From the NCBI GenBank assembly GCA_017651315.1, contig JAGCDE010000012.1, positions 1 to 38,325 of the forward strand: a stretch of 38,325 bases of DNA, read 5' to 3'. A program made the translations under genes and the position numbers. The notes below the pieces were generated by a model. That model did not search any database. It saw only the letters and a list, made by a program, of their open reading frames with translations, and was not told the origin of the DNA. The DNA comes from Bacteroidaceae bacterium. Lineage in GTDB: Bacteria; Bacteroidota; Bacteroidia; Bacteroidales; Bacteroidaceae. How positions within the stretch are numbered: position 1 is the stretch's first letter; each line of letters begins with the position of its first letter. Shown here piece after piece: positions 1 through 38,325 of the stretch.

Positions 1-64
1 CAGCTATTGTCAATGCTGCAACAATCCAAACTATCTTCTCTATTATTTTGAAAAACTTCACCAT
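1..64 (-). CDS. N-terminal fragment of a possible small membrane protein (runs off window)
   Basis: On the minus strand an ATG at 62-64 opens a frame that stays open to base 1, reading MVKFFKIIEKIVWIVAALTI. A basic N-terminus followed by a hydrophobic stretch suggests a membrane segment or signal anchor. It lies 24 nt downstream of the stop codon of the ATPase gene on the same strand, so it could be cotranscribed. Only 21 codons are visible and no family can be assigned. It could also be a chance open frame. Confidence 0.35.
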   Translation of the reverse strand, partial: MVKFFKIIEKIVWIVAALTIA

Positions 65-88
65 AATTTATGCGCTATACAAGAATGA

Positions 89-1342
89 TTATAAATCCAA
101 GCTGTCCTCTTTGAGTAAGAAGTCGAAAAGACCGATTGTGAGTATTCCCTCCTCGTTTCGACGAGGCATAATGTGGTCTTTCACAATAATCACCTTCTTG
201 AAAGAATCATTAATGTTTGTAAGTGGGCGAGATTCCTGTATCTCTTTCTCCCTGTCAGGGATGGACAAGGCTGACTGCACATAATACTTCTTGCTGCCGA
301 GGCTGGCAATAAAGTCCACTTCAAGTTGAATACGAACCCACTTGCCATCCTTGTCCTGCTTCTTTATTTCAACCATTCCGACATCAACACTGTAACCACG
401 TACAAGTAATTCATTGTAGATGATATTCTCCATGATGTGCGTTTCCTCTTGTTGACGCATATCTAAGATGGCATTTCTCAGACCTATGTCAGAGAAATAG
501 TATTTGGATAGCGTGTTGATGTATTTCTTACCTTTTATATCGTAACGTATAGCTTTGTTCAGCAGGAACGATTCGGACAGGAAGGTGAGGTAATTGGAAA
601 TCGTCTGACTGCCTATGCTTACATTCTTAACACTTTTGAAAGTATTCGACAATTTAGTCGGATTGCATGGAGCACCTATAGATGATGCCAAAATAAGCAC
701 CAACTCACGGAGTTCATTATCATTCTTGATTTTGTGTCTCTCAATAATGTCTGCCAAATATACAGTTTCAAACAAGTCCTTCAGATAGTTGATTTTCTTT
801 TCTTCGGTCTCAAAAGACTGTATAAGTGGCAAACCTCCATAGGTGTAATATTCACGCCATGCATCCTGCTTGTCACCGCCAACGGCAGAATAAAACTCCG
901 CAAAAGACAATGGGTTAACATGAATAGTCTCTCCTCGACCACGAAATTCCGTAGGAATGTCTGATGATAGGAAGTGAGAGTTACTGCCTGTCACGTATGT
1001 GTCAGCATTATCAATATGCCGGAAGCTGTTCAACACATCAACAAACTCATCCATCAATTGCACTTCATCAATAATGATGTAATACAGCTCCTTGTCCTTG
1101 ATTTTGTCATGAACATAATGGAGCATTACGTCTGGATTTCTCAGTTCCTTGTTCATGCGGTCTTCAAGGTCAATGCGGATGATGTGGTCATCAGCCACTC
1201 CATTATCTAATAGGTAGTGATAGAACAAGACGTTCAGCAGATACGACTTGCCACATCTGCGGATTCCTGTTACAACTTTGATAAAGCCATTTTGACGGCT
1301 TTCAATTAGTTGTTTTAGATATCGATCTCTTTTAATCTCCAT
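89..1342 (-). CDS. AAA-family ATPase with DUF4143-type C-terminal domain
   Basis: The 417-residue protein has a Walker A motif near residues 26-33 (GIRRCGKS) and a Walker B motif near 87-94 (YYIIIDEV), followed by a TGSNS sensor-like segment. The C-terminal half has the layout of DUF4143 proteins, with an EVDF motif that resembles a PD-(D/E)XK nuclease fold. The family is widespread in Bacteroidales and archaea and is often strain-variable. Its cellular role is not established; a DNA-linked or defence role is only a guess. The start at 1342 reads MEIKRDRYLKQLIESR, the usual N-terminus for this family. The gene is AT-richer than the core genes that follow, which fits acquisition by transfer. 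Its upstream region carries two similar palindromes. Confidence 0.85.
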   Translation of the reverse strand: MEIKRDRYLKQLIESRQNGFIKVVTGIRRCGKSYLLNVLFYHYLLDNGVADDHIIRIDLEDRMNKELRNPDVMLHYVHDKIKDKELYYIIIDEVQLMDEFVDVLNSFRHIDNADTYVTGSNSHFLSSDIPTEFRGRGETIHVNPLSFAEFYSAVGGDKQDAWREYYTYGGLPLIQSFETEEKKINYLKDLFETVYLADIIERHKIKNDNELRELVLILASSIGAPCNPTKLSNTFKSVKNVSIGSQTISNYLTFLSESFLLNKAIRYDIKGKKYINTLSKYYFSDIGLRNAILDMRQQEETHIMENIIYNELLVRGYSVDVGMVEIKKQDKDGKWVRIQLEVDFIASLGSKKYYVQSALSIPDREKEIQESRPLTNINDSFKKVIIVKDHIMPRRNEEGILTIGLFDFLLKEDSLDL

Positions 1343-1773
1343 TGCCTGTATTAAATTTTTGCCAATTTTGGCATTTTTTTTCGGTGCAAAGGTGATGATT
1401 TAAATCCTATTGCACAAGGTTTACATTAAAAATCTGCCAATTATGGCGATTTTTTAATAAACCAGCGCAAATTTTGGCTTGCTATCACATATGTAAGATT
1501 GTGCTATAAGTCCAAAAATAATTGAGTTATAGCTCAATTTTGCCATGCACCTAATCCTTTATAACCCATATACCTTCTTTTTCGACCAGCTTCACGAGAA
1601 AGAATACTCATCTTTTTAATTTAAGTATTATAGAATGCTTACGATTCATCTGGTAACAGGTCATCCATGGTCACTTCGTTCTGTATCATGTTATTGTAGT
1701 TTTAGTAGGGATCACATCGTTGTGGGACACTTTGGCAAATTATTCGCTATATTTGCCAAAAACAGGACAGGTT
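1343..1773. other. 431-bp AT-rich intergenic region with palindromes
   Basis: No convincing gene is present. On the ATPase side there are two related palindromes, TGCCAATTTTGGCA at 1360-1373 and GCCAATTATGGC at 1436-1447, each followed by a T-run on the plus strand. GTGCAA (1384-1389) and TTGCAC (1410-1415) form an inverted pair between them. A hairpin with 7-bp arms, AATTGAG and CTCAATT, lies at 1520-1539. From about 1620 on I see only the approach to the metallophosphatase promoter. These elements may be operators or transcript hairpins; the function is inferred only from their position. Confidence 0.5.
1748..1755 (+). promoter_or_regulatory. -7 box of metallophosphatase gene
   Basis: TATATTTG matches the Bacteroidales -7 consensus TAnnTTTG. 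Transcription would start near 1762, only about a dozen bases before the ATG at 1774. This rules against the upstream TTG start at 1720. No -33 TTTG is seen at ideal spacing. Confidence 0.55.
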
Positions 1774-2691
1774 ATGAAAAGGATTTCAAAGTGGTTACTC
1801 ACTCTCATGATTGTTGGCTTCAGTACAGTATCGACGCTGGCCCAGAAGGCTAAGGATATTGTGATTCTGTATGAGAATGATGTGCATTGCAGTATTGACG
1901 GATATACCAGGTTGGCCGGACTGCGCGATGCCATTGCCAGGGCCGATACGTGTTACGTGGGTATTGTGAGCTGCGGTGATTTTGCGGCCGGAGCCGATGT
2001 GGGTAAAAACTCGCAAGGTAAGTATATAGTGGATATTCTCCGTTCTGTGGGTTATGATGCCATCACGTTAGGCAACCATGAGTTAGACTATGGAGTACCC
2101 CATATCAAGGAACTGATGCAGCAGGCAGGTGCCCCGGTTGTATGCTCCAACCTGTTCGATATGGAAGGCAATCAGATTTTCCCGTCATACACAATACACC
2201 AGTACGGAAGCAAGCGTGTGGCGTTTGTGGGTGCACTTACGCCACAGGCCATGCAGATTGAAAGGAGTGCATTCTATGACGCCGGGCGCAACCAGCTTTA
2301 TGACTTGAAGCGCGATGCAATCTATGACCTGGTTCAGCAAGCCGTGGATGAAGCTCATGCCAAAGGAGCTGATTATGTGATCATGCTCTCACACCTTGGT
2401 GAAAGACCTGCCAGCCACGTTGACTCCCATGAACTTATAGGCAAGACCAATGGTATTGATGCGTTGCTCGATGCCCACACCCATTCCACAGTACCCTGTG
2501 TTTATGTTGCGAACAAGGACGGCAAGCAAATCCCCATCACCCAGACCGGTATCCATTTTGCCAACATCGGCAAACTGGTAATAACAACAAGCGGCAAGGT
2601 AAGCGTCCAGCTCATGCCCGTAGAAGAAATCACCTACACCAGCCCCCGGGTAACCGCCACCACCGACAGCATAAAGTCTCTCCTCCCTTAA
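1774..2691 (+). CDS. Secreted metallophosphatase (5'-nucleotidase/UshA N-terminal domain only)
   Basis: This 305-residue protein begins with a signal peptide (MKRISKWLLTLMIVGFSTVS, cleaved near LAQ). It then carries the calcineurin-like metallophosphatase motifs in order: ENDVH, SCGDF, GNHELD, LSHLGE and DAHTHS. These are the metal ligands of UshA/5'-nucleotidase enzymes, so the likely role is hydrolysis of nucleotides or similar phosphoesters in the periplasm. Full-length 5'-nucleotidases run to about 520-550 residues with a C-terminal substrate-specificity domain. This one stops after the catalytic domain, so the partner domain is absent or encoded elsewhere. I place the start at 1774 because the signal peptide begins there and a -7 box lies just upstream. 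A longer frame from a TTG at 1720 is rejected. lepA follows 58 nt downstream with its own promoter. Confidence 0.85.
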   Translation: MKRISKWLLTLMIVGFSTVSTLAQKAKDIVILYENDVHCSIDGYTRLAGLRDAIARADTCYVGIVSCGDFAAGADVGKNSQGKYIVDILRSVGYDAITLGNHELDYGVPHIKELMQQAGAPVVCSNLFDMEGNQIFPSYTIHQYGSKRVAFVGALTPQAMQIERSAFYDAGRNQLYDLKRDAIYDLVQQAVDEAHAKGADYVIMLSHLGERPASHVDSHELIGKTNGIDALLDAHTHSTVPCVYVANKDGKQIPITQTGIHFANIGKLVITTSGKVSVQLMPVEEITYTSPRVTATTDSIKSLLP

Positions 2692-2722
2692 GGCAAGTTG
2701 CGGTAATACGCGGAAAATTTGC

Positions 2723-2730
2723 TAATTTTG
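2723..2730 (+). promoter_or_regulatory. -7 box of lepA
   Basis: TAATTTTG followed by CGGC fits TAnnTTTG and lies 19 bases before the lepA ATG. The same string plus context (TAATTTTGCGGC) occurs ahead of the yggS-like gene on the minus strand. Confidence 0.6.
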
Positions 2731-2749
2731 CGGCGTAAAAACGCCCCAT

Positions 2750-4531
2750 ATGGAGAACATCCGCAACTTTTGCATTATTGCTCATATCGATCACGGTAAG
2801 TCAACTCTGGCTGACCGTCTGCTTGAATATACACATACCATAAACATTACCGAGGGCCAGATGCTCGATGACATGGACCTGGAGAAGGAGCGCGGCATCA
2901 CAATCAAGAGCCACGCCATCCAGATGGAGTACGAGTATCAGGGGCAGAAGTATATCCTGAACCTTATTGACACTCCGGGACATGTGGATTTCTCATATGA
3001 GGTGAGCCGATCAATCGCCGCTTGCGAGGGCGCAATCCTGGTGGTTGATGCCACGCAGGGCGTGCAGGCGCAGACCATCAGCAACCTCTACATGGCCATA
3101 GAGCATGACTTAGAGATTATTCCGGTCATAAACAAGTGCGATATGCAGAGTGCCATGCCCGATGAGGTGGAGGATGAGATAATCGAACTTTTGGGATGCA
3201 GGCGTGACGAGATTATCCGCGCATCGGCCCGCACCGGAATGGGTGTGGAGGAGATACTGAAAGCCATTGTGGAGCGCATACCGCATCCGGAGGGTGACCC
3301 CGATGCCCCGCTGCAGGCGCTAATCTTTGACTCGGTATTCAACTCGTTCCGCGGAATCATAGCATATTTCAAGATTGAGAACGGCTCCATCCGCAAGGGT
3401 GACAAGGTCAAGTTCTTCAACACGGGCAAGGAGTATGACGCCGATGAGGTGGGGGTGCTCCGGATGGAGATGGTGCCGCGTGACGTGATGACCACGGGCG
3501 ATGTGGGTTATATCATATCGGGCATCAAGACATCGACCGAGGTCAAGGTGGGCGATACCATCACCCATGTGGCCCGCCCGTGCAGCAGCGCGATTGCCGG
3601 ATTCGAGGAGTCCAAGCCTATGGTGTTTGCCGGTGTTTATCCCATTGAGGCCGATGAGTTCGAGGACCTGCGTGCATCACTTGAGAAGTTGCAGCTGAAC
3701 GATGCCTCACTGAGTTTCTTCCCCGAGTCATCGGCGGCGCTGGGATTCGGATTCCGCTGCGGATTCTTAGGACTGCTCCACATGGAGATTGTGCAGGAGC
3801 GTCTGGACCGCGAGTTCGACATGAGCGTGATCACTACCGTGCCCAACGTGTCGTACATGGTCTATGACAAGCAGGGCAACGCCACCGAGGTGCATAACCC
3901 GAGCGGAATGCCTGAACTTACGCTGATTGACCATATAGAGGAGCCGTATATAGACGCGTCAATCATAACCACGACCGATTACATAGGCCCCATAATGACG
4001 CTGTGCCTTGACAAGCGCGGTGAACTGGTCAAGCAGCAGTTCATAGCCGGTAACCGCGTGGAGATTTACTTCAAGCTGCCGCTCGGTGAGATTGTGATTG
4101 ATTTCTATGACAAGCTCAAGAGCATATCCAAGGGCTATGCTTCGTTCGATTACCATCCGGCCGGCTACCGTCCTTCCAAACTCATCAAGTTAGACATACT
4201 GCTTAACGGTGAGCCGGTGGATGCGCTCTCCACTCTTACACATGTGGATAATGCTTACGACCTGGGCCGCCGCATGTGCGAGAAACTCAAGGAACTCATA
4301 CCGCGTCAGCAGTTCGATATTGCGATACAGGCTGCCATAGGCTCCAAGATAATTGCCCGCGAGACCATCAAGCAGGTGCGCAAGGATGTGACGGCCAAGT
4401 GCTACGGCGGTGACGTGTCACGTAAGCGCAAGCTCCTGGAAAAGCAGAAGAAGGGCAAGAAGCGCATGAAACAGATTGGCAACGTGGAGGTGCCGCAAAA
4501 AGCCTTCCTCGCTGTGTTGAAGCTGGATTGA
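2750..4531 (+). CDS. lepA: Elongation factor 4 (LepA) GTPase
   Basis: The 593-residue protein is full length for LepA/EF4. This ribosome-associated translational GTPase acts on stalled or mispositioned ribosomes. The G-domain motifs are all present: AHIDHGKST at residues 9-17 (G1), RGITIKS (G2), DTPGHVDF (G3), NKCD (G4) and SARTG (G5). The EF-G-like domains II, III and V follow. The LepA-specific C-terminal domain includes a basic segment ([20 protein letters not shown]) and the conserved [19 protein letters not shown] tail. The start at 2750 reads [19 protein letters not shown], the normal family N-terminus. It has its own promoter and ends just before a strong terminator. Confidence 0.99.
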
Positions 4532-4547
4532 AAACCCTTTACGGAAT

Positions 4548-4598
4548 AAAAACTTACGCTTTGGTTAGAGGTTTTTTCTAACCGAAGCGTAAGTTTTT
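4548..4598. terminator. Bidirectional rho-independent terminator between lepA and the esterase gene
   Basis: The left arm at 4548-4569 and the right arm at 4577-4598 form a 22-bp stem with a single G-T wobble and a 7-nt loop. The arms begin with A5 and end with T5, so the hairpin is flanked by a T-run on either strand. It sits between two convergent genes and can stop transcripts from both. Confidence 0.9.
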
Positions 4599-4620
4599 GC
4601 CGTGAAGAGAGGTGGCCTGC

Positions 4621-4656
4621 CAAAGCTAAAGCCAAGGCCAAAGCCAAAGTCAAAGT
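4621..4656. repeat. Hexanucleotide tandem repeat, six imperfect copies of CAAAGC
   Basis: Reading in sixes from 4621 gives CAAAGC, TAAAGC, CAAGGC, CAAAGC, CAAAGT, CAAAGT. The array lies in the gap between the terminator and the 3' end of the esterase gene, only 15 bp from its stop codon. No coding role is evident. Confidence 0.8.
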
Positions 4657-4671
4657 CCGAAAGGGACCCTC

Positions 4672-5727
4672 TTACTTGAAAAGCATGGGAGCAAACGTGT
4701 AGAGGGCCAGACGCCATGTTTTCCATTCGTGACCGGCATCGGGGGTAACGAAGAAATGGGCGTTCATTCCGGATGCTTTCAGGGCTTCAGTATCCTGTCT
4801 GGCGGAAGGACGGTTCCTGATCTCCTCGCTTCCGTAGTTGATGAACAGGAGCTTGTTCTTTTCGCGGAAACCCTTCATGTTCTGTGATTCCTCCACGCTG
4901 ACGGTTCCTCCGCTGAATATTCCCACATAGCAGAATGTGGTGGGGTAGGCGGTGATGGTGGCTTTGGTTTCCATGCCACCCATGGAGAGTCCGGCCAGAG
5001 CTGTGTTCTCGGGTCCTTTCTTGACCTTATAGTTCTTCTCTATGTACGGTTTTATGTCTTTCATCAGTTCGTCAGGGAACTGGTTTATGCCTATGCCGCC
5101 ATCAGGCATCACAACGACCATCGGCGTTATTTTGCCTTCGGCCAGGAGATTGTCCAGAATGTCGCCGGCGCAGCCTATTCCGCTCCAGTCGGCATCGGTA
5201 TCACCCATACCGTGAACAAGATAGAGAACCGGCAGCTCCTTCCCTGATGATATGTATCCCTCAGGAGTCCACACGTGCATCTGTCTGGTGCGTCCGGTTG
5301 TGGAGGATTTATAGTAGATAAGTGATACCGCTCCGTGCGGTACATCCCTGCGCGCCCAGAAGGGGTCACCGCCTTTGGTGAGTTTGAGAACGGGACGGCG
5401 GTCGTTGATACGTTCTGATTTGGGGTCATACACATTTACTCCATCCACCACAAAATGATATCTGTATGCGCTGGCTTGAAGGTTGTCAACTGTAGCTTTC
5501 CATACTCCGTTGTCTGATTTGGTGAAGGTGCCTTTGCCGCTCAGGTCACTTCCAAGCGATACATAGTGGGCGTCAGGGGCATAAATGCTGAATGTGACTG
5601 AGCCGTCGGGGTTGGTTACTACTGAACGTAATGTATCACCGGGGGTGATAGTCCGTTGCCTTTGGGCGGATACGGAATTAAGGACAAGCAGTCCTGTCAG
5701 GATTAATGCGATTTTTTTCATAAACAT
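4672..5727 (-). CDS. Secreted alpha/beta-hydrolase esterase (CE1-like) with N-terminal Ig-like domain
   Basis: The 351-residue protein starts with a signal peptide ending at VSA|QRQ. Residues ~30-110 resemble the E-set/CBM48-like domain found ahead of many Bacteroidales esterases (FSIYAPDAHYVSL, GVWKATV, YHFVVDG). The rest is an esterase-D/feruloyl-esterase-type hydrolase: VLYLVHGMGD near 167-176 (oxyanion region), nucleophile Ser248 in GLSMGG, and His333 in AGHEWKTW. It probably removes acyl groups such as acetate or ferulate from plant polysaccharides in the periplasm or at the surface. Substrate cannot be read from the sequence. An internal ATG at 5719-5721 (MKK...) would also give a good signal peptide. 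It has its own -7 box and stands alone as a transcription unit. Confidence 0.88.
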   Translation of the reverse strand: MFMKKIALILTGLLVLNSVSAQRQRTITPGDTLRSVVTNPDGSVTFSIYAPDAHYVSLGSDLSGKGTFTKSDNGVWKATVDNLQASAYRYHFVVDGVNVYDPKSERINDRRPVLKLTKGGDPFWARRDVPHGAVSLIYYKSSTTGRTRQMHVWTPEGYISSGKELPVLYLVHGMGDTDADWSGIGCAGDILDNLLAEGKITPMVVVMPDGGIGINQFPDELMKDIKPYIEKNYKVKKGPENTALAGLSMGGMETKATITAYPTTFCYVGIFSGGTVSVEESQNMKGFREKNKLLFINYGSEEIRNRPSARQDTEALKASGMNAHFFVTPDAGHEWKTWRLALYTFAPMLFK

Positions 5728-5741
5728 TATTTTTGGTCAGG

Positions 5742-5749
5742 CAAAAGTA
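5742..5749 (-). promoter_or_regulatory. -7 box of the esterase gene
   Basis: On the minus strand the bases read TACTTTTG, matching TAnnTTTG, 14 bases upstream of the esterase start codon. The remaining gap up to 5890 holds no gene that I can support, although it contains a copy of the AACAGATTC motif at 5849-5857. Confidence 0.5.
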
Positions 5750-5889
5750 TATAACGGCCGGTAAAGGCGAAAACACAAATCAGACTAAATGGAATAATAA
5801 TCGGACAGAGGTCCGTTTTGACTGGGGAACGATGGGGACAGAGGGGAAAACAGATTCTGGGAAACTTTATGGAAACGAGTCACGACAGA

Positions 5890-5945
5890 TTCAAAAATCC
5901 CTGAATCCGGTCTGTTCGGTCTGAAACAGGACTGACTCAGGGATT
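5890..5945 (-). terminator. Rho-independent terminator downstream of the DUF975 gene
   Basis: AATCCCTGA (5896-5904) and TCAGGGATT (5937-5945) form 9-bp perfect arms, with further partial pairing inside the loop. On the minus strand the stem runs into TTTTT, as expected for a terminator 53 bp downstream of the DUF975 stop codon. Confidence 0.75.
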
Positions 5946-5997
5946 AATCCTCATGTCCGTCAATAAGTCATAAGGGACTTTATGACGTTATTCATCT

Positions 5998-6696
5998 TTA
6001 TGCCTCGACGGCGGGTTCTTCGGCTGCCGGCTGGGGATTAAGCTCCTCTTTGAGGTCACAATAGAAGGCGGCCTTTGTGGTCCTGAAATAAGGGGATATC
6101 CAGATGAACCCGATACCGAGAGAGAGGATTCCAAGCAGGAACCATCCAAGGAAACTCAGGTCAAGGCCGAACATCTTGCCTTTGCGTCCGCGCATCATCT
6201 CTATGCTCTTGAGACGTGCCTCATTGGGGCTGAGCTCAGGATTGTCAATCAGGATATAGGGAGTGAGTGCGTATGCATAGCTCTTTATTATGCCCGGTAC
6301 TATGAACAGCAGTGTCCAGAGTGCAGTAAACAGTGACACCAGGAACATTCCTAAGACATTGCGCCAGTAGCGTCCGTTTGAGAATCCGTATTTGAACATG
6401 TTCTGGACAGTTCCCATGTCCGAATCCTTGTAGTATGATTTGAGTGAATTGGCAAATCCTGCACTAAGGGGGCCCGTTCCGAAAATGCTTCCAACAATTG
6501 TGACTGTACTTCCAAAGAGGCCAAGGCCTATGGCTACAGGGCCAAATGCAGGAATTCTGCTGAGAGATGAGAGTGAGTTGGGGGCTGCAACAATTCCAAC
6601 TATTGCCCCATAAACGATGCATACCAGGATGGCCCATCCCCAGTGTTTGTCCATTGCCTTGAGTGCGGCATTCTTGAGTTCTCTGTTACTTTTCAT
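5998..6696 (-). CDS. DUF975 family integral membrane protein
   Basis: The 232-residue protein matches the DUF975 pattern. It opens with MKSNRELKNAALKAMDKHWG, followed by a first membrane segment (WAILVCIVYGAIVGIV). It has a central FKYGFSNGRYWRNVLGMFL segment and a hydrophobic run ending in FIVPGIIKSYAYALTPYIL. Then come an SIEMMRGRKGKMFGLDLSF motif and a last membrane region before ISPYFRTTKAAFY. I count about five to six membrane segments. The family is common in Firmicutes and Bacteroidetes and has no firmly known function. The C-terminus is short and acidic (AAEEPAVEA). It has its own -7 box, separate from the upstream acyl-CoA synthetase gene on the same strand. Confidence 0.9.
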   Translation of the reverse strand: MKSNRELKNAALKAMDKHWGWAILVCIVYGAIVGIVAAPNSLSSLSRIPAFGPVAIGLGLFGSTVTIVGSIFGTGPLSAGFANSLKSYYKDSDMGTVQNMFKYGFSNGRYWRNVLGMFLVSLFTALWTLLFIVPGIIKSYAYALTPYILIDNPELSPNEARLKSIEMMRGRKGKMFGLDLSFLGWFLLGILSLGIGFIWISPYFRTTKAAFYCDLKEELNPQPAAEEPAVEA

Positions 6697-6746
6697 TTTA
6701 GATAAGAATTAGATATTAATACAATTCAGTTTAAGGTTACATGTGT

Positions 6747-6754
6747 CAAAGATA
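6747..6754 (-). promoter_or_regulatory. -7 box of the DUF975 gene
   Basis: TATCTTTG on the minus strand is a consensus -7 box and sits about 50 bases upstream of the ATG at 6696. This leaves a ~45-nt AT-rich leader. Confidence 0.6.
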
Positions 6755-6772
6755 AGAATAAAGTCATAGACT

Positions 6773-8464
6773 TCATTCTTTCTGATACAAAAATCGTTTG
6801 ATGCTCTTTTTGGGCGTCTTCTCAAACTCCTCGTGATATATCCGTATCTGGGATATCTTCTCGTACGCGGGCAGCATGGCGTTCAGCTCTGTGCGGTTCT
6901 GCTCCATTACGGCTGCAATCTGCTCATCGGACATGCCTGACTTCATGGCTTCATCGAAATCCGGATAGACCAGAGCCACCAGCTTGTCGTTCTCGGAAAT
7001 GACTACGGACTCATTTACCAGCTGCATGTTGTTCAGATGGTCCTCAATCTCCTCAGGGTAGATGTTCTGTCCCGACGGGCCCAGTATGAGACTCTTGCTG
7101 CGTCCCTTTATGAAGAGATTGCCCTCCTTGTCCATGATACCCAGGTCACCGGTGTACATCCAGCCGTCGGGGTCGATGGTCTCCTCCGTAAGTTTCTCGT
7201 TCTTGTAGTAGCCAAGCATCACGTTAGGCCCCCTGCATATTATCTCACCGGGGATGTTTTCGGGATCATTGCTCAATATCTTCACCTCCATGTTCGGAAC
7301 AGCCTTGCCGCATGACCCCGGAACGAAGTTCTTCTTGTCCTCGTATGTAATGATGGGGGCGCACTCAGTGGCGCCGTACCCTACTGTATATGGGAAACGC
7401 AGTGATGCCAGGAATTTCTCCACCTCCTGGTTGAAGGCGGCACCGCCTATGATCACCTCGTAGAAATTGCCGCCGAAACCCTTGACCAGCTCGTCGCGCA
7501 CCTTCTTCTTGATCTGGTCGTTGAGGATGGGTACCTTGAGCAGAAACTTCATCTGAGGTGTCTCTAACCTGGGGAGTATGTTCTTCTTTATGATTTTCTC
7601 AATCACGAGAGGTACTGAGACTATGATGGTGGGGCGGATCTCACTGAGAGCCTGGAAGATTATCTTGGGGCTCGGCAGACGGGTCAGGAAATAGACATGA
7701 CAGCCCTTGACGAACTCATGGAAGAACTCGAATGCGAAACCGTACATGTGGGCCATGGGGAGCATGGAGATAACCTTGTCACCGGCCTTCATGGAATAGA
7801 TGGCCTTCCTGGCGAACAGGTGGTTGCTTATCAGGGCGCGATAGGGGAGCATGACACCTTTGGAGAATCCTGTGGAGCCCGATGTGTAGTTTATCATGGC
7901 CAGATCATCGAAACCGACTTCGGGATACCTGACATCGGCCTTGGTGAACTCCTTGGGGTATTTGCGGCCGAAGAGCTCGTTCAGGTGCTCGCGGGCCTCG
8001 GAGAGCCTCTCGTCACGGGATATCACCACCTGGAAGTCATCAAGAGTGATGATGCCCTCCACACCGGGCATGGAGGCCTCGTTGAGGTTCTCCCATATCT
8101 GGTCACCGACAAAGAAGAGCCTTGTCTCGGAGTGGTTGATGATATGGTGTATGTTGTCGGCCTTGAACTCATGGAGGATGGGAACCACTACAGCACCGTA
8201 GGAGATGGCGGCCAGACAGGCGGTCCCCCAGTTGGAGCTGTTCTTGCCGCAAAGGGCTATACGGTCACCCGGCCTGATACCTGCCTCCCCGAACAGTATG
8301 TGAAGCTTGGCTATGCGGCGTGCCACATCGCGGTACAGGAGAGTGGCTCCTTTATAGTCGGTAAAGGCTTCACGGTCCCAGTTGCTTGTGATGGAACCGC
8401 TTATATACGCGTTGAGGTTCTTCTCAGTGAAGACACTGTCCGATCTGTCGTAATAATCAATCAT
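6773..8464 (-). CDS. AMP-forming long-chain acyl-CoA synthetase
   Basis: This 563-residue adenylate-forming enzyme should activate a fatty acid with ATP and load it onto CoA. Motifs are the phosphate-binding loop YTSGSTGFSKGV (about residues 193-204), GYGATECAP (about 362-370), YTGDLGIMDKEGNLFIKGRSK hinge elements near 440-460, and the C-terminal catalytic-lysine region KTPKKSIKRFLY. No N-terminal signal is seen, so it should be cytosolic or membrane-peripheral. The frame extends upstream to a TTG at 8482, but I choose the ATG at 8464 (MIDYYDRSDS) because it restores a 20-nt gap after the stop of the yggS-like gene. The two genes are probably one transcript. The exact acyl substrate is unknown. 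Confidence 0.92.
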   Translation of the reverse strand: MIDYYDRSDSVFTEKNLNAYISGSITSNWDREAFTDYKGATLLYRDVARRIAKLHILFGEAGIRPGDRIALCGKNSSNWGTACLAAISYGAVVVPILHEFKADNIHHIINHSETRLFFVGDQIWENLNEASMPGVEGIITLDDFQVVISRDERLSEAREHLNELFGRKYPKEFTKADVRYPEVGFDDLAMINYTSGSTGFSKGVMLPYRALISNHLFARKAIYSMKAGDKVISMLPMAHMYGFAFEFFHEFVKGCHVYFLTRLPSPKIIFQALSEIRPTIIVSVPLVIEKIIKKNILPRLETPQMKFLLKVPILNDQIKKKVRDELVKGFGGNFYEVIIGGAAFNQEVEKFLASLRFPYTVGYGATECAPIITYEDKKNFVPGSCGKAVPNMEVKILSNDPENIPGEIICRGPNVMLGYYKNEKLTEETIDPDGWMYTGDLGIMDKEGNLFIKGRSKSLILGPSGQNIYPEEIEDHLNNMQLVNESVVISENDKLVALVYPDFDEAMKSGMSDEQIAAVMEQNRTELNAMLPAYEKISQIRIYHEEFEKTPKKSIKRFLYQKE

Positions 8465-8482
8465 GGTGGTAAAGTTATTCAA

Positions 8483-9163
8483 TTATCTGTTTATGCCATA
8501 GAATCTCTCTCCGAAAATGGAACTGCCTATACGGACCATGTTGCTGCCGGCGCTGACGGCAAGCCTGTAGTCACCGCTCATGCCGGCCGAAATGGTGCTG
8601 AAATCCGGATAATCGCTGAAGAAACGCTCCTTATAGGTGTCAAACAGGGTCCGGAGCCGGTGAAACTCGTCTAAAACCTGGGCTTCATTACCGGTGTTGC
8701 TGGCCATTCCCATCACTCCTCCGATGGTTATGTGCTCCAGATTCTTCCATTCACCTTTTTCAAGCATGGCCGTGCACTCCTCCGGGGAGAAACCGAACTT
8801 GGTCTCCTCCTGCGCTATGTGCAGCTGGAGATAGCAGGTGATATGGCGTGAGAAGCGGGCGGCCTGACGGTCAATCTCGGCAAGCGACTCGTATGAATCG
8901 ACACCCTGTATGACCGATACATACGGTGCCATGAGGTGTATCTTGTTACGCTGAACGTGACCGATGAAGTGCCATTCCACATCTTGGGGGAGCAGGCGGC
9001 TCTTGGCGGTCATCTCCTGCACCTTGTTCTCGCCGAACAGGCGCTGGCCGGCATCGTATGCCTCCTGCAACATCTCTGCGGGGTGGGTCTTCGATACCGC
9101 GACAAGCCTGACTCCCTCGGGAAGCTCTGACTTTATCCTGTCCAGGTTTTCCTTTATATCCAT
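8483..9163 (-). CDS. YggS/PLPBP-family pyridoxal-phosphate homeostasis protein
   Basis: The 226-residue protein has the full length and motifs of the single-domain, alanine-racemase-fold PLP binder: LVAVSKTHP with the PLP lysine at residue 25, RLFGENKVQE, WHFIGHVQRNK, HITIGGVMGMA, SAGMSGDY and RIGSSIFGER. Family members bind PLP without a known enzymatic activity and keep free vitamin B6 and amino/keto-acid pools in balance. It is the first gene of a two-gene unit with the acyl-CoA synthetase and has a -7 box immediately upstream. Confidence 0.96.
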   Translation of the reverse strand: MDIKENLDRIKSELPEGVRLVAVSKTHPAEMLQEAYDAGQRLFGENKVQEMTAKSRLLPQDVEWHFIGHVQRNKIHLMAPYVSVIQGVDSYESLAEIDRQAARFSRHITCYLQLHIAQEETKFGFSPEECTAMLEKGEWKNLEHITIGGVMGMASNTGNEAQVLDEFHRLRTLFDTYKERFFSDYPDFSTISAGMSGDYRLAVSAGSNMVRIGSSIFGERFYGINR

Positions 9164-9179
9164 TTCATGAAGATTGCCG

Positions 9180-9187
9180 CAAAATTA
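9180..9187 (-). promoter_or_regulatory. -7 box of the yggS-like gene
   Basis: TAATTTTG followed by CGGC on the minus strand lies 16 bases before the ATG at 9163. This is the same local sequence as the lepA -7 region. Confidence 0.55.
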
Positions 9188-9231
9188 CACAGTGAAGCGG
9201 ACTGAGTTTTTGCAGGCTCTTTTTATTTGTT

Positions 9232-11733
9232 CTATTTTGCACATTTCACGCTAACTTGTGCACGCTTCAGCCCTTCGGACTCGGCGGTGAGCGTGACTTT
9301 ACCGCGTTTACCGTTGTTCTGCAGAACTACAAGACATTTGCCGTAGTATGCCTTGCGCTTGTCGTCCTTGAACCGTTCTAAGGAAATCGGACTGCCGTTA
9401 TCCACACCTGCTATCATAGCTGCGCCCTTGAGGCTGAACTGCACCAGGTTCTCGGCGTTGGGGCACAGGTTGCCGTCCTTGTCCAGCACTTCCACTGTAA
9501 CGAAACTCAGGTCCGTTCCGTCGGCATTGATGCGGCGGCGGTCTGGGGTCAGACGTATCTGTGCGGGCTCACCGGCAGTATGAATCTCCTGGCAGGCGGT
9601 TTCGCGGCCGTCTTTGCGGGCGACGACCTTTACCGTGCCGGGTTCAAAAGTCACGTTCCAGACCACATGCAGATGCTGGGCATCCTTGCGGCGGATTCCC
9701 TGTGATACACCGTTTACGTAAAGCTCCACCTCATCGGCGTTGTTGTAGTAGCACCATAAATCTATCTGCTGTCCTGGCTCCCAGTTCCAGTGGGGAAAAA
9801 GATGCAGCACGGGTGTGTCGGTCCATTCTGACTGATATAAGTAATAGACGTCCTTGGGGAATCCGGCCAGGTCCACTATTCCGAAATAGGAACTTCGGGC
9901 GGGCCATCCGTAGGGCGTGGGTTCGCCTATGTAGTCAAATCCGGTCCATATATACTGTCCGGCCACGAAAGGCTGACTGTTCAGGAAGATGAGGTTCTCT
10001 TCATGGTGGTTGCCCCAAGGGGTGCAGACATTGTCATACGCCGAACAGGAGAAGGTTTCGTTGAAGTAGGGACGGTCCCAGCGGGCGGGACGGGTCATCA
10101 TCTGTTCCGATGGCATCTCATAGAATCCTCTGGTCATCAGTGCCGATACGCTCTCGGTGATGATGAAGGGTTTGCCCGGGAAGAGATTCGGCACACCCGG
10201 CACATTGGCGTTATGGTAGTTGAAGCCTATCACGTCAATGGCTCCGGAGCGGAACAGGTGGTTGCCGGGACTGGGCTCGTTGCAGCCTGCGGTAACGGGA
10301 CGGGTGGGGTCAAGCTCCCTGATGATTCCTGCCAGACGGGCGGTAATCAGGGAGTTTACTGTCATCTCACCCTCGCCGGCAAGTTCATCGGCACTGTGTC
10401 CCATGTTCAGGATAAGGTTGGCCTGTTCCAGACTCAATGTGTCGGCGCGGGCATCGGACCACTGCTCCAGAACCTCATTGCCTATGCTCCAGAGTACTAT
10501 GGATGGGTGGTTGCGGTCACGCACTACCATATCGGTCAGGTCACGCTCGTACCACTCGTCAAAGAAGCGGGCATAGTCGCGGTCGGTCTTGCGGCGGCGC
10601 CACATGTCGAAAGCCTCGTCCATGACTAAGAATCCCATGCGGTCGCACAGGTCAAGCAGTATGGGTGATGGCGGATTATGCGAGCAGCGTATGCCGTTGC
10701 AGCCCATCTCTTTGAGTATCTCCAGCTGGCGCTCAATGGCACGCTCGTTCACAGCTGCACCGAGGCAGCCAAGGTCATGGTGGTTGCATACACCGTTTAT
10801 GCGCACGTTCTTGCCGTTGAGCCAGAACCCGCTGTCCGCACGGAACTCTATGGTACGTATGCCGAACGGGGTCTCGTAGCGGTCCACACTCTTGCCGTCC
10901 ACCAGAATCTCGGTAACGAGGGTATAGAGGTAGGGGTTCTCTATGCTCCAGAGTATGGGGGAGCTTACCTTCAGATCCGACTCGGTACTGGCTCCGCCAC
11001 TGGCATTGAGGCGCAGAGGTGTACTCTCACCGGTACTGATGTTCCTTCCTGTATCATCGGTTATGGTATGGCGTACTGTGGCAAGGAGGGTGGTGCCGCC
11101 CAGGTTACGGGCATCGGCCTCAACATGTACGGTTGCTGTTCCGTCGGGATTCACTGTGGATGTCACGTAGGTCCCCCATTGAGGTACATGCACCGGGTTG
11201 AGCTTTACAAGCCGCACGTCACGGTATATTCCGCAACCCGAGTACCAGCGGCTGTTGGGCTGGTCGGAGTTGTCAACCCTGACGGCAATGGTGTTGGAGC
11301 TATCCCACTTGATGTAGGGGGTAAGGTCATAACTGAACGAGATGTATCCGTAGGGGCGTGTGCCAAGCAGATGTCCGTTTATATAGACGCTGCTGTTCAT
11401 ATAGACACCGTCAAACTCTATCATGAAGATATTGTCTTGGTCCTTGGCGGAGACAGTGAACGTCTTGCGGTACCAGCCTATGCCTCCCGGCAGTGCTCCG
11501 CCGCCGGTACCGGAGGGGTTGTGCTGATCAAAATCACCCTCAATGGCCCAGTCATGCGGCAGGTCAAGTGTCCGCCAGCCACTGTCGTTAAAGCCCGGCT
11601 CCGCATTGGCTGGTGAATCGGAGTCAAGTGCGAACTTCCAGCCCTGGTTGAAGTTTACGCTCTCTCTTGCTGAGATGCCGGCCGTAAAGGTCATTGCCAA
11701 AACGGCCAAAATAAAATAAAGGTGTTTCATCAT
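9232..11733 (-). CDS. Secreted glycoside hydrolase family 2 (beta-galactosidase-like)
   Basis: The 833-residue protein has a signal peptide (MMKHLYFILAVLAMTFTAGI, cleaved near SA). A GH2 sugar-binding jelly-roll domain (~25-180) follows, then an Ig-like domain (~190-290) and a TIM barrel (~295-600). The acid/base glutamate is E420 in LWSIGNEVLEQW and the nucleophile is E527 in FIITESVS. After the barrel come a DUF4982-like module (~615-700) and a C-terminal Ig/invasin-like module (~715-830). Members act on beta-galactosides or related plant and host glycans in the periplasm. The exact linkage is not readable here, and beta-glucuronidase or mannosidase activity cannot be excluded. No SusC/SusD pair or regulator is adjacent, so it is not in an obvious polysaccharide utilisation locus. 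It diverges from the LolC-like gene with only 51 bp between start codons. Confidence 0.93.
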   Translation of the reverse strand: MMKHLYFILAVLAMTFTAGISARESVNFNQGWKFALDSDSPANAEPGFNDSGWRTLDLPHDWAIEGDFDQHNPSGTGGGALPGGIGWYRKTFTVSAKDQDNIFMIEFDGVYMNSSVYINGHLLGTRPYGYISFSYDLTPYIKWDSSNTIAVRVDNSDQPNSRWYSGCGIYRDVRLVKLNPVHVPQWGTYVTSTVNPDGTATVHVEADARNLGGTTLLATVRHTITDDTGRNISTGESTPLRLNASGGASTESDLKVSSPILWSIENPYLYTLVTEILVDGKSVDRYETPFGIRTIEFRADSGFWLNGKNVRINGVCNHHDLGCLGAAVNERAIERQLEILKEMGCNGIRCSHNPPSPILLDLCDRMGFLVMDEAFDMWRRRKTDRDYARFFDEWYERDLTDMVVRDRNHPSIVLWSIGNEVLEQWSDARADTLSLEQANLILNMGHSADELAGEGEMTVNSLITARLAGIIRELDPTRPVTAGCNEPSPGNHLFRSGAIDVIGFNYHNANVPGVPNLFPGKPFIITESVSALMTRGFYEMPSEQMMTRPARWDRPYFNETFSCSAYDNVCTPWGNHHEENLIFLNSQPFVAGQYIWTGFDYIGEPTPYGWPARSSYFGIVDLAGFPKDVYYLYQSEWTDTPVLHLFPHWNWEPGQQIDLWCYYNNADEVELYVNGVSQGIRRKDAQHLHVVWNVTFEPGTVKVVARKDGRETACQEIHTAGEPAQIRLTPDRRRINADGTDLSFVTVEVLDKDGNLCPNAENLVQFSLKGAAMIAGVDNGSPISLERFKDDKRKAYYGKCLVVLQNNGKRGKVTLTAESEGLKRAQVSVKCAK

Positions 11734-11736
11734 GTG

Positions 11737-11766
11737 GCGAAGATAATCATTTTAAACTATCTTCGC
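11737..11766. promoter_or_regulatory. Inverted repeat in the divergent GH2 / permease promoter region
   Basis: GCGAAGATA (11737-11745) and TATCTTCGC (11758-11766) are perfect 9-bp arms around a 12-bp spacer. The right arm doubles as a near-consensus -7 box (TATCTTCG, against TAnnTTTG) for the plus-strand permease gene 18 bp downstream. The left arm ends 3 bp before the GH2 start codon. It could be an operator shared by both genes or simply a symmetric promoter. Confidence 0.5.
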
Positions 11767-11784
11767 ATCCGAAAACCGCATTAT

Positions 11785-13020
11785 ATGGAGAGATTTCTTG
11801 CAAAAAGACTTTACGGTCAGGAGGATGCGGCCAGGGGTGGCTCACGTCCTGCCATAATCATTGCAAAGGCAGGCATAGCTCTCGGATTGGCGGTCATGAT
11901 AGTGGCCATGGCCGTGACGCGGGGATTCAAGGGTGAGATACGCGGCAAGGTTACCGATTTTTCCCAACATATAAGAGTTTCAAACTACAGGACGGGCAGC
12001 GGTGTGATAGAGATTCCTGTGACTTGCACGGACTCGGTTCTGGATGCGTTGCAGGAGTGCCCTGATATAGTGCATGTGCAGCGTTATATTGACAAGCCGT
12101 GCATAGTCCGTACGGACACTCTTTTCCAGGGTCTGATACTGAAAGGTATAGGCAGTGAGTATGACCGCAGTTTCTATGAGAAATATATGGTTATGGGGGG
12201 ATTCCCGGAGCTTGCCGATTCAACGGACACCTGGATTGTCCTGTCACGGCCTCTCGCTCTCCGGCTCGGTCTCGATGTGGGTGACAGGGCCGATGTCTAT
12301 TTCATGCAGGAGCGGATACGTATGCGACGCATGACCGTGACCGGAATTTTCGAGACGAATTTCTCGGACTATGACAACCATCACGGGATTGCCGACCGTA
12401 CCCTGTTGCAGAGGCTGAACGGATGGAACGGGGATGAATGCAGCGGGATTGAGCTGAGGCTCGTCAAGGCCGATGATATGGAGCGTGCGTACCTCCATGT
12501 GACCAAGGTGATGAACAAGTGGGGGGAGGATATGGGCGAACAGTACCTGGTGCAGACCATGAATGACATGAACACGGGACTATTCGCATGGCTTGATGTC
12601 CTGGACCTCAATGTCTGGATAATCCTCGCCCTGATGTCAGGCATTGCAGGCTTCACTATGATTTCCGGCTTGCTGATAATCATATTCGAACGCACTTCGA
12701 CCATAGGGATACTCAAGGCCATCGGCGCATCGGACGGGACCGTACGCAAGGTTTTCCTCAGACTCGCCTCGTTCATCATCATAAAGGGAATGGTTATCGG
12801 CAATCTTATCGGGATTGGCCTGTGTGTTATTCAGAAACTGTTCAGGATAGTGCCTCTTGATCCGGCGAACTACTATCTTGACTGCGTGCCGATACATATC
12901 GGAGTGGGGTGGCTTGTGCTCCTCAATGCGGTCATGTTCACGCTCTCCATGCTTATGATGCTTGTTCCGTGCATGGTTATTTCAAGAATTGTTCCTTCCA
13001 GGACGATACGGTTCGAATAA
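11785..13020 (+). CDS. LolC/LolE-like (FtsX-family) ABC transporter permease
   Basis: With the start at 11785 (MERFLAKRLYGQEDAARGG) the protein has 411 residues. It has the LolC/E architecture: one N-terminal membrane helix (IIIAKAGIALGLAVMIVAMA), a long periplasmic MacB/PCD-type domain (~45-265), and three C-terminal helices of the FtsX domain (IILALMSGIAGFTMISGLLI, then an IGILKAIGASDGTVRKVFL coupling segment, then IIIKGMVIGNLIGIGLCVI and a final helix). Such permeases pair with a LolD-type ATPase to move lipoproteins or other cargo out of the inner membrane. No ATPase gene is adjacent. A longer frame from 11722 overlaps the GH2 start and the promoter and is rejected. tRNA-Ala follows 32 bp downstream. 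Confidence 0.9.
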   Translation: MERFLAKRLYGQEDAARGGSRPAIIIAKAGIALGLAVMIVAMAVTRGFKGEIRGKVTDFSQHIRVSNYRTGSGVIEIPVTCTDSVLDALQECPDIVHVQRYIDKPCIVRTDTLFQGLILKGIGSEYDRSFYEKYMVMGGFPELADSTDTWIVLSRPLALRLGLDVGDRADVYFMQERIRMRRMTVTGIFETNFSDYDNHHGIADRTLLQRLNGWNGDECSGIELRLVKADDMERAYLHVTKVMNKWGEDMGEQYLVQTMNDMNTGLFAWLDVLDLNVWIILALMSGIAGFTMISGLLIIIFERTSTIGILKAIGASDGTVRKVFLRLASFIIIKGMVIGNLIGIGLCVIQKLFRIVPLDPANYYLDCVPIHIGVGWLVLLNAVMFTLSMLMMLVPCMVISRIVPSRTIRFE

Positions 13021-13052
13021 AAGCGTTAACTTAGCGCCGTCAACATAAATAT

Positions 13053-13125
13053 GGGGTATTAGCTCAGTTGGTAGAGCACTTGGTTCGCAATCAAGCGGTC
13101 ATCGGTTCGAATCCGATATGCTCCA
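13053..13125 (+). tRNA. tRNA-Ala (anticodon CGC)
   Basis: The 73-nt sequence folds into a full cloverleaf: acceptor GGGGTAT/ATGCTCC, D-stem GCTC/GAGC, anticodon stem CTTGG/TCAAG (with one G-U pair at 31-39), and T-arm ATCGG-TTCGAAT-CCGAT. The anticodon loop TTCGCAA gives anticodon CGC, which reads GCG. The acceptor contains the G3-U70 pair that identifies alanine tRNAs. CCA is not encoded; the discriminator base A is followed by CAGG. A weak -7 box (TAACTTAG) lies at about 13028-13035, so the gene may have its own promoter or be read from the permease transcript. Confidence 0.95.
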
Positions 13126-13168
13126 CAGGGGAAGGGCTGCATTGGCAGCCCTTCCCCTGTGGAGCATA
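13117..13168 (+). repeat. Perfect 24-bp inverted repeat overlapping the 3' end of tRNA-Ala
   Basis: The arm at 13117-13140 starts inside the tRNA (3' acceptor strand and end of the T-stem). It is perfectly complementary to 13145-13168 across a 4-nt loop (ATTG). The part beyond the tRNA looks like a strong post-tRNA hairpin. A further short hairpin at 13161-13176 is followed by TTTT, so the block may terminate tRNA transcription. Confidence 0.85.
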
Positions 13169-13281
13169 AATGCTTCTTTTAGTTCGCTCCGCGAACGGGC
13201 GTCCTCCGTCCGCTCTCGCTCGTTTCCTCGCTCGCCCCAAATGGTCCGCAACGGCTCGTGGAGCATGAATGCTTCCTTTTT
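13159..13281. repeat. Direct repeat pair flanking a structured GC-rich spacer
   Basis: GTGGAGCATAAATGCTTC at 13159-13176 recurs as GTGGAGCATGAATGCTTC at 13258-13275, 99 bp apart, both followed by T-runs. The second copy touches the stop codon of the minus-strand kinase gene. The spacer holds a perfect hairpin GTTCGC-TCC-GCGAAC (13182-13196) and GGGCG/CGCCC arms (13197-13201 and 13233-13237). No gene is visible in the spacer. Confidence 0.7.
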
Positions 13282-14110
13282 ACAAAAGTGATGACAGGGC
13301 GGCACGGAACTCGGGCATGGGACATTTTGTGTCACGCTCCACTATAAGGGTCTTGAGTCCGGCGTATGGGCGTATCTCCTCGTCAATGTCACTGAGCGGG
13401 CGGTCATGACCGAAATAAGCCGGCGCGAAATTCCGCCAGAACTCTATGGCAAGGGACTTGGGCATGTGGAAGGTCTCCCTGATGAAACTTTCATCGCTCA
13501 GGCAGCAGCACAGATAGACCATTCCCACATCGAACAGGTTGAATCCGTAGCAGAAATCGCCAAGGTCTATGAAATAACGGTCTGTACCGCTGAAGATGGC
13601 GTTGCTGTACTGGAGGTCGCCGTGGATGGCTGTATCGGTGTCGGGGGCATCGGCGATGAAACGTGCCAGGCGGTCTTTCTGCGGAGTGCTGAAGAAAGGA
13701 TTGTCGGCGAGCAGACGGTAGTAGCGGTCCTTGACGCACTCGAACTGTCCGGTATCCACGTGGATGGCGTGGAGCTTGAGGCATAATCCGGCGAATTCCT
13801 CGGCGTACTGTCCTACAAGTTCAGGATGGTCGCCGGTGGCGCGGGAATAGGATTTCTTTCCGCGGATGCGGTGGAAACGGATGCCGTAGCGGCCATCCTC
13901 AGTCACCACATAGTCACCCGGTTCCGGGGTGGGGATGCCCAGGTCATAGACCTTGCGTGCCAGGATCATCTCGTCAAGCGGCTGCTGTACCTTGCCCGGG
14001 AAATAGAGCTTGAGCATAATGTCCGGGTCGGTACGGTGATCATAGCTCTCGCCATTGGCTCCGCCTCCCGAAAGCACGTAGTCGCTGAGTGAAATCCTGA
14101 CGGCGTTCAT
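13280..14110 (-). CDS. APH/choline-kinase-like phosphotransferase
   Basis: The 276-residue protein has the protein-kinase-like fold of aminoglycoside and small-molecule kinases. It shows a glycine-rich N-terminal loop (LSGGGANGES, 13-22), a candidate ATP-binding lysine in IMLKLYF (K34), the catalytic loop HGDLQYSNAI (H163, D165, N170) and the metal-binding IDLGDF (D182/D185). It resembles the group of bacterial kinases called TIGR02172, whose substrate is unknown. It is the last gene of the seven-gene operon and its ATG overlaps the stop of the HD hydrolase gene (ATGA). That suggests translational coupling and a role in the same pathway. Its substrate could be a metabolite or an RNA, as some kin-like enzymes phosphorylate unexpected targets, but nothing in the sequence decides this. 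Confidence 0.85.
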   Translation of the reverse strand: MNAVRISLSDYVLSGGGANGESYDHRTDPDIMLKLYFPGKVQQPLDEMILARKVYDLGIPTPEPGDYVVTEDGRYGIRFHRIRGKKSYSRATGDHPELVGQYAEEFAGLCLKLHAIHVDTGQFECVKDRYYRLLADNPFFSTPQKDRLARFIADAPDTDTAIHGDLQYSNAIFSGTDRYFIDLGDFCYGFNLFDVGMVYLCCCLSDESFIRETFHMPKSLAIEFWRNFAPAYFGHDRPLSDIDEEIRPYAGLKTLIVERDTKCPMPEFRAALSSLL

Positions 14111-14691
14111 ACCTTATTGACGAAAACCCTGTTAATGAGCCATTCGAACTCCTGAAAGGCGAAGGTGTCATCCAGTTCCCGGAGAGAGTCCGCCAGACCG
14201 CGGTAGTGCCATTCGTGCTCCTTGGGATCGTGCACACGGAATATGCTCCAGAGAGCATCGCCTTTGATGTAATGGTCTCTTGCTATGGCCCGCATGTTTG
14301 AGAGCTTGTCGCCCATGGCCACAATCTTGGCATCCCTCGGGACTTTTGCGAGCCTTTCTATCGCGGCCTGCTTGCGGTCATGCCAGCTCTCCTCCTCGGA
14401 ACGGCCTTCGATGACTATGTCGGTCTCGAAAGAGACAAGCGAAGCCACCCTCTCACCGAACTCGGAACGAATCTGCTCTATGGTGATATCGGTGTCCTCG
14501 ACTGTGTCATGCAGTGCGGCGGCAGCCAGTATCTCCTGGTCGGATGTTATGGTGGCTGCAATAGCGACAGCCTCCATGGGATGTACTATGTACGGGAATC
14601 CTTTGCCGCGCCTTTCGGTGCCGGTGTGGGCCTTGACAGCAAAGAGTATAGCCCTGTCTAAAAATGTGGTGTCAAGCGGAGCGTTTGCCAT
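14107..14691 (-). CDS. HD-domain (p)ppGpp hydrolase, MESH1/SpoT-hydrolase-like small alarmone hydrolase
   Basis: The 194-residue protein consists of a single RSH-type HD hydrolase domain. Key residues are KAHTGTERRGKGFPYIVHP (H22, H37), the ALHDTVEDT motif (H61, D62, E65, D66) and AMGDKLSNM (the second metal/base-binding segment, equivalent to ADRLHN in SpoT). Family members remove the 3'-diphosphate of (p)ppGpp in a Mn-dependent reaction. Some act on NADPH or on pyrophosphorylated tRNA. It lies 4 nt after the synthetase gene and overlaps the kinase gene by 4 nt. Synthetase and hydrolase thus appear as two separate proteins of one operon rather than one bifunctional Rel. The activity itself is inferred. 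Confidence 0.88.
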   Translation of the reverse strand: MANAPLDTTFLDRAILFAVKAHTGTERRGKGFPYIVHPMEAVAIAATITSDQEILAAAALHDTVEDTDITIEQIRSEFGERVASLVSFETDIVIEGRSEEESWHDRKQAAIERLAKVPRDAKIVAMGDKLSNMRAIARDHYIKGDALWSIFRVHDPKEHEWHYRGLADSLRELDDTFAFQEFEWLINRVFVNKV

Positions 14692-14695
14692 TTCT

Positions 14696-15772
14696 TCAGT
14701 TTGATGTGTTCATGAACGGAAGGTCCCTGGATTGCTCAAGGAGCATCTCTGCAATCATGTCGTTGCTCTCGGACTCACCGTTCAGGAGGTCGAACATATA
14801 TTTGATTCCGGCCCTGCCGCCTCCGTTCTTCAGTATGTAGGCGATACACAGGTCCTGCGGTCCTATGGAGGACGAAATGATGTCAAGGTCGGTCAGGCCT
14901 ATCTGGTAGCAGGCAATCTGGTAGGCTCCTTCGGAAAAGACCTTTATCAGGTTTGAGATATCGCCTAAGGTCTTGAATCCGATTCCCTTGAAGACCGCGA
15001 GATAGGGCATGAGGGAGACATCCTGTATCTCGGCCTGGTTCATGGATGCGATGCGCCTGTTGAGCTGGTTGAAGGGCCCAAGTTCCAGATAGCTGCGGAA
15101 AGTGTCACCGTCAATGGCCACCTCATCCAGATTGCCTGAACGCACCAGTGCCTGAACGCGGCGACGGTAGTCGGTGAGTTCTATGCGTATCTTGCTGAAC
15201 TCGTCATCCACCAGCTCCAGCATACCGGCCAAACGGCTCATGTTGCGCATGTAACGCTTGGGAATCTCCACTCCCGACTTGTAGCCTGTGTCATGGTCCA
15301 TATTGGCCCAGGCGTGCTGAAGGAGAGTACGCATCTGTATCTCAAAACGGTACGGGAAATCCGGCACCGAGCAGATATAGTGCAGAGAGAGATAGCCGAA
15401 ACTGTCAATCTCGTGTATCTTGCGCTTGTCTATGGAGTTCTCCCAGTCTATGGTGAACAGGCGTTCTACAGCCGATGCCACCTTATCCACATCGTCAATG
15501 TAGAATGTTATGACACGGAGGCCAAGGATATCGGTCAGGTCGGCCAGACTCCTGTATTTATGGCCTTTCAGCTCAAGCTTGCCTGCCAGTGAGTCGTATG
15601 CCTTGACACGTGACTCAAGGGCGGCGACAAGCAGTCCTGCATCGGCAAAGGTTTTTCTCAGTCTCTCCTTTACCTCCTGTTCGACCTCACAGAACCGTGG
15701 CCGGTTGTCCTGATACTCCTGGAGTATGGCCTCGCAGTGCGGATCCAGATGTCTTGTCCTTGACATTGACAC
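14696..15772 (-). CDS. RelA/SpoT-domain nucleotide pyrophosphokinase with C-terminal extension
   Basis: This 358-residue protein has the alarmone synthetase fold in residues ~25-200: SRVKAYDSL (54-62), the DILGLR motif (81-86), SFGYLSLHY (124-132, usual GYQSIH), the catalytic EIQMRT (144-149) and LQHAWANMDHDTGYK (151-165). These indicate pyrophosphate transfer from ATP to GDP/GTP, or to tRNA 3' ends as in toxic members of the group. It has no HD domain and no TGS/ACT regulatory region. A ~150-residue C-terminal extension (GPFNQLNRRIASMNQAEIQD onward) has no family I recognise and is unusual compared with ~210-260-residue small alarmone synthetases. The start could also be the ATG two codons on. 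It sits 36 nt after the STAS gene and directly before the hydrolase gene. Confidence 0.88.
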   Translation of the reverse strand: MSMSRTRHLDPHCEAILQEYQDNRPRFCEVEQEVKERLRKTFADAGLLVAALESRVKAYDSLAGKLELKGHKYRSLADLTDILGLRVITFYIDDVDKVASAVERLFTIDWENSIDKRKIHEIDSFGYLSLHYICSVPDFPYRFEIQMRTLLQHAWANMDHDTGYKSGVEIPKRYMRNMSRLAGMLELVDDEFSKIRIELTDYRRRVQALVRSGNLDEVAIDGDTFRSYLELGPFNQLNRRIASMNQAEIQDVSLMPYLAVFKGIGFKTLGDISNLIKVFSEGAYQIACYQIGLTDLDIISSSIGPQDLCIAYILKNGGGRAGIKYMFDLLNGESESNDMIAEMLLEQSRDLPFMNTSN

Positions 15773-15808
15773 AAATTTTTTACTAGCAAACCGGACGTGT
15801 ATCGCCTG

Positions 15809-16114
15809 TCAGTCCCGGATCTCGAACAGGTTCAGGAAACCGGTCATCATGAATACCGAGCGGATCTCGTTGTTGATGGCCTTGACTATCACATTGCCTC
15901 CCTTGGATGCGGCGGCCTTGCGAAGCGAGAGGAACAGACGGAGACCGGAACTGGATATGTACTCCAGCTCAGTGCAGTCAAGGATGACAGTGCCTGCGGC
16001 ATAATTCATCAGATTGTCGAAATCACCGCTTATCTCCTGTGAGGCGGGGGTATCCAAACGTCCTATCAGCTGTGCTGTAGTGACTGTGTCCTGTGTGTTG
16101 ATTTTTACTTCCAT
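15809..16114 (-). CDS. STAS-domain anti-sigma factor antagonist-like protein (RsbV/SpoIIAA type)
   Basis: The 101-residue protein is a single STAS domain: TAQLIGRLDTPASQEI near the N-terminus, then VILDCTELEYISSSGLRLFLSLRKAAA. The ISSSG segment (residues 53-57) corresponds to the DSSG/DSTG site at which SpoIIAA and RsbV are phosphorylated. The aspartate is replaced by serine, but serines remain available. In partner switching, the unphosphorylated STAS protein sequesters a kinase/anti-sigma factor. A matching kinase and phosphatase are both encoded in one protein two genes upstream, and the natural inference is that this is their substrate. The final output partner is not visible. Confidence 0.92.
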   Translation of the reverse strand: MEVKINTQDTVTTAQLIGRLDTPASQEISGDFDNLMNYAAGTVILDCTELEYISSSGLRLFLSLRKAAASKGGNVIVKAINNEIRSVFMMTGFLNLFEIRD

Positions 16115-16134
16115 ATTGTTTTGTTTAAGATTGT

Positions 16135-17643
16135 TCAGTCGTCGGTGTCTCCAAGCAGGATAACGAGCCGGTCACCTGTCATGAGCTTCATGCTGCCGTG
16201 AGGCACCAGGTATTTCGGACCGCGCCGCACCATTATCACACGGATGCCATGTGGCAGATGCAGGTCGCGTAGGGTCTCTCCACGGGTGAGGTCCTCATCG
16301 GAGACTATGTGGTCACGAAGTATCCCCATCTCCTCGGGAATCTCCATGCCGAATGTCTCCACATCGGGGTCGTCGTCTATGCTCATGTTGAGCAGATGAG
16401 CCATGGGGGAGAGCGTCATGCCCTGCAGCAGAAGGGACAGGAGCGTGATGAAGAACACTATGTTGAATATCTCGTTAGAGCCATCCACTCCTTCAATAAC
16501 GGTGTAAAGGGCAAACAGGATAGGTCCCGCACCCTTGAGTCCCACCCATGATGCCAGGAGCTTGGCCCTGAACGACAGTCCTCTGAACGGCAGCAGGCTG
16601 AGCATGATGCCTGCAGGACGTGCTATCAGCATGATGAACAACCCAATGAGCAATGCGGGCCATATCACAAAGTGCATCTGCGACGGTCTGGCGAGGAGGC
16701 CCAGCAGAAGGAACATTATGAGTTGCGAGAGCCATGTTATACCGTCGAAGAACAACAGCACATCCTTCTTGCAGGGCAGGTCCTTTGTGTTACCTATGAT
16801 TATGGCGGTTATGTAGAGTGCCAGCAGGCCGTTGCCTCCGATGTACGAAGCCGCTCCGTTGGAGAAGAGGGCTATGCTGAGGATCATGATGGAGTAGAGA
16901 GGGCTGTTCTGGAGCTTTATCTTGATAAGGAGCCATCTGGCCCCGTGTCCTATGGCCATACCGATACCGAAGCCCAGTGCTATCTGCTTGGTCAGTATCC
17001 AGCTTCCGGTAAGGATGATGTGCCACAGGCCGGACGCTTCCGGGGCGGTGTTAACCGTACCCATGATCTGGACGATGAAGATGGTAAGCACGTAAGCCAT
17101 GGGGTCGTTGCTTCCCGATTCCAGCTCCAGCATAGGGCCGAGATTCTCGCGAAGGGAGAGACGGCGGGTCCGGAGTATGGAGAACACCGATGCCGAATCG
17201 GTGGATGACAGGACGGAAGCAAGGAGGAAACATCCCATAAGTGTCTTGCCTGCACCGCCTATCTTGTCGCCTAACACATAGAAAATGAAGAAACCGGTGA
17301 CGATGATGGTGATGAAGACCCCCACTGTTGACATGGTAATACCTTTCTTTATAATGGGACGGGTATCGGCAAGCGATGTCTCGAGACCACCGGAAAGCAG
17401 GATGATGGTCATGGAGAGATGACCAAGGAATTCCGCCGCATGGAGATTCTCTATCTTGATACCTAATCCGTCCTCACCGGCCAGCATTCCGATTATCAGG
17501 AACAGCAGCATGGTGGGGACACCGAACCTGGTCCCTATCTTGGTCACAAGAATGGCGATGGACATGAGGATGGAGATCAGGAGGATGAGGTTTCCCGATG
17601 AGAGGTCTATGCTGAATATGGACAGTGGTGTAAGGATGGTCAT
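16135..17643 (-). CDS. K+(Na+)/H+ antiporter, NhaP2/CvrA type with RCK_C domain
   Basis: The 502-residue protein has about 12-13 membrane segments of the CPA1 fold, including TMSTVGVFITIIVTGFFIFY, SSTDSASVFSILRTRR and LELESGSNDPMAYVLTIFIV (the ND-containing ion-binding region). The C-terminal ~75 residues (ETLRDLHLPHGIRVIMVRRG ... MTGDRLVILLGD) form a TrkA_C/RCK_C ligand-binding domain, typical of the K+/H+ antiporter CvrA/NhaP2. It would exchange K+ or Na+ for protons across the inner membrane, possibly gated by a nucleotide bound at RCK_C. Its gene starts one base after the stop codon of the phosphatase/kinase gene, so the two are translationally coupled. The placement between sensor and STAS genes suggests ion homeostasis is part of the same response. 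Confidence 0.93.
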   Translation of the reverse strand: MTILTPLSIFSIDLSSGNLILLISILMSIAILVTKIGTRFGVPTMLLFLIIGMLAGEDGLGIKIENLHAAEFLGHLSMTIILLSGGLETSLADTRPIIKKGITMSTVGVFITIIVTGFFIFYVLGDKIGGAGKTLMGCFLLASVLSSTDSASVFSILRTRRLSLRENLGPMLELESGSNDPMAYVLTIFIVQIMGTVNTAPEASGLWHIILTGSWILTKQIALGFGIGMAIGHGARWLLIKIKLQNSPLYSIMILSIALFSNGAASYIGGNGLLALYITAIIIGNTKDLPCKKDVLLFFDGITWLSQLIMFLLLGLLARPSQMHFVIWPALLIGLFIMLIARPAGIMLSLLPFRGLSFRAKLLASWVGLKGAGPILFALYTVIEGVDGSNEIFNIVFFITLLSLLLQGMTLSPMAHLLNMSIDDDPDVETFGMEIPEEMGILRDHIVSDEDLTRGETLRDLHLPHGIRVIMVRRGPKYLVPHGSMKLMTGDRLVILLGDTDD

Positions 17644-17644
17644 C

Positions 17645-20011
17645 TCAGGATTCGGTTGTCATTTTCTTTATCAGTGTAAGAATGTTGTGGCCGTCGGCAC
17701 GCTCATAGTTGACATGATCCATGATCTGGCGTATCAGATGTATGCCTAAGCCTCCTATCGAACGGTCTTCGGCGCTCAGAGTGATATCAACCTCAGCCTT
17801 GGCTGTTGGGTCGAAAGGCTTTCCGGTGTCGCTTATCACGAACGACACCTCCTTGCCGTTTGACTTGGCTTCGACAGTGATGTCGCCCTTGGTTCCGGCC
17901 GGATAGGCGTAGTTCATGACATTGACCACAGCCTCCTCGATGGCCAGGTTGATCTGCATTATGGATGCCATGTCGAATCCGTTGGCCTCGCATACCTCGT
18001 CAATGAAGGTATTCAGTCTTGGGACACGTTTGATATCGTTCGTCAGGGTCAGGCTGCGCTGGTAGGTTATATTCTCGTTATGCTTGGTATATTGTACGGC
18101 CAGCATGGTGAGGTCGTCGCTCTGGTCGGCTTCGCCTACGAAGGCATGGACTTCATCGGTCATGCGGTCGATTATGGTGAGGGGAGTGAATATGCGCTTG
18201 CCCTGCAGTTCAAGCGCAGTCTCCTTGATCCGTGACATTCCGAATTGCCTGTGCTCAATGTCTTCGGCCTCGGTCAGACCGTCTGTATAGAGGAATATTG
18301 TGGTGTCAGGGTCAATCATGGTCTCCTGGACGCTGAACTTCCATCCGGGCATGACTCCGACCGGAAGGTTGGAATCGACGGGAAGCATTCCGGCACCTGT
18401 GTTTCCTATCAGCATGGGTGCGTCATGACCGGCATTGGTGTAATGAAGCCGTCCGGTGGGAAGATCCAACGCACCGACGAACAGGGTTACGAACATGTTC
18501 GATTCGTTGTCCTCGGCCATGGCGTCATTGATTCTGGATATTATCCTGTCGGGAGAGGCTTCGTGGGCCGATATGGTCCTGAACTGTGCTTTGGTCACAG
18601 CCATGACGAGAGATGCGGGCACACCCTTGCCCGATACGTCGCCTATGCAGAAGAAGAGCTTTTCGTCGCGTATATAGAAGTCGAACAGGTCACCGCCGAC
18701 CTCCTTGGCAGGGGTAAGGCGTCCGAATACGTCGATGTCATCCCGGTCAGGGAAGGGCGGGAAGATCTTGGGCAGCATGGAACGCTGTATGCCGCTCGCC
18801 ACCGCAAGCTCTCCCTGGATGCGTCCTTTCTGCTCATTGGCCATCTTGAGTTCCTCCATCTGCCGGACGATGGACTGCTGCATGTTCCGGAAGGAGTTGT
18901 TCAATTGTCCTATCTCGTCATTATTCTCCGATTCAGGCAGCTCCTCGTCAAACTGTCCCGATGCAATGGTTTCCGCCTGGTAGGCAAGATTCTCGAGCGG
19001 TTCCAGCTGTTTTGTTATGATACTGCTGAATATCATAAGCATAAGCAGTAAACCGACCACCACTATCCCGAAGATGGAGTTTATCAGACGGTAGTAACCG
19101 CTGAAGATGTCTTTGGCAGGGCAGACTATGCCTACGCTCCAGCCTGTATCCTTGATAGGCTTGAAGAACACATAGCTGTCATTCCCGTCAACTTCAAGTT
19201 CGTGCACTCCCTCCTCCCCGGCCTGCATGGCGTGGCCGAGACTGATCATGGCTGTGTCAGGTTCCAGGAGTGACGGGGTGAATATGGTCTGATAGAAAAG
19301 CTTGGTTGAGTCGGGGTGGACGAAGAATGTACCTCCCTGACCGATCATTATGCTGTATGAGTTGGGATACGGTTTGACAGCTGATATGGTTTGGGACAGC
19401 CACCTCAGGGAGAGATCTACCGAGAAGGTGCCGATGAATGTCCCTTCATCATCCTTGAGAGGCTTACAATAGGAAATTATCATCTCCGGCGAGCAGATGT
19501 CATCGGGGTTGAAATCGGAAAATGGCTCGGTCCAGCATGGCCTGTCCAGAAGCTTGGGCAGCTGATACCAGTCCAGAGACCAGTACTGGTAATGGTCATT
19601 GCCCTCCTGGGTGGTAAGTATGGTGCCGTTGTCATTGAATGAATAGGCCGAGAAATACAATCCCTTATTCTTGAAGAAGTACGGTTCGAATGCGATGGAG
19701 CAGCCGTTCAGGTTGGGGTTGTTCTTGAGGATCTGGCGGCTATAGACCAGCATTGAGTCCGGGTCGTCCAGATGTCTTGAGACCAGCCAGTCCATGTTTT
19801 CAGCGGCAACTGTCACTTCGGTCATGATGGTGTTGATGTGCTGGATGGTGTTGTCGAGTATCAGAGAGGCGTTCTTTATGGCTTCTTTCTGTACGGCTAA
19901 CCTTGATTCATTGAAGAACAGACCTAATGCGGCGAGGAAGATAAGTCCTGAAAACAAGACAATCCAGAGACTTATTTTAGTGGAGAGTGACTTCTGTTTC
20001 TTTTTTCCCAT
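17645..20011 (-). CDS. Membrane sensor with SpoIIE/RsbU phosphatase and RsbW-like kinase domains
   Basis: The 788-residue protein combines several modules. TM1 is at ~12-30 (LWIVLFSGLIFLAALGLFF), followed by a dCache-like periplasmic sensor (~35-300). TM2 is at ~306-328 (IFGIVVVGLLLMLMIFSSII), followed by HAMP and coiled-coil (~330-410). A PP2C/SpoIIE phosphatase domain comes next (~415-640: EVGGDLFDFY, FFCIGDVSGKGVPASL, FLYTDGLTEAED). The C-terminal GHKL ATPase (~650-785) has an N-box (LAIEEAVVNVMNYAY) and G-boxes (ISDTGKPFD, GGLGIHLIRQIMDH), like RsbW/SpoIIAB. Phosphatase and kinase for a STAS protein are therefore fused in one receptor. The start is the ATG at 20011 (MGKKKQKSLS), 13 nt after the binding-protein stop. 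A TTG at 20035 would overlap that gene and is rejected. Confidence 0.92.
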   Translation of the reverse strand: MGKKKQKSLSTKISLWIVLFSGLIFLAALGLFFNESRLAVQKEAIKNASLILDNTIQHINTIMTEVTVAAENMDWLVSRHLDDPDSMLVYSRQILKNNPNLNGCSIAFEPYFFKNKGLYFSAYSFNDNGTILTTQEGNDHYQYWSLDWYQLPKLLDRPCWTEPFSDFNPDDICSPEMIISYCKPLKDDEGTFIGTFSVDLSLRWLSQTISAVKPYPNSYSIMIGQGGTFFVHPDSTKLFYQTIFTPSLLEPDTAMISLGHAMQAGEEGVHELEVDGNDSYVFFKPIKDTGWSVGIVCPAKDIFSGYYRLINSIFGIVVVGLLLMLMIFSSIITKQLEPLENLAYQAETIASGQFDEELPESENNDEIGQLNNSFRNMQQSIVRQMEELKMANEQKGRIQGELAVASGIQRSMLPKIFPPFPDRDDIDVFGRLTPAKEVGGDLFDFYIRDEKLFFCIGDVSGKGVPASLVMAVTKAQFRTISAHEASPDRIISRINDAMAEDNESNMFVTLFVGALDLPTGRLHYTNAGHDAPMLIGNTGAGMLPVDSNLPVGVMPGWKFSVQETMIDPDTTIFLYTDGLTEAEDIEHRQFGMSRIKETALELQGKRIFTPLTIIDRMTDEVHAFVGEADQSDDLTMLAVQYTKHNENITYQRSLTLTNDIKRVPRLNTFIDEVCEANGFDMASIMQINLAIEEAVVNVMNYAYPAGTKGDITVEAKSNGKEVSFVISDTGKPFDPTAKAEVDITLSAEDRSIGGLGIHLIRQIMDHVNYERADGHNILTLIKKMTTES

Positions 20012-20024
20012 AATAGCCTTCGGA

Positions 20025-20966
20025 TTATTTGTCAATTATCTCATCGTATGTCACTTGACGGCTGAGCATGCCGTTCTCATACATAAGCTGGCAGGCTTTT
20101 TCCACCATGTCGGGACGGAGACGGAATTCGTACTCCTTTGACTCCCTGTCAACCATCAGCCTGAGCACCTCCTCCAGCATAAGTTTCTGAAGCACCCTGT
20201 TGGTGGCGATATGCTCCCTTTCAACATAGTCCATGACTATCTCCAGGGTCTCGTCCTGGTTCTGCACCGCCCATTCCCAGCCCTTACGGCTTGCCTCGGC
20301 GAATCTGCGGGCCTGGTCCTTATGCTTCACGTAATACTCCTTTGTCATATAGACTCCGTCTTCCTGGATGTTGTAGCCGTGGTCACGGAACCGATAGACA
20401 TTGTTTTCCTCTATTTCTATACCGGTCTGGAGCAACTGGTAATATTCGTTGTAACTCATGGCCAGTGTGGCGTCGATGGCACCCGAGATGAACAGGTTTA
20501 TATTGGAGGCGAAAGGAACCCAGCGGTAGCCGAGATTGTCCTTGATGCTCATGCAGATTGCTATCTGGCTGAAGCCGGCGTTCCAGATCCCTACTTTCTC
20601 GCCGGTCTGTTCAAGCGGGTTCTTGTCTCTGCGGGAGACTATGACCATGGCGTTGTTCATGGATGTCTGTAGAATGTTTACGAGCGGAACGCCGTCATCG
20701 ATTATCTCCATGGCTTGAGCAAGTGGAAGTGTGGTGGCATGGCTCTCATTGTTCTGGATGCGGTTGAGCGAAGACTGGGTGAGGGAAGGATGGACAATCT
20801 CCACATCCAGTCCTGCATCTTTATAGAACCCCTTCTCCTTGGCTACATAGTATCCTGCAAATTGTGCCTGGGCAGTCCACTGTGGCGTGAAAACCATCTT
20901 GTCCTGCGCCTGGCAGACTGTACAGATGACGGCGCACAATGCTACCGCTAAGGATTGTCTGTTCAT
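20025..20966 (-). CDS. Periplasmic NMT1/THI5-like substrate-binding protein (probable sensor partner)
   Basis: With the ATG at 20966 (MNRQSLAVALCAVICTVCQA, signal peptidase I site before QDK) the protein has 313 residues. FTPQWTAQAQFAGYYVAKEK, GFYKDAGLDVEI and the later GAIDATLAMSYNEYYQL are hallmarks of the NMT1/THI5 family of ABC-type binding proteins, which bind pyrimidine-like or sulfonate-like ligands. No permease or ATPase gene is adjacent. Instead it is the first gene of the operon whose next product is a periplasm-facing sensor. I infer that it presents a ligand to the dCache domain rather than feeding a transporter. The frame extends to 21032, but the signal peptide and a -7 box place the start at 20966. 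Confidence 0.88.
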   Translation of the reverse strand: MNRQSLAVALCAVICTVCQAQDKMVFTPQWTAQAQFAGYYVAKEKGFYKDAGLDVEIVHPSLTQSSLNRIQNNESHATTLPLAQAMEIIDDGVPLVNILQTSMNNAMVIVSRRDKNPLEQTGEKVGIWNAGFSQIAICMSIKDNLGYRWVPFASNINLFISGAIDATLAMSYNEYYQLLQTGIEIEENNVYRFRDHGYNIQEDGVYMTKEYYVKHKDQARRFAEASRKGWEWAVQNQDETLEIVMDYVEREHIATNRVLQKLMLEEVLRLMVDRESKEYEFRLRPDMVEKACQLMYENGMLSRQVTYDEIIDK

Positions 20967-20995
20967 AGAATTGTTGTCACAGGTTAATTTATCTG

Positions 20996-21003
20996 CAAAA
21001 ATA
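20996..21003 (-). promoter_or_regulatory. -7 box of the seven-gene signalling operon
   Basis: On the minus strand TATTTTTG fits TAnnTTTG, about 30 bases upstream of the ATG at 20966. Immediately upstream on the same strand is AACAGATTC, a motif that recurs in several gaps of this window. Confidence 0.6.
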
Positions 21004-21187
21004 ATAAGAATCTGTTTAAAATTGTTTCCCAAAACTACTTAAAGCCCTTTTTTCCTTCTGTTTTTATCGCCCCGCATTCAAAAACAGGTTCTTGGAATCT
21101 GTTCTCACGATGGCCGGTATTGTGACAAATAGGGGTTTTCCTACCGTTTTTTAGGGATAAACCGTGGCGTGGGTGAAAATCCTCCAT

Positions 21188-21195
21188 TATTTTTG
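21188..21195 (+). promoter_or_regulatory. -7 box of the hypothetical barrel-protein gene
   Basis: TATTTTTG followed by CATC fits the -7 consensus, 19 bases before the ATG at 21214. A four-codon reading frame (ATG at 21203, MRER) ends in TGA overlapping that ATG. Confidence 0.6.
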
Positions 21196-21213
21196 CATCA
21201 AAATGCGTGAAAG

Positions 21214-22248
21214 ATGAGAAACGTTTCTGTTTTAGTGCTGGTGTTTTTCTTTTCACTGTCGGCAGCCGCGAGGGAAAAGAGCAACATACAGGTCTGGGGT
21301 GAAGTCAATGCCGCAGCTGACGGCAACAGTTATCTGACAATGTACAAGAACTGTCCTGCCGAAGTGACCGTCCAGTTCCATTTCGTGTACAGGGACAAGT
21401 CGAACTCAGTGAAATATGAACTGGTGATGGCGGACACTGTCGCGGCGGTGCGGGATCCGGTGCCGGTTGAGAAACCTGTGAAGGAGGTGGTTGTCGATAA
21501 GGCTATATACAGCAGTGTGCGCGACAACGGTGAGATATACCGCACGGAGAACCCTGATGACCCGATATTGGCAATGCTGCTGGTGGACCTGTTCGACCTG
21601 TATCACGACATATTCTGGTTTGACGCCATGCACAGGGCGCATTATTATAAAGACCGTAGATATGAAAACTGGAATCCGGTTTCCGGCCGCTCCAGGCAGA
21701 ACCGCGGCCAGTCCACCTCTCCGGATATTGACCTTGACAAACTGGATGACACCGCTCTGCTTGTGGGAGTGGCGGCTGTGGCGGTGGCATCGGCAGGTAT
21801 GCTTGTCGCTGTCGCCGACAGGTGGAACATAAAGGACGGCCGTTTTCCCTATTTTTCGTTCTCCTCCCAGGTGCAGTTCTATTGCGAGACCGGCAATGTG
21901 CGCGATGTCGTTGAGTTCAGATACAGGGGAGGGAACTCGGGCGGTTTCTCATTGATGGGCGACTTGGGCTACTGTTCAGGCTCCCTTAACCGTCCCGACC
22001 TGTTTGACAGGCGTTTCACCTGGAGCGTGGGTGCCGGTCTGGATCTCGGGGCATTCTCCCTCCAGTTCCATTACAAGCCGTCAACCGGCATTCACACGGA
22101 GAACTTCATGAACGTCCAGTTGGGATATGATATCTTTGTCCTGAAGAATCTTGCCCTTGACTTGAGGGCCGGAGCGGGCGTCTTTGAATATGACGGCGAC
22201 CTCTATGCCGACTATCCTCTTTCCGTAGGTTTGCTCTGGAAGTTCTGA
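21214..22248 (+). CDS. Unknown secreted protein, probably with a C-terminal outer-membrane barrel
   Basis: I do not recognise a named family for this 344-residue protein. It has a signal peptide (MRNVSVLVLVFFFSLSAAA, then REKS). An N-terminal part (~20-95) looks beta-rich. Residues ~95-190 are polar and aromatic (DLYHDIFWFDAMHRAHYYKD) and are followed by a hydrophobic, alanine/valine-rich helix (~192-212, VGVAAVAVASAGMLVAVADR). The final ~130 residues show alternating amphipathic strands rich in Y, F and G and end in LLWKF. A terminal phenylalanine is typical of outer-membrane beta-barrel proteins. The gene is monocistronic, divergent from the signalling operon, and convergent with lysA. Its last 11 bases form a hairpin with the end of lysA. 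Confidence 0.75.
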   Translation: MRNVSVLVLVFFFSLSAAAREKSNIQVWGEVNAAADGNSYLTMYKNCPAEVTVQFHFVYRDKSNSVKYELVMADTVAAVRDPVPVEKPVKEVVVDKAIYSSVRDNGEIYRTENPDDPILAMLLVDLFDLYHDIFWFDAMHRAHYYKDRRYENWNPVSGRSRQNRGQSTSPDIDLDKLDDTALLVGVAAVAVASAGMLVAVADRWNIKDGRFPYFSFSSQVQFYCETGNVRDVVEFRYRGGNSGGFSLMGDLGYCSGSLNRPDLFDRRFTWSVGAGLDLGAFSLQFHYKPSTGIHTENFMNVQLGYDIFVLKNLALDLRAGAGVFEYDGDLYADYPLSVGLLWKF

Positions 22249-22277
22249 AATTACGGCGGCTGCCGGTCAGAACTTCC
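22238..22277. terminator. Hairpin made from the 3' ends of two convergent genes
   Basis: GGAAGTTCTGA (22238-22248, end of the barrel-like gene with its TGA) and its exact complement at 22267-22277 (end of lysA with its stop) form 11-bp arms. CGGC/GCCG inside the loop adds a second stem. There is no clear T-run, so this could be a rho-independent-like or merely stabilising structure for both transcripts. Confidence 0.55.
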
Positions 22278-23385
22278 CTGATACGGAAGGTGGGAGCGGG
22301 CGGCAGTTGTAGCAGGAACACATGGTCTCACCGTATGCCCCTGCCGACATGAGTGCAATCAGGTCACCTCGGTGTACCTCAGGCAACATTTCATCCCTGC
22401 CGAATATGTCCGATGACTCGCAGATGGGACCTACCACATCATATTTCATGAGAGGGCCGTCCGAGGTCAGGTTCACTATCTTGTGATGCGCGCCGTAAAG
22501 GGCAGGCCGGATAAGCTCGGTGAACCCGGCATCGACTATGGCGAACCTCTTGATGGTGCCCTGCTTAACATACAGGACCTTGGTGATGAGCCGTCCGCAC
22601 TGTGCCACGATGGCGCGGCCGGGCTCGAAGTGGAGCTGTTGGCCGGGGCGGAGCCTGAGCTCCTCCCGGAAGATGTTGAACCAGCTGTCGAAATCAGGTA
22701 CGGGGTTGCATTCGGGGTTCTCATAGTCAACTCCTAAACCTCCGCCTACGTTTATGCTGCCGATCCTGACTCCCTCTTCCTCCAGCATGTCCTGAAGTTC
22801 GTTCACCTTGCGGCAGAGCAGGCGGTAGGGCTCCATGTCCAGTATCTGTGAACCTATGTGGAAATGCAGTCCTTCAAACCTGAAACAGGGGTTCTGCTGT
22901 GCCTTGCGGATTATGTGCATGAGCATGGGTATCTCTATGCCGAACTTGTTCTCCGCCTTGCCGGTGGTGATGTTGGCATGGGTGTGCGCATCCACGTCGG
23001 GGTTCACGCGTAAGGCGATGCGTGCCGTGGTTCCGAGGGTGTTGCACCGCTCGGATATCACATCCATCTCGGCCTCCGACTCCACATTGAAGCAGTGTAT
23101 GCCGGCCTTGAGAGCCAGGTCTATCTCCCAGTCGGCCTTGCCCACGCCTGCAAACACGATGGAGGATGCGGGGAACCCGTTGTCGAGAGCCGTCTGTATC
23201 TCGCCTCCGCTCACGCAGTCTATGCCTAAGCCATATCTGTTTATGAGCTTGAGCAGCAAAGGGTTGGCATTTGCCTTGATGGCATAGTGGACATGCCAGT
23301 CGGGATGTCCGGAGGTGTTCCTGCGTATGGCCTTGAGGGTCTCTTCGAGTATCCCGAGGTCATACTGGTAGTATGGTGTCCGCAT
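22267..23385 (-). CDS. lysA: Diaminopimelate decarboxylase
   Basis: The 372-residue fold-type III PLP enzyme makes L-lysine from meso-diaminopimelate, the last step of lysine synthesis. Visible features are the PLP lysine K37 in HYAIKANANP, GIDCVSGGEI, the FHIGSQI segment, a glycine-rich phosphate loop (INVGGGLGVDY), FEPGRAIVAQ, PICESSDIF (catalytic cysteine) and the C-terminal SAGAYGETMCSCYNCRP, which usually reads GAYG...YN.RP. It is slightly shorter than the 390-420 residues of many homologues, mainly at the two ends. The ATG overlaps the lysC stop (TAATG), so the two lysine-pathway genes are translationally coupled as the distal part of the his-lys operon. Confidence 0.95.
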   Translation of the reverse strand: MRTPYYQYDLGILEETLKAIRRNTSGHPDWHVHYAIKANANPLLLKLINRYGLGIDCVSGGEIQTALDNGFPASSIVFAGVGKADWEIDLALKAGIHCFNVESEAEMDVISERCNTLGTTARIALRVNPDVDAHTHANITTGKAENKFGIEIPMLMHIIRKAQQNPCFRFEGLHFHIGSQILDMEPYRLLCRKVNELQDMLEEEGVRIGSINVGGGLGVDYENPECNPVPDFDSWFNIFREELRLRPGQQLHFEPGRAIVAQCGRLITKVLYVKQGTIKRFAIVDAGFTELIRPALYGAHHKIVNLTSDGPLMKYDVVGPICESSDIFGRDEMLPEVHRGDLIALMSAGAYGETMCSCYNCRPLPPSVSGKF

Positions 23386-24710
23386 TATTCCTTCCCGTTG
23401 AAGAGTACGTCACTGAGCCGTTGCAGGGCGGCTTTCTTGTCACTTTCCCTGATGAGGAAGGAGATATTGTAGTTGCTTCCTCCGTATGAGATCATGCGGA
23501 CGGGGATGTCGGCAAGAGCGTCAAGGGCCCTGGACTCGAACCCGAGGTTCTCCCAGACCATGTCGCCCACCACACATACAATGCACATTCCCTTATCAAC
23601 GGTGACGGTGCCGTATTTCTTGAGCTCGTTCACTATGTTGTCTAAGTTGCGGACATTGTCAATGGACATGGAGACTCCCACCTCCGATGTGCACACCATG
23701 TCGATGGATGTGTGCCATGTCTCGAACACCTCGAACACCTTCTTGAGGAAGCCGTGGGCCAGAAGCATGCGGCTGGACTTGATCTTGATGGCGGTGATGT
23801 TCTCCTTGGCGGCGACTGCGGCGATGCGGCCGGGCTCCGAACGGTTGTCAATCAGGGTGCCGGGGGCGGTGGGTTCCATTGTGTTCAGCAGGCGAACGGG
23901 TATGTTGGCCGCCTTGGCAGGCTGGATGCAGGTGGGATGCAGGATCTTGGCGCCGAAATAGGCGAGCTCCGCAGCCTCCTCGAAATGCAGGTGCCTCACG
24001 GGCTGGGTCCTGTCAACAACCCTCGGGTCGTTGTTGTGCATCCCGTCGATGTCGGTCCATATCTGTATCTCCTCGGCTTTGAGCACTGCGCCGAGAATGG
24101 AGGCGGTATAGTCGCTGCCTCCACGCTGCAGGTTGTCTATCCCGCCGTCGGCGTTACGGCAGATGAAGCCCTGTGTTATGTATATCTGCATGCCGGGCTG
24201 GCTGTCAAGCAGGGCAGCCACCTCCTTTCCGATGTAGTTCATGTCGGGCTCGGAGTCGGCATTGGTCTTCATGAAGTCAAGTGCGGGCAGGAGCGCGGTC
24301 CTGATGCCCTGCTCCTTGAGGTAGCTGGTCACCATGAATGTGGAGATGAGCTCTCCCTCGGCAAGTATGATTTTCTCCTCCTTCTCGCTGAAACCCTCCT
24401 TGGGGAAGGAGAGTAGGTAACGGAACGCGGCATCCAGGAATTCATAGAGTGATTTGCGGTTCTCTTCCACGGACAACAGTTCCGGCACGTGGGCGAAATA
24501 CTTGGTCCGCAGGCGGTTGATTACGTCATCGGCTCCATCCTTGTTGCCGTTGTAGAGGTATTGGGATATCTCCACAAGGGAGTTGGTAGTGCCGGACATG
24601 GCCGAGAGCACTACAAGTTTCTGCTTTCCGTCCGCTGTGATAAGACGGCATACATCCTTCATCCTTTGCGGAGTACCTACCGATGTTCCGCCGAATTTCA
24701 AAACTTTCAT
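23385..24710 (-). CDS. lysC: Aspartate kinase (LysC-type, with ACT domains)
   Basis: The 441-residue protein catalyses ATP-dependent phosphorylation of aspartate, the first step toward lysine, threonine and methionine. The N-terminal kinase signature MKVLKFGGTSVG, the FSEKEEKIILAEGELIST segment and the active-site IQIWTDIDGMHNNDPRVV are all present. Two ACT domains follow (ITAIKIKSSRMLLAHGFLKK; TVDKGMCIVCVVGDMVWENL), probably for feedback by lysine. It is monofunctional, without a homoserine dehydrogenase domain. It lies 21 nt after ftsE and overlaps lysA by one base. Confidence 0.95.
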   Translation of the reverse strand: MKVLKFGGTSVGTPQRMKDVCRLITADGKQKLVVLSAMSGTTNSLVEISQYLYNGNKDGADDVINRLRTKYFAHVPELLSVEENRKSLYEFLDAAFRYLLSFPKEGFSEKEEKIILAEGELISTFMVTSYLKEQGIRTALLPALDFMKTNADSEPDMNYIGKEVAALLDSQPGMQIYITQGFICRNADGGIDNLQRGGSDYTASILGAVLKAEEIQIWTDIDGMHNNDPRVVDRTQPVRHLHFEEAAELAYFGAKILHPTCIQPAKAANIPVRLLNTMEPTAPGTLIDNRSEPGRIAAVAAKENITAIKIKSSRMLLAHGFLKKVFEVFETWHTSIDMVCTSEVGVSMSIDNVRNLDNIVNELKKYGTVTVDKGMCIVCVVGDMVWENLGFESRALDALADIPVRMISYGGSNYNISFLIRESDKKAALQRLSDVLFNGKE

Positions 24711-24731
24711 GTCGTATGGCTGTTTTTCGGG

Positions 24732-25511
24732 TTATGCTATTATCATGTCTTCGTTTTCAGTTATGCGTACAGGTCCTTCCGCCTGGCCGGTCTCCTCCGG
24801 TGTGACGGTGTCGGGGGTGTAATCGTCCGTGAGTTCGGCATCGACGATGAGACGACGCCCCACGCACTGGAATATCCTGCCGGGAAACTCGCGCACCCAC
24901 TGCAGGTTGTGGGTTATCATCACCACGGTAGTACCGTTCTCACCTACTTTACGGAGTATCTCCATGATCTGGCGGCCGGTCTCGGGGTCAAGATTTCCGG
25001 TAGGCTCGTCAGCCAGGATAAGCTTGGGGTCGTTAAGCAGCGCCCTGGCTATGCAGATGCGCTGTTGTTCTCCGCCTGACAGCTCGTGGGGCATCTTGTA
25101 GCCTTTCGTCTCCATTCCGACCATGTCCAGGACCTGGAATATTTTCTGGTGTATGAGTTTCTTGTCTTTCCAGCCGGTCGATTTCAGGACAAAGCTGAGA
25201 TTGTCGAATACGTTCCTGTCCGTGAGCAGCTGGAAGTCCTGGAAGACGATTCCCATCTGACGGCGTAACTTGGGTATGTTCCTCTTCTTGAGGCTCTGAA
25301 GGCTGGTGTTGAGAACTATGGCATGACTGTCCGGCATGGGGCAGATAGCTTCCAGTTCTGCATAGATGGTCTTAAGCAGGCTGCTCTTGCCCGATCCTAC
25401 CTTGCCTATCAGATAGACGAAATCACCTTCCCTGACGGTGAAGGAGATATCGCCCAGTACGAACATGTCCTCCTGACGGATTTCAACGTTATGGTAATCT
25501 ATGATGTCCAT
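24732..25511 (-). CDS. ftsE: FtsE-like ABC transporter ATP-binding protein
   Basis: The 259-residue ATPase has Walker A IGKVGSGKSSL (slightly off the usual GPSGAGKS), a Q-loop (MGIVFQDFQLL), the signature LSGGEQQR, Walker B LILADEPTGNLD and the switch histidine in VVMITHNLQWV. Sequence and order match FtsE, the partner of FtsX that couples ATP hydrolysis to cell-wall hydrolase activation at the septum. A ~35-residue acidic tail after the core is not part of the canonical protein. No ftsX is nearby. It sits between hisIE (17 nt upstream) and lysC (21 nt downstream). A related lipoprotein-transport ATPase is the alternative reading. Confidence 0.85.
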   Translation of the reverse strand: MDIIDYHNVEIRQEDMFVLGDISFTVREGDFVYLIGKVGSGKSSLLKTIYAELEAICPMPDSHAIVLNTSLQSLKKRNIPKLRRQMGIVFQDFQLLTDRNVFDNLSFVLKSTGWKDKKLIHQKIFQVLDMVGMETKGYKMPHELSGGEQQRICIARALLNDPKLILADEPTGNLDPETGRQIMEILRKVGENGTTVVMITHNLQWVREFPGRIFQCVGRRLIVDAELTDDYTPDTVTPEETGQAEGPVRITENEDMIIA

Positions 25512-25528
25512 GACTGTGCGGAAAGGCT

Positions 25529-26125
25529 TTATTCCTTGTGGCGTTTGCGGAGTTCAGCTGCAAGTTCCTCGAACCTGTGGCCCTTTGAGGTGAGCAATAC
25601 AATAAGGTGATATATCAGGTCCGAAGCCTCGTAGATGAGCCTGTCATCGGATCCGTTGGTGGCCTCAATGACAGTCTCGACGGCCTCTTCACCCACTTTC
25701 TGTGCCATACGGTTCACTCCGCTGTTGAATAGGGAGGTCGTATAGGAGCCTTCCGGCATCTCCGTGTGGCGACGGTCAATGAAATCCTGCAGATAGGTCA
25801 GGAAGTTCAGGTCGGCGCGGTTCGTCTCGCCCCAGCAGGTGTCTTTCCCGGTGTGGCATACCGGACCGTCGGGGTGGACCTTGACGAGAAGGGTGTCACT
25901 GTCGCAGTCAACCAGTATCTTCTTGACGTGAAGGTAATTTCCGCTGGTCTCACCTTTGGTCCACAGACACTGTCTGGAACGGCTCCAGAAGGTGACGAGT
26001 CCTGAACTGACCGTCTTTTCGTAGGCCTCCTTGCTCATGTATCCCAACATGAGGACTTTGGCGGTCGCATTGTCCTGGATTATGGCAGGCACCAGACCTC
26101 CGTTTTTCTCGAAATCAATCTGCAT
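25529..26125 (-). CDS. hisIE: Bifunctional phosphoribosyl-AMP cyclohydrolase / phosphoribosyl-ATP pyrophosphatase
   Basis: The 198-residue fusion carries out the second and third steps of histidine synthesis. HisI (residues 1-~110) has FWSRSRQCLWTKGETSGN and the zinc-binding DCDSDT...HPDGPVCHTGKDTCW. HisE (~112-198) has YTTSLFNSGVNRMAQKVGEE and EAVETVIEA...LIYEASDLIYHLIVLL. Lengths are normal for bacterial HisIE. It follows hisF by 13 nt. Confidence 0.98.
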   Translation of the reverse strand: MQIDFEKNGGLVPAIIQDNATAKVLMLGYMSKEAYEKTVSSGLVTFWSRSRQCLWTKGETSGNYLHVKKILVDCDSDTLLVKVHPDGPVCHTGKDTCWGETNRADLNFLTYLQDFIDRRHTEMPEGSYTTSLFNSGVNRMAQKVGEEAVETVIEATNGSDDRLIYEASDLIYHLIVLLTSKGHRFEELAAELRKRHKE

Positions 26126-26138
26126 TTCAGTATTCTTG

Positions 26139-26894
26139 TTATAATCTTATAGGAATATTCTGGCCGCAAAGGTACTGCTTTAATTCGGGAATCGGTATCT
26201 CTCCGAAGTGAAAAACACTGGCTGCCAGTGCGGCGTCGGCGTGGCCTTCGATGAATGCGTCGCGGAAATGCTCCTTGGTTCCCGCTCCTCCTGAAGCGAT
26301 TACCGGAATGGAAAGCCCGTCGGAGAGCTTTCGCAGCGCATCATTTGCATAACCCTGTTTCACTCCGTCATGGTCCATGCTGGTGAACAGTATCTCTCCT
26401 GCGCCGCGCTCGTTGGCCTCATGCGCCCACTCAAAAAGCATCCGGTCCGTGGGGACGCGCCCGCCGTTGAGGAAGCAGCGCCAGCCTTCCGGTGTCCGCT
26501 TCCCGTCTATGGCAACCACGCATACCTGGGAACCGAAGTTGAGCGCTATCTCGTCAATCAGTTCCGGACGCTTCAAGGCTGCCGAGTTCACTGATACCTT
26601 GTCTGCGCCTGCCTTGAGCAGACGTTCCACATCCTTCAGTTCATGAATGCCTCCGCCCACGGTGAAAGGGATGGAGATGTTTGCGGCAATGCGCTCGACC
26701 AGGTCTGTAAAGGTTTTTCTTTCTTCAAAAGAGGCTGTGATGTCTAAGAACACCAGTTCGTCCGCTCCCTGGCCACTGTATAGTCTGCCCAACTCCACAG
26801 GGTCGCCGGCATCGCGCAGGTTGACAAAGTTGGTGCCTTTTACGGTGCGCCCCTTGTTTATGTCAAGGCAGGGTATGATTCTCTTTGCTAACAT
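26139..26894 (-). CDS. hisF: Imidazole glycerol phosphate synthase, cyclase subunit
   Basis: The 251-residue (beta/alpha)8 barrel joins ammonia from HisH to PRFAR to give imidazole glycerol phosphate and AICAR. Catalytic Asp11 is in [12 protein letters not shown] and a second aspartate is in VVAIDGKR near residue 130. [10 protein letters not shown] and [10 protein letters not shown] are the phosphate-binding loops. It lies 3 nt after hisA, and its glutaminase partner hisH is in the same operon. Confidence 0.98.
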
Positions 26895-26897
26895 GGG

Positions 26898-27620
26898 TTA
26901 CTCTTGGCTAAGTTGTGAAAGTTGCTCAAGCGTTATGCGTCCCTCATAATATGCTTTGCCCACTATGGCAGCCGGTAGTCCGGCCTCCTTCAGGTCAATC
27001 AGGTCCTGGATTGAACTTACGCCTCCGCTGGCAATCAGTCTTATGCCCGGAAACTCCTTTAACAGGCTTCGGTACAGTTCCACTGACGGGCCTTGCAGCA
27101 TTCCGTCGCGGTTTATGTCAGTGCAAAGGACCTGGGTTATTCCTTTCTGCATATAGTCACGGATAAAGTCGTTGAGTGACAGCGTACTGTCCTCTTTCCA
27201 TCCGTTGACCGATATCCTGCCGTCGCGGGTATCGGCTCCAAGTATTATGTGTTCTTGGCCGAAGTCCTCAATCCATCGGCCGATGAGTCCGGGGTCTGTT
27301 ACGGCGGTACTGCCTACGGTTACCATTGCGGCTCCGCATCCCAAAGCGGTTTCCAGGTCTGATGTGGCTTTGATTCCGCCGCCGAAATCAACGGCAAGGT
27401 CGGTGTGTCCGGTGATTTTCTCAAGGGTGGGGTAGTTGACAATGTGCTTGCTGCGTGCTCCGTCCAGGTCAACCAAGTGCAAACGTCTTAATCCTGCGTC
27501 CTGAAAACGCAGCGCCATATCCAGAGGATTGTCGCTGTAGGTCTTGCAGGCGTTGTAGTCTCCCTTGGTAAGCCTCACGCATTTGCCGTCGATTATATCT
27601 ATTGCGGGAATAATCTCCAT
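26898..27620 (-). CDS. hisA: ProFAR isomerase (HisA)
   Basis: The 240-residue barrel enzyme performs the Amadori isomerisation of ProFAR to PRFAR, the fourth step of histidine synthesis. The N-terminal MEIIPAIDIIDGKCVRLTKG carries catalytic Asp8, and the partner aspartate lies near 130 in ILGADTRDG. The phosphate loops FGGGIK and ASGGVSS are present. It follows hisH by 5 nt and precedes hisF by 3 nt. Confidence 0.98.
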   Translation of the reverse strand: MEIIPAIDIIDGKCVRLTKGDYNACKTYSDNPLDMALRFQDAGLRRLHLVDLDGARSKHIVNYPTLEKITGHTDLAVDFGGGIKATSDLETALGCGAAMVTVGSTAVTDPGLIGRWIEDFGQEHIILGADTRDGRISVNGWKEDSTLSLNDFIRDYMQKGITQVLCTDINRDGMLQGPSVELYRSLLKEFPGIRLIASGGVSSIQDLIDLKEAGLPAAIVGKAYYEGRITLEQLSQLSQE

Positions 27621-27625
27621 GGTTT

Positions 27626-28216
27626 CTAAATGTCAAGAAAATTTTTAAGGATGCGTTCTCCGGTACCACCGCTTTTTTCCGGATGGAACTGAGTGGCGTA
27701 GAAGTTGTCTTTGTGCAGTGATGCGCTGAACGGAAGTATGTAGTCCGTTTTGGCTGCTGTCCATTCGCAGACCGGCACGTAGAAGCTGTGTACAAAATAA
27801 ACGTATTCAGGCCCCGTGAATCCACGGAACAGCCCTTCACCTTTGGTCTCGATGGTGTTCCAGCCCATGTGCGGAACCTTGTCCTCATGTCTCTCAGGGA
27901 TGAACTTGAGCACCGGTACGTCGAATATACCCAGGCAGTCAGCATCACCCTCCTCGCTGTGGCTGCACATGAGCTGCTGGCCCAGGCAGATACCCAGGAC
28001 AGGCTGCTTAAGATCCTTGATCACGCGGTCCAGACAATGTGCCTTGAGATACTCCATTGTCGTGCTGGCCTCGCCAACACCCGGGAATATCACTTTGTCG
28101 GCACGGCGCAGTTCCTCTTCATTGTCAGTCAGCAGCGGACTGACGCCAAGCCTGTCCAGCGCGCCGATGACGGAACGGATGTTTCCGGCATTGTATTTGA
28201 CTATTGCAATGTTCAT
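27626..28216 (-). CDS. hisH: Imidazole glycerol phosphate synthase, glutamine amidotransferase subunit
   Basis: The 196-residue class-I glutaminase supplies ammonia to HisF. The triad is Cys77 (LGICLGQQL), His178 and Glu180 (TQFHPEKSG). IFPGVGEAS forms the oxyanion strand. I start at the ATG at 28216 (MNIAIVKYNAGNIRSV), the family N-terminus; the frame runs seven codons further up only to a TTG. It is the first gene of hisH-hisA-hisF-hisIE-ftsE-lysC-lysA. The remaining his genes (G, D, C, B) are not in the window. Confidence 0.97.
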   Translation of the reverse strand: MNIAIVKYNAGNIRSVIGALDRLGVSPLLTDNEEELRRADKVIFPGVGEASTTMEYLKAHCLDRVIKDLKQPVLGICLGQQLMCSHSEEGDADCLGIFDVPVLKFIPERHEDKVPHMGWNTIETKGEGLFRGFTGPEYVYFVHSFYVPVCEWTAAKTDYILPFSASLHKDNFYATQFHPEKSGGTGERILKNFLDI

Positions 28217-28241
28217 TTGGACGGGTATCTGTTTCAAGCCG

Positions 28242-28249
28242 CGAAGTTA
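28242..28249 (-). promoter_or_regulatory. Probable -7 box of the his-ftsE-lys operon
   Basis: TAACTTCG on the minus strand differs from TAnnTTTG by one base and lies 25 bases before the hisH ATG. The leader is too short for an attenuator or a lysine riboswitch, and I see neither. Confidence 0.45.
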
Positions 28250-28293
28250 CTAAAAATACATCCTTCGGGGCCGATTCTTAACGATAAAATGAG

Positions 28294-28301
28294 TAAATTT
28301 G
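28294..28301 (+). promoter_or_regulatory. -7 box of ileS
   Basis: TAAATTTG matches TAnnTTTG within a near-palindrome (28293-28312). It leaves a ~57-nt leader to the ATG at 28365. No T-box-like structure is visible. Confidence 0.55.
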
Positions 28302-28364
28302 CGGCAAATTACGGGTGAAGCATCCGTAAATATGTGATAAATCTCTTTATATCAGAAGGTTGTG

Positions 28365-31300
28365 ATGAATAAGTTTGCTGAGCGTGGACAGTTGGACCTG
28401 TCGCAGGTCAACAAGGACGTATTGGAGGATTGGCTCAAGGAGGATCTTTTCAGACGCAGTGTAAAAGAGCGTGAAGGTCATCCGTCATTCGTATTCTATG
28501 AGGGACCTCCCTCGGCAAACGGAATGCCCGGCATCCACCACGTCATGGCACGTACCATCAAGGACACATTCTGCCGCTACAAGACCATGTGCGGCTATCA
28601 GGTAAACCGCAAGGCCGGTTGGGACACCCACGGACTGCCGGTTGAGCTTGGCGTGGAGAAGAAACTGGGTATAACCAAGGAGGATATAGGCAGGAAGATA
28701 TCGGTCGATGACTACAACATGAACTGCCGTACCGAGGTTATGAAATACAAGGAGCACTGGAGTGACCTGACGCAGAAGATAGGTTACTGGGTCGATCTCG
28801 ACAACCCGTACATCACTTACGACAACCGTTACATTGAGACCTTGTGGTGGCTGCTCAAGCAGCTCTACGGCAAGGGCTATCTCTATAAAGGTTACACCAT
28901 CCAGCCCTATTCGCCCGCTGCCGGTACAGGCCTCTCCAGCCATGAGCTGAACCAGCCAGGATGCTACCGTGACGTAAAGGACACCACCGTGACCGCCCAG
29001 TTCACGATGACCGATCCAAAGCCGGAGATGACAGGGTGGGGCACACCCGTGTTCCTGGCATGGACCACAACGCCGTGGACTCTGCCTTCAAATACAGCCC
29101 TTTGTGTGGGTAAAAAGATAGACTATGTGGCTGTACGCACTTACAATTCCTATAACGGACAGCCTGTTACGGCAGTAATGGCAAAGGAGCGCCTGGCTGC
29201 CTATCTTGATCCCAAGGGCGCAGAACTGGCACTTGATTCATACAGGCAGGGCGATAAGGTTATTCCTTATCAGATTGTGGCAGAGTACAAGGGCGAGGAT
29301 TTGCTGGGCATGCATTACAGGCAGCTCTTCCCCTGGGTAAAGCCCGTATTCAAGGATGAGGACGGCTCAATAAAGACTTCCGATGCCGGTTTCCGCGTAA
29401 TCCCCGGTGACTACGTAACTACCGAGGATGGTACCGGTATAGTACATATCGCACCCACATTCGGTGCCGATGACGCATTCGTGGCCAAGGCCGCAGGCAT
29501 ACCGTCACTCTTTATGGTGAACCGCAAGATGGAGACCCGTCCTATGGTTGACTTTACGGGTAAGTACTGGCTGACGGATGAACTGGATCCGGACTTTGTA
29601 AAGAACTGCATAGACAAGGATCTCTACGCCGAGTATCAGGGTGCATACGTCAAGAACGCATACGATCCTAAGTTCAACGTGGGTGGCAAGTATGATGAGG
29701 CTGCCGCTTCCAAGGCGGAAGACCTGAACGTATATATCTGCATCCGCATGAAGCAGGCCGGTACTGCATTCAAGATAGAGAAGCACGTGCACAACTACCC
29801 GCACTGCTGGCGTACCGATAAGCCCGTCATCTACTATCCTCTTGACAGCTGGTTCATAAAGGCATCGGCCGCACGCGAGCGCATGATGGAACTTAACGAC
29901 ACCATCAAGTGGAAACCGGAATCAACCGGTACCGGCCGGTTCGGCAAGTGGCTTGAGAACCTGAATGACTGGAACCTGAGCCGCAGCCGCTACTGGGGTA
30001 CTCCGCTGCCCATCTGGCGCAACGATGAGGGCGATGAACTTTGCATCGGCTCTGTTGAGGAACTCTATGATGAGATTGAAAAGGCTGTAAAGGCCGGCGT
30101 GATGAAGTCCAATCCGTTTAAGGAGAAGGGTTTCGTTCCTGGTCTATATACGGCCGATAACTACGGTAAGATTGACCTGCACCGTCCGTATGTTGATGAT
30201 ATCCTGCTGGTGTCGGAAGCAGGCCGCGTAATGAAGCGTGAGCTTGACCTGATAGACGTGTGGTTTGACAGCGGTGCCATGCCGTTTGCCCAGATGCACT
30301 ATCCGTTCGAGAACAGGAAACTGATTGACAGCGGTACCGTATTCCCCGCCGATTTCATTGCCGAGGGTGTAGATCAGACACGCGGCTGGTTCTACACGCT
30401 GCATGCCATTGCAACGATGGTCAAGGACAGCGTATCATTCAAGACTGTAATATCAAACGGACTGGTTCTTGACAAGAACGGCAACAAGATGTCCAAGCGT
30501 CTCGGCAATGCCGTGGATCCCTTCCAGGCTATCGGTAAGTTCGGCAGTGACGCGCTGCGCTGGTACATGATTACCAACGCCCAGCCCTGGGATAACCTCA
30601 AGTTCGATGAGGAGGGCGTGAAGGATGTCACCCGCAAGTTCTTCGGCACCCTGCATAACACATACAAGTTCTTTGCGCAGTACGCCAATGTAGATGGATT
30701 TGACAATTCAGCCGCACAGGTTCCCGTTGTGGAGCGTCCCGTCATGGACCGCTGGATACTGAGTGAGCTCAACTCACTCACCCGTAATGTCCGTGAGAGC
30801 CTTGATGACTATGAGCCTACACGTGCAGGCCGTCTGATAACAAGCTTTGTGAACGACTACCTCTCCAACTGGTACGTACACCTGACCCGTGACCGCTACT
30901 GGGGCAGCAGCATGAGCCGGGATAAACTGGCCGCGTACCAGACTCTCTATACATGCCTTGAGACTGTCGCACGTCTGATGTCACCCATCGCTCCGTTCTA
31001 TGCAGACCGTCTGTGGCGTGACCTTACTGCAGTTGCGCAGCCCGGGGCTGCCGTGTCAGTACATCTGGCCGACTATCCTGTGTGTGACGATGTCCTGGTT
31101 GACAAGGAGCTTGAGACCCGCATGGAGCTGGCGCAGAAACTCACATCGATGGTGCTGGCCCTGCGTAAGCGTGACGATGTGAAGATCAACGTACGCAAAC
31201 CGTTGCAGAAGATACTCATTCCGGTGACTGCCGAACTCCGCTCACATCTGGAGCCAGTCAAGGATCTTGTGCGTGACCAGGTGAACGTGAAGGAGATAGA

Positions 31301-31862
31301 GTTCGTGGAGGGCGCTACTGATGTACTTGTAAAGAAGGTCAAGTGCAATTTCAAGATTCTTGGCAAGAAATTCGGCCCGCTCATGAAGGGGGTGGCAGCC
31401 GCCGTACAGGGCATGAGCCAGGAGGATGTGGCCGCACTGGAGCGGAACGGCAGCTTTACCTTTGACATAAACGGCACTCCCGCAACAGTCGATACCACTG
31501 AGGTCGAGATCTACAGCGAGGATATACCGGGCTGGGTAGTCGCCAATGAGGGTACTCTGACAGTAGCCCTCGACATCCAGCTTACCGATGAGCTCAGGCG
31601 CGAGGGTATCGCCCGTGAGCTCAAGAAACGCATCCAGGATTCGCGCAAGCAGAACGGTCTGGAGATTACCGACCGTATCCGTGTGCGCCTGAACTCGAAT
31701 CCTGAGACGGATGCCGCTATCCGTGAATTTGATGAGTGGATCCGGAGTCAGGTGCTGGCCGATTCCATAGAACTTGTCCCAGGCCTGGAGCAGGGCGAAG
31801 ATGTCTCGTTCGATGACTACACTTTCAGACTGCAGATAGAGAAGATTCGAATAAAACCTTAA
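28365..31862 (+). CDS. ileS: Isoleucyl-tRNA synthetase, long type-2 form with GIHH signature
   Basis: The 1165-residue class-I synthetase charges tRNA-Ile. Its length and alignment place it with the long, eukaryote-like IleRS2 group rather than the ~940-residue IleRS1. At the HIGH position (NGxxHxGH in other IleRS) the sequence reads NGMPGIHH, i.e. GIHH at residues 56-59. The second signature KMSKR is at 708-712. The CP1 editing domain (~200-420; TTPWTLPSNTA, GTGIVHIAPTFGADD) and the anticodon-binding domain (PVMDRWILSELNSLT onward) are intact. I use the ATG at 28365; the frame also has a GTG one codon earlier. The altered HIGH motif is discussed as a finding. dksA-like, lspA and DUF4296 genes follow closely on the same strand. 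Confidence 0.97.
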   Translation: MNKFAERGQLDLSQVNKDVLEDWLKEDLFRRSVKEREGHPSFVFYEGPPSANGMPGIHHVMARTIKDTFCRYKTMCGYQVNRKAGWDTHGLPVELGVEKKLGITKEDIGRKISVDDYNMNCRTEVMKYKEHWSDLTQKIGYWVDLDNPYITYDNRYIETLWWLLKQLYGKGYLYKGYTIQPYSPAAGTGLSSHELNQPGCYRDVKDTTVTAQFTMTDPKPEMTGWGTPVFLAWTTTPWTLPSNTALCVGKKIDYVAVRTYNSYNGQPVTAVMAKERLAAYLDPKGAELALDSYRQGDKVIPYQIVAEYKGEDLLGMHYRQLFPWVKPVFKDEDGSIKTSDAGFRVIPGDYVTTEDGTGIVHIAPTFGADDAFVAKAAGIPSLFMVNRKMETRPMVDFTGKYWLTDELDPDFVKNCIDKDLYAEYQGAYVKNAYDPKFNVGGKYDEAAASKAEDLNVYICIRMKQAGTAFKIEKHVHNYPHCWRTDKPVIYYPLDSWFIKASAARERMMELNDTIKWKPESTGTGRFGKWLENLNDWNLSRSRYWGTPLPIWRNDEGDELCIGSVEELYDEIEKAVKAGVMKSNPFKEKGFVPGLYTADNYGKIDLHRPYVDDILLVSEAGRVMKRELDLIDVWFDSGAMPFAQMHYPFENRKLIDSGTVFPADFIAEGVDQTRGWFYTLHAIATMVKDSVSFKTVISNGLVLDKNGNKMSKRLGNAVDPFQAIGKFGSDALRWYMITNAQPWDNLKFDEEGVKDVTRKFFGTLHNTYKFFAQYANVDGFDNSAAQVPVVERPVMDRWILSELNSLTRNVRESLDDYEPTRAGRLITSFVNDYLSNWYVHLTRDRYWGSSMSRDKLAAYQTLYTCLETVARLMSPIAPFYADRLWRDLTAVAQPGAAVSVHLADYPVCDDVLVDKELETRMELAQKLTSMVLALRKRDDVKINVRKPLQKILIPVTAELRSHLEPVKDLVRDQVNVKEIEFVEGATDVLVKKVKCNFKILGKKFGPLMKGVAAAVQGMSQEDVAALERNGSFTFDINGTPATVDTTEVEIYSEDIPGWVVANEGTLTVALDIQLTDELRREGIARELKKRIQDSRKQNGLEITDRIRVRLNSNPETDAAIREFDEWIRSQVLADSIELVPGLEQGEDVSFDDYTFRLQIEKIRIKP

Positions 31863-31883
31863 CCTATAACTAAATTTACCATT

Positions 31884-32261
31884 ATGGCAGAGAAGAACCG
31901 TTATTCCGACGAGGAACTGGAGGAGTTTCGTCAGATTATCAATGAAAAGCTTGAGGTTGCTCAGAGAGATTACGATGCTCTGAAGGCATCGCTGATGAAT
32001 GCTGACAACAATAGTACGGATGATACATCGCCTACCTATAAGGTGCTTGAGGAAGGAGCCAGTACACTGTCGAAGGAGGAGACCACCCGTCTTGCCCAGC
32101 GTCAGATGAAATTCATACAGTCCCTTCAGGCAGCTCTCGTCCGCATAGAGAACAAGACCTACGGGATTTGCCGCGAAACAGGAAAACTCATTCCAAAGGA
32201 ACGTCTGCGTGCCGTACCTCATGCCACTCTCACTATCGAGGCCAAGCAGCACAAACATTGA
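31884..32261 (+). CDS. DksA/TraR-like RNA-polymerase-binding protein lacking the zinc cysteines
   Basis: The 125-residue protein has the DksA pattern of a helical coiled-coil N-terminal part with a DDTSPTYKVLEEGAS segment near the tip. A globular end with YGICRETGKLIPKERLRAVP follows. DksA normally binds zinc through four cysteines (CxxC...CxxC). Only Cys96 remains here; the partner positions are Thr, Pro and His-Ala. Bacteroidales homologues commonly look like this. DksA binds the secondary channel of RNA polymerase and, in Proteobacteria, acts together with ppGpp. It lies between ileS (21 nt) and lspA (9 nt), probably cotranscribed. Confidence 0.9.
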   Translation: MAEKNRYSDEELEEFRQIINEKLEVAQRDYDALKASLMNADNNSTDDTSPTYKVLEEGASTLSKEETTRLAQRQMKFIQSLQAALVRIENKTYGICRETGKLIPKERLRAVPHATLTIEAKQHKH

Positions 32262-32270
32262 ATCCTGTTT

Positions 32271-32978
32271 ATGGAAAATGAACTGAAGGAGTCCCGCCTC
32301 CGTTCCAGCCGTGGACTGGTTCCCGTTGCGGTCATTCTGTCTGTCCTGATAATAGACCAGATTATCAAGATCATGGTCAAGACCCAGATGGCCATTGGAG
32401 ATGAGATTGTCATAACATCCTGGTTCAGGATATTGTTCGTGGAGAACAACGGTATGGCTTTCGGGCTGGAGCTTATAGGTAAACTCTTTCTTTCCCTGTT
32501 CCGTATCGCTGCCATCGGTTTTTTCTGCTGGTATCTGTACAAGATTGTCAGGAGAGGTTTTCCTACAGGCTATGTGATAACGGTTTCATTCATCATAGCA
32601 GGTGCTTTGGGAAATCTGATTGACTGCATGTTCTATGGCCTTGTGTTCAGTGAAAGCACTTCACTTCCCGACGGCGTGGCGCATTTCACCGCCTTTGGTG
32701 ACGGCTATGCCCCGTTCCTGTACGGCAAGGTTGTTGACATGTTCTATTTCCCTCTGTTCAAGTGGCCGGAGTGGATGCCTTTGGTTGGCGGTGACATTTT
32801 TTTCAGCCCGATTTTCAATTTTGCCGACTCCTGCATCACCTGTGGGGTGATAGTGGTCATATTCTTCTATTCCCGGATTGTCAATATGGGGTTGAATTAT
32901 ACCGATGCCCCGACTGACGCTGAGGCCGGCAGCAGGGAGGAGATTCCAGTACCTGATGACGATGAGGAGGAGATTTGA
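32271..32978 (+). CDS. lspA: Lipoprotein signal peptidase (signal peptidase II)
   Basis: The 235-residue inner-membrane aspartic protease cleaves signal peptides from diacylated prolipoproteins. Catalytic aspartates are D118 in GALGNLID and D186 in FNFADSCI. VENNGMAFGL (57-66), corresponding to the ENxGxAF motif, and VVDMFYF are also present. Four membrane helices are evident. It is longer than the ~160-170-residue E. coli enzyme because of an insertion around 122-150 (SESTSLPDGVAHFTAFGDGY) and an acidic C-terminal tail, as in other Bacteroidetes. The downstream lipoprotein gene starts inside its 3' end. Confidence 0.97.
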   Translation: MENELKESRLRSSRGLVPVAVILSVLIIDQIIKIMVKTQMAIGDEIVITSWFRILFVENNGMAFGLELIGKLFLSLFRIAAIGFFCWYLYKIVRRGFPTGYVITVSFIIAGALGNLIDCMFYGLVFSESTSLPDGVAHFTAFGDGYAPFLYGKVVDMFYFPLFKWPEWMPLVGGDIFFSPIFNFADSCITCGVIVVIFFYSRIVNMGLNYTDAPTDAEAGSREEIPVPDDDEEEI

Positions 32979-33801
32979 GGTTTCATGTGCGCTGTTGCTC
33001 CTGCTGCTTCTCCTTGGCGGGTGCAGGTTGAGACGGCCGGATGGCGTCCTCCCTCCCAAGAAGATGGAAGCGGTCCTCTATGACTATCATCTGGCTCAGG
33101 CTGTGGTAATGGAGCTTCCAAGGGAGGAGCGATATACACGTGACGCCTATATGGACTGGTGTTTCGCGAAGAACGGTATAACCAGGGAGGACTTTGACAA
33201 CTCGCTGGTCTGGTACACCCGTTACCCTAAGGAATTAGCTGAAATTTACCGGCGTCTCGGTGAAAGGTTGGACAAGGAGTATGACAAGGCTTCCAGGTCC
33301 TTGCAGCAGATGGAGAAGAACTCCACCTTCCTGGTCTCTTCGGGTGACAGTGTTGACTTGTGGTATCTTAACCGTGTCAATATCCTGAACACGTCGGTTT
33401 ACATGAAAAGGCTCACTTTCTCTTTTCCGTCGGACACGACGTTCCATGTTTCCGACACATTGGTCTGGAGTATTGCCCATACGTTCGTCTCGCCCTTTGA
33501 CAGCGTCCCTCAAAGCGCATATCTTGAACTCTCCATATATTATAATGACAGTGTCTCCGCGACAGATACTCTGCTGCTCGGCTCCGGAAGAACCATTCTC
33601 ACCCTGACGACTGATTCCCTGATACCAATGACAAGGATCTCCGGGTCAGTCAACTACATGGATCCTTCTGACAACCGAAGCTCCATGCTTCTGCTTTCCG
33701 ATGTGTCGCTCCTGAGGTATCACAGGAAAGAGGTGCTGTCAACTGCAGCGCCTGCGGAACTCGGCGCAGATGACGGCAGTGGCGGCGGCGACGTTGAGTG
33801 A
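32956..33801 (+). CDS. DUF4296-domain lipoprotein
   Basis: The 281-residue protein has a lipoprotein signal (MTMRRRFEVSCALLLLLLLL, then GGC with the lipidated Cys23). A DUF4296 domain follows: PPKKMEAVLYDYHLAQAVVM, YTRDAYMDWCFAKNGITRED and SLVWYTRYPKELAEIYRRLG. The remainder (~130-281) is beta-rich and of unknown function. DUF4296 genes commonly accompany lspA in Bacteroidetes. The start lies within lspA: I prefer ATG 32956 (32962 is equally possible) over 32905, because only these give a clean signal peptide. Its last 63 bp overlap, tail to tail, the methyltransferase gene on the other strand. Confidence 0.87.
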   Translation: MTMRRRFEVSCALLLLLLLLGGCRLRRPDGVLPPKKMEAVLYDYHLAQAVVMELPREERYTRDAYMDWCFAKNGITREDFDNSLVWYTRYPKELAEIYRRLGERLDKEYDKASRSLQQMEKNSTFLVSSGDSVDLWYLNRVNILNTSVYMKRLTFSFPSDTTFHVSDTLVWSIAHTFVSPFDSVPQSAYLELSIYYNDSVSATDTLLLGSGRTILTLTTDSLIPMTRISGSVNYMDPSDNRSSMLLLSDVSLLRYHRKEVLSTAAPAELGADDGSGGGDVE

Positions 33802-34497
33802 TTCCGAAGTTGCTCCGTCTGCCGGCCAGCTGGGTATGTACAGCCTCTCTTTTACCAAAGAACCTACGGAAGGTCTGATTCCGTTCCCTTCATTACCCAT
33901 AACTATCACTCCGTTGGAGGTGAGGTCGCGCCTGTATATATCCTCTCCGTCTAAAAAAGTACCATATACCGGTGTTCCGGACGGCAGGGTGCTGATGGCT
34001 TCAGGCAGGTCAACATAGCGGAGCCTTACCCTTGCTATCGCTCCCATTGTGGACTGGATGGCTTTGGGCCCGTATATGTCGGCACAGTCCGGTGAGCAGA
34101 ATACATTCCTGATTCCGAACCAGTCGGCTATCCTTACGATGGTGCCGAGGTTCCCCGGATCCTGGATGCCGTCCAATGCAAGGACCAGGTTACGGGAAGC
34201 TGCCGACAGCATTGTCATCCTGTTGTCGGGAATACGGAACACTGCCAGCACATCCTGTGGAGAACGGAGCAGGCTGGCACGTGCCAATTCATCGGGAGTG
34301 ATTGTTTCTATGCGTTCAGCGGGTATGTCTCCGCGACTTCCGGTCCATTCCTTTGTGGCGGCCAGTAGGACACAGTCGAAGACGCCCAGCAGTTCGCCTG
34401 CCAGTTTGTGACCTTCGGCTACGAAAAGCTGTTTTTCATCACGGAACTTCTTCTTTTCCAGACTTTTGATGTTTTTTATGTCGTTCTTGCTGAGCAT
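33739..34497 (-). CDS. SpoU/TrmH-family RNA 2'-O-methyltransferase
   Basis: The 252-residue SPOUT enzyme has an N-terminal substrate-binding domain (MLSKNDIKNIKSLEKKKFRD ... LFVAEGHKLAGELL). Its catalytic trefoil-knot domain carries motif 1 DGIQDPGNLGTIVRIADWFG, motif 2 VIMGNEGNGI and motif 3 ESLNVAAATAVI. It would transfer a methyl group from S-adenosylmethionine to ribose in rRNA or tRNA; the target cannot be told. It has its own -7 box on the minus strand (TAAATTTG at 34517-34524). Its 3' end overlaps the DUF4296 gene by 63 bp in antisense. Confidence 0.93.
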   Translation of the reverse strand: MLSKNDIKNIKSLEKKKFRDEKQLFVAEGHKLAGELLGVFDCVLLAATKEWTGSRGDIPAERIETITPDELARASLLRSPQDVLAVFRIPDNRMTMLSAASRNLVLALDGIQDPGNLGTIVRIADWFGIRNVFCSPDCADIYGPKAIQSTMGAIARVRLRYVDLPEAISTLPSGTPVYGTFLDGEDIYRRDLTSNGVIVMGNEGNGIRPSVGSLVKERLYIPSWPADGATSESLNVAAATAVICAEFRRRCS

Positions 34498-34516
34498 GGA
34501 TGCGGTCTTGATGGAA

Positions 34517-34524
34517 CAAATTTA
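34517..34524 (-). promoter_or_regulatory. -7 box of the SpoU methyltransferase gene
   Basis: TAAATTTG on the minus strand lies 20 bases before the ATG at 34497. It is embedded in a 21-bp string (34513-34533) that matches the ends of the nearby palindromic element at 19 of 21 positions. Confidence 0.55.
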
Positions 34525-34576
34525 AACAGATTCTAGTTATTTTTCAAATCTGCTCCTTGAAAGCGTATGTTTTATG

Positions 34577-34619
34577 TATCTTTAAGCTGCGCTTGAAGAT
34601 AAACTGCGCCTCGGGATAA
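34577..34619 (+). repeat. Direct repeat A, copy 1 (43 bp)
   Basis: This 43-bp string is identical to 34823-34865. It starts with an 11-bp stem (TATCTTTAAGC / GCTTGAAGATA, 3-nt loop) and ends CTGCGCCTCGGGATAA. It is interrupted at its 3' border by the palindromic element. Confidence 0.9.
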
Positions 34620-34783
34620 TGAATCTGTTTTGATTTGTTCCCATGATTTTCTTACGGCCTCTTTTTTTCTCTACTTCCACCGCTTCTCGGTCATAATGGA
34701 CCTCCATTACTCCCTCAAACCGGCGAAACCAGAGGAAAAAACAGACCATAATAAATTTCACGGAACAAATCAAAACAGATTCA
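34620..34783. mobile_element. 164-bp palindromic MITE-like insertion with 22-bp perfect terminal inverted repeats
   Basis: The ends 34620-34641 (starting TGAATCTGTTTTGATTTG) and 34762-34783 are perfect inverted repeats of 22 bp. The centre (TAATGGA-CC-TCCATTA, 34694-34709) falls exactly at the midpoint and the arms between match imperfectly, so the whole element can fold into one long hairpin. Removing the 164 bp restores the uninterrupted junction seen in the second repeat unit (GGGATAA + AAAATGAG). That supports a precise insertion, with no obvious target duplication apart from ambiguity in the A-run. It has no transposase, so it would need one in trans. Confidence 0.8.
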
Positions 34784-34911
34784 AAAATGAGTAAACTCCT
34801 TTTTTCTCCTCTCGGCTTGTATTATCTTTAAGCTGCGCTTGAAGATAAACTGCGCCTCGGGATAAAAAATGAGTAAACTCCTTTTTTCTCCTCTCGGCTT
34901 GTATTATCTTT
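34783..34911 (+). repeat. 82-bp repeat unit, one full and one partial copy
   Basis: A 47-bp string starting AAAAATGAGTAAACTCC and ending TTGTATTATCTTT is present at 34783-34829 and again at 34865-34911, a period of 82 bp. The second copy of repeat A (34823-34865) lies between and overlaps both. Together with A copy 1 and after removal of the 164-bp insertion, this is a tandem array of an 82-bp unit. Each unit ends in a -7-like TATCTTT. Confidence 0.9.
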
Positions 34912-34912
34912 G
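34905..34912 (+). promoter_or_regulatory. -7 box of tamL inside the last repeat unit
   Basis: TATCTTTG is a consensus -7 box formed by the last seven bases of the repeat plus the following G. It stands 21 bases before the tamL ATG at 34933. The first unit has A in place of G and is a weaker match. Confidence 0.6.
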
Positions 34913-34932
34913 TCTGATTTTGGGATATTTTT

Positions 34933-37254
34933 ATGGGTAGGAGAATCATAGAATCGGTATTGGTGTTGGCCTCAGTTTCGTGGCTGGTCTCCTGCTCTGT
35001 ATATAAGCATGTGCCGGAAGGGCGTTATCTGCTCGACAAGGTGGAGGTGGTGTCGGCTGAGGGCAAGGCTGAGACAGTCTCCAAATACAGGAACTACTCT
35101 TATCAGACCCCTAACTCCAAATGGCTCGGACTTGTCAGATTCCCGCTTAGGATTTACTCCATGTCAAGTGTACGGCATCCGGACAGATGGATAAGCAGGA
35201 CGCTGCGCAGGTTGGGAGAGGAGCCTGTCCTGCTTGATGAAATGCTCTCCGAGGTATCGGCGGAGGATATGAAGCGTTCCATGATGAACTCAGGATACCT
35301 GAAGGCTAAGGTAAAAGCAGAGACTGAATATTCCAAAAAGCCCAAGGCTACGGTCCGTTACGAAATCAGCCCCGGCAACATGTATGTGGTGGATAACATC
35401 CGCTATACTTTCCAGGATACGATAATTGGATTGATAATCAATGACCACAAAAGGAATTCCCTCCTGCATGAAGGGATGAACCTTGAATCAGGGGTGCTTG
35501 ACGCTGAACGTACCAGGATAACTGATCTTCTGCAGAAACAGGGGTACTGGGCTTTCAACAAGGATTACATCTCATTTGTGGCTGACACCGTGGCGGGAAG
35601 TGAGAAGGCCGGACTGAACATGATAGTGTCAGCTGACAGAAGTGATCAGGCAGGTTCTTCCAGACAGCACACCCAATACTATGTGTCCGACATAGATTAT
35701 GTCCTAATGGACAATCCGAATTTCTCAGCTGTCAACTTTGACATGATGAATACCATCGGATATGACGGATTCCGCCTGCACTATCCGGCAGGTGATGAGA
35801 AGCCTATCCTGCGGCCATCAGTCATAGGCAGCCACTCTTTTCTGCGCGACGGGCTTCTGTTCAACACAGATTCTGTCTCAAAGACCTACTCGTCGCTCTC
35901 CCGGCTTGGGATTCTGAGTTATACTAATATCCGGTTCGAGCCTGTTGCGGGGACTGCGGACAGGCTCAGGGCCAATGTCTATCTGGTAAGCCAGCCCAAG
36001 CACTCGTTCAGTTTTGAAGTGGAGGGAACGAATACAGCCGGCGACCTGGGGGCGGCAGCATCGCTCTCATTCACCAACAGGAATCTCTTCAGGGGCTCTG
36101 AACAGCTTACACTGAAGCTTCGCGGTGCATACGAATCCATTACCAATCTTCCCGGTTATTCCGGTGACACCTATACAGAGTATGGCCTGGAGTCGAATCT
36201 GGACTTTCCTGAACTGCTGGTGCCGTTCGTCTCGCAGGCTCAGCAGCGTCGCAGCCAAGCTACATCAAGGTTCAGTCTCAAGATGAATACCCAGAACCGT
36301 CCTGAGTTCAACAAAACCATTTTCTCGGCAGGATGGAGTTATCTGTGGAGCGACGGCTGGAGGAAATCGCACCGTCTGGATGTAATAGACCTGAACTATC
36401 TGGTTCTGCCATGGATTTCGGACAATTTCCGTAAGGAGTATCTTAATCCCATATCGTCCAAGAATTCTATCCTGAAGTACAGCTATGAGAATCTGCTCAT
36501 AACCAAGTTCGGTTACACATTCTACTACTCGAATGCCAGCCTTAAGTCATCCAGTCCGTTCCAGTACTCTGTCCGTATCGGGGCGGAGACATCGGGCAAC
36601 GCGTTCTATGGCATCTCGAAACTGTTTGACAGGGAAAAGAACGCTGAGGGCCAGTACGAGGTCATGAATATTGCTTTCGCCCAATACGTGAAACATGATT
36701 TCTCTTTTACAGGCAACTGGAAAACCGACGCCTCAAGCAATTTCCTGCTTCATGTGGAATATGGAATAGCTTGTCCGTATAATAATTCCTCAAGTCTTCC
36801 GTTTGAAAAGAGGTACTTTGCCGGCGGTGCGAACAGCGTCCGGGGATGGTCGGTCAGGGAACTTGGACCGGGAACGTATGAGGGCGGTGACAAGAACATC
36901 GACTATATCAAACAGTCCGGAGACATTAAGCTCGGAGCCAGCATGGAGTATAGGACCAAACTGTTCTGGAAGCTCAACAGCGCGCTGTTTGTCGATGCCG
37001 GTAATATATGGACTATACGTGACTATGACGAGCAGCCCGGAGGATTGTTCAGTCTTGACTCTTTCTACAGGCAGATAGCCGTAGCCTACGGATTCGGAAT
37101 CAGGATGGACCTGGGCTTTCTTGTACTGAGAGTCGATGTCGGCATGAAGGCGTATAATCCGGCGGGAGGCACTTCGTACCGGAAATTACCGTTGCTGCAT
37201 CCTGATTTGGGCAGGGATTCCGCTTTCCATCTGGCTGTGGGCTATCCCTTCTGA
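34933..37254 (+). CDS. tamL: TamA-like outer-membrane lipoprotein (Omp85 superfamily)
   Basis: The 773-residue protein has a lipoprotein signal (MGRRIIESVLVLASVSWLVS, then C21). POTRA-like domains follow in about residues 28-330 (YLLDKVEVVSAEGK, YVVDNIRYTF, LDAERTRITDLLQKQGYW, YSSLSRLGILSYTNIRFEPV). A C-terminal 16-strand Omp85 barrel comes after that, with KRYFAGGANSVRGWSVRELG, the conserved RGW element of the superfamily, ending in VGYPF. The lipid-anchored form of TamA is characteristic of Bacteroidetes and is called TamL; it works with TamB in envelope biogenesis. No tamB gene is adjacent. Its promoter lies in the repeat array and the WalJ-like gene follows 45 nt downstream. Confidence 0.92.
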   Translation: MGRRIIESVLVLASVSWLVSCSVYKHVPEGRYLLDKVEVVSAEGKAETVSKYRNYSYQTPNSKWLGLVRFPLRIYSMSSVRHPDRWISRTLRRLGEEPVLLDEMLSEVSAEDMKRSMMNSGYLKAKVKAETEYSKKPKATVRYEISPGNMYVVDNIRYTFQDTIIGLIINDHKRNSLLHEGMNLESGVLDAERTRITDLLQKQGYWAFNKDYISFVADTVAGSEKAGLNMIVSADRSDQAGSSRQHTQYYVSDIDYVLMDNPNFSAVNFDMMNTIGYDGFRLHYPAGDEKPILRPSVIGSHSFLRDGLLFNTDSVSKTYSSLSRLGILSYTNIRFEPVAGTADRLRANVYLVSQPKHSFSFEVEGTNTAGDLGAAASLSFTNRNLFRGSEQLTLKLRGAYESITNLPGYSGDTYTEYGLESNLDFPELLVPFVSQAQQRRSQATSRFSLKMNTQNRPEFNKTIFSAGWSYLWSDGWRKSHRLDVIDLNYLVLPWISDNFRKEYLNPISSKNSILKYSYENLLITKFGYTFYYSNASLKSSSPFQYSVRIGAETSGNAFYGISKLFDREKNAEGQYEVMNIAFAQYVKHDFSFTGNWKTDASSNFLLHVEYGIACPYNNSSSLPFEKRYFAGGANSVRGWSVRELGPGTYEGGDKNIDYIKQSGDIKLGASMEYRTKLFWKLNSALFVDAGNIWTIRDYDEQPGGLFSLDSFYRQIAVAYGFGIRMDLGFLVLRVDVGMKAYNPAGGTSYRKLPLLHPDLGRDSAFHLAVGYPF

Positions 37255-37299
37255 CAATCAAACCGTTACACACTATGAAAGGAATAAAACAACATAATA

Positions 37300-38103
37300 A
37301 TGAGAATCCATTTTATGAGCCTGTCAAGCGGAAGCAGCGGGAACTGCTACTACCTTGGCACGGAAGAGTATGGGATCCTGATTGACGGAGGCATCCCCGT
37401 CAAACAAATCAAGGGATATCTGAAGGATGCCGGAATCCCGTTCGAGAGTGTTATGGCTGTCTTTATCACCCATGACCATGCGGACCATATCAAGTCGCTC
37501 GGAAATCTGGGCGAGAAGTGCGGTATCCCCGTGTATGCCACCAAGGATACCCATATAGGTATAAACAACAACTACTGCATGACCGAAAAGCTTACCAGCT
37601 GTGTCAGGTATATCGACAAGGAGGTTCCGTTCACATTCAGGGATTTCACCGTCACAGCCTTCGAGGTACCCCATGACGGTTCGGACAATGTGGGATACCA
37701 TATAGAGGTTGACGGCAAGGTGTTCTGCTTTGTGACAGACCTGGGACACATTACAGAGACGGCGGCAAGCTATATTCTCAAGGCCCAGTATCTGATTATC
37801 GAGGCTAATTACGATGAGGATATGCTGCGGATGGGTAACTATCCCAAGTTCCTCAAGGAGCGGATAACCAGTCCGCGCGGCCATCTCAGCAACAAGACAA
37901 CGGCAAAGTTTCTGGCGGGTAACATAACCCCTGAAACCAGATATATCTGGCTATGCCATCTGAGTGGTGAAAACAATCATCCTGAAATAGCATACAAGAC
38001 GGTGGAGTACGAGCTTCGCGCTGTAGGTATCATCCCGGGTAAGGATGTCCAGTTATGTGCGCTGAAGCGTACCACTCCCAGCGAATTATATATCTTCGAG
38101 TAA
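37300..38103 (+). CDS. MBL-fold metallohydrolase, YycJ/WalJ-like
   Basis: The 267-residue protein has the metallo-beta-lactamase metal-binding motif FITHDHADH (H58, H60, D62, H63). Further ligands are in FEVPHDGSDNVGY, FVTDLGH and the late WLCHLSGENNHPE. Its N-terminus MRIHFMSLSSGSSGNCYYLG is typical of the YycJ/WalJ group. B. subtilis WalJ is linked to cell-wall metabolism and the coordination of division with replication. Nuclease activity has been proposed for relatives. It follows tamL by 45 nt and is probably cotranscribed. The start ATG at 37300 fits the family N-terminus. Confidence 0.93.
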   Translation: MRIHFMSLSSGSSGNCYYLGTEEYGILIDGGIPVKQIKGYLKDAGIPFESVMAVFITHDHADHIKSLGNLGEKCGIPVYATKDTHIGINNNYCMTEKLTSCVRYIDKEVPFTFRDFTVTAFEVPHDGSDNVGYHIEVDGKVFCFVTDLGHITETAASYILKAQYLIIEANYDEDMLRMGNYPKFLKERITSPRGHLSNKTTAKFLAGNITPETRYIWLCHLSGENNHPEIAYKTVEYELRAVGIIPGKDVQLCALKRTTPSELYIFE

Positions 38104-38109
38104 GCGTAT

Positions 38110-38172
38110 CGGGTCGGACCCGGAGTGTGAGAGCGGCCGGGGAGGCCGCCAAGTTCCCTAAGGGAGCGTTTT
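38110..38172 (+). terminator. Series of hairpins after the WalJ-like gene
   Basis: Three consecutive inverted repeats are visible: CGGGT-CGG-ACCCG (38110-38122), GCGGCC-GGGGA-GGCCGC (38133-38149) and a weaker TCCC/GGGA (38155-38165). The third is followed after four bases by TTTT (38169-38172). This may terminate the tamL transcript, though the T-run is offset from the strongest stem. Confidence 0.45.
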
Positions 38173-38208
38173 CGCGTAGCTAAATAACGTGAGTTCGACG
38201 AATTTGTT

Positions 38209-38325
38209 TTAGAACAAAGTTAGTTGATTGTCAGTCACTTTGATGATGTTGATACATGGTTTCTTCGGAAAGAAGCAGTATGATGCAATTGCCCCTAGCA
38301 TGTTTACGACAAAATTCTGGAAAGA
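38209..38325 (-). CDS. C-terminal fragment, possibly of a transposase (runs off window)
   Basis: On the minus strand an open frame enters at the window edge and ends at a TAA at 38209-38211. It gives 38 residues that include NMLGAIASYCFFPKKPC and end in DNQLTLF. The aromatic/PKKP segment and short polar tail remind me of C-termini of DDE transposases in Bacteroides insertion sequences, but I cannot name the family. The bases just downstream (CTAAATAACGTGAGTTCGAC, 38180-38199) could contain an element end. The sequence is AT-richer than the preceding genes. Confidence 0.4.
   Translation of the reverse strand, partial: SFQNFVVNMLGAIASYCFFPKKPCINIIKVTDNQLTLF

Follow-up and report, generated by a model that had tools for sequence, protein, structure and literature searches.

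Partner switches and messenger enzymes

In Bacillus, the RsbU–RsbW–RsbV and SpoIIE–SpoIIAB–SpoIIAA systems each consist of a PP2C phosphatase, a GHKL kinase and a STAS protein with a conserved serine, and partner switches of this kind are best known for controlling gene-reading factors. Alarmone synthetases are controlled by ribosomes, by allostery, at transcription and by binding proteins. STAS-type proteins also control the diguanylate cyclases SiaD, HsbD and BgrR (PMC8457831, in part). In SiaABCD of Pseudomonas aeruginosa, HsbD/HsbA, and BgrR/BgrV of Sinorhizobium, the phosphatase, the kinase, the STAS-like protein and the messenger synthetase, a GGDEF diguanylate cyclase, are co-transcribed, and in the Sia type the unphosphorylated STAS-like protein switches the enzyme on (same source). 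In SypE of Vibrio fischeri, serine kinase and phosphatase reside in one protein, which acts on the lone STAS protein SypA, itself the downstream output; the available text of both sources mentions no alarmone enzyme (PMC8256260, PMC10120452).

On the alarmone side, RelQ/RelP and the pair Tde-SAS and Tde-SAH of Treponema denticola exemplify single-domain synthetases and separate small hydrolases. Catalysis by Tde-SAS is braked by its C-terminal regulatory TPR domain, the two Treponema genes have different locus numbers (TDE1711 and TDE1690), and the main text of that paper has no match to STAS, SpoIIE or operon (PMC10434055). In open PMC text, a body with few subscription papers and no bioRxiv preprints, no description of an alarmone synthetase controlled by STAS or SpoIIE proteins was found. 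This agrees with the first-pass annotation of the locus described here, which knew of no account of its genes as one system.

A seven-gene locus in a Bacteroidaceae genome

The window, the whole stretch of DNA analyzed (38,325 nucleotides, contig JAGCDE010000012.1), includes seven genes on the minus strand, all present in an ORF check and designated here by single letters:

P, 20025-20966, minus strand: NMT1/THI5-type periplasmic binding protein, 313 aa, apparent signal peptide
R, 17645-20011, minus strand, ATG start: dCache-HAMP-SpoIIE(PP2C)-GHKL (RsbW-type kinase) in a single protein
A, 16135-17643, minus strand: predicted CvrA-type K+/H+ antiporter (CPA1) with C-terminal TrkA_C (RCK_C)
T, 15809-16114, minus strand: stand-alone STAS protein, S55 being the predicted phosphorylation site
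S, 14696-15772, minus strand, GTG start: single-domain alarmone synthetase by sequence
H, 14107-14691, minus strand: HD_4 small alarmone hydrolase, MESH1/SAH type
K, 13280-14110, minus strand: APH/choline-kinase-fold kinase, TIGR02172-like
Two TAnnTTTG boxes, 20996..21037 (starts 21037 and 21003), minus strand: candidate operon promoter upstream of P

The intergenic distances are 13 nt (P-R), 1 nt (R-A), 20 nt (A-T), 36 nt (T-S), 4 nt (S-H) and −4 nt (H-K), which confirms the compact arrangement noted at first pass, from the overlap of 4 nt up to the gap of 36 nt, along with its coordinates; catalytic residues are intact (see below). For R, the listed frame starts with TTG at 20035 and the ATG at 20011 is taken here; for S, family alignment favors the ATG at 15766, which widens the T-S gap to 42 nt. 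Pfam assigns NMT1 to P, dCache_1, HAMP, SpoIIE and HATPase_c_2 to R, Na_H_Exchanger and TrkA_C to A, STAS to T, RelA_SpoT to S, HD_4 to H and APH to K.

Within 13000-21400, the minus strand has just two copies of the TAnnTTTG motif, which we take to be the Bacteroidota −7 element, both of them just upstream of P. As chance alone would yield about two boxes in 8.4 kb, and as a script scan found no TTTG 17-24 nt before either of them, their positions give a faint hint that the whole block may be a single transcript. Scans for sigma-70 promoters (11 vs. 7.3, sd 3.3) and terminators (10 vs. 6.4, sd 2.6) were barely above shuffled sequences and are uninformative, and Rfam at gathering threshold found a tRNA alone.

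For comparison, 80 related species loci were kept of 182, of which 59 are fully flanked (5.5 kb or more of sequence on each side). Before residues were counted, rows were dropped for R below 600 aa, H below 180 or above 229 aa, K below 260 aa, S below 330 aa and T below 95 aa.

Components of the proposed switch

The PP2C domain of R (PF07228 SpoIIE, 158 bits) retains D441, D444, D458, D577, D632 and D633 in 65/65 rows of at least 600 aa; the assignment of metal-binding aspartates among them is presumed from general knowledge of PP2C enzymes. In the same rows, the GHKL domain (PF13581, RsbW-type, 93.9 bits) retains the N/G-box residues E692, E693, N697, D728, G730, G754 and G756 throughout. SpoIIE, dCache_1 and HATPase_c_2 are found in all 35 R members scanned, and HAMP in just four of them. 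T scores above the cut-offs of TIGR00377, an anti-sigma factor antagonist model (NCBIfam; 62.6 bits, cut-off 53.45), and of PF01740 (STAS), and S55 is kept in 72/72 rows. The parts of an RsbU/RsbW/RsbV switch recognized at first pass are thus intact at the residue level in all three domains. The window's genome (83% complete) encodes one RsbW-type GHKL domain, that of R, and two STAS domains, one in T, the only free STAS protein, and the other in a sulfate permease. In contrast to the Bacillus systems, phosphatase and kinase are fused to a dCache sensor, and Pfam and NCBIfam find no sigma factor among the seven proteins, in line with the earlier proposal of a switch that includes no sigma factor.

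P matches NMT1 with 105.8 bits, and the seven genes include none for an ABC transporter. P is present in 12/80 loci and also occurs in P-R-T modules lacking S; it is an accessory sensor part, not a core one.

Synthetase, hydrolase and kinase

S matches PF04607 (RelA_SpoT) with 68.9 bits, and no other domain was found in the window protein. It lacks the hydrolase, TGS and ACT domains of long RSH proteins and therefore has the layout of a small alarmone synthetase (SAS). In the alignment with the RelQ-type enzymes 3l9d and 2be3, R55, K57, S61, K65, D81, R86, Y127, H131 and E144 are conserved in 83/83 rows and R148 in 82/83; catalytic roles are presumed from general knowledge of RelQ-type enzymes. 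The synthetase domain (residues ~45-205) is followed by a helical C-terminal domain (~212-357) which, among the loci tested, is present in 12/12 S-family members and in 0/25 other synthetases; matches of the S model to Rel and SAS1 synthetase domains have listed spans that end by about residue 201. S is thus a putative alarmone synthetase, and its products may also be adenosine or tRNA derivatives.

H matches PF13328 (HD_4) with 72.6 bits, in the PDB it is related to hydrolases of the SAH, MESH1 and Rel types, and H37, H61, D62, E65, D66, D128 and N132 of the HD, ED and DxxxN motifs are kept in 76/76 rows. Like RelQ/RelP and the Treponema pair, S and H are a single-domain synthetase and a separate small hydrolase; here the two genes adjoin.

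K scores 213.6 bits against the TIGR02172 cut-off of 228.2 (NCBIfam), and as it falls just under this curated limit it is filed as TIGR02172-like; the H-K fusion protein L130 passes with 236.1 bits. Searched against PDB sequences, the K profile returned nothing at E 0.001. The APH/choline kinase fold names no substrate, and an antibiotic resistance function was rejected as unsupported, because the K family is inherited together with S and occurs in fusions with H or STAS. K is present in 72/80 loci and is a core member of the set rather than an extra. At a cut of E 1e-40, picked after the list had been viewed, all seven K genomes have S (p 7e-9), as do 4/4 genera (p 4e-5), these p values treating genomes or genera as independent; S is present in 8 of all 10 K genomes.

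Co-inheritance and gene fusions

S, H, K, R and T occur together in 53/59 fully flanked loci, in permuted orders and in 22 of 25 flank contexts. The other 6/59 lack at least one of H, K, R and T, which counts against the mechanism proposed below. Across the 80 loci, all cluster genes (S, H, K, R, T, A, P) lie on one strand, with gaps of at most 60 nt in 334/363 cases and a median of 10 nt, and 25 order strings are found, some cut by contig ends. The neighborhood comparison proposed at first pass thus upholds shared gene content but not gene order; conserved order was dropped as a criterion because rearrangement leaves the content intact. The relatives found are uncultured gut Bacteroidales whose titles point mostly to ruminants; none of the 80 titles listed names Bacteroides, the genus for which partial conservation of the order had been suggested. 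The genes are one co-inherited set. A cytidylate-kinase-like enzyme and Y_phosphatase3 sometimes accompany S, H and K.

Among 393 genomes sampled evenly across the order, nine from six families have S, with R and T beside it in 7/9. In two genomes of one genus (G101 and G676), S stands apart and R lies elsewhere in the genome, at a locus where, in G101, P-R-T stand together. In the family sample, T and/or R adjoin S in 5/10 S genomes (the window's own, G465, G510, G474 and G508), S stands apart in G462, G455, G521 and G503, and in G447 it lies at a contig end. Taken together, the two samples contain 18 distinct S genomes (10 from the family sample, the window's own included, and 8 further ones from the order sample); every one of them encodes R or an R-like SpoIIE protein, the match in G447 covering the SpoIIE part only. 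At genus level, with genera treated as independent, the co-occurrence of S with R reaches p ~0.04 only. In the family sample, 24/34 R genomes lack a strong S; R-T and P-R-T exist without S, indicating that T has other targets in such genomes. As a control, 40 further GHKL loci from the order were inspected, and a synthetase stood near none of them; 20 are informative, as the other 20 belong to a different, low-scoring GHKL class.

Gene fusions join members of the set directly: H to K at L130 and L142 and, by profile, in G576, G730 and G729 (five genomes in all), H to S at L140, and STAS to K at L217, beside R-T, and at L234. Sequence distances of S correlate with those of T (0.77), A (0.72), H (0.50), R (0.46) and K (0.44); the values are not used as evidence because they are inseparable from species relatedness.

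Proposed mechanism and alternatives

The set is best read as doing for alarmones what SiaABCD, HsbRAD and Bgr do for c-di-GMP, and the sensory module probably controls a dedicated alarmone cycle through partner switching. As in SiaABCD, a phosphatase, a kinase, a STAS protein and a messenger enzyme are encoded together, and R matches the SiaA model across its HAMP-phosphatase part, at 76 of 700 bits and so under the cut-off. The set is not a member of the Sia/Hsb/Bgr group because its messenger enzyme has a RelA_SpoT domain instead of GGDEF; moreover, R unites kinase and phosphatase, and the set also includes a hydrolase, an APH-like kinase and, frequently, a transporter. SypE likewise combines kinase and phosphatase but, unlike R, is a multi-domain response regulator (PMC3610818, in part).

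The sequences themselves establish the parts, their intact catalytic residues, their co-inheritance and the fusions; we infer the direction of the switch, the T-S contact, the product of S, the substrate of K and the control of the transporter. A ligand in the periplasm, which P may deliver in this case, would bind the dCache domain of R and tip the balance between the PP2C phosphatase and the GHKL serine kinase that R itself contains, thereby setting the phosphorylation of T at S55. Unphosphorylated T would bind and activate S, probably via the private C-terminal domain of S, as SiaC acts on SiaD; H would reset the alarmone pool, K would act in the same pathway, and the transporter, here a K+/H+ antiporter with RCK_C, would be co-controlled by T or by the nucleotide. 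The first-pass interpretation is partly supported: the co-inherited gene set and the intact switch residues agree with it, and direct action of STAS on the synthetase or antiporter is conjecture. Several observations count against the mechanism. In canonical systems, unphosphorylated STAS acts on the GHKL kinase as its output and not on an enzyme (PMC8256260, in part). A distant synthetase at L134 speaks for the mechanism by its order transporter-T-GHKL-synthetase, but against it in lacking the S-type C-terminal domain. The R-T and P-R-T modules free of S, the genomes in which S stands apart, the partial R match in G447 and the modest genus-level co-occurrence also count against it. In a bolder version, which we regard as possible but rather doubtful, the set would be a new self-contained nucleotide pathway: an outside ligand would gate S through its private C-terminal domain via STAS phosphorylation, the hydrolase and a dedicated APH-fold kinase, sometimes together with the cytidylate-kinase-like enzyme and Y_phosphatase3, would process or read a messenger that is maybe not ppGpp, and an exchangeable ion transporter would be the effector.

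The transporter itself might be the target, T phosphorylation setting the activity of the antiporter (or of SLC13, NhaC or Na/Pi proteins), with S, H and K answering the same ion state rather than being direct targets of T. A passes the potassium/proton antiporter model NF003716 (CvrA/PRK05326; NCBIfam) with 486.1 bits against a cut-off of 355, lies between R and T in the window clade, and bears a TrkA_C domain, as do the SLC13 proteins scanned; STAS domains are also included in SulP transporters (PMC8256260, in part). R-transporter-T occurs with no S nearby at six loci (L220, L222, L225, L226, L227 and L230), three of them in genomes lacking S (G449, G498 and G458), and the transporter may therefore be an older output of the switch. 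However, A is present in 44/80 loci and missing from 36 (24 of the 59 fully flanked), 29 of which have both T and S; SLC13, NhaC or Na/Pi transporters take its place elsewhere. The antiporter is thus the occupant of a swappable slot, its family varying while S, H and K stay, and fusions join H, S, K and STAS and never include a transporter. Control of the transporter rather than of S is thus the less likely reading, though a serious rival.

It is still less likely that S is a toxic synthetase of the CapRel/toxSAS kind (a tRNA or adenosine pyrophosphokinase) neutralized by H or by its own C-terminal domain and acting as a stress or defense effector triggered by the switch: the better matches of S are ordinary SAS1/RelQ, SAS2/RelP and long Rel enzymes, S is stably co-inherited with a full sensory system, and the other six proteins of the locus have no PADLOC match. 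That the genes are mere co-transcribed neighbors with no biochemical coupling, as shuffled orders and the separation of single genes in some genomes might suggest, is highly improbable in view of their retention in 22 flank contexts, the fusions and the near confinement of K to S genomes.

Implications

Thanks to the fusions and to the C-terminal domain peculiar to S, control of the alarmone cycle by partner switching is checkable with few purified proteins. If it holds, the principle of STAS-controlled messengers would be widened from c-di-GMP to alarmones, partner switches of Bacteroidota that lack a sigma factor would gain a target, and the kinase family of K would gain a pathway. An outside cue would act directly on the cell's growth brake via a ligand-sensing serine-phosphorylation switch, and the alarmone state would be tied to ion transport.

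Gene Content of the Operon

Seven minus-strand ORFs extend across 13280–20966, exactly as the first-pass annotation had described for a seven-gene operon. In the order of transcription (P-R-A-T-S-H-K), with successive spacings of 13, 1, 20, 36, 4 and -4 nt, they encode:

P: NMT1-type binding protein
R: dCache-HAMP-SpoIIE-GHKL sensor-phosphatase-kinase, start more likely at 20011
A: CvrA-type K+/H+ antiporter with TrkA_C
T: STAS protein
S: RelA_SpoT alarmone-type synthetase, start perhaps at 15766
H: HD_4 hydrolase
K: APH-like kinase, near TIGR02172

A tRNA-Ala gene (anticodon cgc; 13053–13126, plus strand) lies past the operon on its 3' side; the stretch between the two (13150–13280) contains two copies of a short palindrome (GGAGCAT..ATGCTTC).

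Conservation of the Gene Set

Relatives were found by scanning one genome per species with S, and the best 80 of 182 loci were kept; the records are titled uncultured Bacteroidales, Bacteroidaceae, Prevotellaceae or Bacteroidia, with a ruminant source in most. At these 80 loci, H (76), R (74), K (72), T (71), A (44) and P (12) are encoded on a single strand throughout, with a median intracluster gap of 10 nt (n = 363; 334/363 at most 60 nt). The complete S, H, K, R and T core is present in 53 of the 59 loci with ≥5.5 kb of sequence to either side (incomplete in L030, L035, L037, L041, L057 and L073), and in 22 of the 25 flank contexts obtained when these 59 loci were grouped by at least two flanking gene families in common. 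The neighbourhood comparison for conserved order thus upholds the set as a set, but not a fixed order: P-R-A-T-S-H-K, K-P-R-A-T-S-H, S-R-A-T-H-K, S-H-K-R-T(-A) and A-R-T-S-H-K all occur.

Other genes recur near S. A cytidylate-kinase-like protein (~215 aa), possibly a further nucleotide enzyme of the pathway, is encoded either just ahead of S or in the S–H interval at 10/80 loci (e.g., L063:8360-9004, Pfam PF13189; L058 and L067, in the S–H interval), and also in L138. A TPR-GerE (LuxR-type) protein shortly upstream of S (L062, L068, L070, L075 and L077; assigned by Pfam for L077:1200-2510) is a possible transcriptional link.

As the 80 loci were recruited through S, genomes were also sampled evenly. 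In 393 genomes of the order, S (E ≤1e-60) is found in nine, representing six genera and six families, and R and T adjoin S at 7/9 loci. In G101 and G676, of one genus, S-H and R are at separate sites in the genome, the R locus of G101 (the one fetched) being P-R-T; R or an R-like SpoIIE protein is present in all eight S genomes besides the window's own. In 101 genomes of the family, a strong S match is found in 10, R in 34 and K in 10, and each of the 10 S genomes also has R (p = 7e-6 across genomes and 0.04 across genera, each taken as independent); the R match of G447 is the SpoIIE part only. T and/or R lie beside S at four of the nine other family-sample loci (L136, L137, L139 and L142) and neither does at five (L138, L140, L141, L143 and L144, the last at a contig end). 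S is present in 8/10 K genomes at any K strength, and in all seven with K at E <1e-40, a cut picked after the list was seen (p = 7e-9 across genomes and 4e-5 across genera).

Several fusions tie the parts together: H-K in L130 (469 aa), L142 (470 aa) and, by profile, G576, G730 and G729 (another family); H-S in L140 (562 aa); and STAS-K in L217 (397 aa, immediately ahead of R-T) and L234 (396 aa). K therefore belongs to the system; the first-pass annotation had rightly included it in the gene set, but without emphasis. The GHKL domain, PP2C-fused in the window, is a separate small protein in L130, L134, L137, L237, L239 and L240. Overall, a functional association of the gene set is very probable.

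Two further K paralogues of the window's genome lie outside the operon (C10:6827-7705 and C38:372-1232). A Y_phosphatase3 protein, which may oppose K, adjoins the C10 paralogue and recurs by Pfam or profile beside T, H, H-K or K (L139:7658-8473, L142:12165-12989, L217:12213-13013, L215:7715-8551, L224, L238 and L075).

Target of the Switch

In a control, no synthetase was found near other GHKL hits of the order (0/40 loci, S-linked places excluded), 20 of which are a different GHKL class; P-R-T or R-T modules are present among them. Within L175–L214 (e.g., L176, L177, L179, L196 and L200), dCache-SpoIIE-(GHKL) and STAS form modules that have no adjacent synthetase and in many cases include an NMT1 binding protein. 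We read P-R-T as a more general switch which S-H-K joined in some lineages. Lone GHKL proteins also form a second class (~132 aa), repeatedly neighboured by ORFs of ~140 and ~625 aa (L184, L187, L205 and similar).

Control of S, H and K by the switch is moderately favoured. This would be a circuit like SiaABCD of Pseudomonas aeruginosa, having an alarmone enzyme as output; by analogy with SiaC–SiaD, unphosphorylated T would activate S. AlphaFold (mean pLDDT 84.1, pTM 0.53) predicts S as a catalytic domain and a helical C-terminal domain, the latter mostly well. A profile of residues 212–357 matches 12/12 S-family members and 0/25 other synthetases among the loci tested, the catalytic domains of which score 27–172 bits. 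By analogy with the SiaD stalk, which receives SiaC (PMC8457831), this domain is a candidate docking site for T. The distant synthetase of L134 is without the domain, yet its neighbours include T and GHKL; docking at this domain becomes less likely as a result, whereas the T–synthetase link is unaffected.

The direct target might instead be the transporter, which we consider rather unlikely. Where A is not found, a different transporter occupies its place: Na/Pi-PhoU (L130 by Pfam; L237, L239 and L204, the last without S, by profile), SLC13/CitMHS with TrkA_C domains (L134, L220 and L226 by Pfam; L222, L225, L227 and L230 by profile) or NhaC type (L139 by Pfam; L144 by profile). R-SLC13-T exists without S nearby, which makes switch control of the transporter a serious rival. 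A hidden RsbW–sigma pair is unlikely, judging from the sequence of the window's genome (83% complete), as its single HATPase_c_2 match is in R and its two STAS matches are T and a sulfate permease.

The literature already describes partner switches acting on diguanylate cyclases (PMC8457831) and serine switches with a STAS output other than a known sigma factor (PMC8256260); no description of one acting on an alarmone synthetase was found in the open PMC literature. Relative to known partner switches, the new element would be, if true, an alarmone synthetase as the target.
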